DNA of 64,000 nucleotides from Hyphococcus luteus (GTDB lineage: Bacteria; Pseudomonadota; Alphaproteobacteria; Caulobacterales; Parvularculaceae), in NCBI RefSeq assembly GCF_002943565.1, contig NZ_PJCH01000015.1, positions 248,001 through 312,000 of the forward strand, in the 5' to 3' direction. Below are positions 1 through 64,000 of this stretch, in pieces. A program made the translations under genes and the position numbers. The notes beneath the pieces are model-generated. The model saw only the letters and a program-made list of their open reading frames with translations, had not been told where the DNA came from and made no database searches. Every line of letters begins with the position of its first letter. Position 1 is the first letter of the stretch.

Positions 1-774
1 CATCTTGAGATCGTCCGTGAACAAAAGACCGTCGAAGCCGATCTCGCCGCGAATGACGTCCTGCACGATCACCGGCGACAGGGTCGCCGGGTGCGCCGCA
101 TCATAGGCCTCGTAAACGATATGCGCGGTCATGCCCATTTTTTCGTCGCGCAAGGATTTGAAGGGTTCGAAATCGCAGGATTGCAAGTCCCGCTTTTTCG
201 CCGAGACGCGCGGCAGGGCGTGATGGGAATCGCACAGCGACCGGCCGTGCCCCGGCAGGTGCTTGATCACGGGCAGCGCCCCGCCCTCTTTCAGCCCTTC
301 GATGGTCGCATGGCCAAGATTGGCGATGATGTCCGGCCATTTCGCATAGGCCCTGTCGCCGATCACTTGCGGGTCGGCGTCGATCTGCGGCACGTCGAGC
401 ATGGGAACGCAGTTCACGGTGACGCCAAGGTCGGAGACGAGACGGCCCAGGAGATAGCCATTGAGCTTCGCGGCCTCATGCGCCTTTTTCGGATCGAGCT
501 TCCAGAGTTCGCCGAAAACCGTCGGCGCGGGATGGGCCGGAAAGACCGGCGGCTTCATCCGCGCGACGCGCCCGCCCTCCTGATCGATCAGGATCGGCGC
601 ATCTTCGCGCCCGACGCAGTCGCGCAACTCGTCGCAATGGGCGCGGACCTCGTCGGCGCTTTCGCAATGGCGCGCGAAGAGGATGAACCCCCAAGGGTCG
701 ACATCCTTAAAGAAAGCCCGCTCCTCGTCAGAGAGGCGCGGGCCTTCGCAATCGAAAACAACAGCTGTGGGCAT
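1..774 (-). CDS. nagZ: Beta-N-acetylhexosaminidase NagZ (3'-truncated by window edge)
   Basis: Family 3 glycoside hydrolase that removes N-acetylglucosamine from muropeptides in the cytoplasm during peptidoglycan recycling. Translating the minus strand from the ATG at 774 gives MPTAVVFDCEGPRLSDEE, then LIDQEGGRVARM (family substrate-binding motif, about residue 60), a KHLPGHG-type stretch around residue 170, and FDGLLFTDDLKM at the window edge, which carries the conserved nucleophile Asp region. All 258 visible codons are open; the C-terminal quarter lies outside the window. It follows the SPOR-domain gene on the same strand, an order common in alphaproteobacteria. Identification is firm; only the 3' end is missing. 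Confidence 0.93.
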   Translation of the reverse strand, partial: MPTAVVFDCEGPRLSDEERAFFKDVDPWGFILFARHCESADEVRAHCDELRDCVGREDAPILIDQEGGRVARMKPPVFPAHPAPTVFGELWKLDPKKAHEAAKLNGYLLGRLVSDLGVTVNCVPMLDVPQIDADPQVIGDRAYAKWPDIIANLGHATIEGLKEGGALPVIKHLPGHGRSLCDSHHALPRVSAKKRDLQSCDFEPFKSLRDEKMGMTAHIVYEAYDAAHPATLSPVIVQDVIRGEIGFDGLLFTDDLKM

Positions 775-793
775 GACACTATATTACCTGCCG

Positions 794-858
794 CTCACCC
801 CGGCGCAGGCCGGGGGCTCCCGCCATGTGGCACTAGATCCCGGCTTTCGCCGGGATGA
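794..858. repeat. Paired palindromic repeat (REP-like) between SPOR gene and nagZ
   Basis: Two GC-rich hairpins lie side by side: CCCCGGCGCAGGCCGGGG-type near 797-815 and ATCCCGGCTTTCGCCGGGAT near 836-855. Sequences built on CCCGGCGAAAGCCGGG are widespread intergenic repeats in alphaproteobacterial genomes; that family statement is from general knowledge. Neither hairpin is followed by a T-run, so a role as intrinsic terminator is unlikely. Only this copy is seen in the window. Confidence 0.6.
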
Positions 859-868
859 GCGGATATTT

Positions 869-1723
869 TTAAAGCCCCTTCACGAGACAGTCCTGTCCGC
901 GGTCCTTCAGCCCGGCGCAATAAGTCTTGGCGTCGTCTGAGGACGAGAACGGTCCGACGCGCAGACGATAATAAACGCCGCGGTCGCCGAGATCGGCCCG
1001 CTCCACATCCGGGCCTTTTCCGGAAAGATAATCGCCGAGTTTCGTCTCCATGCGGCCCCATTGCGACATGGCTTCATCATTGGAACGGAAGGCGCCGACC
1101 TGCACCACATGCGTGCCCGAAGCGGCGTCTACCGCACCCGCCGACCCCGAGCTTGAGGACGACGCGCTTGTCGAAGCCGGCGCCGGTTTCACGCTCACAG
1201 TCGCAGGCCCCGTATCGACAGGCTCTTGCGCCGCCGGTTCGTTGTCGAGCACTTCGGCGTCCTGCGCTTCGAGATCGGCGAGACGGTCTTCGACCTCGTC
1301 ATTCATGCCGGCGGCGGCCTCTTCCGCCTCGGCCGAAAGCGCGCCGATCGCATCTTCCGGGGAGCGGTCGACGGGCTCTTCGGGCCCTTCGGCGAGCGTC
1401 GTCACCGGCTCGCCTTCTTCGCCGTCGAGCGCGTCATAGACTTCGCGGTCCTCGGCGACGGGCGTTCCGTCCTCGGCGGTCTCGATCTTGATGGGATCGG
1501 GATCGGCGGCGACATAGGGCGTTTCAACGGCGCCGCCGTCGCGGCCGACCTTCATGCCCTGCTTGTAGGCGATCCACACGACCGACACGAACGCGCCGAT
1601 CATGACGATGCCCATGATCAGGACAGCGAAACCCGACAGTCCGCGATCGTCTTCTTCATCGTCGAACTCGTCATATTCCTGATAGTCTTCTTCGTAAGCT
1701 TCGTCTTGTGCTGCGTTCGCCAT
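869..1723 (-). CDS. SPOR-domain membrane protein
   Basis: 284-residue inner-membrane protein that probably binds denuded septal peptidoglycan. It has a very acidic cytoplasmic N-terminus (residues 1-30, rich in D and E), one membrane segment at about 32-52 (GFAVLIMGIVMIGAFVSVVW), a long acidic Ala/Pro/Ser-rich linker, and a C-terminal SPOR domain from about residue 203 (HVVQVGAFRS, YYRLRVGPFSS). The start is preceded by a GGAGCGG ribosome site. Its place between dgt and nagZ is typical of alphaproteobacteria, where argS often sits beside it; no argS is present here. FtsN-like or DamX-like roles are possible but not shown by sequence. Confidence 0.85.
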   Translation of the reverse strand: MANAAQDEAYEEDYQEYDEFDDEEDDRGLSGFAVLIMGIVMIGAFVSVVWIAYKQGMKVGRDGGAVETPYVAADPDPIKIETAEDGTPVAEDREVYDALDGEEGEPVTTLAEGPEEPVDRSPEDAIGALSAEAEEAAAGMNDEVEDRLADLEAQDAEVLDNEPAAQEPVDTGPATVSVKPAPASTSASSSSSGSAGAVDAASGTHVVQVGAFRSNDEAMSQWGRMETKLGDYLSGKGPDVERADLGDRGVYYRLRVGPFSSSDDAKTYCAGLKDRGQDCLVKGL

Positions 1724-1938
1724 GTCTAAAACCGCTCCTTCGAAAGCGCTTCAAAAAGTCCGCGCCCGATCTTCTCCCCAAGGCCGCTGCGTGGGGGACC
1801 GCTGATTAGGGGCCGCCTCACCCCCGCATCAACCCCATGCTTCAGAGGCCTTTCAAATATCCTTTCAGCCAAACGCCCTAAAGGCGCCGAATCGCCGTTC
1901 CGCGTCATTCTAGCATTGGAAGACGCGAACTCAGAGCG

Positions 1939-3189
1939 TTAGCCGTCAAATTCGACGCCAAAAAGGCGCCGGTATTCCCGGACGGCGTAGCGGTCGGTCA
2001 TGCCGGCGATATAGTCGCAGACCGCCCGGGCGCGCCGCGCCTCGCTTCCGCCCTCATACCGCTCGCGCCATTCCGGCGGCAACGTCTCCGGTTCGGTAAA
2101 GAATAAGTCGAACAAAGATTTAATGATTCTCTTGGCCTGGCTGCGGGCGCGATTGACCTTGTAATGACGGTACATGTTCTCGTGCAGAAAGGCGCGCAGG
2201 CCCGACAGATCCGCCTCGACGCTTGTGGAAAACGCGCACAGCGCCGCCGGGGCGCGGCGCACCGCATCGGCGTCCTGCGGATTGACCGCGACAAGCCGCC
2301 CTTTCGTTTCGGCGAGGACGTCCTCGACCATGGCGCCGATGAGATCGGACACCGCTTCGGCGATGAGGATGTCCCGCGGCGCGTCCGGCCAGCGCATTTG
2401 CGCGGAAACGATCGCCGGGCCCACAAGCGGAACGGCCCGCGCCTCGTCAAAGCTGAACAGCCCGGCCCTGAGGCCGTCATCGACATCGTGATTGTTATAG
2501 GCGATGTCATCGGCGATGGCGGCGACCTGCGCTTCGAGCGACGGAAAGGTGTCGAGCCAGAGATCGTGGTTTTGCGCATATTCGACGATGGCGGCGGGCA
2601 GCGGCTCTTTCTTTTCCGCCAGGGGCCCGGTCAGCGGGCCGTTATGTTTGACGACGCCTTCCAGCATCTCCCAGGTGAGGTTGAGCCCCTCGAAATCCGC
2701 GTGCCGGCGCTCAAGCTTGGTCAGGAGCCTTAGGGTCTGGGCGTTGTGGTCGAAGCCGTTGTAATCCGCCATGCATTCGACCAGCACATCCTCGCCCGTA
2801 TGGCCGAAAGGCGGATGGCCGAGATCGTGGGCGAGCGCCAGGCCTTCGGCGAGGTCTTCGTCGAGCTTTAAAGCTCGGGCGAGCGTGCGGGCGATCTGGG
2901 CAACTTCGAGGGAATGGGTGAGTCGCGTGCGGTAATGATCGCCCTCATGGGAGATGAAAACCTGCGTCTTGTGCTTTAAGCGCCGGAAAGCGACGGCGTG
3001 GATCACCCGGTCGCGGTCACGCTGGAAGGGCGTGCGAACCGCGCTTTCATGTTCGGGATGCAGCCGGCCCCTGGTTTGCTCAGCCCGGGCCGCATAGGGC
3101 GCGAGCGGCGCCGGGAAGGCCATGGGCGCAGATGCGCCGCCATAGGCCGATTCCGGCATGTCTTCAGGGACTTGGCCTTGCAACCTCAT
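1939..3189 (-). CDS. dgt: dGTPase-like protein (HD-domain dNTP triphosphohydrolase)
   Basis: Hydrolyses dGTP (or other dNTPs) to the nucleoside and triphosphate. The 416-residue protein contains RTPFQRDRDRVIHAVAFRRLKHKTQVF, cut here to its key elements FQRDRDR and FRRLKHKTQV, then HYRTRLTHSLEVAQIAR and the metal-binding HD in ALAHDLGHPPFGHTGE, all hallmarks of the Dgt-like family. The called start lies 9 bases after the stop of the YqhA-like gene; a second Met at residue 23 (MAFPAPLAPY) is an equally reasonable start because family members usually begin near that point. It is divergent from erpA with the YqhA-like gene between them. Family assignment is firm; the substrate is not. Confidence 0.9.
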   Translation of the reverse strand: MRLQGQVPEDMPESAYGGASAPMAFPAPLAPYAARAEQTRGRLHPEHESAVRTPFQRDRDRVIHAVAFRRLKHKTQVFISHEGDHYRTRLTHSLEVAQIARTLARALKLDEDLAEGLALAHDLGHPPFGHTGEDVLVECMADYNGFDHNAQTLRLLTKLERRHADFEGLNLTWEMLEGVVKHNGPLTGPLAEKKEPLPAAIVEYAQNHDLWLDTFPSLEAQVAAIADDIAYNNHDVDDGLRAGLFSFDEARAVPLVGPAIVSAQMRWPDAPRDILIAEAVSDLIGAMVEDVLAETKGRLVAVNPQDADAVRRAPAALCAFSTSVEADLSGLRAFLHENMYRHYKVNRARSQAKRIIKSLFDLFFTEPETLPPEWRERYEGGSEARRARAVCDYIAGMTDRYAVREYRRLFGVEFDG

Positions 3190-3198
3190 AGGACATCT

Positions 3199-3810
3199 TT
3201 ACTCCGCCGCATCCGTCTCGTCATCCTGCGAAGGCGTGATCCGGCCTTTGTGTTTCGCTGGATTGCTCCTTCTCGGCTTGGGATGCAACTCCACCAGCCG
3301 CAGCGCCCCGGCCAGCATCAGGATGGAAAAGGGCAGCATCAGGAACCAGCCGATCCGCTGCATGGACGGCTCGAGCGCGCCGCTCTGGAATGTCTGCAGC
3401 GCAATCCTTAAAAACAGAACAAAAAGAACGACGAAGATGACTTCGGCGATGGTCTGTTTGAGCTGGCCGATCTGCTCCACATGCATCCATTCGGGCAGGC
3501 CGAGATCGCGGGAATTGAACTCCGGCCGGATGAAAAGCCCGTAAACCCCGTAGGCGAAAAACAAAAGAACGACGCCGATCAGGAAATTGTCGAGCGCCAC
3601 CATGAGGCTGATGACCGTCGCCTCGTCCGCCGGCAGCCCCTCCACAGGCTTCGTCGGAGACGGATCGAACTGATGCTCGAAGGCGGAATAGGTGTTTTCC
3701 GCGCCGAGATAGAACATGATCAGCGCGCCGCCGAGGGAGGCAATCACGGCCACCAGGGTGAACAGCCGCGTCGTCCAGAAAAAAAGCTTCTCAAGTCTGT
3801 TGAAGGTCAT
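3199..3810 (-). CDS. YqhA/UPF0114 family membrane protein
   Basis: About 203 residues starting at MTFNRLEKLFFWTTRLF; an upstream ATG at 3855 would add 15 residues but the 3810 ATG is closer to the family N-terminus and has GGCGGGAAATC before it. Four hydrophobic segments are visible (about 18-38, 72-95, 130-150, 160-180). The pair of features ALDNFLIGVVLLFFAYGVYGLF and a following K(I/L)xxxVAEVI-like helix match the UPF0114 family, of which E. coli YqhA is a member. Function unknown. It is probably cotranscribed with dgt, 9 bases apart. Confidence 0.75.
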   Translation of the reverse strand: MTFNRLEKLFFWTTRLFTLVAVIASLGGALIMFYLGAENTYSAFEHQFDPSPTKPVEGLPADEATVISLMVALDNFLIGVVLLFFAYGVYGLFIRPEFNSRDLGLPEWMHVEQIGQLKQTIAEVIFVVLFVLFLRIALQTFQSGALEPSMQRIGWFLMLPFSILMLAGALRLVELHPKPRRSNPAKHKGRITPSQDDETDAAE

Positions 3811-3997
3811 GATTTCCCGCCATTTCCGCCCTTCATTGCGGTGAGTCGCTCCCAAAAAGCCGCCGCTTTCCCGAAATTAACCGCTTTCGGGCGAGATGGG
3901 GGCGGTTTTTCCCGCCCGCAAGCCGGAGCGAAGCCCTCGAAATCCGGCCCCGGACCCCTTATGTTGGGCGAAGACGCAGGAGAAGAGACCCGAGTTC

Positions 3998-4339
3998 ATG
4001 TCTGTCGCAGAAGCCTCCCCGGTCACCGTATCCGAACGCGCCGCCAAGCGCATCGCCGCGATCCTCTCGAAAGAGCCGGAGGGCGCCATGCTGCGCGTCG
4101 CGGTCGAGGGCGGCGGCTGTTCCGGCTTCCAGTACAAATTCGACATCGTCACGGAGCGCGAGGATGACGATCTCGTCCTCGACGCGAACGGTTATTCCGT
4201 GCTGGTCGATTCCGTCTCGGTCGACTACATGGCCGGCTCGGTGATCGACTTTTCCGACGAGCTCATCGGCGCGGCCTTCAAGATCGAAAACCCGAACGCC
4301 ACAGCGGCTTGCGGCTGCGGGACGAGTTTTTCGCTTTGA
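3998..4339 (+). CDS. erpA: Iron-sulfur cluster insertion protein ErpA / A-type carrier
   Basis: 113-residue A-type carrier that passes Fe-S clusters to apo-enzymes in the cytoplasm. The three conserved cysteines are present: one in EGGGCSGFQYKF and two in the terminal ACGCGTSFSL. The start at 3998 (MSVAEASPVTVSERAAKRI) was chosen over an in-frame ATG at 3896, whose extra 34 residues are Pro/Arg-rich and unlike the family. It is divergent from dgt, the usual alphaproteobacterial arrangement; the exonuclease III gene that commonly follows erpA is here displaced to 8289 by an accessory block. Confidence 0.93.
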   Translation: MSVAEASPVTVSERAAKRIAAILSKEPEGAMLRVAVEGGGCSGFQYKFDIVTEREDDDLVLDANGYSVLVDSVSVDYMAGSVIDFSDELIGAAFKIENPNATAACGCGTSFSL

Positions 4340-4346
4340 GGGCCAG

Positions 4347-4541
4347 ATGATGAATTACACATTCAAAGTCATTCGACGCACTGAAGGCTATGATGAGCAT
4401 ACTGTGACAATTGACGCGCCATCACGGACTGAAGCGAAAAAGCTGATTGAAAATGGCGAAGGTGTATATGAATCTCTAGATCGTGATGAGCTTGATAAAA
4501 TAAAGATAACAGACATCATCAATGCACAGCCCGTCGAATGA
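4347..4541 (+). CDS. Small acidic protein overlapping the DpnI-family gene
   Basis: 64-residue protein beginning 8 bases after the erpA stop (MMNYTFKVIRRTEGYDEH). The predicted pattern is two beta strands, an Ala-rich helix (PSRTEAKKLIENG) and a short strand. Its stop overlaps the ATG of the following DpnI-like gene in the sequence ATGA, which implies translational coupling. GC content drops sharply at this gene compared with erpA. In pneumococcus the DpnI cassette also holds a second small gene, dpnD; the strand-helix pattern here is compatible with the DpnD/PcfM type, but I cannot show homology by eye. The name is left open. Confidence 0.6.
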   Translation: MMNYTFKVIRRTEGYDEHTVTIDAPSRTEAKKLIENGEGVYESLDRDELDKIKITDIINAQPVE

Positions 4542-5308
4542 AACTTGGATTTGAAGAAGCTCAAGCTTCTTACAGCAGCCAATCTCAAAATGCGCGCGCA
4601 CTCACTGAGTACTGGGCTTCCAACACATTATTTTGCCCTGCATGCGGCTGTGAAAAGTTAAATAAATTCAAAAATAACAACCCTGCGGCTGATTTTTTTT
4701 GCCCAACATGCAACTAAGAATTTGAACTGAAAAGCCAAAAGAAAAAATTCGGCAAAAAAGTTCTGGATGGGGCATATGACACATTAACCCGCCGTCTCAA
4801 CGCTTCGAATAATCCAAATTTTGCATTTTTAAGCTACGATCCGGATAGTTTATCGGTAACTAATTTATTCATGGTGCCGAAGCATTTCTTTACGCCCAGA
4901 ATAATAGAACGTCGCAAACCTCTTGCGTCAACGGCAAGGCGAGCAGGTTGGGTGGGCTGCAATATTTTATTGGACAAGGTACCAGAAGCTGGAAAAATTT
5001 TCGTCGTCAAGGATAGCAGGGTTGCAGAAAAAGAAACTGTTACAAGCCAGTGGCATAAGACAGCATTTCTGCGTAACGAAGCCATTCCATCTCGTGGATG
5101 GCTGCTTGACGTAATGAGGTACACCGAAAAACTAAACAAGCACTCTTTTACTTTGGCGGAAATGTATGAGTTCGAAGAGGAACTGCAAAGATTATATCCA
5201 AATAACAAAAATATACGCCCTAAAATCAGACAACAGTTACAACGTTTACGCGACAATGGGTATTTGGCTTTTCTGGGGAACGGAAAATATGAAATCATAC
5301 GCAACTAA
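4538..5308 (+). pseudogene. dpnI: DpnI-family methyl-directed restriction endonuclease with one premature stop
   Basis: R.DpnI cuts GATC only when adenine is methylated. Reading from ATG 4538 gives MKLGFEEAQASYSSQSQNAR, a CPAC/CPTC zinc finger (Cys 33, 36, 55, 58), catalytic-type Asp52 in PAADFFCPTC, then TAA at 4715-4717 (codon 60), and in the same frame EFELKSQKKKF with Glu63 and Lys65 of the D-x10-E-x-K nuclease motif. The rest is collinear with DpnI: PLASTARRAGWVGCNI, PSRGWLLDVM and a C-terminal winged-helix region ending KIRQQLQRLRDNGYLAFLGNGKYEIIRN in part. Full length would be 256 residues against 254 for pneumococcal DpnI. DpnI has Glu at the stop position, so GAA to TAA is the likely single change. 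The DNA is AT-rich against its surroundings, which suggests transfer. Confidence 0.9.
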
Positions 5309-5401
5309 ATAAGGGCTTTACCCCAAAAACGCATACTTACAGCTCGTACTGACAGTCATTGTCCGCTATCCTCCCCGCACAAACAAAAAGGGAGGGAAGA
5401 C

Positions 5402-5854
5402 ATGCGGACATTACTCATGGCGGCGGCCGGCGCCGCGTTGCTGGCGGGATGCGCAGGCGAAGACCCGCAGGCCGCGCTCGAAGCGGCGAACAAGGAGAAG
5501 GCGCTTTACTGCATGGACCTTCTCTTCAACCAGCACGAGCTGAATCAGGCCAAGGCCGAGTGCTTCGGCGAGACTTATATTCAGCACAACCCCGCCGCGC
5601 CGGACGGCGCCGATGCGCTGATGGCGTTTCTCGGGCCGTTCTTCGAGGGCAACCCCGACGCCTCCATCGACATCAAGCGGTCCGCAGCCGAAGGCGATCT
5701 CGTCTGGATCCATTACAACAACAAGCCGACGCCGGATTCCTTAGGCCTCGCGGTGGTCGACATCTTGCGCATGGAAGACGGCAAGTTCGTGGAGCACTGG
5801 GACGTGGTGCAGCCGGTCCCGGAAGAGTCGGCCAACGACAACACGATGTTTTAG
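5402..5854 (+). CDS. SnoaL-like (NTF2-fold) lipoprotein
   Basis: 150 residues with a lipoprotein signal, MRTLLMAAAGAALLAGCAG, giving a lipidated Cys at residue 17. The mature part has the SnoaL-like pattern: a helix followed by YIQHNPAAPDGADAL, FFEGNPDASIDIKR, GDLVWIHYN and VVDILRMEDGKFVEHWDVVQPVPE. Such proteins are annotated as predicted SnoaL-like aldol-condensation enzymes, though their true reactions are mostly unknown. A GGGAGGGAAG ribosome site precedes the ATG. High GC use marks the return to native-looking DNA after the AT-rich DpnI-like gene. Confidence 0.8.
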   Translation: MRTLLMAAAGAALLAGCAGEDPQAALEAANKEKALYCMDLLFNQHELNQAKAECFGETYIQHNPAAPDGADALMAFLGPFFEGNPDASIDIKRSAAEGDLVWIHYNNKPTPDSLGLAVVDILRMEDGKFVEHWDVVQPVPEESANDNTMF

Positions 5855-5877
5855 ACCGGCGCGCAAACGGCGGCCGC

Positions 5878-6013
5878 GTGCCCTTCTCCCCATTGGGGAG
5901 AAGGTGGCCCGAAGGGCCGGATGAGGGGGAAAGGTATTTCGCCTTCAGCGCCATAGCTCCCCCTCACCCGGATTTTCTACGAAAATCCGACCTCTCCCCA
6001 AAGGGGAAAGGTA
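5878..6013. repeat. Composite palindromic repeat cluster
   Basis: Four hairpins occur in a row: CCTTCTCCCC-att-GGGGAGAAGG (5881-5904), GGCCC-gaa-GGGCC (5907-5919), CGGATTTTC-tac-GAAAATCCG (about 5970-5990) and CCTCTCCCC-aaa-GGGGAAAGG (about 5992-6012). The outer halves are also partly complementary to each other (GATGAGGGGGA against TCCCCCTCACC), so the whole could fold as one structure. This layout is that of a mobile, non-coding repeat family common in alphaproteobacteria (general knowledge). It lies between convergent genes. Confidence 0.75.
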
Positions 6014-6023
6014 AATGCCGCAA

Positions 6024-6683
6024 TCACTCCAGCACCGTCACGATGTTGGAATTCTGATCTGCAAGCTCCTGCCCCGTAAAATAAAGGTCCTTGCCTTTCC
6101 AGTCTGCTTCCAGCCTGTCCCGCCAGACCGGGTCCATGGGCGAATTGACGAAATAGCGGTCGAAATAACGCCGGCTCACAAGGTCGCGTTCGAATTTCGG
6201 CTGGTCGACTTTCTCGCCGGTGTAAAAATCATAGGCCGACGGTTCGTGAAACATGAAGCGGGCGTTCGCCGCCGCATAACGCTCCTCGCCCTGAAGGTAG
6301 ATCGGCACGCACATGGAGTAACAGGCCCGGCGCGACCGCACGCGCGTGTCGACTTCATGCGTGCGCTTCATCCGGTCGATGAGACGGATCACCTGTTCGC
6401 CCTCGGCGATGGCGCCGCCGGGGGAATGAAGATCAATGATGATGCGCCGCCCCTCGCCTTTCCATTCGCGATAAGCCTCCTCGAACTGGCGGGCCATGGG
6501 CGCTTCGACCTTGCTGCGCCATGAAAAGACCAGCGTCTCCGGGTCCTGCCGGTCGCGTGAGACAGCGACCACGCCCCTGTCCTGAAAGATCAGCTCTTCA
6601 TTGCGGGCGATGAGCAGCGCCGTCGCCGCGAACATGAGGAGCGTCGTTATCAGCGTTAATTTCGATTTCCGCTCTTTACTCAC
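6024..6683 (-). CDS. Membrane-anchored periplasmic ClpP-like protein
   Basis: 219 residues with an N-terminal anchor (about 8-27, LTLITTLLMFAATALLIAR) and a ClpP/crotonase-type fold: IIIDLHSPGGAIAEGEQVIRLI, RRACYSMCVPIYLQGEERYA with a candidate nucleophile Ser in CYSMC, and FMFHEPSAY with a His where ClpP has its catalytic His. The protein resembles the COG3904 group of predicted periplasmic proteins. Protease activity is inferred from the Ser and His positions only. Three Cys residues around the candidate Ser are unusual and might form a disulphide in the periplasm. It stands alone, divergent from the nitroreductase. Confidence 0.65.
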   Translation of the reverse strand: MSKERKSKLTLITTLLMFAATALLIARNEELIFQDRGVVAVSRDRQDPETLVFSWRSKVEAPMARQFEEAYREWKGEGRRIIIDLHSPGGAIAEGEQVIRLIDRMKRTHEVDTRVRSRRACYSMCVPIYLQGEERYAAANARFMFHEPSAYDFYTGEKVDQPKFERDLVSRRYFDRYFVNSPMDPVWRDRLEADWKGKDLYFTGQELADQNSNIVTVLE

Positions 6684-6777
6684 TGCTCGCCGCCATTGCC
6701 CGCAGGGCGCACGCCCGTCACTCTCAGGATCACTCTAGGTAAGTCCCCGCATCCCGGAATAAAAGCGCTGAGAAATC

Positions 6778-7494
6778 ATGAACGTCACTGAGGCCATAAA
6801 ATCCCGCATTTCCACGCGGGCCTTTCTCGACAAGCCGGTGAGCGAGGCCAATATCCGCGCGCTGCTCGAGATCGCCCGCTGGGCGCCGTCCGGCGGGAAT
6901 CTCCAGCCCTGGCGCGTTCATGTGGTCACCGGCGCGGCCCGCGACCGGCTGGTCGCTACGGTGAAACAGGCGATTGCGGACAATCCCCTCGCCGACGAAA
7001 GCGAGCTTGAAGTCTATCCGCCGAAACTCGCCGAGCCCTGGCGCACGAGGCGCTATGAGGTGGGCGAGGCTATGTATGCGCGTCTCGGCATTCCGCGCGA
7101 GGATAAGCCGGCGCGCCTGAAGCACTTGATGCGTAATTATGAGTTTTTCGGCGCCCCCGTGGGTCTTTTCTTTTCCCTCGACCGGCGCTTCGACAAGGGC
7201 CCGACCGCGAAGGCGGTCAAATTATAATCTGCGCGCCTTCGCGCGCGGGGGGCGCATCTCGGCATGTTCATGTTGGCGCTCGCCCTCGCCGCGGAAGAAG
7301 CAGGCCTTGCGACCTGCGTGCAGGAGGCGTGGACGCGGCAGGCGAAAACCGTTTCCGCCTTTCTCGAGCTTCCCGACAGCGACCAGCTTTATTGCGGCAT
7401 GGCGCTCGGCTATGCCGACCCTGACGCGAAAGTGAACGAGCTGCGTTCGGCCCGCGCCGAGGTGAACGAATTCGCGCGCTTCCTCACGCAATAA
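6778..7494 (+). pseudogene. Nitroreductase-family gene interrupted by a small palindromic insert
   Basis: FMN-dependent nitroreductase. The first part (6778-7200) has MNVTEAIKSRISTRAFLDKPV, APSGGNLQPWRVHVV and MRNYEFFGAPVGLFFSLDRRFDKG. The second part (7249-7494), in the same frame, continues GAHLGMFMLALALAAEEAGLATCVQEAW and ends NEFARFLTQ. Between them about 48 bases encode residues foreign to the family and contain TAA at 7225-7227. Homologues usually run from the DKG-like segment through a short GQW-type link into LGMF. The reading frame is kept across the insert, so a clean insertion rather than a frameshift explains the break. An N-terminal product of 149 residues would lack the C-terminal flavin-binding part. 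Confidence 0.85.
7204..7246. repeat. Palindromic insert inside the nitroreductase gene
   Basis: CGCGAAGGCG (7206-7215) and CGCCTTCGCG (7234-7243) form a perfect 10-base inverted repeat around an AT-rich loop that carries the stop codon. Each arm is also a small hairpin by itself (ACCGC-gaag-GCGGT and GCGCGC-cttc-GCGCGC). The structure resembles a minimal REP-type element. No second copy was found by eye in the window. Confidence 0.6.
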
Positions 7495-7634
7495 AGCCGC
7501 CGGCTCAAAGACCGCATGTGACGGGCGTTCCAGCGCATGATCCGGCCCCGGGTGTCATCTCCGGCTGAAATCGGGTATGCGAACCGCTCACCCGCGCCGC
7601 ATCGCGGGCTTAAGTTTTAACCGGGACAGCTTTC

Positions 7635-8147
7635 ATGTCGGTCCAGATTTCCGTCACCGAATATATCGACGCGCCCGCCGCACGGGTGTTCGACACCGCG
7701 GCGTCCATTGACGCGCGCACGCTCATTCAAAAACACGGGCCCTTGCCCGCTATCCTGGACGTGGACGGCCATGACGCGCCCTGGTCAACGATCGGCGAGG
7801 TGCGCCGCCACAAGCTGTCCGATAAATCATCCGTACGCGAAGAATTGATCGGCTTCACGCCCGAGAAAACCTTCGCCTATCGCCTGACGGAATTCACCGG
7901 CCTCTTCGCGCCGCTCGTCGCCGAGGCGCGCGCCGACTGGCATTTCACGCAAAGGGCCTCCGGGCGCACCCGCATCGACTGGACTTATGTTTTCACGCCG
8001 GCCGGCGCGCTCGCCGAGCCGTTTCTCTGGTTCATTGTCAAACTGTTCTGGCCCGGTTATCTGAAGAGCGCCCTCGCCCGCGTGAAAGAAAAAGCCGAAC
8101 AAGACGAAGCGCCCTCCAGCGCCGCTCGACAAGAAAACGACATTTGA
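7635..8147 (+). CDS. SRPBCC-family (START-like) protein
   Basis: 170 residues of the polyketide cyclase/dehydrase and lipid-transport superfamily, a hydrophobic ligand-binding fold. Visible family features are VTEYIDAPAARVFDTAASID at the start (residues 7-26 region), a central strand set (TFAYRLTEFTGLF, ADWHFTQRASGRTRIDWTYVF) and the long C-terminal helix (FLWFIVKLFWPGYLKSALARVKEKAEQ). Ligand unknown. A 140-base gap separates it from the broken nitroreductase and a 141-base gap from xthA, so it is probably transcribed by itself. Confidence 0.75.
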   Translation: MSVQISVTEYIDAPAARVFDTAASIDARTLIQKHGPLPAILDVDGHDAPWSTIGEVRRHKLSDKSSVREELIGFTPEKTFAYRLTEFTGLFAPLVAEARADWHFTQRASGRTRIDWTYVFTPAGALAEPFLWFIVKLFWPGYLKSALARVKEKAEQDEAPSSAARQENDI

Positions 8148-8288
8148 TAGACAGACGTTCGCTTGATAAAACACGATCCCGCTCAGGCGCTTTATCTTTT
8201 TTAGCAGAGCCGAAACGGTATCGTCACATGGAAACGGACGTCTGATCCTTATGCTTCATGAAGCTGACAACTCAATGGAAAGGCTCTG

Positions 8289-9071
8289 ATGAAAATAGCC
8301 TCATTCAACGTCAATTCCATCAACGCCCGCCTGCCCCGCATTCTCGAATGGTTCGAGAGCGCCAAGCCCGATGTGGCGGTGCTGCAGGAAATCAAATGCG
8401 TCGATGAAAAGTTCCCGGCGCTCGAATTCGAGGACCGCGGCTATAATGTCGAGGTGCACGGCCAGAAAACCTATAACGGCGTCGCCCTCCTCTCGAAGCA
8501 CCCCGTCGAAGACGTCGTGAAAGGCCTGCCCGGCGACAAGGACGACGAGCAGGCGCGCTATATCGAAGCGCTCGTGACGCCGGACGACGCCGAGCCGGTG
8601 CGGGTCGGCGGGCTTTACCTGCCGAACGGCAATCCGGCCCCGGGCCCGAAATACGACTACAAGCTGAAATGGATGAAGCGCCTCAAAAAACACGCGCAAA
8701 AGCTGCTCGAAAACGAGGAAGCCTTCGTCCTCACCGGGGATTACAATGTCATCCCGCAGGAGGAAGACGCCCATGATCCGAAAGCCTGGATCGGCGATGC
8801 GCTGTTCCTGCCCGAGACGCGCGCGGCGTTTCGCGAGATCGTCAATCTCGGCCTCACCGACGCCATCCGTCAGGCCCATCCCCGCGCCGCCTGTTTTACT
8901 TTCTGGGATTATCAGCGCGGCGCCTGGGAGAAAGACAACGGCATCCGCATTGACCACCTCCTCTTAAGCCCGCAGGCCGCCGACCGCTTCAAGGACGCCG
9001 GCATTGACCGCAAGGAGCGCGGCAAGGAAAAGCCGTCCGACCATGTGCCGGCATGGGTGGAACTGAGCTAA
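8289..9071 (+). CDS. xthA: Exodeoxyribonuclease III
   Basis: 260-residue Mg-dependent AP endonuclease and 3'-5' exonuclease of base-excision repair. Diagnostic segments run in order: MKIASFNVNSINARLPRILEW, VAVLQEIKC with the metal-binding Glu, YNGVALLSK, LYLPNGNP, LTGDYNVIPQEEDAHDP with catalytic Asp and Asn, and KPSDHVPAWVEL with the terminal Asp-His pair. GGAAAGGCTCTG is the ribosome site. In many alphaproteobacteria this gene lies just after erpA; here about 4 kb of accessory genes intervene. Confidence 0.95.
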   Translation: MKIASFNVNSINARLPRILEWFESAKPDVAVLQEIKCVDEKFPALEFEDRGYNVEVHGQKTYNGVALLSKHPVEDVVKGLPGDKDDEQARYIEALVTPDDAEPVRVGGLYLPNGNPAPGPKYDYKLKWMKRLKKHAQKLLENEEAFVLTGDYNVIPQEEDAHDPKAWIGDALFLPETRAAFREIVNLGLTDAIRQAHPRAACFTFWDYQRGAWEKDNGIRIDHLLLSPQAADRFKDAGIDRKERGKEKPSDHVPAWVELS

Positions 9072-9074
9072 TCG

Positions 9075-9500
9075 CTAGTCACACTGAGCAAGATCGGATT
9101 CAGTCGGAAATCGTAAAGAATTGAACTGCCTAATGGTAAGCTGACGGTTCCATAATCCCATATGTCCGTACTCACCTTTGGAATGGAGAAATCCTTCCAC
9201 ATGAACAAAAAACCTGTCGCCTACCGACCAACCATTTGCTGGAAGTTTGGATAACTCATCTGTCTCGGTTCTCAACATTTCTTCAGAGTCATTGCTATCA
9301 AGAAAGGATTTGAATTGTGCTGACGCCTCAGATGTCAGGTCGACCCACCAAGCGTCATCTTTGCCGCATTCTCTAAAACTGTGGTTCTCAAATCCCCGGA
9401 TGTAGATACCCTCGTAGGTTTTCCATTCTGCGGCAGCGTTGCCGGGAATCAAAAAGGCCGAAGCAAGCCAAATAAGAAAATTCAAATATGGTTTATTCAT
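9075..9500 (-). CDS. Hypothetical exported protein with GFE...C...WW motif
   Basis: About 141 residues from the ATG at 9500, beginning with a signal peptide (MNKPYLNFLIWLASAFLIPG, cleavage likely after NAAA). The mature start is EWKTYEGIYIRGFENHSFREC followed by DDAWWVDL, a motif layout I have seen in uncharacterised exported proteins in which a Gly-Phe-Glu stretch, one Cys and a Trp pair are conserved. The rest includes GDRFFVHVEGFLHSKGEYGHMG. In-frame upstream ATGs at 9539 and 9512 are less likely. Base composition is poorer in GC than the flanking genes, a sign of recent gain. Function unknown. Confidence 0.65.
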   Translation of the reverse strand: MNKPYLNFLIWLASAFLIPGNAAAEWKTYEGIYIRGFENHSFRECGKDDAWWVDLTSEASAQFKSFLDSNDSEEMLRTETDELSKLPANGWSVGDRFFVHVEGFLHSKGEYGHMGLWNRQLTIRQFNSLRFPTESDLAQCD

Positions 9501-9565
9501 GCCGCTGCTCATTCTAAAGTGCAGGCGTTGCATTATCACCCTATTCAGCGATTTAACAAGCTCTT

Positions 9566-10657
9566 ATGAAATGGTCTCCTCAACAGGATGACGCGCTCGT
9601 CGCCGTCGAACGCTGGCGCAAGGCCGGCGAAAGCCAAGTCTTCCGCCTCTTCGGCTTTGCCGGCGCGGGCAAGACGACGCTGGCCCGCCATATCGCGGAA
9701 AACGCCGGCGGCGAGGTCGCTTTCGCCGCCTTCACCGGCAAGGCCGCACATGTGATGCGCCAGAAGGGATGCGTTGGCGCCACGACCATCCACTCGCTGA
9801 TCTACCGCCCGTCCCGCGCTGACGAGGAGGATGAAGGCGAGCCTTCCTTTACCATCCGCCATGACGCGCCCGCCGCCGACGCCGACCTCATCGTCATCGA
9901 CGAATGCTCAATGGTGGATGAAGACCTCGGCAAGGACCTTCTTTCCTTCAACAAGCCGGTGCTGGTGCTGGGCGATCCGGCGCAGCTCCCGCCCGTCAAG
10001 GGCGGCGGCTTTTTCACCGAGGGCGATCCCGATTTCATGCTGACGGAAATCCACCGCCAGGCGGCGGACAATCCGATCATCCGGCTTTCCATGGCGATCC
10101 GCGAGGGCGAGAGTTTCGACGAACAGTCCGAGGAATGCCGCGTCATCTCCAAACGCGACGTTCAGACCGAAGAAATCATGGAGGCCGACCAGATCCTCGT
10201 CGGCGCCAACCGCACCCGTAAACGCTATAATGACCGCCTGCGCGAGCTGCACGGCCACGCCGCCGACACGCCGGAGGCTGGCGAAAAACTCGTCTGCCTA
10301 CGGAACAATAAGAAGAAGGGCCTCTTGAATGGCGGGCTCTGGACGGTCGAGCGCACCATGAAGCCGAAAGGCGGGCGCGTGCGCTTTGCCGTGCGCCCCG
10401 AGGAAGGCGGCAAGGCGGTCACCGTCACCGTCCCCCGCGGCTTTTTCACTGAAGGGCCGGAAACCGTCCCCTGGCTTCAGCGCAAGGGCGCGGACGAGTT
10501 CGACTATGGCTACGCCCTCACCGTCCACAAGGCGCAGGGCTCGCAATGGGATAATGTGGTGCTGTTTGACGAAAGCTACATGTTCCGCGAGCACGGCGCG
10601 CGCTGGCTCTATACGGGCGTGACAAGGGCGGCCGAAAGGTTAACGCTCGTCCGCTAA
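9566..10657 (+). CDS. RecD/Dda-like superfamily 1B DNA helicase
   Basis: 363-residue 5'-3' helicase, small and single-chain like phage Dda. It has Walker A FGFAGAGKTT (about residue 30), FTGKAAHVM and TIHSLIYRP, Walker B LIVIDECSMVD (about 110), LVLGDPAQLPPV, a Q/R motif LTEIHRQA, and the C-terminal UvrD-like part YALTVHKAQGSQWDNVVLFDE with YTGVTRAAERLTLV. The N-terminal accessory domains of RecD2 are absent. No recB or recC genes are adjacent. Likely a DNA repair or replication-restart helicase. Confidence 0.85.
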   Translation: MKWSPQQDDALVAVERWRKAGESQVFRLFGFAGAGKTTLARHIAENAGGEVAFAAFTGKAAHVMRQKGCVGATTIHSLIYRPSRADEEDEGEPSFTIRHDAPAADADLIVIDECSMVDEDLGKDLLSFNKPVLVLGDPAQLPPVKGGGFFTEGDPDFMLTEIHRQAADNPIIRLSMAIREGESFDEQSEECRVISKRDVQTEEIMEADQILVGANRTRKRYNDRLRELHGHAADTPEAGEKLVCLRNNKKKGLLNGGLWTVERTMKPKGGRVRFAVRPEEGGKAVTVTVPRGFFTEGPETVPWLQRKGADEFDYGYALTVHKAQGSQWDNVVLFDESYMFREHGARWLYTGVTRAAERLTLVR

Positions 10658-10720
10658 GCCCTCCTTGCACGGAAGGCGAACCGGTCTAGACTCTGCCTCA
10701 AACAGGCTAGGGAGAGTCTC

Positions 10721-11080
10721 ATGGATTTCATGCAGTCAGTCAAAACCGTATTAAAGAATTACGCCAAATTCGACGGCCGTTCCGGTCGCGCCGAATTCTG
10801 GTGGTGGGTGCTGGCCTATATTATCGGCGCGATTCTCGTGACCGCTGTCAGCCGCACGCTCGGCATGGGTGATATTCTGACGACTGTCTACGGGCTCGCC
10901 CTGATCGTGCCCAATGTCGCCGTCAGCATCCGGCGTTTTCACGATATCGGCAAACAGGCCCTTTGGGTGATCCTGATGTTCATTCCGCTCGTGAACCTCG
11001 TCGTCGCCCTTATCTTCCTGACCAAACCTTCCGACGGACCCAACCAATATGGCGAAGGCCCGCAACCGCCAGCGGCGTAA
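10721..11080 (+). CDS. DUF805 membrane protein
   Basis: 119 residues. The family signature is clear: KNYAKFDGRSGRAEFWWWVL near the N-terminus, then SIRRFHDIGKQALWVILMFIPLVN and a C-terminal DGPNQYGEGP. Three hydrophobic segments are visible (about 27-47, 53-72, 86-104). DUF805 proteins such as E. coli YhaH have no assigned function. It starts a run of three small rightward membrane-protein genes (DUF805, DUF4282, PH domain), possibly an operon. Confidence 0.85.
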   Translation: MDFMQSVKTVLKNYAKFDGRSGRAEFWWWVLAYIIGAILVTAVSRTLGMGDILTTVYGLALIVPNVAVSIRRFHDIGKQALWVILMFIPLVNLVVALIFLTKPSDGPNQYGEGPQPPAA

Positions 11081-11163
11081 CGCTTCAAAAGACGCGCTTT
11101 CCCGGAAGCCACCTCGTATTGCAATCAGCGCCCATCGACCGGCCCCAAAAGGAGAACAAGACA

Positions 11164-11484
11164 ATGTCCGAAATCGTCAGTCGTTTCTTCACATTCGATA
11201 AGCTCATCGCCACCATTTTGATCAAGGTGCTTTACTGGATCGGCGTTGTGTTCATCGCCATCGGCGTGCTCGTCGGCATTTTCGGCGGATTTGGAAAAGG
11301 GGTTTTGAGCGGGCTCGGCATGATCATCGCCGCGCCGATCGGCGGCGTCATCGCGCTTATTTTTTGGCGCTTCCTGTGTGAAATCTACATCGTCGTCTTC
11401 GGCATGTATGACCGGCTCGGCAAGATTCAGGAAGCGGTCGGCGGCGGCGCGAAAGACGCCGGCCCGACAACCGACGCCCCTTGA
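11164..11484 (+). CDS. DUF4282-type membrane protein
   Basis: 106 residues from ATG 11164, preceded by AAAGGAGAAC, a strong ribosome site; a longer in-frame reading from 10963 overlaps the DUF805 gene and is not favoured. Two membrane segments (about 17-44 and 48-76) are separated by a short glycine-rich turn. The pattern FFTFDKLIATILIKVLYWIG and LIFWRFLCEIYIVVFGMYDRLG fits the DUF4282 family. Function unknown. Confidence 0.75.
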   Translation: MSEIVSRFFTFDKLIATILIKVLYWIGVVFIAIGVLVGIFGGFGKGVLSGLGMIIAAPIGGVIALIFWRFLCEIYIVVFGMYDRLGKIQEAVGGGAKDAGPTTDAP

Positions 11485-11580
11485 TCCGTTCAGCGGCCCT
11501 TTTCAGGGCGTTGCGCACACAGGAAACCAATTGACGGCCGACGTGTTCTCCTCATGACGAGGAGCAAACCAAGGGCCGCC

Positions 11581-12036
11581 ATGTCTTATGTGAAATCCAG
11601 TCTCGGCGCCGACGAAGACATCCTGATGGTCGCGCGTTTTCCCTGGCCTTATCATGTGGTCGCCTGGGGCGCGCTGATACTGCTTGGCGTTGTCGGCGTC
11701 GGCGTTCTCATCTGGGCGCTGATGCTCGTTCACTTCGCGACGACGGAATCGGCGCTGACGACGCGGCGCGTGGTTTACAAAAAGGGCCTCTTCACCCGCG
11801 AAACCATGGAGCTCGGCGTCTCGACCGTCGAACAGATCGAACTTCATCAGGGTTTCTGGGGCCGTATTTTCGGCTTCGGCGTCGTTGAAATCACCGGCAC
11901 GGGCGACAGCGAAATCCGCACCCATCCCATGGCCGATCCCGTCAAGTTCCGCCGGCTCGTCACCGATGCGCGCTCGCAGGACCGTGCGATTGCCGTCGAC
12001 CCTGCCGCGCAGGAGCCCGCACCTGCGCACGCCTGA
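11581..12036 (+). CDS. Bacterial PH-domain membrane protein
   Basis: 151 residues starting MSYVKSSLGADEDILMVARF; a start at 11554 would add nine residues. One membrane hairpin (about 25-52) is followed by ESALTTRRVVYKKGLFTRETMEL, VSTVEQIELHQGFWGRIFGFG and VEITGTGDSEIRTHPMADPVKFR, which is the YdbS/YdbT-like bacterial PH domain. Such proteins are usually membrane-bound and of unknown role. It converges with the DUF3137 gene 13 bases away. Confidence 0.8.
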   Translation: MSYVKSSLGADEDILMVARFPWPYHVVAWGALILLGVVGVGVLIWALMLVHFATTESALTTRRVVYKKGLFTRETMELGVSTVEQIELHQGFWGRIFGFGVVEITGTGDSEIRTHPMADPVKFRRLVTDARSQDRAIAVDPAAQEPAPAHA

Positions 12037-12049
12037 ACGCCGGCGACGC

Positions 12050-13030
12050 CTATTGACCGCGCACGGCCGCAACCGAGAACGCGCCGTCCAGACGCCCGTC
12101 CACCTGCTTGATCAGCACGTCGATGAGATCGAAAATCAGATCGAACTCGTGGAGGATTTTTTCCACCCGCTCAGGGCCTTCGAGCGGCGCGAACATCGAG
12201 CCCATATTCAGCTTGTCGCCGGTCTCAAGCGCAATATAAAGCCGCCCGCTTGCAAACGCCGCGCGCAGTTTCGCGCCGTCGAACAAACGGTCGAGCTCCT
12301 CGAACCTTTCCAGAACGATGGGATCGAGGAGGTTGCGCGCCTCCACCTGATCGGTGGACCAGGCTTCGAAGATTTTTTCGAATTTCGGCGAGGCGATGCC
12401 TACCTGGCGGAAATCGGCGCCGGGTTTGCCGAAACGGTTGAACAGCCCCGCATCGCGGCGCACCACCGTCTCGCCGAGAAAATCCTTATGATAATCGATG
12501 ACCAGAAGCTGGCCGTGGAAGACCGTGCGCGTCGATGAGTTCTTGCCGCTGGATTTGTATTTCAGATGCGCTTCGCAAAAGACGAAATCGGCGCCGTCGC
12601 GGGTCCCGCGCACTTCGTCTTCCCAGCTTTCGCGGTTGAAGCTCGGCATCAGTTTCAAACGGTCGTAGTCGGAGAAATATTCCGGCCGGCCGATATCGCG
12701 GCGATAAGCAAAACCGAGCTTGCGGCAAACCCGTTCCAGCAGCCCCCGGGTGATGTTGCTGCGGGTGCGGTTGATCCGCCACATAGCGACGGCGAGCGTC
12801 AGCATGGCGATAATGATCCCGGCTTGCATATTGCCCCCGCCAAAGGGGCCGAAGCGAAACGCGGCGAGCGCGGCCACCGCCCCGCCGATCCCCATAAGGG
12901 CGGCATGCAGGATGGCTTTCTGGCGGGCGTCTTCCTTCTGGCGCAGATAGGGCGCAATCTCGGCCTCATAGAAGGCGGGAAACCCGTGAAACTCTTCCCG
13001 GTCCGATGGCGGCCTCATCGTCATGTTCAT
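12050..13030 (-). CDS. DUF3137 membrane protein
   Basis: 326 residues. After a cytoplasmic N-terminus (FPAFYEAEIAPYLRQKEDARQK) there are two membrane segments (about 44-62 and 68-86), then a large soluble domain with ERVCRKLGFAYR, DRLKLMPSFNRESWEDEV, VFCEAHLKYKSS, VFHGQLLVIDYHKDF, and FEKIFEAWSTDQVEARNLLDP near the middle and ASGRLYIALETGDKLNMGSMF near the end. These are DUF3137 features; some members are described as Galanin-like, which says nothing on function. It faces the DUF805/DUF4282/PH genes. Confidence 0.8.
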   Translation of the reverse strand: MNMTMRPPSDREEFHGFPAFYEAEIAPYLRQKEDARQKAILHAALMGIGGAVAALAAFRFGPFGGGNMQAGIIIAMLTLAVAMWRINRTRSNITRGLLERVCRKLGFAYRRDIGRPEYFSDYDRLKLMPSFNRESWEDEVRGTRDGADFVFCEAHLKYKSSGKNSSTRTVFHGQLLVIDYHKDFLGETVVRRDAGLFNRFGKPGADFRQVGIASPKFEKIFEAWSTDQVEARNLLDPIVLERFEELDRLFDGAKLRAAFASGRLYIALETGDKLNMGSMFAPLEGPERVEKILHEFDLIFDLIDVLIKQVDGRLDGAFSVAAVRGQ

Positions 13031-13237
13031 CCCCGCACGGCGCTTTATCCCAGGACTGGAGGCCCCAGCATGATAGCAAACTGTTAACTGTTCTTTTCAG
13101 CTTAACAATTTTCCCAGCGCGCGCGCGTCTTTAGAGCCTCTTTCATCTATTCCCGAGGCTGACGGCGCGTTCCCTAAACGGCGAATTAACCATCATTTTC
13201 CATTCTCACGCCAACCTAGTCTGGAGCCTTCCGCCGG

Positions 13238-16200
13238 ATGCAAAAAATAAATCAAAAATTCGCCGGCGCAAAGCAGGCTTTCGCGCCCGATGCGGTGATC
13301 GACCGGCAATTGCGGGAATTGAAGCTGCAGATTCCGCGCGTTCTGGTCGGGATCGCCCTTTGCTCCGCCCTGATCGGATACCGGTTCATTGAAAATGCAG
13401 GGCCCGTCATTTTGACCAGCCTCGGCATTTTCATCGGCTACCTCGCCGTACGCATCCCCGAATGGCTGAGACTGAATATCGACGCTCTCAGCCCGGAAGA
13501 AAAACGCCGCCGCGTCACGGCGTCGCCGCTGATCGCTGCGGGGCTCGGGATCGCCTGTGCGGCGATGGCGATCTTCCTGGCGCAATACGCCGATAAGGAA
13601 GGGTACATTCTTCTCGGTTTGTGGTGTCTTTATTGCGGCGTCGCGGCATCCCTGGGGCTCTCCGCCGTCCCGCGCGCTTCAAGCCTTCCGCTTTTCTTGT
13701 GCATCGTACCTTTTACGCCGCTGATGATCGCCACGGGCGACAGCGATCTCATCATTATCGCCTGCATCATGCTGATCGGCGCCGTGATTGCGCATTATCA
13801 CAATCGGCGCACCGGCGAGGCCCTCGCAGAACTGTCTCTAAAAAAGCAAACAGTCGAAGAGAGCGCCAATCGCGAAAGCGGACGTTTCCGTCATTTTATG
13901 GAGGCCGCCTCGGACTGGGCCTGGGAAACCGATGCGGACGGTTATCTGACCTATCTTTCCCCGAATTTTACAAAATTGACCGGCCGCTCAGCCAAGCCCC
14001 GCTCGGACCATAAGGCGTTTGAGATTTCTCGTCTTGACGAAGGCCGGTCAAAAGAAGCCGAGACAGAACTGTTTCGTCTGTTCGATGCACGCAAACCGAT
14101 TGACGGCGTGCGCCACAATCTTGTCCGCATGAACGGCACAATTATGACGGTCACCGAACACGGCATGCCGGTGTTTGATGAAGACGGCCGTTTCAAAGGG
14201 TATGTAGGCTGGACGAAAGATATATCCGAACAGGCCGAAGCGGAAAAGAAACTGCGCGAGAGCGAAGCGCGCTATCGCGATTTCGCCGAAAGCGCCGGCG
14301 ACTGGATCTGGGAGGTCGACGCCGAGCTGCGCTACACCTACATTTCCGACCGGGCCGCAGAAGTCACTGGCGCCGACCATAGCGGGTTCATCGGCGCAAA
14401 GATGTCGTTTTCCGGCAATCGGGTCAGCGAGGAAGCCTGGGCTGAATTGCAGGAAGCCATCGCCCGCCGCGAACCGATCCAGGAATTCGTCTCCTGCGTG
14501 ACCTTCGATAACGGCAAGTCGGTTTGGATCGAACGCAGCGCGAAACCCATATTCGGACCGGATGGCGAATTCCAAGGCTATCGCGGCGTCGCCCATGACG
14601 TCACCGACCAGATCTCCGCGAGGATGGCGGAGGCCGACGCCTTGCGCAAACTCGAAGAGACCAACGCCAATCTCGAAGAAACAATTCGCCAGCGCACCGA
14701 AGACATTGCGCAAAAATCCCAGCTCATGGCCGAGGTGATGGAATCCATGGCCCAGGGCCTCGTTGTAATCGACGACAGCTTCACGATCATCGAAATCAAT
14801 GAAAAGGCCTGGCAGATGTCAGGCCTTTCCAAGGAGGCCTGGGCGGTCGGCAATGATATCCGCCCGCTCCTGGAAATCGGCGTCCGGCACGGCATGTATG
14901 AATTCGAAAGCGCGGAAGATTATTTCGAAAAATGCGAGGCCGCCCTCGCCACCAGAGAAGAATTCCGCGCCATCCGTCGCCAGAAGGACGGCGTCATCAT
15001 CGAAGAGAGCGCGCGGCGGCGCCCGCATGGCGGGCTCGTGATCACCTATCGCGACATCACCATAGCGCAGATGCGTGAAGATGAGCTCCGCGCCCTTTCT
15101 GAACAGCTTCGCATTTCAAAAGAAGAAGCGGAATCGGCGAACCGGGCGAAATCGGAATTTCTCGCCAATATGAGCCATGAGATCAGGACGCCAATGAACG
15201 GCGTCATCGGCATGGCCTCCCTTCTTCTCGGCACAAAGCTCGATGACAAACAAGCCGATATGGCGCGCGTCATCGTCAGTTCCGGCGACGCGCTTCTCAA
15301 GATCATCAACGACATTCTCGATTTCTCGCGGCTTGAAGCCGGAAAAATGAAGCTCGTGAAAGAATCCTTCAGCCTGCGCGAATGCGTCGAGGACGTGGCG
15401 GCGCTCCTGTCGATCCCGGTGGAGGAAAAGAATCTCGAGCTTCTGGTTCGCTATGATCCGGGTCTCGACGAAACGTTTATCGGCGATCCCGGCCGTTTGC
15501 GCCAGGTCATTACAAATCTGCTGGGCAACGCTGTGAAATTCACCGAAGAAGGACATATCCTTGTTGAGGTCGGCGGCGTCAAACGCGGCGAAATCGCTGA
15601 TATAACCATCTCGGTTTCGGATACCGGCTGCGGCATTCCCGATCACAAACTGCAGGCGATCTTCGAGGAGTTCGAACAGGTGGACGGCTCCTCGGCGCGC
15701 AAACATAACGGCGCCGGTCTCGGGCTCTCGATCAGTAAAAAGATGATCCAGGCGATGAACGGCGACATCAGTGTGGAAAGCGAGAACGGCAAGGGCGCCA
15801 CGTTCCGCATCCGCCTGCCGCTCGCCATTGACGACGCCGCCTCGGGCGAAAAGCCGGCGCCGAGCGCCTCTTTCGAGGGCAAGCGCGCCATCATCGTCGA
15901 CGACAATGAGGTCAACCGCACGATCCTGAAAGAACAGCTCGCCTCCTGGAATCTCGACGCCGATCTCGCAGAGAATGCGGACGAGGCCCTCGCCGCCATG
16001 CGCAAAGCGGCGAAAGACGGCGCGCCTTACGCCATCGGCGTTCTCGATTTCCAGATGCCCGGCGCCGACGGCGTCGAACTGGCGAAACTGATCAAGGCGG
16101 ATCCCGAGCTTGCGGCAGCGCCGCTGGTTCTCCTGACCTCGGCCGGGCGAAAGGGCGATCCGTCAGGTCTTTCAGGCGATCTCTTCTCCGCCTATCTCGT

Positions 16201-16747
16201 CAAACCCGCACGCGCCTCCATGCTGCTCGATTCGATTCTGACGGCTTTCAACGACAGCGCCGTCTCTGCGTTGCGCTCGGCCGACACGCAGCTCGCCGAG
16301 GACAAGGACGGCCAACAGCCCCACCAGTTTAAAGTGAACGGCGCGCCGCTGCGTGTCCTTGTCGCCGAAGACAACATCGTCAACCAGATGGTGATCAAGG
16401 CGATGCTGGAGAAAATGGGCTGCGAGGTGTCGATCGCTTCGAATGGCCGGCTCGCCGTTGAAAGTTATGAGGCCGACAGGCCCGATGTCGTCCTCATGGA
16501 CATGTCCATGCCGGAAATGGACGGCGCCGAGGCCACGGGCCATATCCGCAAGATTCAGGAAAAACAAAACTGCCATGCGCCCGTCATCGGCGTCACCGCC
16601 CATGCGCTGCGCGAGGACCGCCAGCGGTGTCTAGACGCCGGCATGGACGACTACCTGCCCAAACCTGTGAAACAGGATGCGCTTGAAGAGATTTTAAAGC
16701 GTTGGACAGGCGATGAGGCGCGCAAACGCCGCAGCAACAGCGCCTAA
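13238..16747 (+). CDS. Membrane hybrid sensor histidine kinase with three PAS and two receiver domains
   Basis: 1169 residues. About six membrane segments occupy residues 33-187. Two PAS/PAC modules follow (about 215-337 and 342-462; [20 protein letters not shown] and [20 protein letters not shown] are near repeats), then a coiled coil (462-500) and a third PAS (500-610, [19 protein letters not shown]). The kinase core has His647 in [17 protein letters not shown] and an ATPase domain (about 747-865) with [19 protein letters not shown] and [10 protein letters not shown]. Receiver 1 has Asp937 ([12 protein letters not shown]) and receiver 2 Asp1088 ([13 protein letters not shown]). No partner regulator is adjacent. 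Its stop overlaps that of the convergent ABC exporter. Confidence 0.92.
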
Positions 16748-18579
16748 AAGGCCGGAAGCGGTTCAAGCGCGGGGTCAACTTCGCCGTCGCTCGTCTGACG
16801 GCGCCAGAGCGAGGCGTAAAGCCCGTCTTTCACGATCAGCTCCTGGTGAGTTCCGCGCTCGACAATCTCGCCATTGTCGAAAACAAGGATCATATCGGCG
16901 CCAGCAATGGTCGACAGGCGATGCGCGACGGCGATGGTGGTGCGCCCCCGCGCGGCTTCCTTCAGCGCCGTCTGCACTTCCCGCTCCGTGGTTGAATCGA
17001 GCGACGACGTCGCCTCGTCGAGAATCAGAATCTTCGGATCGAGCAGAATCGCCCTGGCGACGCCGACGCGCTGTTTCTCCCCGCCGGAAAGTTTCAGTCC
17101 GCGTTCGCCGACCTTGGTGTCGAGCCCCGCCGGCAGGCTTTCGATAAACGGCGTCAATTGCGCGCGCCTGGCCGCCGCCATGATTTCTTCGTCGCCGGCC
17201 TCAGGGCGGGCATAGGCGAGATTGAACCGCAGCGTGTCGTTGAACAGCGTCACCTCCTGCGGGACGAGGCCGAGGGCGGCGCGCAGCGATTGCTGCGTCA
17301 GGTCCCGGACATCCTGCCCGTCGACCAAGACGCGGCCCGCGGGCGGATCGTAGAACCGGAAGAGCAGCTTCAACACGGTCGACTTGCCGGCGCCGGAAGG
17401 GCCGACAACGCCCACAAAGGCGCCGCCCGGAACCTTGAAAGACACATCGCGCAGGCCGCTCGCCCGGCCTTCATGGGCGAAGGAGACATGCTCGAAGGCA
17501 AGCGCGCCGTCGCGCGGCTTGTAGTCGATTGCGCCCGGCGCATCGGCGACAGCAGGCTTCTTATCCATCAGGCCGAACAGTTTCTCGATGTCCACCGTGC
17601 CCTGTTTGATTTCGCGCCAGGCCCAGCCGAGAATATTGAGCGGCCGGTAAATATTGAAGAGCATCAGCATGATCGCCGTCACGTCGCCCACCTGCAGATT
17701 GCCGTTCACGACGCCGAAGCCGGCCATGACGACGACTGCGAGCACGCCGCAATTCATGATCAGCTCCTGGCCGCCATTGAGGAAAGCCAGCGACGTCATG
17801 ATCTTCACATAATGACGGTTATAGTCCTGCATGGCGCCGTCATAGCGGTCGGACTCGCGGTCCTCGGCGGCGAAGGATTTCACCGTCTCGAAATTGGCGA
17901 GCGTGTCGAGGGCGATGCCGCGCAGGCGCGTATCCGCCTCATTAAAAACCCGGCGTTGCTTGTTGCGCCATTCGGTGACGATGATCGTGAAGACCGCATA
18001 GACCGCGACGGTGATGATCACCGCAATGGAAAATTGAACGCCGTAAAGCTTGGCCATCACCGCCGCGGCGAAGGCGAGCTCCACGAGGGTCGGCCCGATA
18101 TTGAAGGCGAGGAAACGCAGCAGATATTCCATGGCGCTGGCGCCGCGCTCGATCACACGGTTGAGCGCGCCGGACCGGCGCGTCAGATGGAACTGCAGGT
18201 CAAGATGCTGAGCGTGGCGGAAAGCGTCGACCGAGACAAGCCGCTGCGCGTCCTGCGTCACCACTGAAAAAAAACCGTCGCGCAACGCCGGCAGCGCGCT
18301 CGACGCGAAACGCGCCGCGGCGAACAGGATGAAGAACAAGACAAAGGCGCCGCCCGCCGCCGCGGCCTCCCCGGCGGAAAGCGTGTTCAGCCCCTCGCCC
18401 ATAAAGACCGGCGCAAGAACCGAAAGCCCCTTGGCGGCGACGGTCAGCAGGAAGGCGAGAGCGATTCGCATGCGCCAGCGGGAGAGCTCGGGTCTTAAGA
18501 GAATCCCGAACATACGCGCGATCGAACGCCCGAAAGGCGCCGGCGCGCCTGCAAATTCTTCTTCAGCTTGTGCGGTCAC
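16744..18579 (-). CDS. Atm1/HMT1-type ABC half-transporter
   Basis: 611-residue fused permease/ATPase. The N-terminal half has six membrane segments with [20 protein letters not shown] and [20 protein letters not shown], characteristic of the Atm1 group that exports glutathione-linked metal or sulfur compounds. The C-terminal ATPase has Walker [11 protein letters not shown] (about 403), [15 protein letters not shown], signature [16 protein letters not shown] and Walker [13 protein letters not shown], and the H-loop VAHRLST. Substrate is inferred from the family. It overlaps the stop of the histidine kinase gene by four bases. Confidence 0.88.
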
Positions 18580-18756
18580 GGCGGGAAAATGGGGCCGGAG
18601 CGCGCGAAAAACCAGCCCCGACCTGAATTTTCAGCCTGAGATCACGAAAAAGAAATTCATTACAATGCCCTGCATCGATAGCGCCGGGCGGGGAAATCAT
18701 TATATTTAGGGCATGCTGAATCGGGGGAGAGACAGTGCAAAGTTTTAGATAGCTGA

Positions 18757-19161
18757 ATGGCGAAAAATAATAACCGGATTGCAGAACGCCTGGCGGCGAT
18801 CAAGAACGCCGCCCCCAAAGTGACCGAAGCGCGCATCCCGCAATTGAAAAAGCGCTGGGCGCCGGAACGGGACGAGCGCGGCGCCGTTTTCAAGCCCGGC
18901 AAGATTTTCCTGACCAAAACGGATCAGCTGCGCTGCGTCATCCGCAATGTCAGCGACGGCGGCGCTTATGTGCATCTCGAAGGCGCTTACCCGCTGCCGC
19001 CGGTGGTGGTGCTGCATTTCGACCAGACCGGCGTCGTCAAGAAGGCGCGGGTCGCCTGGCAGAAGGAGACCGAAGCCGGCCTCGCCTATGTTCAGGACTT
19101 GACGCCGGGCCGCGAGGGGCCCGACCCCCATGCGGGCGGATCTAAAGCGCCCCCTGAATGA
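18757..19161 (+). CDS. PilZ-domain protein
   Basis: 134 residues. A basic N-terminal helix (RIAERLAAIKNAAPKVTEAR) precedes a PilZ-like core: CVIRNVSDGGAYVHLEGAYPLPPVVVLHFDQ and VKKARVAWQKETEAGLAYV. The conserved D/NxSxxG motif is present as NVSDGG; the upstream RxxxR c-di-GMP motif is unclear (KTDQLRC), so binding of c-di-GMP is uncertain. The last 20 bases overlap the 3' end of the convergent mmsB. Confidence 0.72.
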   Translation: MAKNNNRIAERLAAIKNAAPKVTEARIPQLKKRWAPERDERGAVFKPGKIFLTKTDQLRCVIRNVSDGGAYVHLEGAYPLPPVVVLHFDQTGVVKKARVAWQKETEAGLAYVQDLTPGREGPDPHAGGSKAPPE

Positions 19162-20038
19162 GCTTCATCACGCCGGAGAAATCGACGCCGTCTTTCTCGG
19201 CCGCCTCCATCAGCGCGTAAATCGCTTCCGACTGGGCGCCGAGCGGCGTTGCGGCTTTCGCCTTGTGGGCGGCTTCATTAGCGAGCCGCAAATCTTTCAG
19301 CATCATCCCCGCCGCAAAGCCGGGCTTGTAGTCGTTGTTCGACGGCGCATTCGGCACCGGGCCCGGCGCGGGACAATAGCTCGTCATGGACCAGCACTGG
19401 CCCGAGGCGGCCGAAGAGATGTCGAAGAACGTCTGCGCGTCGAGCCCCAGTTTTTCAGCAAGGTTGAACGCCTCGCAGGTGCCGATCATGGAAATGCCCA
19501 AAAGCATGTTGTTGCAGATCTTGGCCACCTGGCCGTTGCCCGCGGCGCCGGCGTGGAAAATATTCTTGCCCATTTTTTCGAGCACCGGCTTGGCGCGCTC
19601 GAACGCGTTCGCTTCGCCTCCGACCATAAAGGTGAGCGTGCCGCCCGTCGCCGCCGCAACGCCGCCGGAGACCGGCGCGTCGGCCATGGCGAAGCCTTTT
19701 TCCGTCGCCGCCGCAATCACGGCGCGCGCAGAATCGACATCGATGGTCGAGGAGTCGATGAAAAGCGCGCCCGGCTTGGCGTTGGCGATGACGCCATAGC
19801 TTTCCATATAGACCGAACGCACATGGGCGCCCGCCGGCAGCATGGAGACCACCACATCCGCGTCCTTCACGGTCGCCGCAACGGTTTCCCCGCGCGTGCA
19901 GCCAGCTTCCACCGCGCGATCGACGGCGCCGATGGAAAGGTCCGTCGCGGTGACGTCGAGCCCCGCCCTGGCGAGGTTGGCCGCCATGGGCCCGCCCATA
20001 TTGCCGAGCCCGATAAATCCGATTTTCGTCATTGTCAT
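19142..20038 (-). CDS. mmsB: 3-hydroxyisobutyrate dehydrogenase
   Basis: 298 residues from ATG 20038. It oxidises 3-hydroxyisobutyrate to methylmalonate semialdehyde with NAD+ in valine catabolism. Visible are the Rossmann motif KIGFIGLGNMGGPMAANLA, the substrate-binding DAPVSGGVAAATGGTLTFMVGG, and GNGQVAKICNNMLLG holding the catalytic Lys. An ORF start at 20074 exists but would overlap the upstream SDR gene. Same strand as HIBYL-CoA hydrolase, acyl-CoA dehydrogenase and mmsA further upstream, with which it forms the valine route. Confidence 0.92.
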   Translation of the reverse strand: MTMTKIGFIGLGNMGGPMAANLARAGLDVTATDLSIGAVDRAVEAGCTRGETVAATVKDADVVVSMLPAGAHVRSVYMESYGVIANAKPGALFIDSSTIDVDSARAVIAAATEKGFAMADAPVSGGVAAATGGTLTFMVGGEANAFERAKPVLEKMGKNIFHAGAAGNGQVAKICNNMLLGISMIGTCEAFNLAEKLGLDAQTFFDISSAASGQCWSMTSYCPAPGPVPNAPSNNDYKPGFAAGMMLKDLRLANEAAHKAKAATPLGAQSEAIYALMEAAEKDGVDFSGVMKLIQGAL

Positions 20039-20057
20039 TTCCTCCCGGCCGAATTGG

Positions 20058-20729
20058 TCACCAGCCGATTTCATTGCCTTGATAATCAGTCAGACGCAGC
20101 GGCGCGCCGGGTTTCATTTTCTCGATCCGCTCGCGCAGGCCGGCGACGCTGTCTTCGACCGCGACCGCCGCTTCCGGACCGCCCATGTCGGTTTTGACCC
20201 AGCCCGGGTGAAACGGCGCGATGGCGACGCCTGTATCGGCGAAGACCGGCGCATAGGCCTTGAGCGCCATATTGAGCCCCGCTTTCGACGTCGAATAGGC
20301 CTGCGCGAAACCGCCGGCATTGGCGATCGACCCGAGAATGGATGAAATCGCCGCGAATTTGCCCTTGGCTTTTTTGAGATGCGGGGCAAAGGCTTCGAGC
20401 GTCGCGACCGGCCCCAGCGTATTGACCGCGAGCAGGTGAAGGAACGCATCATAATCGAGCGCGCCGAACTCGCCCACATCCTTGCCGCCGGCGCCCGCAT
20501 TGGCGACGACGATGTCGAGCGGCTCGTCGATCTCTTTACCCAGCGCCTTGACGGCGCCGAAATCAGAGACGTCGAGCTTATGGGTGACGACATCGCCTTC
20601 AACAGCATTCAGCGCATCCGCCTTTTCGGGAACGCGGCAGCAGGCGTGCACGCGCGCGCCCTCACCCGCATATTGTTTCACAAATTCAAGGCCAATGCCG
20701 CGATTGGCGCCGGTGATGAGAATTGCGGT
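20058..20729 (-). CDS. Short-chain dehydrogenase with TTG start
   Basis: 223 residues of the classical SDR family: AILITGANRGIGLEFV, cofactor-site LDIVVANAGAGG, catalytic Ser in AISSILGSIANAGG and YSTSKAG with the Tyr-x3-Lys pair, then PFHPGWVKTDMGG. The best start is TTG at 20729, 17 bases after the EVE gene stop and preceded by AAAGGAAAA; the longer ATG reading at 20819 would run through the end of the EVE gene and add 30 residues unlike an SDR. Substrate unknown; C-factor-like short SDRs are the nearest type. Confidence 0.85.
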   Translation of the reverse strand, partial: TAILITGANRGIGLEFVKQYAGEGARVHACCRVPEKADALNAVEGDVVTHKLDVSDFGAVKALGKEIDEPLDIVVANAGAGGKDVGEFGALDYDAFLHLLAVNTLGPVATLEAFAPHLKKAKGKFAAISSILGSIANAGGFAQAYSTSKAGLNMALKAYAPVFADTGVAIAPFHPGWVKTDMGGPEAAVAVEDSVAGLRERIEKMKPGAPLRLTDYQGNEIGW

Positions 20730-20745
20730 CAATGGTTTTCCTTTC

Positions 20746-21162
20746 TCATTTGAGGCCGCCCATTTTGCGCACGAGCTTCCATTCCTTTTCCGCAACCGGC
20801 TGAACGGAAAGCCGCGCATTTTTAACGAGCTTCATCTCGGCGAGCTTCGGCTCGGCTTTGATGTCGGCAAGCGTCACCGGTTCCGGGACCGGCTCGACGG
20901 CGGCGACATCGACCACGAGCCAGCGTTCGTCATCGGTGGTCGGGTCGGGATAGGCTTCCTTGATGACTTGCACGATTCCGACGACCTGTTTTTCGCCGCC
21001 CGTGTGATAGAAAAAGGCGAGATCGCCTTTCTTCATCTCACGGATGAAATTGCGCGCCTGGGCGTTCCTGACGCCCGTCCAGGGCTCGCCCTTTTTGCCT
21101 TTGGCGAGTTGCTCGTCCCAGCTCCAGTCGTCCGGTTCGGTTTTCAAAAGCCAGTAGGCCAT
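20746..21162 (-). CDS. EVE-domain protein
   Basis: 138 residues. MAYWLLKTEPDDWSWDEQ and GEPWTGVRNAQARNFIREMKKGDLAFFYHTGG are the hallmark segments of the EVE/THYN1 family, a PUA-like fold that in several studied cases reads modified bases in DNA or RNA. GEKQVVGIVQVIKEAYPDPT and the C-terminal LVKNARLSVQPV complete the domain. It stands between HIBYL-CoA hydrolase and the SDR gene on the same strand with short gaps; no modification or restriction gene is adjacent. Confidence 0.9.
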   Translation of the reverse strand: MAYWLLKTEPDDWSWDEQLAKGKKGEPWTGVRNAQARNFIREMKKGDLAFFYHTGGEKQVVGIVQVIKEAYPDPTTDDERWLVVDVAAVEPVPEPVTLADIKAEPKLAEMKLVKNARLSVQPVAEKEWKLVRKMGGLK

Positions 21163-21170
21163 GTCATTTC

Positions 21171-22232
21171 CTAAGGCAGCACCAGCTCTTTATCGCCGAG
21201 CGGTTCGAAATAATGGGCGATATCGGCGTCGCTCACATCGGCGAGAGAAGCGGGCTTCCATTTCGGATTGCGGTCTTTTTCGATGATCTGGGCGCGCACG
21301 CCCTCGAAGAAGTCATGGCCTTCCATGACCCGGCGGACGATGCGGAACTCCATTTTCATCACATCGTCGAAATCATGCTCGTAACCGCGCTTCATCTGTT
21401 CGAAAGCGAGCCGCACCGACGTCGGCGACATGCGCGAGAGGGTTTTCAGCGTTTCTTTCGCGAAATCGCTCTCATCGGCTTCGAGCGCGCGCATCAGCCC
21501 GTCCAGCGTCTCATGGCCCTGAAACAGCCGCGCAATGTCGCCGCGAATGTCGTTCACCGGCGCATGGCCGGGATCGCCCGCATAGATGTCGAGCACGGTT
21601 TCAATGTCTGCGTGCGCATGACCGCCAAGCTTTGTTGCGAGGAGCGCCTTTTGCAGTTCTTCGTATTTGTCGCCCGGCGCATAATGAGTGGCGACGCCCG
21701 CCGCCATGCAGTCGGCGGCTTTCGCCCGGGCCCCGGTGAGCGCGTAATAAAGCCCGAGCCCGTCATGAAGGCGCGGCATGAAATGCCCGCCGCCCACATC
21801 CGGGAAAAGCCCGATGCCGGTTTCGGGCATGGCGAACATGGTCGCGTCGCCCGCCACGCGGAAATCGCCGTGTACGGAAATCCCGACGCCGCCGCCCATG
21901 ACGATGCCGTCGACCATCGCAACGTAAGGTTTCGGGAAATGATAGACCAGCGAATTGTTGCGGTATTCCTCGCGGAAAAATTCCGAGGCGCCGGCGGGGT
22001 CGTCCTTCGCTTTGTCATGCAGCCAGCGGATGTCGCCGCCGGCGCAGAAAGCCTTTTCGCCTTCGCCTTTGACGAGCACCGCTTTCACCGGCGAACGCCC
22101 GCCGGCCCATTTCGTCAACTGCTCCCGCATGGCTTTCACCATGTCGAGGGTCAGCGCGTTCAGCGCCTTTTCACGATTGAGCGTGACGACGCCCCAGTCG
22201 CCGATTTCCTCAAACAGAATGTCCGTCGTCAT
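21171..22232 (-). CDS. 3-hydroxyisobutyryl-CoA hydrolase / enoyl-CoA hydratase-isomerase family
   Basis: 353 residues from ATG 22232 (MTTDILFEEIGDWGVVTLNR). Crotonase fold with AFCAGGDIRWLHD (oxyanion hole), KPYVAMVDGIVMGGGVGISVHGDFRVA and PETGIGLFPDVGGG, the last carrying the Glu and Asp typical of HIBYL-CoA hydrolases rather than simple hydratases. Length of about 350 also fits that group. It cleaves 3-hydroxyisobutyryl-CoA ahead of MmsB. The upstream 92-residue membrane-protein gene overlaps its start by 23 bases. Confidence 0.9.
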   Translation of the reverse strand: MTTDILFEEIGDWGVVTLNREKALNALTLDMVKAMREQLTKWAGGRSPVKAVLVKGEGEKAFCAGGDIRWLHDKAKDDPAGASEFFREEYRNNSLVYHFPKPYVAMVDGIVMGGGVGISVHGDFRVAGDATMFAMPETGIGLFPDVGGGHFMPRLHDGLGLYYALTGARAKAADCMAAGVATHYAPGDKYEELQKALLATKLGGHAHADIETVLDIYAGDPGHAPVNDIRGDIARLFQGHETLDGLMRALEADESDFAKETLKTLSRMSPTSVRLAFEQMKRGYEHDFDDVMKMEFRIVRRVMEGHDFFEGVRAQIIEKDRNPKWKPASLADVSDADIAHYFEPLGDKELVLP

Positions 22233-22488
22233 GTTTCTTTCCGCCGCTAACAATCAAAATTACAACGCCGATGGCGATGAGAAGAAGCCCTGCATAAAGA
22301 ACGCTTGTGGGCTCGGGAAGCTCTCCCGACAAAATCAGGTCCATCGCCTTGTTGAAGGCGGAGACCTCCTCGCCGCGCTCCGCCGTTTCCGCAATGTCGC
22401 GCCCGATGGCTGTATAGGCGTCGAGATAAGCGTAGGCGATTGCCGCGAGCCCAGCGAGAAACAGTCCTATGGAAGCGAGTATTCTCAA
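22210..22488 (-). CDS. Small two-segment membrane protein
   Basis: 92 residues: MRILASIGLFLAGLAAIAYAYL forms a first membrane segment, a charged middle part follows (AETAERGEEVSAFNKAMDLI), and LYAGLLLIAIGVVILIVSGG is a second segment before a short basic tail. It sits 12 bases after the acyl-CoA dehydrogenase stop and overlaps the HIBYL-CoA hydrolase start, so it belongs to the same transcription unit. No family is recognised. Confidence 0.7.
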   Translation of the reverse strand: MRILASIGLFLAGLAAIAYAYLDAYTAIGRDIAETAERGEEVSAFNKAMDLILSGELPEPTSVLYAGLLLIAIGVVILIVSGGKKHDDGHSV

Positions 22489-22500
22489 TGCGTCCTGTCT

Positions 22501-23652
22501 TTACGCCTGATAGTCTTTCAACAAATCTCTTGCGACGATGACGCGCATGATCTCGTTGGCGCCTTCGAGGATCTGGTGGACGCGGACGTCGCGCAGCATG
22601 CGTTCGAGCGGGTAGTCTTTGAGATAACCGTAGCCGCCGTGGATCTGCAGCGCCTCGTTGACCACGTTGAAACCCACATCGGTGACGAAGCGTTTCGCCA
22701 TGGCGCAATGGCGCGTCGCATCCGGCGTTTTATGATCGAGTTTCCACGCCGCCTGATAGAGCATCACGCGCGCCGCCTCGAGCTCCGTCGCCATGTCGGC
22801 GAGCTTGAACTGCAGCGCCTGCTGTTCGTTCAACCGTTTGCCGAAGGCCTTGCGCTCATTGGAATAATCGAGAGCGGCTTTCAGCGCCGCATTCGCCGTG
22901 CCCAAGGAGCAGGCGGCGATGTTCAAACGCCCGCCGTCGAGGCCCATCATAGCGAACTTAAAGCCCTCGCCTTCCTCACCGACGCGATTGGCGACCGGCA
23001 CGCGGCAATCCTCGAAATTGACGATCGCCGTCGGCTGCGCGTTCCAGCCCATCTTCTTTTCATTGGCGCCGAAGGAAAGGCCGGGCGCATCCTTTTCGAC
23101 AAGTACGGTCGATATGCCCTTGGGCCCGTCGCCGCCTGTGCGCACCATGACGACGTATAGGTCGGAGACGCCGGCGCCGGAGATGAACGCTTTCGAGCCG
23201 TTCAGCACATAATGATCGCCGTCTTTGACGGCCTTGGTCTTCAGCGCCGCGGCGTCGGAGCCCGACCCCGGCTCGGTAAGGCAATAGCTCGCCACCATCT
23301 CCATCGACGTCAGCTTCGGGCAATATTTCTGGCGCAGCTCCTCCGACGCAAAACGGTCGATCATCCAGGAACACATATTGTGAATGGAAATATAAGCCGC
23401 CGTCGCCGTGCAGCCGGCCGACAACGCCTCGAAGATCAGCGCCGCATCGAGACGCCCCAGCCCCGAGCCGCCCACATCCTCGCGCGTGTAAATCCCGGCG
23501 AGGCCAAGCGCCGCCGTTTTCCTGATGACGTCCACGGGAAACTGCTTTTGCTCGTCCCATTCCGCGGCGTGCGGCGCAAGCTCGTCTTCGGCAAAACGCC
23601 GCGCCATCTCCTGAATGGCTTCCTGTTCCTCGGAAAGGGCGAAATCCATCAA
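22501..23652 (-). CDS. Acyl-CoA dehydrogenase, probably isobutyryl-CoA dehydrogenase
   Basis: 383-residue FAD enzyme. Features are [40 protein letters not shown] (flavin and substrate loop), [22 protein letters not shown], and the C-terminal [17 protein letters not shown] with the catalytic Glu. The sequence type ([31 protein letters not shown]) is that of the ACAD8 group acting on isobutyryl-CoA. The neighbouring hydrolase, MmsB and MmsA support a valine role. The methacrylyl-CoA hydratase needed between it and the hydrolase is not seen as a separate gene here. Confidence 0.88.
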
Positions 23653-23774
23653 TCAAATTCCTCAAGCCAGGCCTTACGCCGCCAGCATTTCTCCTCGCAG
23701 ATTTAGCGAGATCGTGCAAGCTGACGCAGCAATACGCTCAGCCGGGGCATGCGTGAAACGGGCGTCAAACGCCC

Positions 23775-23807
23775 AAAAGAAAACGGCGCCGCTGACCAGC
23801 GGCGCCG
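23775..23807 (-). terminator. Intrinsic terminator of the VPLPA-CTERM gene
   Basis: Read on the minus strand, CGGCGCCGCTGGTCAGCGGC continues to complete a 10-base GC stem with a four-base loop (23784-23807), followed by TTTTCTTTT (23775-23783). It starts 24 bases past the stop of the leftward sorting-signal protein and ends its transcript before the acyl-CoA dehydrogenase gene. Confidence 0.85.
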
Positions 23808-23831
23808 AAGTCTTAGCAGATTGAAGATCGC

Positions 23832-24452
23832 CTAAGCGCGACGACGCCGGCGGCTTACAGCGCCAAGCCCCGCAATGCCGGCGCCCATGAGAAGGAAGCC
23901 CGCCGGCAGCGGCACTTCCGAGACAGCCGTCGATTCGACATTCACGGTCAGCCGATACTCAACCGCCCCATTCAGGAGCGCCAGCACTTCGGAACCGAGA
24001 AACAACGAATAGAGCTGGCCGCCCGGCAAGGTGAAGCCCGAGGGAGAAGAGTATGTGCCGGCGCCGCCAATCGGCACTGTCAGCAAAAGCGGCGTGTCGT
24101 CGAACTCTTCAACCAGAAATTTGGTGTTCTGACTGATCGAAACCGGATTGAACGCATCGGAATTGGTGGCGAACTCGATAATGAAACCGGTGATAATTTC
24201 GTCATCGTCCAGACTGACGATGACGACGTCGGCGCCGTCGCCCGGCGTCACGATGCTGCCGTCGAACGTATTGGCGCCCGCTTCGACATCGAAGGCGTCA
24301 TTGTCTGGATCGGCGTCGAGAAAGAGATTTTGATAATCGCCGCCAATAAAGGCGTCGGTTTCATTGACGGAAACCGGCGCGGCAAAAGCAGACGCAGAGA
24401 AAAACAACGCCGCTGCAAAGGCAGCGGCGGCAGATACATTATTCAGTTTCAT
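23832..24452 (-). CDS. VPLPA-CTERM sorting-domain surface protein
   Basis: 206 residues. A signal peptide (MKLNNVSAAAAFAAALFFSA, cleavage near AFA-AP) opens the protein. The C-terminus has the tripartite sorting signal: VPLPA, a membrane helix (GFLLMGAGIAGLGAVS) and an Arg cluster, the alphaproteobacterial variant of PEP-CTERM recognised by exosortase. The middle is Asp-rich, beta-structured and without an identified domain. Processing by an exosortase and export to the surface or matrix is inferred from the signal; no exosortase gene is in the window. Confidence 0.88.
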   Translation of the reverse strand: MKLNNVSAAAAFAAALFFSASAFAAPVSVNETDAFIGGDYQNLFLDADPDNDAFDVEAGANTFDGSIVTPGDGADVVIVSLDDDEIITGFIIEFATNSDAFNPVSISQNTKFLVEEFDDTPLLLTVPIGGAGTYSSPSGFTLPGGQLYSLFLGSEVLALLNGAVEYRLTVNVESTAVSEVPLPAGFLLMGAGIAGLGAVSRRRRRA

Positions 24453-24522
24453 GTGGACTCGCCCCAAGTAATTTTACGGACGCACCATAGCCGTTTCTTA
24501 ACCAAAGAGATAGCTGAGATTC

Positions 24523-25197
24523 TTATTTATTTTCCGGCTCGTCCGGCTTCTCTTCGAGCGGCGTTCCTTCAAAACCCGGCATGTCCGGCATCGGATGATC
24601 GAACTCTTTGGTGAGCGGCGTCATCGGGCCTTCATGGCGGCGCACATGATTGAGCCAGCGAAAGACGATATAGGCGACGAGCAGCACAACCGCGCCTATA
24701 GGCAGCCAGAACAGCGCATGCTCGCCCGCCACGGCGCCCACCCAATGGAACAGGCCAAAAACGATGCCCACATAAAGCGAGGCGGTGAACATCAGGGTAA
24801 GCACATATTTCGGATAATAGGCCCTGAAGAACCCGGCGGCGATATAGGTGGGGATGCGCGTGCCAGGCACAAACCGCGCCGTCAGCATGGTCTGCAGAAA
24901 TTCCTTGCGGATAAGATCGCCGGCGACGGAGACGCCCGGCTTCTCGGCGAATTTATGCGCCCAGTCATAGCGCCGGGCGAGCCGGCCCATCCAGTATTTC
25001 CAAGCGTCGGAGGCGACAAGGCCTGCGAGGATCACGGGGAGAATAATCTCCGTATGGGCGGCGCCGGCGAGAGAGGCGGTCGCCGCGCCGATGACGGCGA
25101 CATCTTCCTGAATGAAGGGGGTGAAGAAAATCGCGGCGTAAAGCGCCCACCCCGTGAGCATCGCCATGTCGGCTGTTTCAAGTCCGAACAACCCCAC
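24523..25197 (-). CDS. DedA-family membrane protein
   Basis: 224 residues with the DedA/VTT layout: a re-entrant region with the acidic residues in FIQEDVAVIGAATASLAG, SDAWKYWMGRLARRY, then ARFVPGTRIPTYIAAGFF and late membrane segments (about 128-150 and 160-185). DedA proteins are now linked to lipid scrambling across the inner membrane. The tail is acidic and Pro-rich (FEGTPLEEKPDEPENK). It lies downstream of the ferritin-like gene on the same strand, 37 bases away. Confidence 0.85.
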   Translation of the reverse strand: MGLFGLETADMAMLTGWALYAAIFFTPFIQEDVAVIGAATASLAGAAHTEIILPVILAGLVASDAWKYWMGRLARRYDWAHKFAEKPGVSVAGDLIRKEFLQTMLTARFVPGTRIPTYIAAGFFRAYYPKYVLTLMFTASLYVGIVFGLFHWVGAVAGEHALFWLPIGAVVLLVAYIVFRWLNHVRRHEGPMTPLTKEFDHPMPDMPGFEGTPLEEKPDEPENK

Positions 25198-25234
25198 GCT
25201 CCTCTTACTCGCCGGCTTTACAGCCGCGTCATCG

Positions 25235-25549
25235 CTATTTCTCGCGGCCCATCGTCTCCGCTTCGAGCTTGGTAATCGGACCGTCCTTGAAAAGATAGTT
25301 CTTTAGCTCTTTGTCGAAATCCTCAGAATTGCGCCGCAGCCATTCGAGGACCATGGCGGCGTGCTCAATCTCCTCTTTCATATTGTGGAGGAGGATCGCC
25401 TTTAGCGACGGGTCTTCACAGTCATCGGCGCGCTGTTGATACCAGTCGACGGCCTCAAGCTCCTCCATAAGCGAGGAAATTGCCTGATGCATATGGATCG
25501 TATCTTTGCTGAGCCGCTCGCGCGGCGCGTGAAGACCTTCGCTTGACAT
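25235..25549 (-). CDS. Encapsulated-ferritin (EncFtn)-like iron protein lacking the cargo tag
   Basis: 104 residues. The two-helix EncFtn signature is intact: ISSLMEELEAVDWYQQR with Glu30, Glu32, Trp36 and Tyr37, and HNMKEEIEHAAMVLEWLRR with Glu60 and His63, equal in spacing to the ferroxidase residues of the Rhodospirillum rubrum protein, then DKELKNYLFKDGPIT. In encapsulin-associated members the chain goes on to a loading peptide of the LGIGSLK kind; here it ends at LEAETMGREK with no such tag, and no encapsulin shell gene is adjacent. An AGGAG ribosome site precedes the start. Ferroxidase activity is inferred from conserved residues. Confidence 0.85.
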   Translation of the reverse strand: MSSEGLHAPRERLSKDTIHMHQAISSLMEELEAVDWYQQRADDCEDPSLKAILLHNMKEEIEHAAMVLEWLRRNSEDFDKELKNYLFKDGPITKLEAETMGREK

Positions 25550-25676
25550 AAATGCTCCTATGGTGAGTGGCCCGCCCTGCCTGAGGCCATTTGACGCTAT
25601 GTTTAACAGTTCAAGCCATAGAGTTTCTGGCGGTCATGCGTCAGCCCGTCAAGAATTGGGCGGGCCTATGCGCTCA

Positions 25677-26078
25677 TTATGCGTCTTTCTGCGGCAGCCC
25701 GTCCGCAATCTCGTAATAGCAGCCCTTGTCGTCGACGAATATATGCTGGGTCAACTGCAGCGGCGGGGCGCCCTTGATCGCTCCCGCGCCGACGGAAATC
25801 CGGTCCTTATAGGCCTCGATCCCCTCGCCATGCCAGAACAGGGCCGAGCCGCACTCGCGGCAAAAGCCCCGCCGGGCGAGGTCCGAGGATTTGAACCAGC
25901 CAACCTTGTCCTCGCCCCCGGTAAAGGAGAGGCCCTCGCGCGGCCCGCTGAAGGCCGCCCAGTAATGCCCGCTCCAGCGCCGGCACTGGCCGCAATGACA
26001 GGCGGTGACGTCAAGCTCTTCGGTGGCGAACTCGAATTCGACCGCGCCGCAAAGGCAGCTTCCTTGAAGAACCGTCAT
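25677..26078 (-). CDS. GFA/CENP-V-domain zinc protein
   Basis: 133 residues of the glutathione-dependent formaldehyde-activating enzyme-like fold. Zinc ligands are visible: GSCLCGAVEF, CHCGQCRRWSG, and FCRECGSALFW. Other landmarks are AFSGPREGLSFTGG and the C-terminal HIFVDDKGCYYEI. Most such proteins lack an assigned substrate, and formaldehyde chemistry should not be assumed. Its start abuts the RidA gene stop (26079), so the two are likely cotranscribed. Confidence 0.88.
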   Translation of the reverse strand: MTVLQGSCLCGAVEFEFATEELDVTACHCGQCRRWSGHYWAAFSGPREGLSFTGGEDKVGWFKSSDLARRGFCRECGSALFWHGEGIEAYKDRISVGAGAIKGAPPLQLTQHIFVDDKGCYYEIADGLPQKDA

Positions 26079-26477
26079 TCAATCCCCTTCAACAACACAA
26101 TCCATTTCGGTTTCAACGAGCCATTCCGGATCGATGAAGCCCTTCACTTCCACAAAGGTGCAAGCGGGCCGAATATCCTTGAAGAGCTCGCCATGCGCCC
26201 GCGCCGCCTCTTTCCATGCCGCAATATCCGTCAGCATGATTCGCGTCCGGATCACCGAGGCCGCGTCGCCGCCCGCTTCCGCTATTGCTTTCAAAGAAAT
26301 TTCCAGACAGCGTTTTGTCTGTCCGTAAACGTCGCCGGGACAGGCGGTCATTGCGTCTTCCGCAATCGGCGCCGTTCCCGCGACCGCAATCATGTTTCCG
26401 GCGCGCACGGCCCGGCTGAAGCCGATTTCCGGCTCCAGCGGCGATCCGGAAGGAACGATGAGGCGCGCGCCGGTCAC
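26079..26477 (-). CDS. RidA-family protein
   Basis: 132 residues with a GTG start. RidA proteins hydrolyse reactive enamine/imine intermediates. Present are the N-terminal GFSRAVRAGNMIAVAGTAP, a middle helix LEISLKAIAEAG, and RPACTFVEVKGFIDPEWLVETEMDCVV; the Arg that binds the carboxylate in active RidA members is usually in the RxxxVEV-like strand, and here only the context is similar, so the protein may be an Rid2-7 subgroup member. It lies between mmsA and the GFA gene, 8 bases after the mmsA stop. Confidence 0.85.
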   Translation of the reverse strand: MTGARLIVPSGSPLEPEIGFSRAVRAGNMIAVAGTAPIAEDAMTACPGDVYGQTKRCLEISLKAIAEAGGDAASVIRTRIMLTDIAAWKEAARAHGELFKDIRPACTFVEVKGFIDPEWLVETEMDCVVEGD

Positions 26478-26485
26478 TGGCCGCC

Positions 26486-27979
26486 CTACTCCATCGTGGG
26501 AATGACGAACTCCGAGCCCTGAACGTCTTCGGGCCAGCGCTGGGTGACGGTTTTGATCTTGGTCCAGAACTTCACGCCTTCGGGGCCGTGCTGGTTGGTG
26601 TCGCCGAAGCCCGAGCGCTTCCAGCCGCCGAAGGTATGATAGGAGACCGGCACCGGGATCGGCACGTTGACGCCGACCATGCCCACATTGACCTTCTGCA
26701 CGAACTCGCGCGCCGCCGCGCCGTTGCGCGTGAAGATGGCGACGCCGTTGCCATATTGATGCTGCGAGGGAAGCTGCGTCGCTTCCTCGAAGTTTTTCGC
26801 GCGCACGATCTGCAACACGGGCCCGAAGATTTCCTCGATATAGGATTTGTGGCTCGGTTGCGCCTTGTCGAGCAGCGTGCCGCCCATGAAGAAGCCGTCT
26901 TCATAGCCTTGCAGCTTGAACTCGCGGCCGTCGACGAGCGCCTCCTGGCCTTCGTCGATGGCCATCTGGATGTAGTTCGCGACGCGCTCCTTATGCGCCG
27001 CGGTGACGAGCGGCCCGAGATCGGAATCCTCCGACATGGACGGGCCGATGCGCAAGCCCTCCACCTTCGGCTTCAACATGGAAATCAGCTCCTCGGCCGT
27101 TCCCTCGCCCACAGGCACCGCGACCGGCGTCGCCATGCAGCGCTCGCCCGCCGACCCGTAAGCCGAGCCGATGAGATTGTTGACGGCGTTCTCCATGTCC
27201 GCATCGGGCAGGATGATCATGTGGTTCTTGGCGCCGCCGAAAGCCTGCACGCGTTTGCCGTATCTGGCGCCTTCCGCGTAAATGTAATTGGCGATGTCCG
27301 ATGAGCCTACAAAAGAAATCGCCTTGACGCGCGGCTCCTGCAAGAGCGCGTCCACGGCCTCCTTGTCGCCATTGACGACGTTCAAAACCCCTTCCGGCGC
27401 GCCGGCCTCCATCATCAGCTCCGCAAGGCGCAAGGGGCAGGACGGATCGCGTTCGGACGGCTTGTTGATGAACGTGTTGCCGACAGCGACAGCGACGCCG
27501 AACATCCACATGGGGATCATCGCCGGGAAGTTGAACGGCGTGATCCCCGCCACAACGCCGAGCGGCTGGCGCATGGAATAAACGTCGATGCCGGGGCCGG
27601 CGGCTTCGGTGTATTCGCCTTTTTGCAGATGCGGAATGCCGCAGGCGAACTCGATCACGTCGAGCCCGCGCTGCACGTCGCCGCGCGCGTCGGGCAGGAT
27701 CTTGCCGTGCTCGGCGGAAATCAGCTTTGCGAGGTTGTCCATGTCCTTTTCGACAAGCTCTTTGAACTTGAACATGACCCGCGCCCGGCGCTGCGGGTTG
27801 GTGGCGGCCCAGTCCGGAAACGCCTTTTCCGCCGCATCCACGGCCCTGGCGACCTCCGCCGCGCTCGCCAGTGCGGCCTTGGCCTGAACTTCGCCCGTCG
27901 TCGGGTTGAACACATCGCTCGTCCGGCCGCTCGCGCCGTCAACCAACTTGCCGCCTATGAAATGTCCGTGGGTCGTCAT
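26486..27979 (-). CDS. mmsA: Methylmalonate-semialdehyde dehydrogenase (CoA-acylating)
   Basis: 497 residues of the aldehyde dehydrogenase superfamily; it converts methylmalonate semialdehyde to propionyl-CoA, the last step of valine breakdown. Evidence: HFIGGKLVDGASGRTSDVFNP, GITPFNFPAMIPMWMFGVAV, INKPSERDPSCPLRLAELMMEAG, the catalytic Cys in GSAGERCMATPVAVPVG, and VPVSYHTFGGWKRSGFGD. These are MmsA-specific variants of the family motifs. It heads a leftward set with RidA and GFA genes, while the other valine genes lie several kilobases downstream on the same strand. Confidence 0.93.
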   Translation of the reverse strand: MTTHGHFIGGKLVDGASGRTSDVFNPTTGEVQAKAALASAAEVARAVDAAEKAFPDWAATNPQRRARVMFKFKELVEKDMDNLAKLISAEHGKILPDARGDVQRGLDVIEFACGIPHLQKGEYTEAAGPGIDVYSMRQPLGVVAGITPFNFPAMIPMWMFGVAVAVGNTFINKPSERDPSCPLRLAELMMEAGAPEGVLNVVNGDKEAVDALLQEPRVKAISFVGSSDIANYIYAEGARYGKRVQAFGGAKNHMIILPDADMENAVNNLIGSAYGSAGERCMATPVAVPVGEGTAEELISMLKPKVEGLRIGPSMSEDSDLGPLVTAAHKERVANYIQMAIDEGQEALVDGREFKLQGYEDGFFMGGTLLDKAQPSHKSYIEEIFGPVLQIVRAKNFEEATQLPSQHQYGNGVAIFTRNGAAAREFVQKVNVGMVGVNVPIPVPVSYHTFGGWKRSGFGDTNQHGPEGVKFWTKIKTVTQRWPEDVQGSEFVIPTME

Positions 27980-28171
27980 GGGATTTCCTCGCTCACTCTC
28001 CGCGGGCTCGCCGCCTTCGGGAGCCTCTTGAAATTCGCGCGGACCCTAGTCCCGGCGCCGCCCCCTCGCAAGCACGGCGACAGGCGCGCGCGGCGCCGAC
28101 TTTTGGGACGAAAATCCCCTACGAAGACGGTTCCGCAAGCGATAAACTTGCGCATTTTCGAAAGGCGGCGC

Positions 28172-29395
28172 CTAGAGAACAGAGTCGAGGGCGCGCAGAA
28201 GCTTGTCGATTTCCTGAGGACTTGTGTAATGAACGAAGCTGAGACGCAGCGCGCCATGCGCCGGATCGACCCCTTGCGCCTCAAGACAGCGATTGCCGTA
28301 AAAACTCCCGCCCCCCGCCATGATCCCGAGCGGCGCCAGTTTCTCGGCGACCGCGGCGCCCGGCTCCTTCGTGACGGCGGCGACCGTCGGCGCCCGGGCG
28401 CCCGCGTCGCGCGGTCCTAAAAGCCGCACGGAATTTTTCTCGGAGAGATAATCGAGCAAAGGCCGAAGGAGCGCGATTTCATGGCCGCGCATGCGATCAT
28501 GCACCGCCTGCGCTCTTTCCCGCGCAGACGCCTCGCCGCCGCCATGATGGGCGTAAAGCGCATCCACATAATCCGCCATGCCGGCGGAGGCCGCGATTTG
28601 CGCGTGATCGGGTCCGGCGGGCGTGAAACGTTTGTAGAGCGTATCGGCGTTGAAATAATGCCCCTGATTGGGCAGCGCTTCGCCCAGCGCGCGGCGGATG
28701 ACCATCACACCCTGATGCGGCCCGTAAGTTTTGTAAGCAGAGAAAAGATAAATGTCGGCGCCAAGCGCGCCCACATCGGGAAGACCATGCGGGGCGTAGC
28801 TGACGCCGTCGACACAGACAAAAGCGCCGGCGTCATGGGCCAGCGCCGCAATCTCCGCGACCGGATTGATCTCGGCGACGATGTTGGAGCAATGGGGAAA
28901 GCAGACGAGCTTTGCTTTGTCATCGAGCAGCGCTTTCAGTCCGTCCAGCGGCAGATGGCCGGTCTCGGGATCGAGCTTCCATTCGCGAATTTCGATTCCC
29001 CTCTCCGCCAGCCGCCGCCAGGGACCGGAATTGGCTTCATGGTCCTGATTGGTGACGATGACCGCATCGCCGGGCGCCAGATGATCGCCGAACGCCTTCG
29101 CCAGCACATATGTATTTTGCGTCGTCGACGGACCGAAGCTCACCTCGTCGGTCTCGACATTGAGCATCGCCGCCAGCCGCGCACGCGCTTCGTCCATTTC
29201 CTCGCCGCCAAGGCGCGAGGCTTCGTAAGGCCCGTAAGGCTGGACCTTGCGTTCGCGATAATAGCGAGTCAGCCGGTCGATCACCTGCCGGCACGCATAA
29301 GACCCGCCTGCATTCTCGAAAAACGCCTGCCCCTTGAGCGACGGTTCGGAAAAGGCGGGAAACTGGCGGCGGACGAAATCAAGATCGAGCGGCAT
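28172..29395 (-). CDS. Class V aminotransferase / cysteine-desulfurase-like protein
   Basis: 407 residues from ATG 29395; the longer reading to 29560 runs into the upstream PAS gene. PLP enzyme with FFENAGGSYACRQVIDRL at the N-terminus, SFGPSTTQNTYVLAKAFG, NQDHEANSGPWRRLAERGIE, VCVDGVSYAPHGLPDVGALGAD in part, and SAYKTYGPHQGVM with the PLP-binding Lys. The C-terminal part (APTVAAVTKEPG, GGGSFYGNR, LRLSFVHYTSPQEIDKL) matches the CsdA-like group seen in many bacteria and often of unknown substrate. Kynureninase-like chemistry is another option. Confidence 0.8.
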   Translation of the reverse strand: MPLDLDFVRRQFPAFSEPSLKGQAFFENAGGSYACRQVIDRLTRYYRERKVQPYGPYEASRLGGEEMDEARARLAAMLNVETDEVSFGPSTTQNTYVLAKAFGDHLAPGDAVIVTNQDHEANSGPWRRLAERGIEIREWKLDPETGHLPLDGLKALLDDKAKLVCFPHCSNIVAEINPVAEIAALAHDAGAFVCVDGVSYAPHGLPDVGALGADIYLFSAYKTYGPHQGVMVIRRALGEALPNQGHYFNADTLYKRFTPAGPDHAQIAASAGMADYVDALYAHHGGGEASARERAQAVHDRMRGHEIALLRPLLDYLSEKNSVRLLGPRDAGARAPTVAAVTKEPGAAVAEKLAPLGIMAGGGSFYGNRCLEAQGVDPAHGALRLSFVHYTSPQEIDKLLRALDSVL

Positions 29396-29465
29396 AAGGC
29401 CTCGCGGGGGTTGCGCGCGAGCCACCCTTACCGCAGGACCGCCGACATTCAAGAACAGCGCCCGA

Positions 29466-29966
29466 TTATTCCACCAGTTTGAGGCCGGGGTCGACGTCAA
29501 CGGCCAGCCGGCCGTTCGCTGCGCCGATAATATGCGTAACGGTCGATCCATCCTCCGCAAGCGGCGCCGTGACGGACCGGAACAAAAGCCTGCGCCCGTC
29601 GCACAAGGTCAGCGTATCGTCGCGATAATGCGGCGCCTCCGACGCCACGGCGGCGTAAATATCCGATGTCGCCTTGTCGAGCAGCGTCATGGTCCAGTCC
29701 GCCTCGCCGGACAGATGAACATCCGACAGCTTGGCGAGACAATGACCGAGATAAATGAAATAGGGGAAACCGACGCTCTTTTCGATATCGACGGCGAACA
29801 CCCAGTTCCAGTCGTCGCCGAGACTGGATTCCTGCATCGCCTGCCAGCTCGGGAATTGTCCGCGCGCCGCGCGGGCCCAGGCGTCCACCAGCCTGCGCGT
29901 CAGGCGGCGATCCGCCGCCGGCGCCGCCATTTCACTGCCGAAAAGCTCCGCTACATCGCTCAGCAT
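29466..29966 (-). CDS. PAS-like single-domain protein (paralogue 1)
   Basis: 166 residues. After LTRRLVDAWARAARGQFPSW the core reads FAVDIEKSVGFPYFIYLGHCL, and the protein ends CDGRRLLFRSVTAPLAEDGSTVTHIIGAANG. The order of a WxxxARG helix, a strand with FPYFxYLG, a helical middle and a C-terminal GRRxxFRS...HIIGA strand pair fits the PAS_5-like fold. It is clearly a paralogue of the gene 110 bases upstream. No output domain is attached. Ligand and partner are unknown. Confidence 0.6.
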   Translation of the reverse strand: MLSDVAELFGSEMAAPAADRRLTRRLVDAWARAARGQFPSWQAMQESSLGDDWNWVFAVDIEKSVGFPYFIYLGHCLAKLSDVHLSGEADWTMTLLDKATSDIYAAVASEAPHYRDDTLTLCDGRRLLFRSVTAPLAEDGSTVTHIIGAANGRLAVDVDPGLKLVE

Positions 29967-30075
29967 CGCCGCCCCGCTCTGTCACCCGCGGCCAGAATAT
30001 GACAGGTTTGTAAGCTGATGATTTTCTGCAAGGCGCAAATTTAGATCAAATTTGCACGGAATAGCGCCGCCAGCC

Positions 30076-30543
30076 TTAAAGCATCCGCCCTTTTGCAGCG
30101 CCAAAAATATGACTCACGTCCTGGCCGTTTTCCGACACCGGCAAAAGGATGCTGCGGAAGGCGACCCGGCGTCCGTCATCGAGTTTTTTGATATCGGAAT
30201 ATTCCACCGGCTCCCGGTTCAGCGCCGCCTGGTCCATCTTGGTCATGGCGGCGTCGAGCAGCGTTTTTTCGCGACGCGGATCGCCAAGCGGATAGGCCGA
30301 AGAAAACCGCGAGATCTCTTCGCCCATGTAAACGAAATACGGAAAGATGTCCGACAGCCTGAGATCGATGGCGAAACAGAATGGCCGGTCGGGCCCGAGA
30401 TTGAGCTCCTCGACCTCGCGCAGGCTGGGAAGCCGGCCGCGGGCGATTCGCGCCCATTTGTTTTTCACACGTTCGGTGAGCCGCCGCTCGGTGATCCTGC
30501 GTTCTGCAGCCTTCCCCGGATTATCCAAAACGTCGCTTTTCAT
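30076..30543 (-). CDS. PAS-like single-domain protein (paralogue 2)
   Basis: 155 residues from ATG 30543. It parallels its downstream neighbour along its full length: LTERVKNKWARIARGRLPS, FAIDLRLSDIFPYFVYMGEEI, LLDAAMTKMDQAALNREPVEY and DDGRRVAFRSILLPVSENGQ then HIFGAAKGRM. The conserved core pairs (ARG, FPYF, GRR, FRS, HI.GAA) suggest a tandem duplication that has diverged. A start at 30594 is possible but adds residues absent from the paralogue. Confidence 0.6.
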   Translation of the reverse strand: MKSDVLDNPGKAAERRITERRLTERVKNKWARIARGRLPSLREVEELNLGPDRPFCFAIDLRLSDIFPYFVYMGEEISRFSSAYPLGDPRREKTLLDAAMTKMDQAALNREPVEYSDIKKLDDGRRVAFRSILLPVSENGQDVSHIFGAAKGRML

Positions 30544-30747
30544 GTCGCCCGCCTGTTTTTGCCCCCCGTGGCGCCAAGATAGGCGGCAAGACATGAAGAA
30601 GCTGTGTTTCGCCGAAGAGGGTTTTTTCCTAAATTTGAAGCTATTAGGCTCAAAGCCTAGGCCGGACGGGCAGGACGCGAAGGGGGGTGACGCTCCGCCC
30701 GGGCGGCCCTATAAGGAGCGCCCGCAGCGCTAAGAAGGGGTAAACTC

Positions 30748-30840
30748 ATGAATCCAGGCTGGACCGCGGTCGCTATCATCGCCGCTTTCATTATTGTTTT
30801 CGCACTCCTGAATGTTATCGAAAAAGGCCGCGTCGACTAG
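30748..30840 (+). CDS. Thirty-residue single-span membrane peptide
   Basis: Reads M-N-P-G-W then one hydrophobic segment (TAVAIIAAFIIVFALLNVI, residues 6-24) and a short charged tail EKGRVD. The ATG is preceded by AGAAGGGG at good spacing, which is the main support beyond composition. It lies 62 bases ahead of the Ca2+/Na+ antiporter gene on the same strand. Small proteins of this shape often tune a transporter or membrane enzyme, but no partner is shown. I recognise no named family. Confidence 0.65.
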   Translation: MNPGWTAVAIIAAFIIVFALLNVIEKGRVD

Positions 30841-30902
30841 GCTGTTTTGCTGCGCCCGCCGGCGCAGCGCCGGTCGCCGCCGGTTATAACCCCAGGGGTT
30901 TC

Positions 30903-31880
30903 ATGGTCCCGGAGATCGCCTCCCAGGTCGCCCTCGTCATTCTCGGCCTCGCCGTCCTGCTGGTCGCCGGCGATTTGCTTGTCCGCGGCGCGGTCAGCCT
31001 TGCGGCGGCGCTGAAAATCCCGGCGCTTCTCGTCAGCCTGACGATCGTCGCCTTCGGCACCTCTGCGCCGGAGCTCGTGGTGACGGTGCAGGCCGTCATG
31101 TCCGGGAATGACGGCATTGCGCTCGGGAATATTATCGGCTCGAACATCGCCAATATCTTCCTCGTCCTGGGCGTCCCGGCGCTCATCTATCCCGTGACCA
31201 CCCATGTGCTCGGCCTCAGGCGCCATGTCGTGATCATGCTGATCGCCACGGCGGTGTTTCTCTACGCCGCTTACGGCCCCGGCGAAATCGGTTTGCGGAT
31301 CGGCGGCGTCCTTTTCGCCGGCATCCTGATCTATGTCGCTTATATGTGGATCCGCGCGGCGACCGGAAACGCCGAAGACCCGATCCTCGACGAGGTGGAG
31401 GAATATCAGGCGGCGGCCGGCGTCAGCCTCAAAACCATCGGATTTCTTGCCGCCGGTCTTGTCGGCCTGCCGCTCGGGGCGCATTTTCTGGTGTCGAACG
31501 GCGCGGAGCTCGCTGCGGATCTCGGCGTGCGCGAAGAACTGATCGGCCTCACCATCGTCGCTTTCGGCACCTCCCTGCCCGAACTCGCCACCGTGTTCGC
31601 CGCCGCTCTGCACAAAAAGTCCGATGTCGCCATTGGCGGCGTCGTCGGCTCGAACATCTTCAATCTTCTTGCTGTCGGCGGCGCGGCGGGGCTCGCCGGC
31701 ACGGCGGCCTTCGACGACGCCTCCCGGGCGCTCGATCTGCCGGTCATGACCTTCGCCGCCATCGTGCTCTCGGCTTTCGTTTTGACCCGCAAAGACATCG
31801 GACGCCTGAGCGGCCTGGTGTTCACGGCCGGCTATATTGGTTTTATCCTGCTGCTCGCAAAGAACGCAGGAGCGTTTTAA
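30903..31880 (+). CDS. Calcium/sodium antiporter (CaCA, YrbG type)
   Basis: 325 residues, about ten membrane segments, with the two inverted alpha repeats of the cation/Ca2+ exchanger superfamily: SLTIVAFGTSAPELVVTVQA plus GNIIGSNIANIFLVLG in the first half and GLTIVAFGTSLPELATVFAA plus GGVVGSNIFNLLAVGG in the second. The acidic residues of both GTSxPEL motifs bind the ion. The central loop is acidic (NAEDPILDEVEEYQAAAG). It exchanges Ca2+ for Na+ or K+ at the inner membrane. The following SDR gene starts 3 bases after its stop, so the two are coupled. Confidence 0.9.
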   Translation: MVPEIASQVALVILGLAVLLVAGDLLVRGAVSLAAALKIPALLVSLTIVAFGTSAPELVVTVQAVMSGNDGIALGNIIGSNIANIFLVLGVPALIYPVTTHVLGLRRHVVIMLIATAVFLYAAYGPGEIGLRIGGVLFAGILIYVAYMWIRAATGNAEDPILDEVEEYQAAAGVSLKTIGFLAAGLVGLPLGAHFLVSNGAELAADLGVREELIGLTIVAFGTSLPELATVFAAALHKKSDVAIGGVVGSNIFNLLAVGGAAGLAGTAAFDDASRALDLPVMTFAAIVLSAFVLTRKDIGRLSGLVFTAGYIGFILLLAKNAGAF

Positions 31881-31883
31881 ACC

Positions 31884-32645
31884 ATGACCGCGAACAAGGC
31901 TGGCGCCGCGCTCGTCACTGGCGCAGGCAAACGCATCGGCCGCGCCCTCGCCCTGACGCTGGCCGAGGCCGGCTATGACGTCGCCGTTCATTACAACGCA
32001 TCGAAAGCCGGCGCCGACGAGGTCGTCTCCCTGATCGAAGCGAAAGGCCGCAAGGCGGCGGCGGTCGGCGCCGATCTTTCACAGGAAAAAGAAACCGCTG
32101 CGCTCATGGACAAAGCGGTCTCGGCGATCGGCCCGCTTTGCGTCCTCGTCAATTCCGCTTCGGTTTTCGAGCATGACGATGCTGAAACCATGACCCGCGA
32201 GAGCTGGGACCTGCATATGGAGGTCAATGCGCGCGCGCCGTTAAAGCTGGCGCAGGATTTCGCGCGCCAAGCGCCGACGGACAGTCTCATTGTCAATCTC
32301 ATCGATCAGCGCGTCCTCAAGCTGACGCCGCAGTTCCTGTCCTACACGGCGTCGAAATCGACGCTCTTCACTCTGACCAAAACCCTCGCGCAAGGGCTCG
32401 GACCGAAAGGCGTGCGCGTCAACGCTATTGGTCCCGGTCCCACCCTTAAAAATCCCCGCCAGTCCGACGCCGACTGGGCGCGCCAGAACGCGGCGACCAT
32501 TCTCGGCCATGGCGCGAACCCTGAGGACATATGCGGGGCGCTTCTTTATCTGTTGTCAGCGCGTTCGGTCACAGGACAGATGATCGCCGTCGATGGGGGG
32601 CAACATCTAGCCTGGCGCACCGAGGACGTCCTGGTGCAGGAATAG
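31884..32645 (+). CDS. Pteridine-reductase-like short-chain dehydrogenase (FolM type)
   Basis: 253 residues. SDR motifs: ALVTGAGKRIGRALALTLAE with the TGxGKRIG variant typical of pteridine reductases, VLVNSASVFEHDDAETM, LIVNLIDQRVLKLTPQFLSYTASKS with Tyr-x3-Lys, and GPGPTLKNPRQS. The NSAS and LIDQR segments are characteristic of FolM/PTR1-like enzymes that reduce dihydromonapterin or dihydrobiopterin. The dihydroneopterin aldolase gene follows directly, which supports a pterin role. Confidence 0.82.
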   Translation: MTANKAGAALVTGAGKRIGRALALTLAEAGYDVAVHYNASKAGADEVVSLIEAKGRKAAAVGADLSQEKETAALMDKAVSAIGPLCVLVNSASVFEHDDAETMTRESWDLHMEVNARAPLKLAQDFARQAPTDSLIVNLIDQRVLKLTPQFLSYTASKSTLFTLTKTLAQGLGPKGVRVNAIGPGPTLKNPRQSDADWARQNAATILGHGANPEDICGALLYLLSARSVTGQMIAVDGGQHLAWRTEDVLVQE

Positions 32646-32668
32646 GTCCAAAGAGCCCCTAAGCAGCC

Positions 32669-33085
32669 ATGAGCAAACGACAGAAAACGCCGATGGACAT
32701 CACGCCCCTGCCCCGCAGCGAAACGGCGCCGCGGCGGCGCGTGTTCGTGCATGATCTGGTGCTCGACGCCTATATCGGCGCTTATGAAAGCGAACAGGGC
32801 GTCACCCAGCCGATCAAGATCGATTTCGAGGCGGATGTCGTCGAGCCCGCCAATCCGGTCAGCGACAGCCTCGACGACATCCTGTGCTATGACAGCATGA
32901 CGCAAGCCATCAAAGCGATCATCGCCGAAGGGCATATCAAGCTTGTCGAAACCCTGGCCGAACGCATCGCCGATCTCATCCTGTCGGAGCCGATGGTGAT
33001 TTCCGTCATGGTGCGCATCGTCAAGCCGAACGCCATTCCCGAGGCCGAAGCCGCCGGCGTCGAGATCATCCGCACCAAGAGATAA
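32669..33085 (+). CDS. folB: Dihydroneopterin aldolase
   Basis: 138 residues. VFVHDLVLDAYIGAYESEQGVTQPIKIDFEA contains the folate-enzyme core with the conserved Glu of the active site region, followed by LCYDSMTQAIKAIIAEGHIKLVETLAERIADLIL and the C-terminal VRIVKPNAIPEAEAAGVEI in which the catalytic Lys lies. An N-terminal extension of about 20 residues is longer than in E. coli FolB. It forms 6-hydroxymethyl-dihydropterin for folate synthesis and sits beside the FolM-like gene. Confidence 0.88.
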   Translation: MSKRQKTPMDITPLPRSETAPRRRVFVHDLVLDAYIGAYESEQGVTQPIKIDFEADVVEPANPVSDSLDDILCYDSMTQAIKAIIAEGHIKLVETLAERIADLILSEPMVISVMVRIVKPNAIPEAEAAGVEIIRTKR

Positions 33086-33088
33086 AAT

Positions 33089-33571
33089 TCAGATCGCGTT
33101 TTCGGCGAAGACCAGTTCGCGCGCGCTCGCCCGGGACAGCGTCCACACGACGCCGCCCACGCCGAAAAAGACGGCGCCGCCCGCCAGAAGCGACAAGATC
33201 ACGAAGGCGGCGCCGGCGCCGCCCGGAAAGATCACCGAATAAGCCGGATTTTCCGGATTCACATAAACGGCGACGGACTCGCCCGGCCGTAGATCGGTAT
33301 CCGGTGTCGCCAGGAACCAGCCCATGAAATTGCGCGTGCGCGTCGATTCATAGCTGCGCCCGTCATAGGAATAGACATAGCGCAAAGGCGCGCTTTCCCG
33401 CTCAAGACGGCTCAAAACGATGCCGTCCACGGCCGGCCAGCCGAGGCTCGCCCGCGCCCGCGCATAATCGTGAACGAAGAACCCGCCCCCGGCGACGCCG
33501 AAAACCGCCAGCGCCGTGAAGAAAATCAACACGATCGAGACATCGGACTTGGTTTTCAGCTCAGGGGCCAT
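33089..33571 (-). CDS. DUF3592 membrane protein
   Basis: 160 residues with two membrane segments (about 12-33 and 118-142) flanking a soluble region: [35 protein letters not shown] and [20 protein letters not shown]. The sequence GxVxxS...YxYxxxGxxYxS...V.YxPxxPxxSxL is the DUF3592 pattern. Function unknown. Divergent from uvrC with a 78-base gap. Confidence 0.78.
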
Positions 33572-33649
33572 TTGACCTCGCCGCCGCGCGCCATTAGCTC
33601 AAAGGCTCATGTAAACCCGGATTGTGAACGCCCGGTTAACCATTTCGAA

Positions 33650-35563
33650 ATGAGCCCTGAAGCCCCCGAAATTAAAGGAAAGCCCGCGCTTGCCGGCGCG
33701 GCGCTCATCGCCGACGAGGTCAGGCGCCTGCCCGCCAAGCCCGGCGTCTACCGCATGTATGGCGCGAAGGGCGAGGTTCTTTACGTGGGCAAGGCGAAGA
33801 ACCTGAAAAACCGGGTCTCGTCTTACGCGCAAGGACGCGGCCATTCGAACCGTATTCTGAGAATGATTTCCGAGACGCGGGCCATGGAGTTCGTGGTCAC
33901 GGCGACGGAGACCGAGGCGCTGCTCCTCGAAGCGAACCTCATCAAGCAATTGAAGCCGCGCTATAATGTCATCCTGCGTGACGACAAATCCTTTCCCTTC
34001 ATTCTCGTCGCCGAAGACCATGATGCGCCGCAGATCCTGAAACATCGCGGCGCGCAGAAAAGACCGGGGTCTTATTACGGCCCCTTCGCCTCCGCCGGCG
34101 CCGTGAACCGCACGCTCAACACGCTGCAAAAGGCGTTTCTCCTGCGCTCGTGTTCCGACAGCGCTTATGAAGGCAGGACGCGGCCCTGCCTGTTGCATCA
34201 GATCAAACGCTGTTCGGCGCCCTGCGTCGGTCTCGTGAGCGCCGAGGAATACAAGGAGCTTGTGGCGGAAGCCAAAGCCTTCCTGTCGGGCGAAAGCGCA
34301 AGCGTTCAAAAGACGCTGTCCGAGCAGATGGAGAAAGCCTCCGCCGATCTCGATTTCGAAACCGCCGCCGCCTTGCGCGACCGCATTCGCGCGCTCTCCT
34401 ATATTCAGGGCGCGCAGGACATCAATCCCGGCGGCGTTACGGAAGCGGATGTCTTCGCCATTCATTCCGAAGGCGGACAATCCTGCGTTCAGGTGTTTTT
34501 GTTCCGCGCCGGCCAGAACTGGGGCAACCACGCTTACTTTCCAAAACAAGACAAGGAAGACGAGCCGCCGGCGGTGCTCGATGCTTTCATCGCGCAGTTT
34601 TACGACGCGCGCGAGCCGCCGCCTTCGATCCTCGTCAATGTGACTCCCCCGCAAGGCGATCTCCTCGCCGAAGCGCTGACCATCAAGGCGGGCCGCAAGG
34701 TGACGATCCTGACGCCGCAACGGGGCGAAAAGCGCGATCTCGTGAAAGCCGCGGAAATGAACGCCCGGGAGTCCCTGTCGCGGCGCATGGCGGAATCGGC
34801 GAGCCAGCAGAAAAGCCTCAGGCAGCTGAGCGAGGTTCTGGGCCTTGAAGCGCCGCCGCAGCGCATCGAAGTTTATGACAACTCGCATATTCAAGGATCG
34901 AACGCGGTCGGCGCCATGATCGTCGCGGGACCGGAAGGCTTCGTCAAAAACCAGTACCGCAAATTCAACATCAAAACCGAAAGCCTCGCGCCCGGCGACG
35001 ATTTCGGCATGATGCGCGAGGTTTTAACGCGTCGTTTCGCGCGCATGCTGAAAGAAGAAAACGCCGAACGCCCGGAGCTCGTCATCATCGACGGCGGCAA
35101 GGGCCAGCTTTCCGTTGTGCTGGGCGCCCTCAATGAGATGGGATTCGACCCGGAAGCCGAAGGCGTGACAATTATCGGCGTCGCCAAGGGCCGGCGCGAA
35201 AACGAAGCGGGCGAAAAACGCATCGACCGGACGGCCGGCGCCACTGGCGAACAGGTGGTCATGCCGGGGCGCGAGCCCTTCACCCTGCCGCCGCGCGACC
35301 CGGGCCTTTTCGTTTTACAGCGCTTGCGCGACGAGGCGCACCGTTTCGCCATCGGCGCGCACCGCGCCAAGCGCAAGAAAGCCATCGCCGCCAATCCCCT
35401 CGACGGCGTCCCCGGCATCGGCGCCAAGCGAAAGCGCGCCCTCCTCCATCATTTCGGTTCAGCCAAGGAGGTCGCCAGCGCCAAACCCGCCGACCTCGAA
35501 GCGGTCGAGGGCGTCTCCGCCGCCCTGGCGCAGAAGATTTACGACTATTTTCATGGCGGCTGA
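33650..35563 (+). CDS. uvrC: Excinuclease ABC subunit C
   Basis: 637 residues from ATG 33650. UvrC makes both incisions in nucleotide excision repair. The N-terminal GIY-YIG nuclease is visible ([31 protein letters not shown]), then [29 protein letters not shown] (split Cys cluster), a UVR helix ([20 protein letters not shown]), the RNase H-like C-terminal nuclease ([47 protein letters not shown]) and a final helix-hairpin-helix ([19 protein letters not shown]). The ORF extends upstream to 33470 but that part lies in the divergent gene. Confidence 0.96.
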
Positions 35564-35622
35564 GGCGCCCCGCAAACGCTGCAATCAAAGGGAAATTGAA
35601 GCATTTCCGGTTCAATTGACGA

Positions 35623-35646
35623 TTTTGACCCTATTTCGGGTCAAAA
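35623..35646. other. Perfect 9-base inverted repeat downstream of uvrC
   Basis: TTTTGACCC (35623-35631) and GGGTCAAAA (35638-35646) enclose the loop TATTTC. There is no T-run after it on the plus strand, so it is not a standard terminator for uvrC; it could be an operator or a Rho-related 3' structure. The 226-base gap in which it lies holds nothing else that I can identify. Confidence 0.5.
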
Positions 35647-35789
35647 ACAGGCTTTTCCGGCGCAAACGAGGCCTTCGGGATTATTTCCACAGGGAAGATG
35701 ATGCAATCACCGGAGCAAGGTGTTAGGGGGTGGCCACGCCTCGGCCGCATGGTGCTGTTCCCGGGCTAGCCCCGAAAGGAACGCGCAAA

Positions 35790-36026
35790 ATGGCCTCCAA
35801 CACCTCCAGCAAGGCTTATCGTCAGATTGACGCCAAAGCGGCGCGCGCCGAACACGAAAAGGAAAAGCGCGACGCCCAGAAAAAGACGGCGCGGCTTCGT
35901 GAACTGCGCCTCGCCAAGGAAGCCGAAGAGCGCGAGGCCGAAGCGCTAAAGCCGAAAAAGCCCGCAAAAGCGCCAAGAAAACGCGGCCTGCCGGAATTTG
36001 TCCGCGAAAACGAACCCCAATCGTAA
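35790..36026 (+). CDS. Small basic coiled-coil protein
   Basis: 78 residues from ATG 35790, preceded by CGAAAGGAACGC. Nearly all of it is charged and helical: KAYRQIDAKAARAEHEKEKR and LRELRLAKEAEEREAEALKP, ending in a Lys/Arg/Pro-rich tail. No domain is recognised. A terminator follows right after the stop, so it is a single-gene transcript. Its basic, Ala-rich, lysine-dense make-up suggests nucleic acid or ribosome contact, but that is guesswork. Confidence 0.65.
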   Translation: MASNTSSKAYRQIDAKAARAEHEKEKRDAQKKTARLRELRLAKEAEEREAEALKPKKPAKAPRKRGLPEFVRENEPQS

Positions 36027-36031
36027 ACCCC

Positions 36032-36053
36032 AACCTTAATCGTTAAGGTTTTT
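36032..36053 (+). terminator. Intrinsic terminator after the small basic protein
   Basis: AACCTTAA-tcg-TTAAGGTT (36032-36050) forms an 8-base stem followed by TTT. It lies 6 bases past the stop of the 78-residue gene and separates it from the rhlE leader. Confidence 0.75.
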
Positions 36054-36139
36054 CGTTTACTGACCAATTTTGCAGCGCAGCAGGATTTTCCTTGCTTTTA
36101 CAAATGCGCTACCCATATAAGCCAGCGTGGCGCGTGTAA

Positions 36140-36240
36140 GCGGACAAGTCCGCACTGCCACTTTTTCATAGAAATATAGAGCGCCTGACACGCGGGTTCT
36201 CCTGAACCCGAGAGCGTTTTCGCGCGAGTCCCGCTCGCGC
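36140..36240 (+). promoter_or_regulatory. Structured 5' leader of rhlE-infA
   Basis: Three hairpins in the 205-base gap before rhlE: GCGGAC-aa-GTCCGC (36140-36153), GGGTTC-tcct-GAACCC (36194-36209) and GCGCGAG-tcccg-CTCGCGC (36222-36240). The last stands 18 bases before the TTG start. Long structured leaders are usual for cold-responsive DEAD-box helicase genes, so thermal or autogenous control is a fair inference, not shown. Confidence 0.45.
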
Positions 36241-36258
36241 CGGCGCAGAAAGATTATT

Positions 36259-37587
36259 TTGACCAGCTTCTCCGAATTCGGCCTTTCAAAGCCGATCCTC
36301 GCCGCCATTGCGCGCGAGAAACACACAACCGCCACGCCGATCCAGGCGGAGGCCATCCCCCAACTTCTTAAAGGCCGCGACCTTCTCGGCATCGCCCAGA
36401 CCGGCACCGGCAAAACGGCGGCCTTTGCGCTGCCGATCCTGCAACACCTTGCCAAAGACCGCCGGCGCCTGAATGCGCGCGAATGCCGCGTGCTTGTGCT
36501 GGCGCCGACCCGCGAACTCGCCCTGCAGGTGCGCGAGCGTTTCGACGCCTATGGCGCGGCGCAAGGCCTGACCACCGGCCTCGTCATCGGCGGCGTCGCC
36601 TTCGGCAAACAGCGCGCCATGCTCAATCGCGGCGCCGATATTGTCGTCGCAACGCCGGGCCGCCTGATCGACATGGTCGATAAAGGCGCTCTGAAGCTTT
36701 CAGGCGTCGAGCATTTCGTTCTCGACGAAGTCGACCAGATGCTTGATCTCGGCTTCATTCACGCGATCCGCGCCATCGCCGCGAAGCTTCCCGAAAAGCG
36801 CCAGAACATTTTCTTCTCGGCGACCATGCCGCCGGCGATCGCCAAGCTCGCCGGAAGCCTGCTCAACAATCCGGCGCGCGTTGAAATCGCCGGGGCGAAA
36901 CCGCTGAAAATCGACCAGAGCGTGATGTTCGTGGAAAAGCCGGCCAAGCCGTCGGCCTTGATCGACATCGTCAAAAAACAGGACTTCGCACGCGGGCTTG
37001 TCTTCACCCGCACCAAGCACGGCGCCGACAAGCTCGTGCGCAAGTTGAATGCGGCCGGCGCGCCCGCCCACGCCATTCACGGCAACCGCTCTCAAGGCCA
37101 GCGCGAAAAAGCGCTGAACGCCTTCCGCAGCGGCAAGACGCGCATTCTCGTCGCGACGGACATCGCCGCGCGCGGCATCGATGTGCGCGACGTCACCCAT
37201 GTGGTGAATTACGACCTGCCGAACACGCCGGAAACCTATACGCACCGCATCGGCAGAACCGGACGCGCGGGCGCAACCGGCATCGCCGTTTCCTTCTGTT
37301 CCGGCGAAGAGCGGCCTTACCTGCGCGCCATTGAAAAACTGACGCGCCAGCCCATGGCCGTCATTGGCGACAAGCCCGCCGATACGACGAGACCGGCCAA
37401 TGAAAACCGGCGCCCTGCCTCCGGCGAGGGAAAACCGCCGCGTCGAAAGAAAAAACCAACTGACCGGCGCGCGCCCGACGCGGCCGGCAAGAAAGGCGAA
37501 TCCCATGGCGAAGGAAGACCTGATCGAGTTCGACGGCGTCGTCACAGAGGCGCTGCCGGACGGAAATTATCGCGTCAAGCTGGATAA
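36259..37587 (+). CDS. rhlE: DEAD-box RNA helicase, RhlE type, TTG start
   Basis: 442 residues starting at TTG 36259 ([20 protein letters not shown]). Motifs in order: [10 protein letters not shown] (Q motif), AQTGTGKT (Walker A), [30 protein letters not shown] (motif II is DEVD, an allowed variant), [38 protein letters not shown] and [12 protein letters not shown]. The tail after about residue 370 is basic and disordered; its last 27 codons overlap the IF-1 gene in another frame. Likely ribosome assembly or mRNA turnover, perhaps cold-induced. Confidence 0.92.
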
Positions 37588-37786
37588 CGATCACATGATC
37601 CTCGCTTACGCCGGCGGCAAGATGCGCAAGCACCGCATCAAGACGCTGGCCGGCGACCGCGTGACCATCGAAATGTCGAGCTATGACCTGACCAAGGGCC
37701 GCATCACCTTCCGGCACAAGCCGGAAGGCGCGCGGCCTGCGTCCGGCAACAGGCAGGCGACCTACAAGACCCGGGGAAGACGATAA
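37505..37786 (+). CDS. infA: Translation initiation factor IF-1 (overlapping rhlE)
   Basis: 93 residues. [71 protein letters not shown] is a full S1-fold IF-1, followed by a basic extension of about 20 residues ([18 protein letters not shown]) that the standard 72-residue IF-1 lacks. It starts inside rhlE, 83 bases before the helicase stop, in a different frame, which implies coupled translation. Whether this is the only infA of the cell cannot be seen here; a second copy elsewhere is likely. Confidence 0.93.
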
Positions 37787-37923
37787 AAACCGCCCTTGTC
37801 CCGTCATGAGCCAGAGGGGGCTGACCCGCCCCCAAAGCTTCGCATCGCCGCCGCGATTCCGCCTTAGTCTCACGCTTATGTGAGACGCTCCGGGCCAGGC
37901 GGGCGCGAGCCAAAAACGGCGGC

Positions 37924-38793
37924 ATGATGAAGGCGATTTTCAAAGACCCACGGCACTACCAGATCGTCGTCCTTTCGGCGCTGCTCGCTTTTGGCGTGAC
38001 GACCCGCGCCTTTGAAATTTCTCCGGCTCAGGTCGCCGCCATTCTCGCAACCGCGCTCGGCGTTCAGTTCCTCGGCTCCTTCATGACCGCCGTCCGGTTC
38101 GAGCCGCGCAGCGCTGTCATCACCACCCTGTCGCTGTCGCTTCTGTTGCGCGCCGACGCGCTGGCGCCGCTGATGGTCGCCGCCGCAGTCGCCATCGGTT
38201 CGAAATTCACCCTCCGGCTTTACGGCAAGCATGTGTTCAACCCGGCGAACGCCGGCATCATCGCCATGCTGATCCTTTCCCAGACCGTCATGCCCGGCGC
38301 GGCCTGGACGACGCCGGGGCAATGGGGAACGGCGCTCTGGCTCGCGGCGGCTGTGGCGGGCGCAGGATTGTTCGTCACCTATCGCTCGGCGCGGCTCGAC
38401 GTGCCATTCATTTTTCTCGGAACCTATGCGGCGCTGATTATCGCCCGCGCTTTGTGGCTCGGCGACCCGCTGGCGATCCCCATGCTGCGTTTGCAGAACG
38501 GCGCGCTCGTGCTCTTCGCGTTTTTCATGATCTCCGATCCGAAAACGACGCCGGACGGCGCGCTCGCCCGGACCGTCTTCGCCGCCGGCGCCGCGCTCAT
38601 CGCCTATGTGCTCGGCTATCATTTCTACATCACGGACGGAATTTTCTACGCCCTCGCGATCATGTGCATCATCCGCCCGGCGATCGAAGCGCTCGACCCG
38701 GCGCCCCAGTACAAATGGGGCGATCCGGTTTCGCGCCTGCGTCCTTTCAAGCGCCTTCCCTTCTCACGCCCGCATCCCATGCCCGCTGAATAA
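37924..38793 (+). CDS. RnfD/NqrB-like membrane protein
   Basis: 289 residues, about nine membrane segments. It resembles the D subunit of Rnf complexes: KDPRHYQIVVLSALLAFG at the start, a KHVFNPANAGIIAMLIL-type segment (FNPAN is typical), and LFAFFMISDPKTTPDG late in the chain. It is shorter than authentic RnfD, and no rnfA, B, C, E or G lies nearby. The next gene encodes a DUF2330 protein 15 bases downstream; the two form a couple. Electron transfer with a partner other than Rnf, or a reused fold, is possible. Confidence 0.75.
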   Translation: MMKAIFKDPRHYQIVVLSALLAFGVTTRAFEISPAQVAAILATALGVQFLGSFMTAVRFEPRSAVITTLSLSLLLRADALAPLMVAAAVAIGSKFTLRLYGKHVFNPANAGIIAMLILSQTVMPGAAWTTPGQWGTALWLAAAVAGAGLFVTYRSARLDVPFIFLGTYAALIIARALWLGDPLAIPMLRLQNGALVLFAFFMISDPKTTPDGALARTVFAAGAALIAYVLGYHFYITDGIFYALAIMCIIRPAIEALDPAPQYKWGDPVSRLRPFKRLPFSRPHPMPAE

Positions 38794-38808
38794 ACGGAGA
38801 GACAACCC

Positions 38809-40188
38809 ATGCGCCGCTCCTTCAAGAAAACCCTTTTCGCCGCCGCATCCGCGACCGCCGCCCTGGCGCTGACCGGCGGCGCCATCGCCTTTTGCGGTTT
38901 TTATGTCGCCAAGGCCGACACCAAGCTTTTCAACAAGGCCTCGAAAGTCGCGCTCATGCGCGACGGCGACCGCACCGTCATGACCATGGCCAATGACTTT
39001 CAGGGCGACCTGAAAGAGTTCGCCGTCGTCGTGCCTGTGCCCGTCGTGCTCGAGGAAGGCCAGATCCACGTCACCGACAGCGCCATCCTCGATCATCTCG
39101 ACGCTTACACCGCGCCGCGTCTTGTCGAATATTTCGACGAAGACCCGTGCATGGTTTACGAGCGCGAGGAGATGGCGATGGCGGCGCCGATGGACGCCGT
39201 AACAGTCACGGCGTCGAAGAGACAGAAAGGCTACGGCGTCACCATCGAAGCCGAATACACGGTCGGCGAGTACGATATTCAAATCCTTTCCGCCGAACAA
39301 TCGGACGGGCTCGCCGCCTGGCTGACCGATAACGGCTACAAACTGCCCGAAGGCGCGGAAGCAACGCTTGGCAGTTACATCAAACAGAACACCAAATTTT
39401 TCGTCGCTAAGGTCAATCTCGAAGAGCAGGCGCAAACCGGTCTTCACTATCTGCGCCCTTTACAGATCGCTTTCGAGTCGCCGAAATTCGTCCTGCCGAT
39501 CCGGCTCGGCACAGTGAACGCGGAAGGCAAGCAGGAGCTTTTCGTCTTCGGCCTCACTCGCTCCGGCCGCATCGAAACCACCAATTACCGCACGGTGAAG
39601 CTGCCCACAGGGCAAAACGTCCCGCTCTATGTGAAGGACGAGTTCGGCGATTTCTATAAATCCATGTTCCGCGAACAGGTGGAGAAAGAAAACGAGCGCG
39701 CGGTCTTTCTCGAATACGCCTGGGACATGGCCTGGTGCGATCCTTGCGCCGCCGATCCCTTGTCGCGGCAGGAGCTGCGCGAACTCGGCGTTTACTGGCT
39801 GGGCAGCGCAAACTCGGGCGCCCTGCCCCGCCGCCCGGCGCCCGGCGGCGCGCAGGACGTTTATGTCACGCGGCTTCATGTCTCTTACGACGCCGAACAT
39901 TTTCCCGAAGACCTGATTTTCAAGGAAACCGGCGACCGCTCGAACTTTCACGGGCGTTATGTCCTGCGCCATCCTTACAAAGGCGACGCAAGTTGCGAGG
40001 CGGCGAAAGACTATCGCGCGGAACTGCCCAAACGGTTTGAAAAAGAAGCGCAGACCCTCGCCAATCTCACCGGCTGGGATATTGACGATATCCGTGACAG
40101 GATGAATGCGGGCAACCAGAGCTTCACCCCGCCCGAGCCGGAACCCTGGTGGAAGCGCCTGTGGGGCGGCGACAAAAAAGAAGGCTAG
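38809..40188 (+). CDS. DUF2330 exported protein
   Basis: 459 residues with a signal peptide (MRRSFKKTLFAAASATAALA, cleavage near AIA-FC). Just after it the mature chain starts FCGFYVAKADTKLFNKASKV, then LMRDGDRTVMTMANDFQGD, FAVVVPVPVVLEEGQIHV and YTAPRLVEYFDEDPC, all DUF2330 signatures. Further Cys residues are in DMAWCDPCAADPLS (a CxxC) and DASCEAAKDY, suited to disulphides or a metal or haem-free redox site. Its C-terminus is charged (WWKRLWGGDKKEG). Periplasmic partner of the RnfD-like protein by position. Function unknown. Confidence 0.82.
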   Translation: MRRSFKKTLFAAASATAALALTGGAIAFCGFYVAKADTKLFNKASKVALMRDGDRTVMTMANDFQGDLKEFAVVVPVPVVLEEGQIHVTDSAILDHLDAYTAPRLVEYFDEDPCMVYEREEMAMAAPMDAVTVTASKRQKGYGVTIEAEYTVGEYDIQILSAEQSDGLAAWLTDNGYKLPEGAEATLGSYIKQNTKFFVAKVNLEEQAQTGLHYLRPLQIAFESPKFVLPIRLGTVNAEGKQELFVFGLTRSGRIETTNYRTVKLPTGQNVPLYVKDEFGDFYKSMFREQVEKENERAVFLEYAWDMAWCDPCAADPLSRQELRELGVYWLGSANSGALPRRPAPGGAQDVYVTRLHVSYDAEHFPEDLIFKETGDRSNFHGRYVLRHPYKGDASCEAAKDYRAELPKRFEKEAQTLANLTGWDIDDIRDRMNAGNQSFTPPEPEPWWKRLWGGDKKEG

Positions 40189-40252
40189 CGCGTTTGCTTG
40201 CTTCCTTACGCGCCAGCACATTTTCACGATGATGCGATGCGGCCGTCTGGCG

Positions 40253-40543
40253 TCAGACGCGCAAGCTTCTGATCTCTTTGAGCTCGGCTTCCATATCGGG
40301 ATAATCGCGAACCAGCCCCGCATCCACCCGGCGATTAAGAAGAATGAGCTGGCGGCGAATATCAACCATCGTCACCACAAAAGCCGCCCAAAAAACGCCG
40401 CTCAAAAAGCCAGCCACACCGCCGACCACAACCATGATCGGTTCGTGGGTCATGGCGCCCGCCGAAACAGCGCCGGCGATCGTGCTGACCAGGATCGTCA
40501 AATATGACAGAATCCGCCACGTCTGAATGATGAATGTATCCAT
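40253..40543 (-). CDS. Hypothetical two-segment membrane protein
   Basis: 96 residues from ATG 40543 (MDTFIIQTWRILSYLTILVS). Two membrane segments (about 10-28 and 34-58, with MTHEPIMVVVGGVAGFLSGVF) precede a helical tail DIRRQLILLNRRVDAGLV. A start at 40597 would add 18 residues of no membrane or signal character. No family recognised; faces pgsA divergently across 212 bases that hold nothing identifiable. Confidence 0.65.
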   Translation of the reverse strand: MDTFIIQTWRILSYLTILVSTIAGAVSAGAMTHEPIMVVVGGVAGFLSGVFWAAFVVTMVDIRRQLILLNRRVDAGLVRDYPDMEAELKEIRSLRV

Positions 40544-40755
40544 ACGCCCCCTCCAAATGCCCCCTAAACCGACATGCGGTTGCATGATGAGTAGCAAAGT
40601 ATTGTTTCGCCATCAAGACAAAGACTGTTTATGAGTAATCTTGCGATCTCCAATACTCTTGCGCGCATCCTCGGTCCCGGTGTTTCGTCTGGTTCGCGGC
40701 CAGCCGCCGCCCGCCCTCTGGCTTCGTAAGTCGGCGCAGCCTATCTTGCCGCCCC

Positions 40756-41310
40756 ATGGCCAATCTCATCACGCTTGCACGCATGGCGCTTGTCATCCCC
40801 TTCGTCTTCGTTTTTCTGGCGAATGCGCCATGGAACATGACGGTGGCGCTGATCATTTTCGTGATCGCATCGCTCAGCGATTTTCTGGACGGCTATGTGG
40901 CGCGCGCGCGCGGCGAAACGTCCGCGCTCGGCGCCGCGCTTGATCCCATCGCCGACAAGCTACTCATCGCGGCAGCGCTTATTTTACTGGTGCGAAACGG
41001 CACGGTCGTCGGCGTCGGGGTCGTCGCCGTCATTATCATCATTTTACGTGAGATTCTGGTGAGCGGCCTGCGCGAGGCGTTAAGCGCGAAAGCTGTAAGC
41101 CTGCCGGTGACGGCGCTGGCCAAATGGAAAACCACGGCGCAGCTCGTTGCGGCGGGCCTTCTTCTTGCGGCGGCGCATACGGGAATCATCGGCCCCCCCT
41201 TGCGCCCGGCGGCAAGCGCCTTCCTCTGGATCGCCGCGGTCCTTACCTTCTGGACCGGCGCGGAGTATGCTCTTCGCGCCATGACAGAATTGCGGACAAA
41301 GCAAAATTGA
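40756..41310 (+). CDS. pgsA: CDP-diacylglycerol--glycerol-3-phosphate 3-phosphatidyltransferase
   Basis: 184 residues. The CDP-alcohol phosphatidyltransferase motif DGYVARARGETSALGAALDP continues to IAD and has all conserved Asp, Gly, Ala and Arg residues. N-terminal NLITLARMALVIPFVFVF and late hydrophobic segments fit the six-span PgsA. It makes phosphatidylglycerol phosphate at the inner membrane. In many alphaproteobacteria it follows uvrC directly; here about 5 kb lies between. The response regulator gene starts inside its stop codon. Confidence 0.92.
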   Translation: MANLITLARMALVIPFVFVFLANAPWNMTVALIIFVIASLSDFLDGYVARARGETSALGAALDPIADKLLIAAALILLVRNGTVVGVGVVAVIIIILREILVSGLREALSAKAVSLPVTALAKWKTTAQLVAAGLLLAAAHTGIIGPPLRPAASAFLWIAAVLTFWTGAEYALRAMTELRTKQN

Positions 41311-42005
41311 ACGCCCGGCCGAACATCGAAGAAGAAGCGGCGCATCTTCTAATCATCGACGATGATGACCGCATCCGCACGCTGTTGAAGCGTTATCTCA
41401 GCGACCACGGCTTTCGCACCTCCGTCGCCTGTAATGCGAAAGAAGCGCGCGCCCTGATGGCGTCGGTGGATTTCGACCTTCTCATCCTCGATGTCATGAT
41501 GCCCGGCGAAACCGGTTTCGAACTGACGCGGTCCGTGCGCGCCGCTTCCAACGTCCCGATCCTCCTCCTCACCGCGCGGGGCCTACCGGAGGACCGCATC
41601 GAAGGTCTTGAAATGGGCGCGGACGATTATCTCTCGAAACCCTTCGAGCCGCGCGAGCTTTTACTGCGCGTCAATTCGCTCTTGCGGCGGACGGGCCAGG
41701 CGCGGCCCGAAAAGCGCGAAGTCATATTCGGCGCCTGCACTTTTTCGCTGGGCCGCAGCGAATTGCGCAAGGACGGCGATCTTGTGCGCCTTACCGCCGG
41801 CGAAGCCTCGCTCCTGAAGGCCCTGGCGCAAAAACCGCGCGAGGCGATCAGCCGCGAAGCCCTCGCCGAACAGACCGCGGCGGGCATGGAGCGCTCGGTC
41901 GACGTGCAGGTGACGCGGCTGCGCAAGAAAATCGAGGAAGACCCGCGCGCGCCGATCTATCTGCAGACCGTGCGCGGCGTCGGCTACGCCCTGATGACGG
42001 ATTAA
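41307..42005 (+). CDS. OmpR/PhoB-family response regulator, TTG start
   Basis: 232 residues starting at TTG 41307, which overlaps the pgsA stop as TTGA; no ATG or GTG is close. Receiver domain: LLIIDDDDRIRTLLKRYLSD, phospho-acceptor Asp62 in LILDVMMPGETG, LLLTARG and DYLSKPFEP. The winged-helix domain includes LTAGEASLLKALAQKP, RSVDVQVTRLRKKIEEDP and TVRGVGYAL. It is similar to the PetP/OmpR-like regulators of alphaproteobacteria. It is paired with the kinase that follows. Confidence 0.88.
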   Translation: MNARPNIEEEAAHLLIIDDDDRIRTLLKRYLSDHGFRTSVACNAKEARALMASVDFDLLILDVMMPGETGFELTRSVRAASNVPILLLTARGLPEDRIEGLEMGADDYLSKPFEPRELLLRVNSLLRRTGQARPEKREVIFGACTFSLGRSELRKDGDLVRLTAGEASLLKALAQKPREAISREALAEQTAAGMERSVDVQVTRLRKKIEEDPRAPIYLQTVRGVGYALMTD

Positions 42006-42011
42006 CGCGAG

Positions 42012-43325
42012 ATGCTGCGACGTTATTTTCCCAAAAGCCTTTATGCGCGCGTCGCGCTGATCGTCATCCTGCCGATCTTCCTGACCCAGGCGCTTGTCAC
42101 ATACATCTTCTTCGCGCGTCATTGGGACCATGTGAGCGCCAATCTCTCCGAAAGCGTCGCCGGCCAGATCGTCATGGTGAAGCGGCTTTATGAAGAAGCC
42201 GACAGCATGGCCGAGCGCGACGAGATCGCCGCCATGGCCTTCAACGATCTGAAAATGCGCGTCACTTTCGACCCGGAAGCGGAGATCCCTGCCGCCAACC
42301 TGCTCGCCCGCTTCAACGTTTATAATGCGACCCTGAACCGGCGCCTGCGAAACGCGCTCGACGCGCCTTACTGGCTCAACACGCAAAGCTGGCCGCAGGA
42401 TGTGGAGATCCGCGTCGCCATGGATGACGGCGCGCTCGTTTTTTTCGCCCGCCGCGACCGGGTTTTCGCCACCACGGGCCGCATTTTCCTGTTCTGGCTG
42501 ATCGGCACCTCGGTCCTGCTCGGCATCGTCGCCATCATCTTCATGCGCAACCAGGTGCGCTCGATCCTGCGGCTCGCGGAAGCGGCGGCGGCCTTCGGGC
42601 GCGGGCGCGACGCGCCGGACTACCGCCCCACCGGCGCCACGGAAGTCAGGAAAGCCGGCTACGCCTTCATCGCCATGCGCGAGCGCATCAAGCGCCATCT
42701 TGAACAAAGGACGGCGATGCTCGCCGGCATCAGTCACGATCTTCGAACGCCGCTGACGCGCATCAAGCTCGCCCTCGCCATGCAGGAAGACAGCGAAGAC
42801 ATCAAGGCGATCCGCAAGGACGTCGTCGAAATGGAGCGGATGATCAAAGCCTATCTCGACTTCGCCCGCAACGAGGCGGCGGATGAAGACCCGGCGACAT
42901 TCCGGCTTGCCGAATTGATCGAGGAAATCGCCGCAGACGCCAAACGCAGCGGCCGGGAAGTGTCCGTCACGGCGCCCGCCTCCATCGCCATGGAGGCCCG
43001 GCGCAGCGCGCTGAAACGCGCCGTCGGCAATCTCGCCAACAACAGCCTGCGCTACGCCGATCATGTCTGGATTTCGACGCGGCGCTCCGACCGCTATATC
43101 GAAATCATTGTCGAAGACGACGGGCCGGGCATCGATCCTGCGCGCTATGAAGACGTCTTCAAACCGTTCACCCGGCTCGACGCAGCGCGCAACCAGAATG
43201 AAGAAAGCGGCGTCGGCATGGGGCTCACCATCGTGCGCGACGTCGCCCGCGCCCATGGCGGAGACACGACGCTCGAACGCTCCGACAAGGGCGGCCTCAA
43301 GGCGACCATGCGCCTGCCGATTTAA
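42012..43325 (+). CDS. EnvZ-like sensor histidine kinase
   Basis: 437 residues. Membrane segments at about 14-34 and 159-178 enclose a periplasmic domain of about 120 residues; HAMP region follows (RNQVRSILRLAEAAAAFGRG). The dimerisation domain has His242 in LAGISHDLRTPLTRIKLAL, and the ATPase has VGNLANNSLRYA, EDDGPGIDP, and GVGMGLTIVRDVARAHGG. The gene starts 6 bases after the regulator and both follow pgsA in one unit. Signal unknown. Confidence 0.9.
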   Translation: MLRRYFPKSLYARVALIVILPIFLTQALVTYIFFARHWDHVSANLSESVAGQIVMVKRLYEEADSMAERDEIAAMAFNDLKMRVTFDPEAEIPAANLLARFNVYNATLNRRLRNALDAPYWLNTQSWPQDVEIRVAMDDGALVFFARRDRVFATTGRIFLFWLIGTSVLLGIVAIIFMRNQVRSILRLAEAAAAFGRGRDAPDYRPTGATEVRKAGYAFIAMRERIKRHLEQRTAMLAGISHDLRTPLTRIKLALAMQEDSEDIKAIRKDVVEMERMIKAYLDFARNEAADEDPATFRLAELIEEIAADAKRSGREVSVTAPASIAMEARRSALKRAVGNLANNSLRYADHVWISTRRSDRYIEIIVEDDGPGIDPARYEDVFKPFTRLDAARNQNEESGVGMGLTIVRDVARAHGGDTTLERSDKGGLKATMRLPI

Positions 43326-43340
43326 TCGTTTCCGGGCCGA

Positions 43341-44150
43341 TTACTGCGTCAGCTCGCCGGCGCGCTTCGCCGCCGCCGCGACCGCGGCTTCCACAAGCCG
43401 GCGCATCGCCGCGCCGTCGCCGTCAAAAACATTCAAGGCCGCCTCCGTGGTGCCGCCGGGAGACGTCACCGCCTTGCGCAATTCCGCAGCCGAGCGCGTT
43501 TCCGAAGCGACCAGCGCCCCGGCGCCGACAAGCGTCGCGCGCGCAAGCGCGGCGGCGGCGTCCTTGTCGAGACCAAGCTTGACGCCCGCCTCGCCGAGCG
43601 CTTCGGTGAGGAGAAAATAATAGGCGGGCCCGGAGCCGGAAATCGCCGTGACGAAATCGATCTCCTGTTCGCTCCGTACCCAGACGACCTCGCCCGCTGC
43701 GCGCATCAACGCGTCAGCGACAGCGCGTCCCTTTTCCTCCACGGCCTCCGGCGCATAAAGGCCGGAAACGCCCTTGCCGATAGCGGCGGGCAGATTGGGC
43801 ATCGCCCGGACAACTCTTTTCGCGCCGCCCAAAGCGCCGGATATCGTCTCGATGCTTTTTCCGGCCATGACCGAAATCGCGACGGCGTCTTTCGCCAGCC
43901 CCGCATAAGACGGCAGCACGTCATTCGCGACCTGCGGCTTCACTGCAAGCAGCATGGCATCGAAGGGACCGTCATTCCCGTTGACGGCGATCCCGTGCTG
44001 TTCGCAGAGCGCCTTCATTTCGTCATTGATGTTGGGATCGAGGGCAGCCGAGCGCCCAGGATCGATCGTGCCGGCGGCGAGCCAGCCTTTCAGCAAGGCG
44101 CCGCCCATGGCGCCGGCGCCGATAAGAGCGACGGAGGGTTTGTCAGTCAT
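43341..44150 (-). CDS. proC: Pyrroline-5-carboxylate reductase
   Basis: 269 residues from ATG 44150 (MTDKPSVALIGAGAMGGALL). It makes proline from pyrroline-5-carboxylate with NAD(P)H. Seen: Rossmann glycines, DAMLLAVKPQVANDVLPSY, VRAMPNLPAAIGKGVSGLYA, AISGSGPAYYFLLTEALGEA and VTSPGGTTEAALNVF, the C-terminal signature. The gene is downstream of ybjN on the same strand; that pair is common in alphaproteobacteria. Confidence 0.95.
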   Translation of the reverse strand: MTDKPSVALIGAGAMGGALLKGWLAAGTIDPGRSAALDPNINDEMKALCEQHGIAVNGNDGPFDAMLLAVKPQVANDVLPSYAGLAKDAVAISVMAGKSIETISGALGGAKRVVRAMPNLPAAIGKGVSGLYAPEAVEEKGRAVADALMRAAGEVVWVRSEQEIDFVTAISGSGPAYYFLLTEALGEAGVKLGLDKDAAAALARATLVGAGALVASETRSAAELRKAVTSPGGTTEAALNVFDGDGAAMRRLVEAAVAAAAKRAGELTQ

Positions 44151-44281
44151 GGGGACGATCCTCACAAGCCTTCAATGCATATTGCGAAACACATAAAGCC
44201 TGCGGCGCTGCGTTGAAAGACGCAATCCGGCATTTCAGTATTTGAAACGGGTAATTTCCGAGCCTTAAGGACCGGTCAGGA

Positions 44282-44785
44282 TCAGGCGTTGCCCTGCGTT
44301 TCGAAGAGCGAAGCTCTCAGCGCGTCATCCGGTTTCTTGCCGCCCCAGATGAGGAAGTTGAAGGCCGGGTAAAACCGGTCCACCGCCTCGCTCGCCGCGC
44401 GGATCAAGGCTTCGCCCTGAACGGCGTCGAGCCCGCCTTCGGCGGTCAGAAGCGCGGCGTTGCGGTAGACAATGGAATGATCTTCCGCCCACAGATCGAA
44501 ATGGCCGATCCACAAACGCTCGTTCACCATCACCACAAGACGGCTCGCCTCGTCGACGCGGCCTGTCGGCGCCTTGAGATCGAGCGGCGCGCCCATCTGC
44601 AAGGTGGCGAGTTCGGGCCGCCATGTGAACCACAGGCCGATGTCGCGCCACACGCCCGGCAGCATGACGTGAAGTTCGTATTCGCCGGCGCGCTCCATCT
44701 CGAACTCAAGACCCGCCGCAGCGGCCTCCAGCGCTTTCAGCGGATTGGCGATCTGTTGTGGCTTGCGGATCAGCTCGATGGACAT
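44282..44785 (-). CDS. YbjN-domain protein
   Basis: 167 residues. NPLKALEAAAAGLEFEMERAG begins the domain, then VWRDIGLWFTWRPELATLQ, VMVNERLWIGHFDLWAEDHS and VDRFYPAFNFLIWGGKKPD. This is the YbjN fold, a helper-like domain related to type III chaperones; role here unknown. Upstream of proC on the same strand with a 131-base gap. In many alphaproteobacteria ybjN, proC and ubiK occur together, as here. Confidence 0.82.
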   Translation of the reverse strand: MSIELIRKPQQIANPLKALEAAAAGLEFEMERAGEYELHVMLPGVWRDIGLWFTWRPELATLQMGAPLDLKAPTGRVDEASRLVVMVNERLWIGHFDLWAEDHSIVYRNAALLTAEGGLDAVQGEALIRAASEAVDRFYPAFNFLIWGGKKPDDALRASLFETQGNA

Positions 44786-45102
44786 CGGCGCCCCTTTTTC
44801 CTGTCAAATTCTCGATATGGGCGACTGAAGCCAACCGCTCACAACCCGCATGACGCTGCGATTCGGGACGCCGACAAATGATTCGATTTTACTGGTTTTC
44901 CTCAGCGCCTGAGCAAAAAAATCATAAGCGCCAGAGGATTGAGGAAGATCAGACGTTCCTTTCAACGCCCTAGGCGCGGGGCCAACGCCGATTCTTTATT
45001 GGCTTAATTTATGATATATCTGATTATTTTACTGAATTTTATTACAACACGACAACCATTAAGAGCCACAGTCAGTGTGATATTGTATTGAGGGAACGAT
45101 CA
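44786..45102. other. Non-coding, AT-rich gap
   Basis: 317 bases between ybjN (leftward) and the exported-protein gene (rightward). The right half from about 44996 is strongly AT-rich and suits a promoter region, but I see no clear -35/-10 pair, operator or RNA gene. A GAGGGAA ribosome site lies at its right end. Confidence 0.4.
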
Positions 45103-45155
45103 ATGCAACATTCGCAGTAGCATGCGTCGTTCTGTGTACGCCTGTTATCTACCTC

Positions 45156-45743
45156 TTGGCGGAAGGCCTGGCAACTGATGGTCCAAAATCCGTCAATCTG
45201 ACGTCTCCGCCCGATCGGTACACGGTGATTTCAAAAATCAGCGGCGTCGATACCGGATTCAAATTAACCTATGTGCGCAATGCAGGAAACAAAAGACTGG
45301 ATATTCGCAAATTCACGAGGGATGCCATCGGCTTCGTCTTCGACGTGCACGAGGGCTATTTATTCGATAAGGGAAAAGCAGCAAGCATCGATTACCGGCG
45401 CGATATAATAACCAATCCGATGGCGGACCGGTATTCCAAGCCGCAGGCGCGCGGCGAAGGCTCCCCCAATTTGCAGTTTGGTCTAGATAGCTACCTGTTC
45501 GGCCCGGTATCGAAAACCGACAGGCGAGCCGAAATCGCCGGTTACGAATGTACATACTGGCGATATGAAATGCACGATGCAGAAGAATGCGTCACACAAT
45601 GGGGCGCCAGCCTCCATACCATATTGAAATTCCCGGGGGATATCGGATCGGTGGAATTTATCGCCACAAAGGTGCTAATTGACGACGGTGGCCCCGATTC
45701 CGCCTTCGACTTTAAGCGCTTCAAGGTGATTGGCAAAAAGTAA
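45156..45743 (+). CDS. Hypothetical exported protein with damaged 5' end
   Basis: Minimum open reading from TTG 45156, 195 residues. Upstream in this frame the DNA encodes FAVACVVLCTPVIYLLAEGL, plainly a signal-peptide core, yet no ATG, GTG or TTG precedes it before a stop at 45078. The ATG at 45103, 7 bases after GAGGGAA, is in another frame and ends at TAG after five codons. One small frameshift near 45108-45119 would join them. The mature part (YTVISKISGVDTGFKLTYV, IAGYECTYWRYEMHDAEECV, ILKFPGDIGSVEF) has three Cys and no known family. Lower GC than neighbours. Confidence 0.55.
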   Translation: MAEGLATDGPKSVNLTSPPDRYTVISKISGVDTGFKLTYVRNAGNKRLDIRKFTRDAIGFVFDVHEGYLFDKGKAASIDYRRDIITNPMADRYSKPQARGEGSPNLQFGLDSYLFGPVSKTDRRAEIAGYECTYWRYEMHDAEECVTQWGASLHTILKFPGDIGSVEFIATKVLIDDGGPDSAFDFKRFKVIGKK

Positions 45744-45819
45744 GCCCCTTCACATTTATCGCATTCGTCAAAGAAGAAAACGACCGCTAGCCAGACGCAA
45801 GCTGGCTTTACGCGGCTAT

Positions 45820-45914
45820 AAAAACAAGAGCCTTGCGGCGTTGTCGGTTTGCGGCAAATGAACGCCTGTCCATAAAGCGCCGAAATCGCCGCCGGCGTCT
45901 GCGCAAGGCTCTTG
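45820..45914 (-). ncRNA. Structured element with terminator-like end, 3' of ubiK
   Basis: A perfect 13-base inverted repeat, CAAGAGCCTTGCG and CGCAAGGCTCTTG (45825-45837 and 45902-45914), closes a 64-base interior that can itself pair (GGCGTT with AACGCC, GCGGC with GCCGC). On the minus strand the outer stem is followed by TTTTT (45820-45824). It starts 12 bases past the ubiK stop. It could be an unusually large terminator for ubiK or a small RNA released from its 3' end. It matches no RNA class I know (not 6S, SRP RNA or tmRNA). Confidence 0.5.
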
Positions 45915-45926
45915 GGACTGGGGGAA

Positions 45927-46166
45927 TCAGCGATTCTCGAGGGCTTCGATGCGCGCTTTCAGCGTCTCGTTCTCCTCGCGGGCGAGCCGGGCCATTTCCT
46001 TGACCGCCTCGAACTCATCGCGGCTCACCAGCTCCATATCGGCGAGCAGCGTCTGGAGCCGGCTGCGCATGACAGTCTCCGCCTCTCGCCGTACGCCGTC
46101 GGCGGCGCCCGCCGCCTCGGTCATGATCTTGGCGATTTCGTCGAAAAACGCGCTCTGGGTCTGCAT
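45927..46166 (-). CDS. ubiK: UbiK/BMFP-family accessory protein
   Basis: 79 residues from ATG 46166 (MQTQSAFFDEIAKIMTEAAG). The chain is an amphipathic helix plus a coiled coil: ADGVRREAETVMRSRLQTLL, then VSRDEFEAVKEMARLAREEN and LKARIEALENR, the BMFP layout. In E. coli UbiK supports ubiquinone synthesis as a trimer. An upstream ATG at 46190 is possible. It is divergent from lgt and followed on its own strand by the structured element. Confidence 0.82.
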   Translation of the reverse strand: MQTQSAFFDEIAKIMTEAAGAADGVRREAETVMRSRLQTLLADMELVSRDEFEAVKEMARLAREENETLKARIEALENR

Positions 46167-46271
46167 GGGCCGCTCCTTGAATGAAGCCAATATAGGAGCA
46201 AATAGTGCGGGGCGACAGGGGCGTCAAAGCGCGCTATTGAGACGCACGGAATGAGCCAGAGTCCTTAGAGC

Positions 46272-47138
46272 ATGACCGTCCCCTATCCCCAGATCGATCC
46301 CGTTCTTCTTAAGATCGGCCCGTTTTCCCTGCGCTGGTATTCGCTGGCCTATATCGGCGGGCTGGCCGTCGGCTGGTGGTATCTGACGGACCTCATCAAG
46401 AAAAAGCATCTGTGGCCGAAATCAGGCCCGCCGCTCGGCCGCCGCCTGCTCGACGACGTGATCTTCTGGGTCGCCATCGGCGTGATGGCCGGGGGGCGGC
46501 TCGGCTATCTCCTGTTTTACGAACCCCAACTGATTATCGCGCCCTGGGAAAAGCTGTTCGGCGTCGTGCCGTTTCCCCCGGCGCTGATGACATGGCATGG
46601 CGGCATGTCGTTTCACGGCGGACTTATCGGCGTCGCGCTTGTGGGGATATTCTTCGCGCGCAAGCACAAACTCAACATGCTCTCGCTCGGCGACATGTTC
46701 GCCTGCGCAACGCCCATCGGTCTTTTCTTCGGACGCATCGCCAATTTCATCAACGCCGAACTTTACGGACGCGCCTGGGACGGACCGTGGGCGATGGTTT
46801 TTCCAACGGACCCGCAACAGGTTCCGCGCCATCCGAGCCAGCTTTACGAAGCCGCGCTCGAAGGGATTGCGCTTTTCACGATCCTCTTTTTCGCCACACG
46901 CAAATTCGGATTATTGAAACGCCCGGGCGCGACTATGGGGCTCTTTCTCGCGGGCTACGCCGTTTCGCGCATCATCGTTGAAAATTTCCGCATGCCGGAC
47001 GCGCATATGCCCGATTTCCCACTCGGCCTGACCATGGGCATGATGCTTTCCACCCCGATGTTCATTCTCGGCCTGTGGCTGATCTGGCGCACGAAAGGCG
47101 CTGCACAAAAGGCAAACACACAAAAGGCGGGCGCATGA
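46272..47138 (+). CDS. lgt: Prolipoprotein diacylglyceryl transferase
   Basis: 288 residues, seven or more membrane segments. Conserved blocks: SLRWYSLAYIGGLAVGWWYL, GGRLGYLLFYE, the essential HGGMSFHGGLIG, RIANFINAELYGR, PRHPSQLYEAALEG and the C-terminal GYAVSRIIVENFRMPD. It attaches diacylglycerol to the Cys of lipoproteins, such as those encoded at 5402, 58157 and 60217. Its stop overlaps the midA start, and pgeF and prs follow, the order usual in the class. Confidence 0.95.
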   Translation: MTVPYPQIDPVLLKIGPFSLRWYSLAYIGGLAVGWWYLTDLIKKKHLWPKSGPPLGRRLLDDVIFWVAIGVMAGGRLGYLLFYEPQLIIAPWEKLFGVVPFPPALMTWHGGMSFHGGLIGVALVGIFFARKHKLNMLSLGDMFACATPIGLFFGRIANFINAELYGRAWDGPWAMVFPTDPQQVPRHPSQLYEAALEGIALFTILFFATRKFGLLKRPGATMGLFLAGYAVSRIIVENFRMPDAHMPDFPLGLTMGMMLSTPMFILGLWLIWRTKGAAQKANTQKAGA

Positions 47139-48244
47139 CGGACGGCGCGCCGGAAAAAACGCCGCTGGAAGAACGCCTGATCGAGCTCATCAAACTGAAA
47201 GGGCCGATCACCATTGCGGACTACATGACCGACGCGCTCGGCCACCCGCATGAAGGCTATTACATGCAAGCCTCGCCCATCGGCGCGGAGGGCGATTTCA
47301 CAACAGCGCCAGAGATCAGCCAGGTGTTCGGCGAGCTTATCGGGTTATGGCTCGTCGAGGCGTGGAATCAAATGGGATCGCCGTCCGATTTCAACCTCAT
47401 CGAATTCGGGCCCGGCCGCGGCGTCTTGATGGAGGACGCATTGCGCGCGGCGCGCGTGCGTCCCGCCTTCGCCAAGGCGGCGCAGCTCTGGCTTCTCGAA
47501 AGCTCCGGGCGCTTACGCCTTGAACAGCAAAAGCGGCTGAAAGCGACAGAGGTGAAACCGCTCTGGGCCGACGAATACGCCGACATCCCGCCGGCGCCGG
47601 CGCTCATTGTCGCCAACGAGTTTTTCGACTGCCTGCCGATCCGGCAATTCGAACGCATCAAATCCGGCTGGCGCGAGAGGCTCGTCGGTCTCGATGAAAA
47701 AGGCGACGGCCTCGCCTTCACGCTGGGGCGCACGCCGCCGCCGCCCGATTACAATTTGCCCGATCTCTCCGAGACGCAAGAAGGCGATGTTTTCGAAATC
47801 TCTTTCGAGGCGAAAAAATTCGTTGCCGACATCTGCGTCACTTTAAAGGAACAGGGCGGCTATGCGCTGATCATCGATTACGGCCATATGGAGCGCGGTT
47901 TCGGCGACACGTTCCAGGCGGTGCGCGATCATAAATACTGGCCCCCGCTCGCTTCGCCGGGCCGCGCCGACCTCACCGCCCATGTGGATTTCGACCGGCT
48001 GGCGAGCGCCGCCATCGAGGCCGGCGTCGCCGCCCACGGGCCGGTGACGCAAGGCCGCTTTCTCGACCGGCTGGGGCTGGCGCTGCGCGTCGAAGCCCTG
48101 TGCAAAGGCCGGGACCAGGAAAAAGCCGACGAGATCCGCGCCGGCGCGGCGCGCATCGCCTCGCCCGCCGCCATGGGCGAGATCTTCAAGGTCCTCTGCC
48201 TGTCCGCCCCCGACCTGCCGGCGCCGGCCGGCTTCGAGACATGA
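47135..48244 (+). CDS. SAM-dependent methyltransferase, MidA/NDUFAF7 family
   Basis: 369 residues from ATG 47135, overlapping the lgt stop. MTDALGHPHEGYYMQASPIG, GDFTTAPEISQVFGELIGLW, LIEFGPGRGVLMEDALRAAR (SAM site), IVANEFFDCLPIRQFER, and LIIDYGHMERGFGDTFQAVRDH are the DUF185/MidA signatures. The mitochondrial homologue methylates an arginine in complex I subunit NDUFS2; a similar role for bacterial NuoD is possible. pgeF starts inside its stop codon. Confidence 0.9.
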   Translation: MTDGAPEKTPLEERLIELIKLKGPITIADYMTDALGHPHEGYYMQASPIGAEGDFTTAPEISQVFGELIGLWLVEAWNQMGSPSDFNLIEFGPGRGVLMEDALRAARVRPAFAKAAQLWLLESSGRLRLEQQKRLKATEVKPLWADEYADIPPAPALIVANEFFDCLPIRQFERIKSGWRERLVGLDEKGDGLAFTLGRTPPPPDYNLPDLSETQEGDVFEISFEAKKFVADICVTLKEQGGYALIIDYGHMERGFGDTFQAVRDHKYWPPLASPGRADLTAHVDFDRLASAAIEAGVAAHGPVTQGRFLDRLGLALRVEALCKGRDQEKADEIRAGAARIASPAAMGEIFKVLCLSAPDLPAPAGFET

Positions 48245-49035
48245 GCGATCCTGGCGCCCGGACCCCGCCTTTCATGGTCTCGCCGCTCCTGGACCAGCCG
48301 GGCCTTTCCCACGGCTTTTTCAGCCGCGACGGCGGCGTTTCCGCGCCGCCCTATGCGAGCCTAAACACCGGTCCCGGCTCCGACGACCGACCCGAAAACA
48401 TCGCCGAGAACCGCCGCCGCTGCGCCGGCGCCCTCGGCGTCGCGCCGGAGCGGCTGCTGACCGGCCATCAGGTCCACTCCCCGGATGTCCTCGTGGTCGA
48501 GGGGCCGTGGGAGAACGGCCCGGAAAAGGCCGACGGGCTGGTCACCAGGACGCCCGGACTCGCCCTCGGCGTTCTCGCCGCCGACTGCATGCCCTTTTTA
48601 TTTGCCGACGCGGACGCGGGAATCATCGGTTCGGCCCATGCCGGCTGGCGCGGCGCCCTCGCCGGGGTGCTGGAAAACACCGTCGCCGCAATGATCGGGC
48701 TCGGCGCGCGCGCCGAGCGCATCCGCGCCGCCGCCGGCCCCTGCCTGCGCCAGCCGAATTTCGAGGTCGGCCTCGATCTTCTCGAAGCATTCACCAACAA
48801 GCACCCTGAAGCGGAACGCTTTTTCGCTCCCGGCGCCGCGCCTGACAAGCGCTGGCTCGATCTCGTCGGCTTCGGACGATGGCGGCTCGAAGAATCGGGC
48901 GTCACGCAAATCGACGATATCGGCCTTTGCACTCTTGGCGACCCGGACCGCTTCTTCAGCTACCGGGCCATGCGCCGCCGGGGCGAGGCCGATTACGGCC
49001 GCAATCTCTCGGCGATAGCGCTAAAACGCGATTGA
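48241..49035 (+). CDS. pgeF: Peptidoglycan editing factor PgeF (multicopper-like, DUF152)
   Basis: 264 residues from ATG 48241. GLSHGFFSRDGGVSAPPYAS, LNTGPGSDDRPENIAENRRR, TGHQVHSPDVLVVEG, LAADCMPFLFADADAGIIGSAHAGWRG in part, and ILR-like AAGPCLRQPNFEVG show the family; Cys and His residues of the active site (ADC, HAGW, GPC) are kept. It removes misplaced L-Ser from peptidoglycan precursors in E. coli. Coupled to midA by overlapping stop and start. Confidence 0.9.
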   Translation: MSDPGARTPPFMVSPLLDQPGLSHGFFSRDGGVSAPPYASLNTGPGSDDRPENIAENRRRCAGALGVAPERLLTGHQVHSPDVLVVEGPWENGPEKADGLVTRTPGLALGVLAADCMPFLFADADAGIIGSAHAGWRGALAGVLENTVAAMIGLGARAERIRAAAGPCLRQPNFEVGLDLLEAFTNKHPEAERFFAPGAAPDKRWLDLVGFGRWRLEESGVTQIDDIGLCTLGDPDRFFSYRAMRRRGEADYGRNLSAIALKRD

Positions 49036-49126
49036 AACGGAAATCGGCCCGAATCCGGGTTGCGCAATCGTCAAGAAACCGTCATGAAGCGCCCGCGTGA
49101 GGGGGATATTTCAGGGGACCGACTTC

Positions 49127-50071
49127 ATGAAACTGATCGCCGGCAACTCGAACCGACGGTTAAGCGATGCGATTGCTCGCCAACTCTCCTCCACCTTGGC
49201 CGACGCCGAAATCAAGACCTTCAAGGACGGCGAAGTCTTTGTCGAAATTCAGGAGAACGTCCGCGGCGAGGATGTTTTCGTCCTGCAGTCGACCTCCTAT
49301 CCCGCCAATGACAATCTGATGGAGCTCCTGATTACGATGGACGCGCTTTCCCGCGCCTCCGCGAGCCGCATCACCGCCGTCATTCCCTATTTCGGCTATG
49401 CACGGCAGGATCGCAAAGCCGGTCCCAGGACGCCGATCTCAGCCAAGCTCGTCGCAAATCTCATCACCACCGCCGGCGCCGACCGGGTTCTCACCGTCGA
49501 CCTCCACGCCGGACAGATTCAGGGCTTTTTCGACATCCCCACCGACAACCTCTATGCGGTGAAGGAATTCGAGAAGCGCATTCGCGAATTGCAGAACGGC
49601 GATCTTAAGAATCTCATCGTCGTCTCTCCGGATGTGGGCGGCGTGGTGCGCGCCCGGGCGCTGGCCAAACGGCTCGACGACCGCCCGCTCGCCATTGTCG
49701 ACAAGCGCCGCGAGGGGCCGGGCCAGTCCGAAGTGATGAACATCATCGGCGAGGTCAAAGGCGGCCATTGCGTGATTTTCGACGACATCGTCGATTCCGG
49801 CGGCACTTTGTGCAACGCCGCCCAGGCGCTGATGGACAAGGGCGCGAAATCGGTCACGGCCTGCATCACCCACGGCGTTCTTTCCGACAACGCCGAAGAA
49901 CGGATCATGAAATCCGAAGCGCTGACCCGGCTTATCATCACCGACTCCATCGAGGCGCGCGCGGAAGTCGCCGACTGCCCGAAGGTCGAGCAGGTCTCCA
50001 TCGCCAAACTTCTGGCGGAAGCGATCCGCCGCATCGCCAACGAAGAGTCCGTGTCGAGCCTGTTCGACTAA
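49127..50071 (+). CDS. prs: Ribose-phosphate pyrophosphokinase
   Basis: 314 residues from ATG 49127 ([20 protein letters not shown]). Makes PRPP from ribose 5-phosphate and ATP for nucleotide, His and Trp synthesis. Family blocks: [46 protein letters not shown] in part, [36 protein letters not shown] and the PRPP loop [19 protein letters not shown]. The ORF opens earlier, at 49097, but homologues begin at MKLI-type starts. It closes the lgt-midA-pgeF-prs run after a 91-base gap. Confidence 0.96.
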
Positions 50072-50077
50072 AAAAGA

Positions 50078-50455
50078 TCAACCCGGGTCCTTGCCGCCCG
50101 GTTCCCACAATTCGATGCGGTTGCCTTCGGGATCGAACAGATGCGCGAAGCGCCCGTTCGGACCGTCTTCCGGATAGTCCTCGACCTCGATCCCGGCGGC
50201 GCGCAATTGCGCCGTCATGGCGGCGAGGTCTTTCACCCGGAAATTGATCATCCACTGGTTCTTCATGTCGCCGAAATAGGTCGTGTCTTCCTCGAACGGC
50301 GCAAACACCACCGTGCCGGCGCTGGTGCGCCAGGGCGGCGAGTCGTAATCGCCCGGGACCTGTTTCACGCCGAGGTGGTCTTCATACCATTTGGCGAGCG
50401 CTTTCGGGTCTTTCGCCCGGAAGAAAATCCCGCCGACGCCATCGACTTTTTCCAT
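50078..50455 (-). CDS. VOC-family (glyoxalase-like) protein
   Basis: 125 residues, two beta-alpha-beta-beta-beta modules: VGGIFFRAKDPKALAKWYED and WMINFRVKDLAAMTAQLRAA, closing with GRFAHLFDPEGNRIELWEP, in which the His and Glu are usual metal ligands. Enzyme activity (dioxygenase, lyase or resistance protein) cannot be told from sequence. Downstream of rimK on the same strand with a 72-base gap. Confidence 0.8.
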   Translation of the reverse strand: MEKVDGVGGIFFRAKDPKALAKWYEDHLGVKQVPGDYDSPPWRTSAGTVVFAPFEEDTTYFGDMKNQWMINFRVKDLAAMTAQLRAAGIEVEDYPEDGPNGRFAHLFDPEGNRIELWEPGGKDPG

Positions 50456-50527
50456 GACCGCTCTCCCATTTCAGAAACAGCATCATGGAGCCGAATGTCG
50501 CTGGCGCGCAAGAACCCGGACGCCGCG

Positions 50528-51433
50528 TCAGCCCCGGCCCTTGGTTTTGGTTTTGCCGAATTTCGCATTCTTTTCGATAAAGTCGACAAGCTGCCCGGCG
50601 ACGTCGATGCCGGTAGCCTTCTCCATGCCTTCAAGGCCCGGGGAGGAGTTCACCTCCATCACCACCGGCCCGTGATTGGAGCGCAGCATGTCGACGCCGC
50701 AGAAATTAAGCCCCATGGCTTTTGCCGCGCCGACCGCGGTCGCGCGCTCCTGCGGCGTGATTTTCACGCGCGCGGCGGTGCCGCCGCGGTGAATGTTGGA
50801 GCGGAAATCGCCCTCCTTGCCCTTGCGCTTCATGGAGGCGACGACCTTGTCGCCGAGGACGATGCAGCGAACATCCTCGCCGCCTGCTTCCTTGATGAAT
50901 TCCTGCACCAGAATGTTGGTGTTGACCCCGCCGAAGGCCTGAATGATCGACTCCGCGCCCTTTTGCGTCTCGCCGAGAACAACGCCGATCCCTTGCGTGC
51001 CCTCAAGCAGCTTGATGATCACCGGCGCGCCGCCGATCATATCGAGAATTTCGTCGGCGCGGCTGGTGCGGTGCGCGAAGACCGTCACCGGCAGGCCGAT
51101 GCCGCGCCGCGCCAGAAGCTGCAGCGATCTCAGCTTGTCGCGCGAGCGCGAGATGGCGACGGATTCGTTCACCGGATAGCAGCCCATCATTTCGAGCTGC
51201 CGCAGAACGGCCGTGCCGTAAAAGGTCACCGAGGCGCCGATGCGCGGAATGACGGCGTCGAAAAGCGGCAGATCCTCGCCGCGATAGCGCACCGACGGAC
51301 GCAGGGAGGTGATGTTGATGTAACAGCGCAAGTGATCGACAACCTCGATCTCATGCCCGCGTTCTTCGGCGGCTTCGACGATGCGCTTGTGAGAATAAAG
51401 CTCCGCATTGCGGCACATGAGCGCGAGTTTCAT
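50528..51433 (-). CDS. rimK: RimK-family ATP-grasp ligase
   Basis: 301 residues. ATP-grasp ligase that adds glutamate to ribosomal protein S6 or makes poly-glutamate in studied cases. Motifs: [66 protein letters not shown] and [24 protein letters not shown] in part. RimK typing is supported by the neighbouring RimB-like gene, 13 bases upstream. The C-terminal tail is basic ([11 protein letters not shown]). Confidence 0.88.
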
Positions 51434-51446
51434 GGGTCGTCTTCCT

Positions 51447-51920
51447 TCAGTCCTGCCGGCTCAGCAAATAGGAAGCGCCGGGATCGATCAAGAATTTCCG
51501 GCGCAGCGCGTCCCGCCCCAGCAAGAGGCGGAAGCCCATGGCGTCCCTGTTTGTCAAGGTCAAATCGATTTTCCAAGTCCTGTCGCCAAGACGCAAACGC
51601 GTTTGGATGACAATTCGTTCTTCTTCCTGCCCGTTCGAGGAGCGTATGACCCGGCGGTCCGCAATCGGCGCAGAGCAGAAAATCTCCGGCTTTTTGCGCC
51701 GCTGTACGGGATGCAGGTAAAACTCCACATGCTCGACGCCGTCAATCATGATTTCGCGAATGTGAAAAGCGTGAATGGCCGAGGTTTTCGCGCCGGTGTC
51801 GATCTTGGCGTTAATGTTCTCAACCTCGAAATCGGGCAGATCCGCCCATTCGCGCCAGCCGATGCGCGGCTTCGGCTTCCTGGCTTTTTTCGTCTTGGTC
51901 TTTGCCTTCGTTTCCGCCAC
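51447..51920 (-). CDS. RimB-type aspartic-protease-fold protein (DUF785)
   Basis: 157 residues. A Lys-rich head ([17 protein letters not shown]) precedes [31 protein letters not shown], where DTGAKTS is the active Asp motif of this retropepsin-like family, and [20 protein letters not shown] ends it. In Pseudomonas such a protein (RimB) cuts the glutamate tail that RimK adds to S6; the adjacency to rimK supports that role. No RimA-like gene is nearby. Confidence 0.85.
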
Positions 51921-51921
51921 G

Positions 51922-53046
51922 CTAGAGCACTCCCGCCTCTCGCCATTCAGCGATCAGCCGGTCGTCAACGCCAATTTCGGCGAGGATTTCCTCCGTATGC
52001 TGACCGGCGGAAGGGATTGCGCCCGGCGCCGGCGGCGCCTTGCCGCCAAAACGCGGCGCCGCCGCGGCCTGCAAGACGCCGTCGATTTCACGCAAAACGC
52101 CTCTCTCGCGCATATGGGGATGCGCCGCCGCCTCAGACGGCGCCAGCACGGGCGCGAAACACACATCCGTCCCCTCCAGAAGCGCCGTCCATTCGTCACG
52201 CGGCCTGGTTTTAAAAATCTGTCTGAAGCGCTCTTTCAGCGCCGGCCATTTCGTTTTGTCATATTGCGCGGCGAAATCGGGATCGTCGGCAAGGCCGAGC
52301 TTTTCCAAAAGCGCGGCGTAGAATTTCGGTTCCAGGGGTCCGATCGAGACCCAGCCGCCATCCGCGCATTCATAAGCGTCGTAGAAATGGGCGCCGTCGA
52401 GCATGCTTTGCCCGCGCGCGTCGGGCATGCCGCCCGCCGCGCGCACCGAATAGAGAAGGTTCATCATATGGGACGCGCCGTCGACGATGGCGGCGTCGAC
52501 CACCGTTCCCTCGCCGGTTTCGCGCGCGCGCATGATCCCGGCGAGAAGCCCGACGGCGAGATAGAGCGCGCCGCCGCCCACATCGCCCGCCAGCGTCGGC
52601 GGCGGGACTGGGCGCTCGCCTTCGCCCCCGGCATACCAGGCCGCGCCGGAAAGCGCAGCGTAGTTGATATCGTGTCCGGCGGCGGAAGAGAGCGGACCCG
52701 TCTGGCCCCATCCCGTCAGCCGTCCGTAGACCAATTTTTTGTTGCGCGCGCGAGCGACGTCGGGACCGAGACCGAGCCGCTCCATGACGCCGGGGCGCAA
52801 CCCCTCGATCAGGGCGTCCGCGTTCGCGATGATGTCGAGCGCGATGGCTTTCGCCTGTTCGTTTTTAAGATCGAGCGCAATCGATCGCTTGCCGCGCTTA
52901 TAGATCGCCGCCTTTCCAGGATCGGCGCCGCCCTTTCTCTCGATCAGGACGACATCGGCGCCGAGATCGGCGAGCAACATGCCGCAGAAAGGCCCCGGTC
53001 CGAGCCCTTCGAATTCAACAATCCTGACGCCGGAAAGAACGCTCAT
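51922..53046 (-). CDS. CaiB/BaiF CoA-transferase family, likely alpha-methylacyl-CoA racemase
   Basis: 374 residues. MSVLSGVRIVEFEGLGPGPF, DLGADVVLIERKGG, IALDLKNEQAKAIALD, GLRPGVMERLGLGP and TGWGQTGPLSSAAGHDINY are family blocks. His125 (GHDINY) and Asp155 (LAGDVGGGALYL) lie where the mycobacterial alpha-methylacyl-CoA racemase has its catalytic His126 and Asp156, and DAYECADGGWVSIG gives the expected Glu. That points to racemisation of 2-methylacyl-CoA, useful for branched fatty acid oxidation. CoA transfer remains the alternative. Confidence 0.85.
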   Translation of the reverse strand: MSVLSGVRIVEFEGLGPGPFCGMLLADLGADVVLIERKGGADPGKAAIYKRGKRSIALDLKNEQAKAIALDIIANADALIEGLRPGVMERLGLGPDVARARNKKLVYGRLTGWGQTGPLSSAAGHDINYAALSGAAWYAGGEGERPVPPPTLAGDVGGGALYLAVGLLAGIMRARETGEGTVVDAAIVDGASHMMNLLYSVRAAGGMPDARGQSMLDGAHFYDAYECADGGWVSIGPLEPKFYAALLEKLGLADDPDFAAQYDKTKWPALKERFRQIFKTRPRDEWTALLEGTDVCFAPVLAPSEAAAHPHMRERGVLREIDGVLQAAAAPRFGGKAPPAPGAIPSAGQHTEEILAEIGVDDRLIAEWREAGVL

Positions 53047-53134
53047 TCCTCACCTCACGCAGCCGCGGCGAAAAACGCCCGGCCCCGGGGCGCTTATGCG
53101 CATGATTCCTGATGAGACAAGCAGAAAGAACCGC

Positions 53135-54220
53135 CTATTCCGCCGCGTGGATGTGACGCCGGCCGGCCTCTTCGGAAAGCCGCCCGCCGGCGAAGACGAA
53201 GCCTTCCACCCCCGGCACATAGAGCATGTTGGTGAGCCGGCCCGAAAAAGCGACATACTCGCCGTCTTTTTCCCCGCGCATGCAGACATGAGGCAACGCG
53301 ATCACTTCGCCGAGCTGCGATAGCGACTTCTCGCCCACCGCCCGGAATTGCGGCATGTCGTCCGGATGAACGATTTCCTTGGTGGTCTTGCCGAGGAGCA
53401 ACGCCGCCGGGACGCCGAAGGCGCGTTCGGCCGACGGGCTCGCATAGATGACCTTGCCTTCCGGTGAAAAGATCAGGGTGACGTCGAGAGAGGACTCCAC
53501 CAGCGCGCGGAAACGCTGCTCCGCCGTATGGGCGTCATCGACCCGGCGGCGCAGCACCGACAAGAGCTTGTCGTTTTTCGTGTGCAACAGGATCGACCGG
53601 TCGATCATCCGCTGCGTCACCAGCGCAAGATAGGCGGTCGAAATTCCGTAAAACACAACCGCCGTCGCAATGAGCACGCCATTGGCGCTCGACGCCAGCG
53701 CATAAGTCGCCGCAAGCGGCGCCAGCGCGGGAATGTTGAAGGCGAGCACGGCCCGCCAGGACGCGCCGGCTGAGACGATCGCCGCCGCGGTCATGCCGGC
53801 GATGACGAAAGGCAGGAAAGCATGATCGATTGCGCCGTGCACGGCGAATATCGGGGCGAGCGCGCCCCAGACCATGCCGTTGAGCCCCATGAAGAAAATG
53901 TGGAGCTTTGCAAAATTCGACATGTTGCGCGCGCCGACCCCACCGACCCGGTAGCGCAGCCACAGCCCCGCGCGCAGCGCCGCAATGGCGAGAATGGCGC
54001 CGGCCCAGATCAGGAGCGTGTTGCGTTCAACAGCGTTCCACGCCACGGCCACAGTGATGAGCGCGTTAAGGGCGCTCGCGACCACCGCCACCGGCGCGCC
54101 GCGAAACAACAGCGCCGCACGCTCCACCTTGACTTTAACCGCTTCAACCTGCGTCAGGCCCTGTAGTCGGGCCTTGCGGCTAGGAACTTTTGAAATTGCG
54201 GTCTGCAGTTCCGCAATCAT
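53135..54220 (-). CDS. Polytopic membrane protein with a C-terminal PAS domain and no output domain
   Basis: 361 residues. About six membrane segments fill residues 42-205, followed by a coiled stretch (LLSVLRRRVDDAHTAEQRFR) and a PAS domain (about 232-345: FRALVESSLDVTLIFSPEGKVIY, ASPSAERAFGVPAALLLGKT, IVHPDDMPQFRAVG). It ends just after the PAS; no kinase, GGDEF or EAL follows. The membrane part resembles the MASE-like sensor regions of other signalling proteins. Signalling must go through a partner, none being adjacent. The gap to aatA (295 bases) holds one CCCCTT/AAGGGG hairpin near 54460-54480. Confidence 0.78.
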   Translation of the reverse strand: MIAELQTAISKVPSRKARLQGLTQVEAVKVKVERAALLFRGAPVAVVASALNALITVAVAWNAVERNTLLIWAGAILAIAALRAGLWLRYRVGGVGARNMSNFAKLHIFFMGLNGMVWGALAPIFAVHGAIDHAFLPFVIAGMTAAAIVSAGASWRAVLAFNIPALAPLAATYALASSANGVLIATAVVFYGISTAYLALVTQRMIDRSILLHTKNDKLLSVLRRRVDDAHTAEQRFRALVESSLDVTLIFSPEGKVIYASPSAERAFGVPAALLLGKTTKEIVHPDDMPQFRAVGEKSLSQLGEVIALPHVCMRGEKDGEYVAFSGRLTNMLYVPGVEGFVFAGGRLSEEAGRRHIHAAE

Positions 54221-54515
54221 AAGCGCTCCTCATGTTCCCCCGCTCGACCATGAAAACATAACGCAGAACAGCTTCAAACCAAAAGTCGGGACGCCCGGGC
54301 CGGGCGATGCTTTTCCACAAGCTCCTAAAAAGCATTCCCAATTTAGGGGCTTGCAGCCAAAATCGCCAGCGGGAGCGGCGGATCGCTTGTGAAACCCGCT
54401 TTTTCAGCGCTTTTTCGGCGCCGCACAAAAGATTTCCGGCGCAGCGCGCAAAAGGGTTTGGCCCCTTCCAAACAAAGGGGTAAAGAGCCTCCGCAACCGC
54501 ATACGAGAATCCTAA

Positions 54516-55724
<1,209 letters not shown>

Positions 55725-55771
55725 CGCTTCGGAGCGGTTTCGGCCGCCGGAGTTCCATCGATAAATTCGAA

Positions 55772-55822
55772 CAATCAAACTGATATTATCAATTTGATTG
55801 CGCTCTCTGCCGTCCCTATATC
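55772..55822 (+). promoter_or_regulatory. Promoter with overlapping palindromic operator, upstream of dps
   Basis: CAATCAAA ... TTTGATTG form a 29-base near-palindrome (55772-55800) with further inner symmetry (TGATA/TATCA). Its right arm contains TTGATT (55794-55799), a -35 box, and TATATC follows at 55817-55822 after a 17-base spacer, giving a full sigma-70-type promoter 28 bases from the dps start. A dyad just at the -35 suits an activator such as OxyR, the usual regulator of dps; that choice is inference. Confidence 0.7.
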
Positions 55823-55850
55823 ATTGCTGAAGCAACGAAGGAGAGATCTC

Positions 55851-56324
55851 ATGGTGAAAGTCGACATTGGCATTGCAGAAAACGCGCGCAATTCCGTCGC
55901 CGAAGCGCTCAATGCGACGCTCGCCGACACATACGCGCTCTATATGAAGACCCACGCCTATCACTGGAACGTGACGGGCCCGCAATTCAATACGCTCCAC
56001 AATATGTTCGAGGAGCAGTATCGCGAGATGTGGGAAGCGCTGGACGAAATCGCCGAACGCGTGCGCGCCCTTGGCGTCTTCGCGCCGACCAGCGGCAAGC
56101 AGTTCGCCGAGCTCGCAGCCATCGACAGCGCCGACACGAAGCCGCCCGCCGCAGGCGACATGGTCAAAAATCTTCTGACCGATCATGAAACCCTGATCAA
56201 GCGCGCCCGCCAAGGCCTCGAAACGGCGGAAGAAGCCGGCGATGCGGCGAGCGCGGACCTTCTCACCGTGCGCATCCAGACGCACGAAAAAACCGCCTGG
56301 ATGCTGCGCGCGCTGACCGAGTAA
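55851..56324 (+). CDS. dps: Dps-family DNA-protection ferritin
   Basis: 157 residues from ATG 55851, with GAAGGAGAG ahead of it. Dodecameric mini-ferritin that binds DNA and oxidises Fe2+ with peroxide. The intersubunit ferroxidase motif is present: LYMKTHAYHWNVTGPQF, then LHNMFEEQYREMWEALDEIAER (His, Asp and Glu ligands). The C-terminal helix (LTVRIQTHEKTAWMLRALTE) is standard. Terminator follows. The ORF extends upstream to 55794 but that runs through the promoter. Confidence 0.93.
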   Translation: MVKVDIGIAENARNSVAEALNATLADTYALYMKTHAYHWNVTGPQFNTLHNMFEEQYREMWEALDEIAERVRALGVFAPTSGKQFAELAAIDSADTKPPAAGDMVKNLLTDHETLIKRARQGLETAEEAGDAASADLLTVRIQTHEKTAWMLRALTE

Positions 56325-56343
56325 CAAGTCAAATCGTTTTCAA

Positions 56344-56378
56344 AGAAAAAGCCGGGCCAGAGCGTCCGGCTTTTTTTT
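56344..56378 (+). terminator. Intrinsic terminator of dps
   Basis: AAGCCGG and CCGGCTT pair around a 10-base loop and are followed by eight T residues (56371-56378). It lies 20 bases after the dps stop. Confidence 0.9.
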
Positions 56379-56498
56379 CGTGCGCAGAAAGAAACGAAAG
56401 ATAAAATTGTTGGAAAACGCCCCCATGCGTGGCGCGCTTTCTCGCTATTGCCCTGAAATACCGGTTCCCTTAGGCTGGATTGCAGGGGAAATGCGTAA

Positions 56499-56699
56499 AT
56501 GTCGGTAATCACGACCAAGCACAATATACAAAAATTGATTTCCCGCCGCTCATTATTTGTCGCTGGCGGCGTCTCGACAGTTGCTTCCGCGCTTGGATTG
56601 CACAGCCTTCTCAACACTAGAAAAGAGCAAGCGCTCGTCACCGATCCGGACGGAGATGAATTCATCTATCGCGACGGATATATTATCAAGCTGAACTGA
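56499..56699 (+). CDS. Twin-arginine mini-protein upstream of a GMC oxidoreductase
   Basis: 66 residues. KLISRRSLFVAGGVSTVASA gives a twin-arginine-like signal (SRRSLF followed by a hydrophobic stretch), and only about 30 residues remain (TRKEQALVTDPDGDEFIYRD and a short tail GYIIKLN). Its stop and the oxidoreductase start overlap as TGATG. Small Tat-bearing subunits that carry a signal-less GMC partner across the membrane are known in gluconate and sugar dehydrogenases, so this may be such an escort. That role is inference. Confidence 0.6.
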   Translation: MSVITTKHNIQKLISRRSLFVAGGVSTVASALGLHSLLNTRKEQALVTDPDGDEFIYRDGYIIKLN

Positions 56700-58144
56700 T
56701 GATTTTCGACTTCGACCAGCTCAGCGCCTTCAACATCCCGCCAATCGTCATTATTGGATCTGGTCCGGCCGGAGTCACGCTCGCCAGAACTCTCGCGAAC
56801 AAAGGCGTCGACAGCCTTATTCTCGAAGCTGGCGGTATGGAATTGACCGAACGCACTCAAGAAACATGCAAAGGCAAAGTGATCGGCGATGAATATTGGG
56901 ACCTTGAATACAGCCATTTGAAATATTTCGGCGGCGCCAGCAATCACTGGAGCGGTTTCTGCCGGCAGCTTGACGCGGTCGATTTCGAACCACGCGACGA
57001 TATTGACAGTCATTTAGGCTGGCCTATCGCCAAGACCGACCTCGATCCCTATCTCGAACCGGCCTCCAAGATCCTGAAAGTCCCGGCTCTCAAGGAAAAG
57101 ACGATCAGCAGGCGTCTTAAGGAGATTGAATTCGCGCTCAGTCCGCCCGTGCGGTTCGGAGACAGCGAGTATGAAGAGTTCTTCAGATCCTCAAAAAGGG
57201 CAAATCTGTGCCTGAATGCAAATGTTATCTCTCTCAGGGCGAGAAACGGCCGAATCGAGGCGGCCGAGGTCGCCGGCCCGGACGGAACAGTGACAACGGT
57301 CAGAACGGGCTTCGCCGTTATCTGCGCTGGCGGCATAGACAATTCGCGGCTCCTGCTCTGGTCGAATGAAATGTCCGAAGAGCCGGTCGTGGCCGACTCG
57401 CGAACCCTCGGGAAATACTGGTTCGAACACCCCCATAATATGGGCGGCGAAGTTAAAACCCACGGCTTTCCGACAGAATACAACTTCCCTTATGATTGGA
57501 CTTTTTTGTCGCCGACCGCCGAAGCGATGCGCGAATTTCGTATACTGAATGCCTCAATCCGAATCTACCATACGTTGGGAGACGATTCTCTGCCCAAGGC
57601 GATGGCGCGCAGCGCGTTTTGCGCCACACGCCCCGTAAGCACAGGCGTTTTTGACCGATTAGACGTGAGTGTTAAGTGCGCCGATCCGATCCAGCTCGTC
57701 TGGGAACAAGAACCGCGCAGCGAAAACCGGATCGAACTCTCAAAGCAAGAAAAAGACGGTTTCGGCGTGCCGCGCCCCGTACTTTATTGGAAAAAGAGCA
57801 AGCTCGATTACAGGACCGCCAAGGTGGCGCTGGAACTGCTCGGACGCCACCTTCAGGAAAAGAACCAAGGCGTTGTGCATTCCTATGAGCACATCATAGG
57901 CGCGAAGCATCATCCAGCCACCGGCTGGATGGCCGGCCACCACCATATGGGCGGCACGCGCATGGCGGAGCGGCCCGATCTCGGCGTCGTCGACCGCAAT
58001 CTGAAGATTTTCGGAATGGCGAACGGATATGTTCTCGGCTCATCCGTTTTCCCTCATGGCGGGCACGCCAACCCCACGTTCACCATCGTTCAGATGTCAT
58101 TGCGGCTGGCCGAGCACCTTGAAGCGACATCAAGAGCGCCTTAA
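56699..58144 (+). CDS. GMC-family FAD-dependent oxidoreductase
   Basis: 481 residues. FAD site PIVIIGSGPAGVTLARTLANK, then LILEAGGMEL, KYFGGASNHWSGFCRQLD, a second cofactor part FAVICAGGIDNSRLLLWSN, and the C-terminal catalytic block HHHMGGTRMAERP with SSVFPHGGHANPTFTIVQMS, in which His and Asn act in GMC enzymes. No signal of its own. Sugar or alcohol substrate not predictable. Coupled to the twin-arginine mini-protein by overlapping stop/start; faces the lipoprotein gene 12 bases away. Confidence 0.88.
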   Translation: MIFDFDQLSAFNIPPIVIIGSGPAGVTLARTLANKGVDSLILEAGGMELTERTQETCKGKVIGDEYWDLEYSHLKYFGGASNHWSGFCRQLDAVDFEPRDDIDSHLGWPIAKTDLDPYLEPASKILKVPALKEKTISRRLKEIEFALSPPVRFGDSEYEEFFRSSKRANLCLNANVISLRARNGRIEAAEVAGPDGTVTTVRTGFAVICAGGIDNSRLLLWSNEMSEEPVVADSRTLGKYWFEHPHNMGGEVKTHGFPTEYNFPYDWTFLSPTAEAMREFRILNASIRIYHTLGDDSLPKAMARSAFCATRPVSTGVFDRLDVSVKCADPIQLVWEQEPRSENRIELSKQEKDGFGVPRPVLYWKKSKLDYRTAKVALELLGRHLQEKNQGVVHSYEHIIGAKHHPATGWMAGHHHMGGTRMAERPDLGVVDRNLKIFGMANGYVLGSSVFPHGGHANPTFTIVQMSLRLAEHLEATSRAP

Positions 58145-58156
58145 CCCTCTTCCGAC

Positions 58157-58537
58157 TTAACGGCGAGGTTCGTTCCATTCATGCATGTCCGTAATGAAGC
58201 ACGGACCGCCGGTGATCGAATCCGGCGTGCTGATTTTATCGCCTTTGGTGATGCAGGAAGAGCCGCGCGTTTTCAGCGCAATCGCGTCGAACGCCCATTC
58301 CGGCTTGCAAGCGCCGCTCAGGCTTAACTGATACCAGTCATTGACGCCCTGTTCGATCAAGACGGCGTCATCGCCAAGCGGGCGCCATGAATTGATAGTT
58401 CGCGCAAAACAGATGCGGGAGACTTCCTCTCCCTGCTTTTGAGCGATTTCGGCTTGCAGGCTGTCATCCGTCTTGTCCGGGTAAGCCTGACAGGCGGCGA
58501 GCGATAAGACGGCGCCGCTCATGAGGATCTTTTTCAT
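58157..58537 (-). CDS. Small lipoprotein, DUF6491-like
   Basis: 126 residues. Lipoprotein signal MKKILMSGAVLSLAACQAYP with Cys16. The mature part has SRICFARTINSWRPLGDDAV, LIEQGVNDWYQLSLSGACKP, a SSCITKGDKI turn and GPCFITDMHEW; four Cys in the mature chain would form two disulphides. The CF...W...C...C...G.C.I pattern fits a family of uncharacterised lipoproteins (DUF6491). Function unknown. Confidence 0.65.
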   Translation of the reverse strand: MKKILMSGAVLSLAACQAYPDKTDDSLQAEIAQKQGEEVSRICFARTINSWRPLGDDAVLIEQGVNDWYQLSLSGACKPEWAFDAIALKTRGSSCITKGDKISTPDSITGGPCFITDMHEWNEPRR

Positions 58538-58847
58538 TCCCTCCTCCTTTTCGAATCTGGCCGCAGATAAAACGGTTTTACGTCTGAATAAGCCCAGCTA
58601 TTTTCTAGCTGGCTGCCGAAGCATTTTTTGCGTTTTACGGCTTTGCTTACAATTCGACCAACACGCAGCGATGAGCCCTGTTCCGAAATTCGCAGGGGAA
58701 TTGGACGTAATATTTGCAATCAAAAGGTACAGGCCGGACAGGAGCATTTTGAATACATTTCGCAGCCCAAGCCGCGCACAAGCCGGGGAGCAGTAGTTTC
58801 ATCGGAAAAAAGCTGTATTATTACCGCCGTGCGGCAAAGAGAGCTGA
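58538..58847. other. Non-coding gap
   Basis: 310 bases between the leftward lipoprotein gene and the rightward GT87 gene. Short open frames on both strands lack family likeness and good ribosome sites. I see no RNA gene, repeat or clear promoter; the right end (AGAGAGC before the ATG) holds the ribosome site of the GT87 gene. Confidence 0.4.
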
Positions 58848-60014
58848 ATGGATAACATTACGCTTTACGCCCGCCAGCGCGGCGCCATCAGCGCAGCTTA
58901 CGCCGCAGCGCTTCTGGGCCTCGTTTATCTTTTCATGAAGAGCGCGCTTATGGGAGCGCCAACTGTCGATTTCAAGTATTTCTGGCTGGCGGGCGACCTC
59001 TGGCGGGACGGCGTCTCGCCTTATTCGCAGGCCTTTGCGGAACGTGCGGCCGAAACATTCCCGCAAACCAACCATGCGCAGATATTTCCTTACCCGCCGA
59101 ACTGGTGGCTGGTCTCGTCCACGCTTGCCTTAATGCCTCATGATCTGGCCGCATGGATCTGGCGGACAATAAGCGCGGTTCTGACGTTTGCCTCCATAGC
59201 GCTAGCCTGGCGGGCGATCCGACCGCGGGAAGGGTTTCTTCACCCGCTGTTCGCCGCCAGTCTCGCCTATGCCTTCCTTATGAGCGCGACGCCTATGAAT
59301 CTTGCGATCGGACAGAACGCGGCGGTCATGCTGTTCGGCCTCGCCTTTGTCATCTTTGGCGCCTGCAGTCAGCGTCCTTGGGCGCTCGCCGCCGGGATTG
59401 TCGTTTTAATGTTGAAGCCGCAGCTCGGCGCGCCGGTCGCCGCCTACTTTCTCATGCAAAAAGACGGCTGGAAAACCGTCGGCGCAGCCGCGCTTGTCAC
59501 GTTCGTCATGTGCGCGCCGGCCTTCTTCTCATCGCTGCCCGCAGAATTGACGACCGATTTTCTCCATCAGGTCAGCATTTATGACACGCAGGAAACGGCC
59601 TTTGCCGTCTCCATGACGGGCGCCCGAAATATAACGCTGCTGCTGACGGGCGCGGACATATCCTCTGCATGGTTTGCGCTGGCGAGCCTCGCGGCCGGTT
59701 TCGCGATCGGCGCGCTTTGCCGTGGAAACGGCCTGCCGCTTCTCATCGGGAGCGTTCTGTTCATCACGCCGCTTCACACCTATGACCTTGTCCTAGCCGC
59801 ACCGCTTCTGATTTTTTCTTTTGCAATGACAGGCGTCGCACAATGGCTTTTATGGGCGGGGCTGGCGATCATCTTCCGGGCCAACAATATCGCCGCCGCA
59901 ACCGGGCTGCATTATGCCGACACCCTGTCCTTTCCAGGCGCAAGCGTCGCATCCATCGGCCTGCTGGCGATCTTAGCGGGCGTCCTTGCAGATGCGCGGT
60001 CAAAAAAAGCGTGA
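58848..60014 (+). CDS. GT87-family (DUF2029) polyprenyl-phosphate-dependent glycosyltransferase
   Basis: 388 residues, about ten membrane segments. VDFKYFWLAGDLWRDGVSPYS near the N-terminus has the DFxxFW/D pattern and Asp residues typical of GT-C enzymes of the GT87 family, followed by FPYPPNWWLVSSTLALMP. Later parts are hydrophobic (VMLFGLAFVIFGACSQRPW, MLKPQLGAPVAAYFL with the family KPQ). It likely adds a mannose or arabinose-type sugar from a lipid donor on the periplasmic side; acceptor unknown. Confidence 0.8.
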   Translation: MDNITLYARQRGAISAAYAAALLGLVYLFMKSALMGAPTVDFKYFWLAGDLWRDGVSPYSQAFAERAAETFPQTNHAQIFPYPPNWWLVSSTLALMPHDLAAWIWRTISAVLTFASIALAWRAIRPREGFLHPLFAASLAYAFLMSATPMNLAIGQNAAVMLFGLAFVIFGACSQRPWALAAGIVVLMLKPQLGAPVAAYFLMQKDGWKTVGAAALVTFVMCAPAFFSSLPAELTTDFLHQVSIYDTQETAFAVSMTGARNITLLLTGADISSAWFALASLAAGFAIGALCRGNGLPLLIGSVLFITPLHTYDLVLAAPLLIFSFAMTGVAQWLLWAGLAIIFRANNIAAATGLHYADTLSFPGASVASIGLLAILAGVLADARSKKA

Positions 60015-60060
60015 TGGCGTCCGGTCCGACGCCGAAACACAGCCCGTCGATATGGAGGAA

Positions 60061-60136
60061 TGGTGCCCCCAGTCCGACTCGAACGAACGACCTACTGATT
60101 ACAAATCAGTTGCTCTACCAGCTGAGCTATAGGGGC
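60061..60136 (-). tRNA. tRNA-Thr(TGT)
   Basis: 76 bases on the minus strand including the encoded CCA. Acceptor stem GCCCCTA pairs with TGGGGGC bar one wobble position, the D arm has AGCTCAGCTGGTAGAGCA, the anticodon stem-loop is CTGAT-TTGTAAT-ATCAG-like with anticodon TGT (reads ACA and, with wobble, other Thr codons), and the T arm holds GTTCGAGTC. It lies between two unrelated genes. Confidence 0.97.
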
Positions 60137-60216
60137 ATTGGCCGCAGGGGATACCGGATTGGACGCCGCCTGACTAGAGGGTATAGAAAGCCTCTCAAGT
60201 TTTCCGGAGCGCTCTC

Positions 60217-60669
60217 ATGAAACGCCTTCTCGCCCTTGCCGCCGCCCTCTCCCTCGCCGCCTGCGGCGATGCCGGCGGCGGGTCCCATGGCAAGGCCGGG
60301 AGCGAGCCGGGCGGCAAAGCCGCTGCGGCGCCAGCGTCTCCTGCCGCCGCGGAAACGCCGGCCACCCCGGCCGAACGCGGGCGCAAGGTCTTCAATCAAT
60401 GCGCGATCTGCCACGCCGCTGAGGAAGGCGCGGGCAACCGTGTCGGCCCCAATCTTTTCGGCGTCGTGGGGCGAAAGGCGGGAACGCTGGAAGGCTTTTC
60501 CTATTCGCAGGCGATGAAAAATTCCAACATCGTCTGGAACGAGGCAACCCTCGACGCCTATATCGAAAACCCGCTGCAATATGTGCGCGGCACCCGCATG
60601 GCGTATGCGGGGCTTCGCAACGAGCAACAGCGCGCCGACCTCATCGCGTATCTCAAAACGCTGAAATAG
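60217..60669 (+). CDS. Lipoprotein class I c-type cytochrome
   Basis: 150 residues. Lipoprotein signal MKRLLALAAALSLAACGDAG (Cys16), a Gly/Ala/Pro linker (about 20-50), then haem motif CAICH in VFNQCAICHAAEEGAGNRVG, PNLFGVVGRKAGT, and the Met ligand in RGTRMAYAGLRNEQQ before the last helix LIAYLKTL. Resembles small soluble cytochromes c2/c550 tethered to the membrane. Electron partner unknown. Confidence 0.92.
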   Translation: MKRLLALAAALSLAACGDAGGGSHGKAGSEPGGKAAAAPASPAAAETPATPAERGRKVFNQCAICHAAEEGAGNRVGPNLFGVVGRKAGTLEGFSYSQAMKNSNIVWNEATLDAYIENPLQYVRGTRMAYAGLRNEQQRADLIAYLKTLK

Positions 60670-60674
60670 GCGTT

Positions 60675-60869
60675 TTATTCTTTGTTCCGCCCGGTCTCGG
60701 CCCCGGTCTTCGCATCGGCTTTTTCCGGTTCGCCTGTTCGATCCTCAACATGGTCATTTTGAAGCCATTCCTTCAGCTTATGCGCATCGTTCGCGCTCAG
60801 CTTATCGAGGCCCGCTACCGTTGATTTCAGGCGTCTTGCTCTAAAAAACTTTTTTATCCGTCCCCACAC
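60675..60869 (-). CDS. Small basic hypothetical protein
   Basis: 64 residues: MWGRIKKFFRARRLKSTVAG, LDKLSANDAHKLKEWLQNDH, then an acidic tail EKADAKTGAETGRNKE. Basic N-terminal amphipathic helix and helical middle; no family recognised. Ten bases downstream of the aldolase stop on the same strand, so likely cotranscribed. Confidence 0.5.
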   Translation of the reverse strand: MWGRIKKFFRARRLKSTVAGLDKLSANDAHKLKEWLQNDHVEDRTGEPEKADAKTGAETGRNKE

Positions 60870-60879
60870 AAAAACAGCA

Positions 60880-61719
60880 TCAAACGTCGTAGCCGGGATT
60901 GATCCGGTTCAGCCGGCGCAGAAGACCGGGCCAGGCGAGATTGTCGCCGAGGCCTGGAATGAAGGCGGGCGAGCCCTGCATCATCACTTTCGCGCTCATT
61001 TCCGGCGTTTCCTCGCGCGGCGGCTTGGTGTCGGACTGCGCGAGGATCTGCGCCTTGCAGGCCTGTTCGAGAAAATACATGCGCAAGAACGCCGTCGCGC
61101 AATTGGCGCCCACCGTCAGCGTGCCGTGATTGCGCAGGATCATGAAATGATGCGCGCCCATATCGGCGACAAGGCGTTCGCGTTCGTCGAGATCCGTCGC
61201 AATGCCCTCATAGTCGTGATAGGCGATGTCGTCATGGACGACCATGGCGAACTGCGTATAGCGCTTCAACCCGTCCTGCTGCGCCGAGACAGCAACGCCG
61301 TAAGGACTATGCACATGAAGCACCGCATGGGCGTCGTCGCGCGCCATATGCACCGCCGAATGAATAGTGAAGCCCGCCGGATTTGAAAAATAAGGCGTGT
61401 CGCAAACGACCTGTCCGTCCACATCGACCTTGATCAACGCAGACGCCGTCATTTCCTCAAAGAAGATGCCGTAAGGATTGATCAGGAACCGCGCCTTGCC
61501 GCCCTCATCGGGACAGCGCGCCGAAAAGTGCGTGAAGATCATATCCGTCATGCCGTAGATGGAACCGAGCCGGTAGGTTGCTGCGAGATCGCAGCGCAGG
61601 CGCCATTCCTCATCGCTCACTTTGCCCTTGAGCGAAGGCAGGCTTAAAGGATCGGGAATGTCGAAACCGGGCTCCTTGTCGATCCCCGTATTCGCTTGTG
61701 TTGCTTGCGCCGCCGTCAT
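60880..61719 (-). CDS. Class II aldolase/adducin-family protein
   Basis: 279 residues. LRCDLAATYRLGSIYGMTDMIFTHFSARCP opens the family domain in part, with FLINPYGIFFEEMTASALIKVD, HVHSPYGVAVSAQQDG (two metal-binding His) and MILRNHGTLTVGANCATAFLRMYF (third His). The residual family range covers fuculose-phosphate aldolase and many non-enzymatic members; homologues of this length (about 250-280) are usually of unknown substrate. Confidence 0.85.
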   Translation of the reverse strand: MTAAQATQANTGIDKEPGFDIPDPLSLPSLKGKVSDEEWRLRCDLAATYRLGSIYGMTDMIFTHFSARCPDEGGKARFLINPYGIFFEEMTASALIKVDVDGQVVCDTPYFSNPAGFTIHSAVHMARDDAHAVLHVHSPYGVAVSAQQDGLKRYTQFAMVVHDDIAYHDYEGIATDLDERERLVADMGAHHFMILRNHGTLTVGANCATAFLRMYFLEQACKAQILAQSDTKPPREETPEMSAKVMMQGSPAFIPGLGDNLAWPGLLRRLNRINPGYDV

Positions 61720-61787
61720 GGTCTTGTCTCCTCGCCTGTCTTTTCGGCCATGTTATTAGATGAGGCGGTAGGGCGCTACGGCTGGCT

Positions 61788-63074
61788 TCAGCTAATGTCG
61801 CGGGCGAGCCGGAAGCCGGAAAACTGCCAGCGCGCGTCCGGCGGGAAGAAATTGCGGTAGCTGACGCGGATATGGTCCGCCGGCGTCGCCGCCGAGCCGC
61901 CTTTCAGCACCATCTGGCCGGACATAAACTTGCCGTTATATTCCCCGACAGCGCCGTCGGCGACCGCAAAGCCCGGATAAGGCAGATAGGCGCTCGCCGT
62001 CCATTCCCAGACATCGCCAAAAAGCTGCAGGAGTTCGTTATCTTGCGGCTGCGGCGCCGCGGCCGGCGAACGGGGGGCGCCCGCCTCCATAAAGCGTCCC
62101 TCGACCGGGAACAGCGAGGCCGCCGCCTCCCACTCGAATTCCGTGGGCAAACGCGCGCCGGCCCAGCTCGCATAGGCCGCCGCCTCGTAATGGCTCACAT
62201 GGCAAACCGGGGCGTGCGGATCAATTTCGCGTTCGCCGAAAAGCGAATATCGCCGCCATTCGCCGTCAGCCTTGCGCCAGTATAACGGCGCGCGCCAGCC
62301 TTCGCGTTGAACCATGTCCCACCCGTCGGAGAGCCAATGGTCCGGCGTGTCGTAGCCGCCATCCTCCATGAATTCGAGATATTCCACATTCGTCACCGGC
62401 CGGTTCGCCAGTTCGAAAGGATGGAGATAGGTCTTGTGCCGCGGGCCTTCATTGTCAAAGGCGAAGCCGCCGCCAGGCCAGCCAATGTCGCAGACGCCGC
62501 CTTCCATCCGCCGCCAGGTCATCGCCGGCGCCGCATGACGAATATCCGCCGCCGCGTCTTCATAGACGACCGGCTTCAGCGCGTTATACGACATGGCGTG
62601 CTGCAGATCGGTGACCAGCAATTCCTGATGCTGTTCTTCATGGGCGCAGCCAAGCGTCACCAGCCCGGTGACGGCTGCCAGCGCGTCCTCGTCGGCTTTT
62701 TCCAGAAACGCCGTCAACGCCTCGTTCACATGGGCGCGATAGGAATAGACGTCCTCCAGAGACGGGCGGGAGACGAGCCCCCGGATCGGGCGCGGATGCA
62801 TCTCGCCGATCTGGTTGTAATAAGAATTAAACAGGAAGCCGAATTCCGGGTGATAGGACCGATACCCGGCGGCGTGAGGCTGAAGAATGAAGGTTTCGAA
62901 AAACCAGCTCGTATGGGCGAGGTTCCATTTCACCGGCGAGGCCGCCTCCATGGACTGGAGCATGCAGTCCTCGGGGCTTAAGGGCCTGGCGAGCGCCTCG
63001 CTGGCGGCCCTGACGCGCGTGAAACTTTCGAGTATAGTCGCGGCTGAATGGTAAGCGGGCTGGTCAAGGGGCAT
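61788..63074 (-). CDS. egtB: Ergothioneine-type sulfoxide synthase EgtB
   Basis: 428 residues from ATG 63074; a TTG at 63083 is in frame but overlaps the nadK-side region. The N-terminal DinB-like domain supplies His ligands: VKWNLAHTSWFFETFIL and LGCAHEEQHQELLVTDLQHAM (His-x3-His). The C-terminal formylglycine-generating-like domain has MEGGVCDIGWPGGGFAFDNE, RLPTEFEWEAAAS, FGDVWEWTASAYLPYPGF and VLKGGSAATPADHIRVSYRNFF. It joins a thiol sulfur to trimethyl-histidine using iron and O2. No egtD lies in the window. Confidence 0.88.
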   Translation of the reverse strand: MPLDQPAYHSAATILESFTRVRAASEALARPLSPEDCMLQSMEAASPVKWNLAHTSWFFETFILQPHAAGYRSYHPEFGFLFNSYYNQIGEMHPRPIRGLVSRPSLEDVYSYRAHVNEALTAFLEKADEDALAAVTGLVTLGCAHEEQHQELLVTDLQHAMSYNALKPVVYEDAAADIRHAAPAMTWRRMEGGVCDIGWPGGGFAFDNEGPRHKTYLHPFELANRPVTNVEYLEFMEDGGYDTPDHWLSDGWDMVQREGWRAPLYWRKADGEWRRYSLFGEREIDPHAPVCHVSHYEAAAYASWAGARLPTEFEWEAAASLFPVEGRFMEAGAPRSPAAAPQPQDNELLQLFGDVWEWTASAYLPYPGFAVADGAVGEYNGKFMSGQMVLKGGSAATPADHIRVSYRNFFPPDARWQFSGFRLARDIS

Positions 63075-63190
63075 AAGCGTCAATGAAGTTTTTCGGGCAT
63101 CGAAGGGCGGACCGCATCATAACCCGAACCCGTGGGGAGGATGCAACTTTGGCCGCATCCGCGAAAGCCGGGCCGTTGAGCGCGCGCGAT

Positions 63191-63949
63191 ATGAAGCTGT
63201 GCTTTATCGCAAGCGAAAAACCGGTCGCCCAGGAGACGCTGAAGGACCTCGAGAAACGCTACGGCAATCACGCGGCTGAAAAATGTGACGTGATCGTCGC
63301 CATCGGCGGCGACGGCCACATGCTGGATGTGCTGCGCGCTCACATGAAAGACGGCAAACCGGTCTACGGTTTCAACCGCGGCACGGTCGGTTTCATGATG
63401 AATGACGCAGATGTGACCGGCCTTAAAGAGCGCATCGCCGCCGCGGAGCAGACCGTGATCTATCCGCTCGTCATGAAAGCGACGACGATCGACGGACGCG
63501 TCGAGACCGCCATGGCGATCAACGAAATCTCGCTGTTTCGCGAAACCCGCCAGTCGGCGCGCATCCGCATTTCGATCAACGGCAAGGTGCGCATGGAATC
63601 GCTGACCTGCGACGGGGTCTTGCTGGCGACGCCGGCGGGATCCACAGCCTATAACCTTTCCGCGCATGGGCCGATCCTGCCAATCAGCGCGCATATGCTT
63701 GCGCTGACGCCGATCAGCGCGTTCCGGCCCCGGCGCTGGCGCGGCGCCCTCCTGCCCTTTGACGCGGTCGTCACCTTCGAAGCTCTCGAAAGCGACAAGC
63801 GCCCGGTCTCCGGCGTTGCCGACAATCAGGAAGTGCGCGACGTCGCCAAGGTGGAGGCGTGGGAGAATCGCGATATGGCCATGACGCTTCTGTTCGATCA
63901 TGGCCAGTCTCTCGACGAGCGGATCCTGAGCGAACAGTTCGATTACTGA
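63191..63949 (+). CDS. nadK: NAD kinase
   Basis: 252 residues from ATG 63191 (MKLCFIASEKPVAQETLKDL); the ORF opens at 63083 but homologues start near 63191. ATP-dependent phosphorylation of NAD. VIVAIGGDGHMLDVLRAHM has the GGDG motif, then GFNRGTVGFMMND, ISINGKVRMESLTCDGVLLATPAGSTAYNLSAHGPILPI split around the NE/D-like core, and DKRPVSGVADNQEV. The class-typical compact form (about 250 residues) is kept. Divergent from egtB. Confidence 0.93.
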   Translation: MKLCFIASEKPVAQETLKDLEKRYGNHAAEKCDVIVAIGGDGHMLDVLRAHMKDGKPVYGFNRGTVGFMMNDADVTGLKERIAAAEQTVIYPLVMKATTIDGRVETAMAINEISLFRETRQSARIRISINGKVRMESLTCDGVLLATPAGSTAYNLSAHGPILPISAHMLALTPISAFRPRRWRGALLPFDAVVTFEALESDKRPVSGVADNQEVRDVAKVEAWENRDMAMTLLFDHGQSLDERILSEQFDY

Positions 63950-64000
63950 GACTCCGGCTCAGGCTGGGCCTTGCTAGCCAGGCTCTGAGCCGCATCCCTT

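Follow-up and report, generated by a model that had tools for sequence, protein, structure and literature searches.

Restriction enzymes of the DpnI type (type IIM) act on G-m6A-TC, and an intact enzyme of this kind cleaves incoming Dam-methylated DNA while sparing a host that lacks GATC methylation. Two described systems lie closest to the locus reported here: R.DpnI of Streptococcus pneumoniae, the product of dpnC, and the product of drg (dam replacing gene) in Neisseria. The catalytic residues of R.DpnI are Asp53, Glu64 and Lys66 (PMC4117772). According to PMC4687349, GATC occurs less often than expected in 38 of 42 genomes that encode such enzymes.

Here we describe a DpnI-family gene of Hyphococcus luteus, located near the start of the window (the whole 64,000-nucleotide stretch of DNA that was analysed), whose reading frame is crossed by one stop codon. 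We put the probability that this gene has recently been inactivated by a nonsense mutation at about 75%, and a base-call error is the main alternative.

Results

A DpnI-family reading frame with a stop at codon 60

The features of the locus are as follows, all on the forward (+) strand.

3998..4339, +, iron-sulphur cluster biosynthesis family gene (PF01521, 9.6e-21), directly upstream of the cassette
4347..4541, +, first cassette gene, a 64-aa open reading frame of unassigned family with relatives in genomes G012 and G016
4538-5308, +, second cassette gene (DpnI-family nuclease), whole frame of 256 codons by translation, with its terminal TAA at 5306-5308
4538..4714, +, 5′ piece of the nuclease gene before the stop, 59 residues (PF06044, 9.2e-19)
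4715..4717, +, in-frame TAA, codon 60 of the nuclease gene, from translation of the frame 4538-5308
4718..5308, +, 3′ piece of the nuclease gene after the stop (PF06044, 2.4e-46; PF17726, 5.9e-29; PADLOC mREase_II, 1.9e-76)
5090..5293, +, winged-helix (DpnI_C) domain, residues 185-252 of the bridged frame (PF17726 match)
5402..5854, +, SnoaL-like gene (PF12680, 2.4e-15), the downstream flank of the cassette

Translation of the nuclease frame agreed with the original prediction that its 256 codons are open except for the TAA at 4715-4717, which is the sole internal stop, and a genome search found the gene in one copy in the 4.9-Mb genome. When the stop was bridged with an X, a profile search matched the frame to both the N-terminal nuclease domain PF06044 (2.4e-72) and the C-terminal DpnI winged helix PF17726 (5.9e-29). 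The two pieces flanking the stop matched PF06044 independently (9.2e-19 and 2.4e-46) and the second of them also matched PF17726, so the resemblance to a nuclease goes beyond chance. R.DpnI (4esj, also 4kyw) was the only PDB sequence match at E ≤0.001 (4.4e-77, residues 7-252). Together with the two Pfam domains and the PADLOC match to mREase_II, this bears out the family identity that had been proposed.

Alignment with R.DpnI paired Asp52, Glu63 and Lys65 of the bridged frame with Asp53, Glu64 and Lys66. The 5′ piece carries two CxxC pairs (C33/C36 and C55/C58) and Asp52, and the 3′ piece carries the remainder of the PD-(D/E)XK domain with Glu63 and Lys65, followed by the winged helix. The stop separates the counterpart of Asp53 from those of Glu64 and Lys66, and at its position R.DpnI has a Glu outside this catalytic set; both the placement of the three residues around the stop and the Glu at its position had been predicted correctly. 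The domains and catalytic positions are thus present in a frame that, unlike that of the DpnI family, is not uninterrupted. Judged from its sequence, this is a disrupted DpnI-family (Dam-replacing, type IIM) gene and not a working member as assembled, because the TAA interrupts it. Translation would end after 59 residues, ahead of the Glu64/Lys66 counterparts and the winged helix, and for this reason no active enzyme is expected: the product as assembled should be a 59-residue fragment without activity, and the stop probably abolishes nuclease activity. By analogy, an intact version would work like R.DpnI and Drg, and would presumably cut G-m6A-TC.

The remainder of the gene is unworn

The bridged frame was aligned with 176 homologues, taken from 178 protein records after exclusion of the window's own 64-aa protein and of one record outside 230-300 aa. 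The homologues were the best matches of searches with the bridged query, and therefore the set leans to close relatives. At the stop column, 174 of the 176 have Glu and the other two have Asp. Eighty columns of the alignment are conserved at ≥95%, and the frame from the window departs from them only at the stop; at the same columns the homologues show a median of 0 and a maximum of 12 departures, with none in 93 of 176. Approximately 184 sites were informative and 0 had changed, which limits the neutral change since selection lapsed to less than about 1.6% per site (0.016) at 95%, a bound that assumes that every change at these sites would be visible. Because no change was found where one would show, the loss, if real, would be recent, and a lapse of selection that came with the stop would lie less than about 1.6% neutral change in the past. 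The view of the gene as unworn apart from a single nonsense change is consistent with these results, as is the claim of a recent loss, provided that the stop is real. Comparison with relatives for the same stop accompanied by decay, which had also been proposed, came out in favour of the original prediction: codon 60 was a stop in 0 of the 176 homologues, and a single one of 80 genome-contig loci was stopped, at another codon. A second strain was sought in the protein searches and none was found, the best identity being 66% among the matches listed (up to 120 per search, from at most 8000 candidates).

Real mutation or base-call error

The stop could have arisen as an error of sequencing or assembly, or could represent a minority allele if the sample was mixed, with the gene of the organism itself intact. 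We regard this as unlikely, while giving it real weight: only one position departs, in a column that hardly varies, and the gene is otherwise unworn; the homologues at the same site are open in two congeners; and an intact gene with one miscalled base would look just as little worn. Against an error stands the quality of the assembly, which comprises 16 contigs and is 99.17% complete. Across the first 23 kb of the window, 24 reading frames (22 places) each matched genome G025 in one piece and without a change of frame. Contig number and completeness are signs of quality, and neither tests a single base; likewise, the assembly looks clean because the frames match G025 in one piece, a result that one wrong base would leave unaltered. 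Overall, the stop is probably present in the organism itself.

Stops were found in two of the 24 matched frames. One is a 257-aa frame in which the stop precedes the likely start of the window's protein, and the other is a nitroreductase gene that contains a repeated element. In this nitroreductase-family gene (PF00881, 6778-7494), a 45-bp palindromic insert at 7200-7249 introduces an in-frame TAA (7225-7227), beyond which the frame is open again; G002 and G021 lack the insert. The palindromic element matches at 10 more places scattered through the same genome.

Readthrough or a useful fragment

A further possibility is that the stop is read through, by a suppressor tRNA or by programmed readthrough, to give low or conditional amounts of DpnI; in its favour, the frame past the stop is fully kept. 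The cassette would then hold a silenced yet usable DpnI, with the enzyme dosed by readthrough at a low level or in some condition. Both proposals appear very improbable. A stop at codon 60 occurs in none of the 176 homologues, and of the 41 tRNAs listed none had a stop-reading anticodon. The tRNA list, with 41 entries above the Rfam cut-off and 43 at E up to 10, is incomplete, as tRNAs for Ile, Ala(TGC) and Leu(TAA) are missing from it. Neighbouring genes use TAA as an ordinary terminator, 6 of 20 syntenic ones ending in it, and the gene's own terminal TAA follows an AAC codon just as the TAA at codon 60 does. The RNA fold at 4685-4775 is unremarkable (z −0.21; 75 of 200 shuffles equally stable). 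A suppressed or regulated stop had been one of the options in the original prediction; given the lack of a conserved stop, of a stop-reading tRNA in the incomplete list and of a notable RNA fold, regulated readthrough was set aside. A changed genetic code was set aside, as all three stop codons are in use, with TGA 8, TAA 6 and TAG 6 times at the ends of 20 genes that have matches in G025; these are the 24 matched rows minus one cut by the window edge, two SnoaL rows from the same place and the nitroreductase. Separately, ARAGORN placed a tRNA-Leu (gag) at 55313-55407 of the window that is absent from the Rfam tRNA list of the genome, and a second Leu(gag) lies on contig C9.

Least probable of all is that the 3′ part serves as a methyl-sensing winged-helix protein started at ATG 4871, the first in-frame ATG, GTG or TTG past the stop: the resulting 145-codon reading frame does contain the winged helix, but no ribosome-binding site is evident by eye ahead of 4871, and no identical protein appeared among the best 120 matches although the 64-aa neighbour from the same contig is in the database.

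A two-gene cassette at a variable site

The nuclease gene is the second in a small AT-rich cassette of two genes downstream of the iron-sulphur biosynthesis gene. The stop codon of the 64-aa reading frame and the start codon of the nuclease gene overlap (ATGA), and both genes have 41% G+C in a window of 60%. Relatives of the 64-aa product precede DpnI in G012 (55% identity over 56 aa) and G016 (49% over 57 aa), and weak matches lie ahead of DpnI in L028 (E 0.020) and L043 (E 8.3). No Pfam or NCBIfam model matched it over the cut-off, DpnD included, and DpnD was rejected as its identity. A protein search with the 64-aa sequence returned a single candidate, itself; this search was insensitive, because the relatives in G012 and G016 exist and were missed.

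The iron-sulphur gene is present at ≥80% identity in 25 of 28 genomes of the genus, and in all 25 the 1.3-1.5 kb downstream of it was read. DpnI is encoded in three of the 28 (this genome, G012 and G016), and in the same three of the 25 sites a small reading frame and then DpnI follow the iron-sulphur gene. The DpnI copies of G012 and G016 are open, and are 62% and 60% identical to the frame in the window. Close matches to the SnoaL-like gene (72-91% identity) occur within 1.5 kb downstream of the iron-sulphur gene in G005, G009 and G025.

The site after the iron-sulphur gene (window 4340-5400; L113-L137 in the 25 genomes) is variable: three genomes have the DpnI cassette, and other genomes have differing reading frames that are often AT-rich, for example in G009, G024, G025 and G027. 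It is possibly a place of exchange for defence or other small genes.

A tree was built from 102 proteins, namely 60 candidates (P0002-P0061) less P0005, the G012 duplicate, 39 of the 80 loci and four further proteins. Seven rows make up the smallest group with strong support (99/96) that includes the window: the three proteins of the genus together with P0002, P0003, P0015 and P0006, the last being practically the protein of G016. On sequence grounds, a single old cassette at this site fits best, and repeated arrival at a variable site would be the alternative, which we do not rank first. A mobile carrier was also considered and rejected, since the matches (6 of 72,556 plasmid and 3 of 50,697 phage records) were all distant, with <60% identity.

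Host methylation and GATC

The host had been predicted to suit a DpnI-type enzyme in that it methylates GANTC and leaves GATC unmethylated. The genome encodes one protein with a PF01555 match over the cut-off, of 382 aa and with a RAMA domain, which matches CcrM (PDB 6pbd, 1.2e-166). No Dam-class (PF02086) match exceeded the Pfam cut-off, the best reaching 21.4 against 22 bits. These two findings make the argument from GANTC methylation reasonable, and GATC is presumably unmethylated in the host.

At locus L184 on contig C12 (75-4021), a helicase that resembles DpdJ adjoins a further methylase-like protein, of unassigned specificity, with several MTase and DUF1156_MTase matches. The two are perhaps a defence pair.

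GATC is not avoided in the window and occurs at the expected rate (tau* 1.08), a statistic of the same kind as that in PMC4687349, though not an identical calculation. The normal rate differs from that of most genomes described there, and it neither helps nor breaks the reading of the gene as inactivated.

DpnI genes elsewhere, intact and damaged

At the level of the order, 6 of 80 genomes had a DpnI match: this genome, G012, G016, G061, G069 and G073. The copies of G012, G016 and G073 are open across the matched span. Damage recurs within the order, as the G061 gene carries an insert and the G069 gene is without its N-terminal part. In G061 (L191, contig C8), an insert of roughly 85-90 bp with an inverted repeat, at about 4415-4510, splits the gene; the element differs from the repeat element found in the window. 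At the level of the class, 5 of 385 genomes had a match, this one included, and the other four were partial or weak.

Among the best 80 of 229 genome-contig loci, one was stopped within the matched span, and this count is a low estimate of damage because the best 80 were kept. In this locus (L086, from a Turneriella MAG), one in-frame TAG at 4313-4315, codon 105 of the match, interrupts a DpnI frame that is otherwise open. None of the damaged genes in G061, G069 and L086 is damaged at codon 60.

Discussion

The most likely account is an ordinary, recent loss of a defence gene, in which one nonsense mutation would have ended nuclease function. The locus would then show, as a clean case, a solitary restriction gene of the methyl-directed kind shortly after its loss, and two congeners have open versions at the same chromosomal site. 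Provided that the stop is genuine, the strain should accept Dam-methylated DNA, such as ordinary E. coli plasmids, and the two congeners may not. A search of the literature for a broken DpnI gene found nothing on point among the papers listed. The known picture of DpnI enzymes is unchanged by the gene in the window.

The cassettes of G012 (taken as the MAG Marinicaulis sp. OFTM304, L008) and G016 share with the window the site after the iron-sulphur gene and the order of the two genes, and differ in that their matched frames have no stop. The frames in G061, G069 and L086 are like the one in the window in being interrupted or shortened, from causes unlike its TAA: an insert, a missing N-terminal part and a TAG at another codon, respectively.

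With R.DpnI of S. pneumoniae the gene shares both domains and the positions and spacing of the catalytic Asp, Glu and Lys. The R.DpnI locus (dpnC/dpnD; described in part in PMC3573125) is similar in that a small gene accompanies the nuclease gene and no methylase gene adjoins it. The window differs from it in the in-frame stop at codon 60 and in its companion, which precedes the nuclease gene and has no match over the cut-off to DpnD or another Pfam family.

A parallel in composition and setting is drg of Neisseria (PMC4269198). Like the gene in the window, drg is an AT-rich DpnI-type gene at a variable chromosomal site, with 40.5% G+C in a genome of 52%, compared with 41% for the cassette in its window of 60%, and its hosts are Dam-negative, as would fit a host here with no PF02086 match over the cut-off. 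It differs in lying at the leuS/dam site and in encoding an enzyme that is active in N. gonorrhoeae FA1090.
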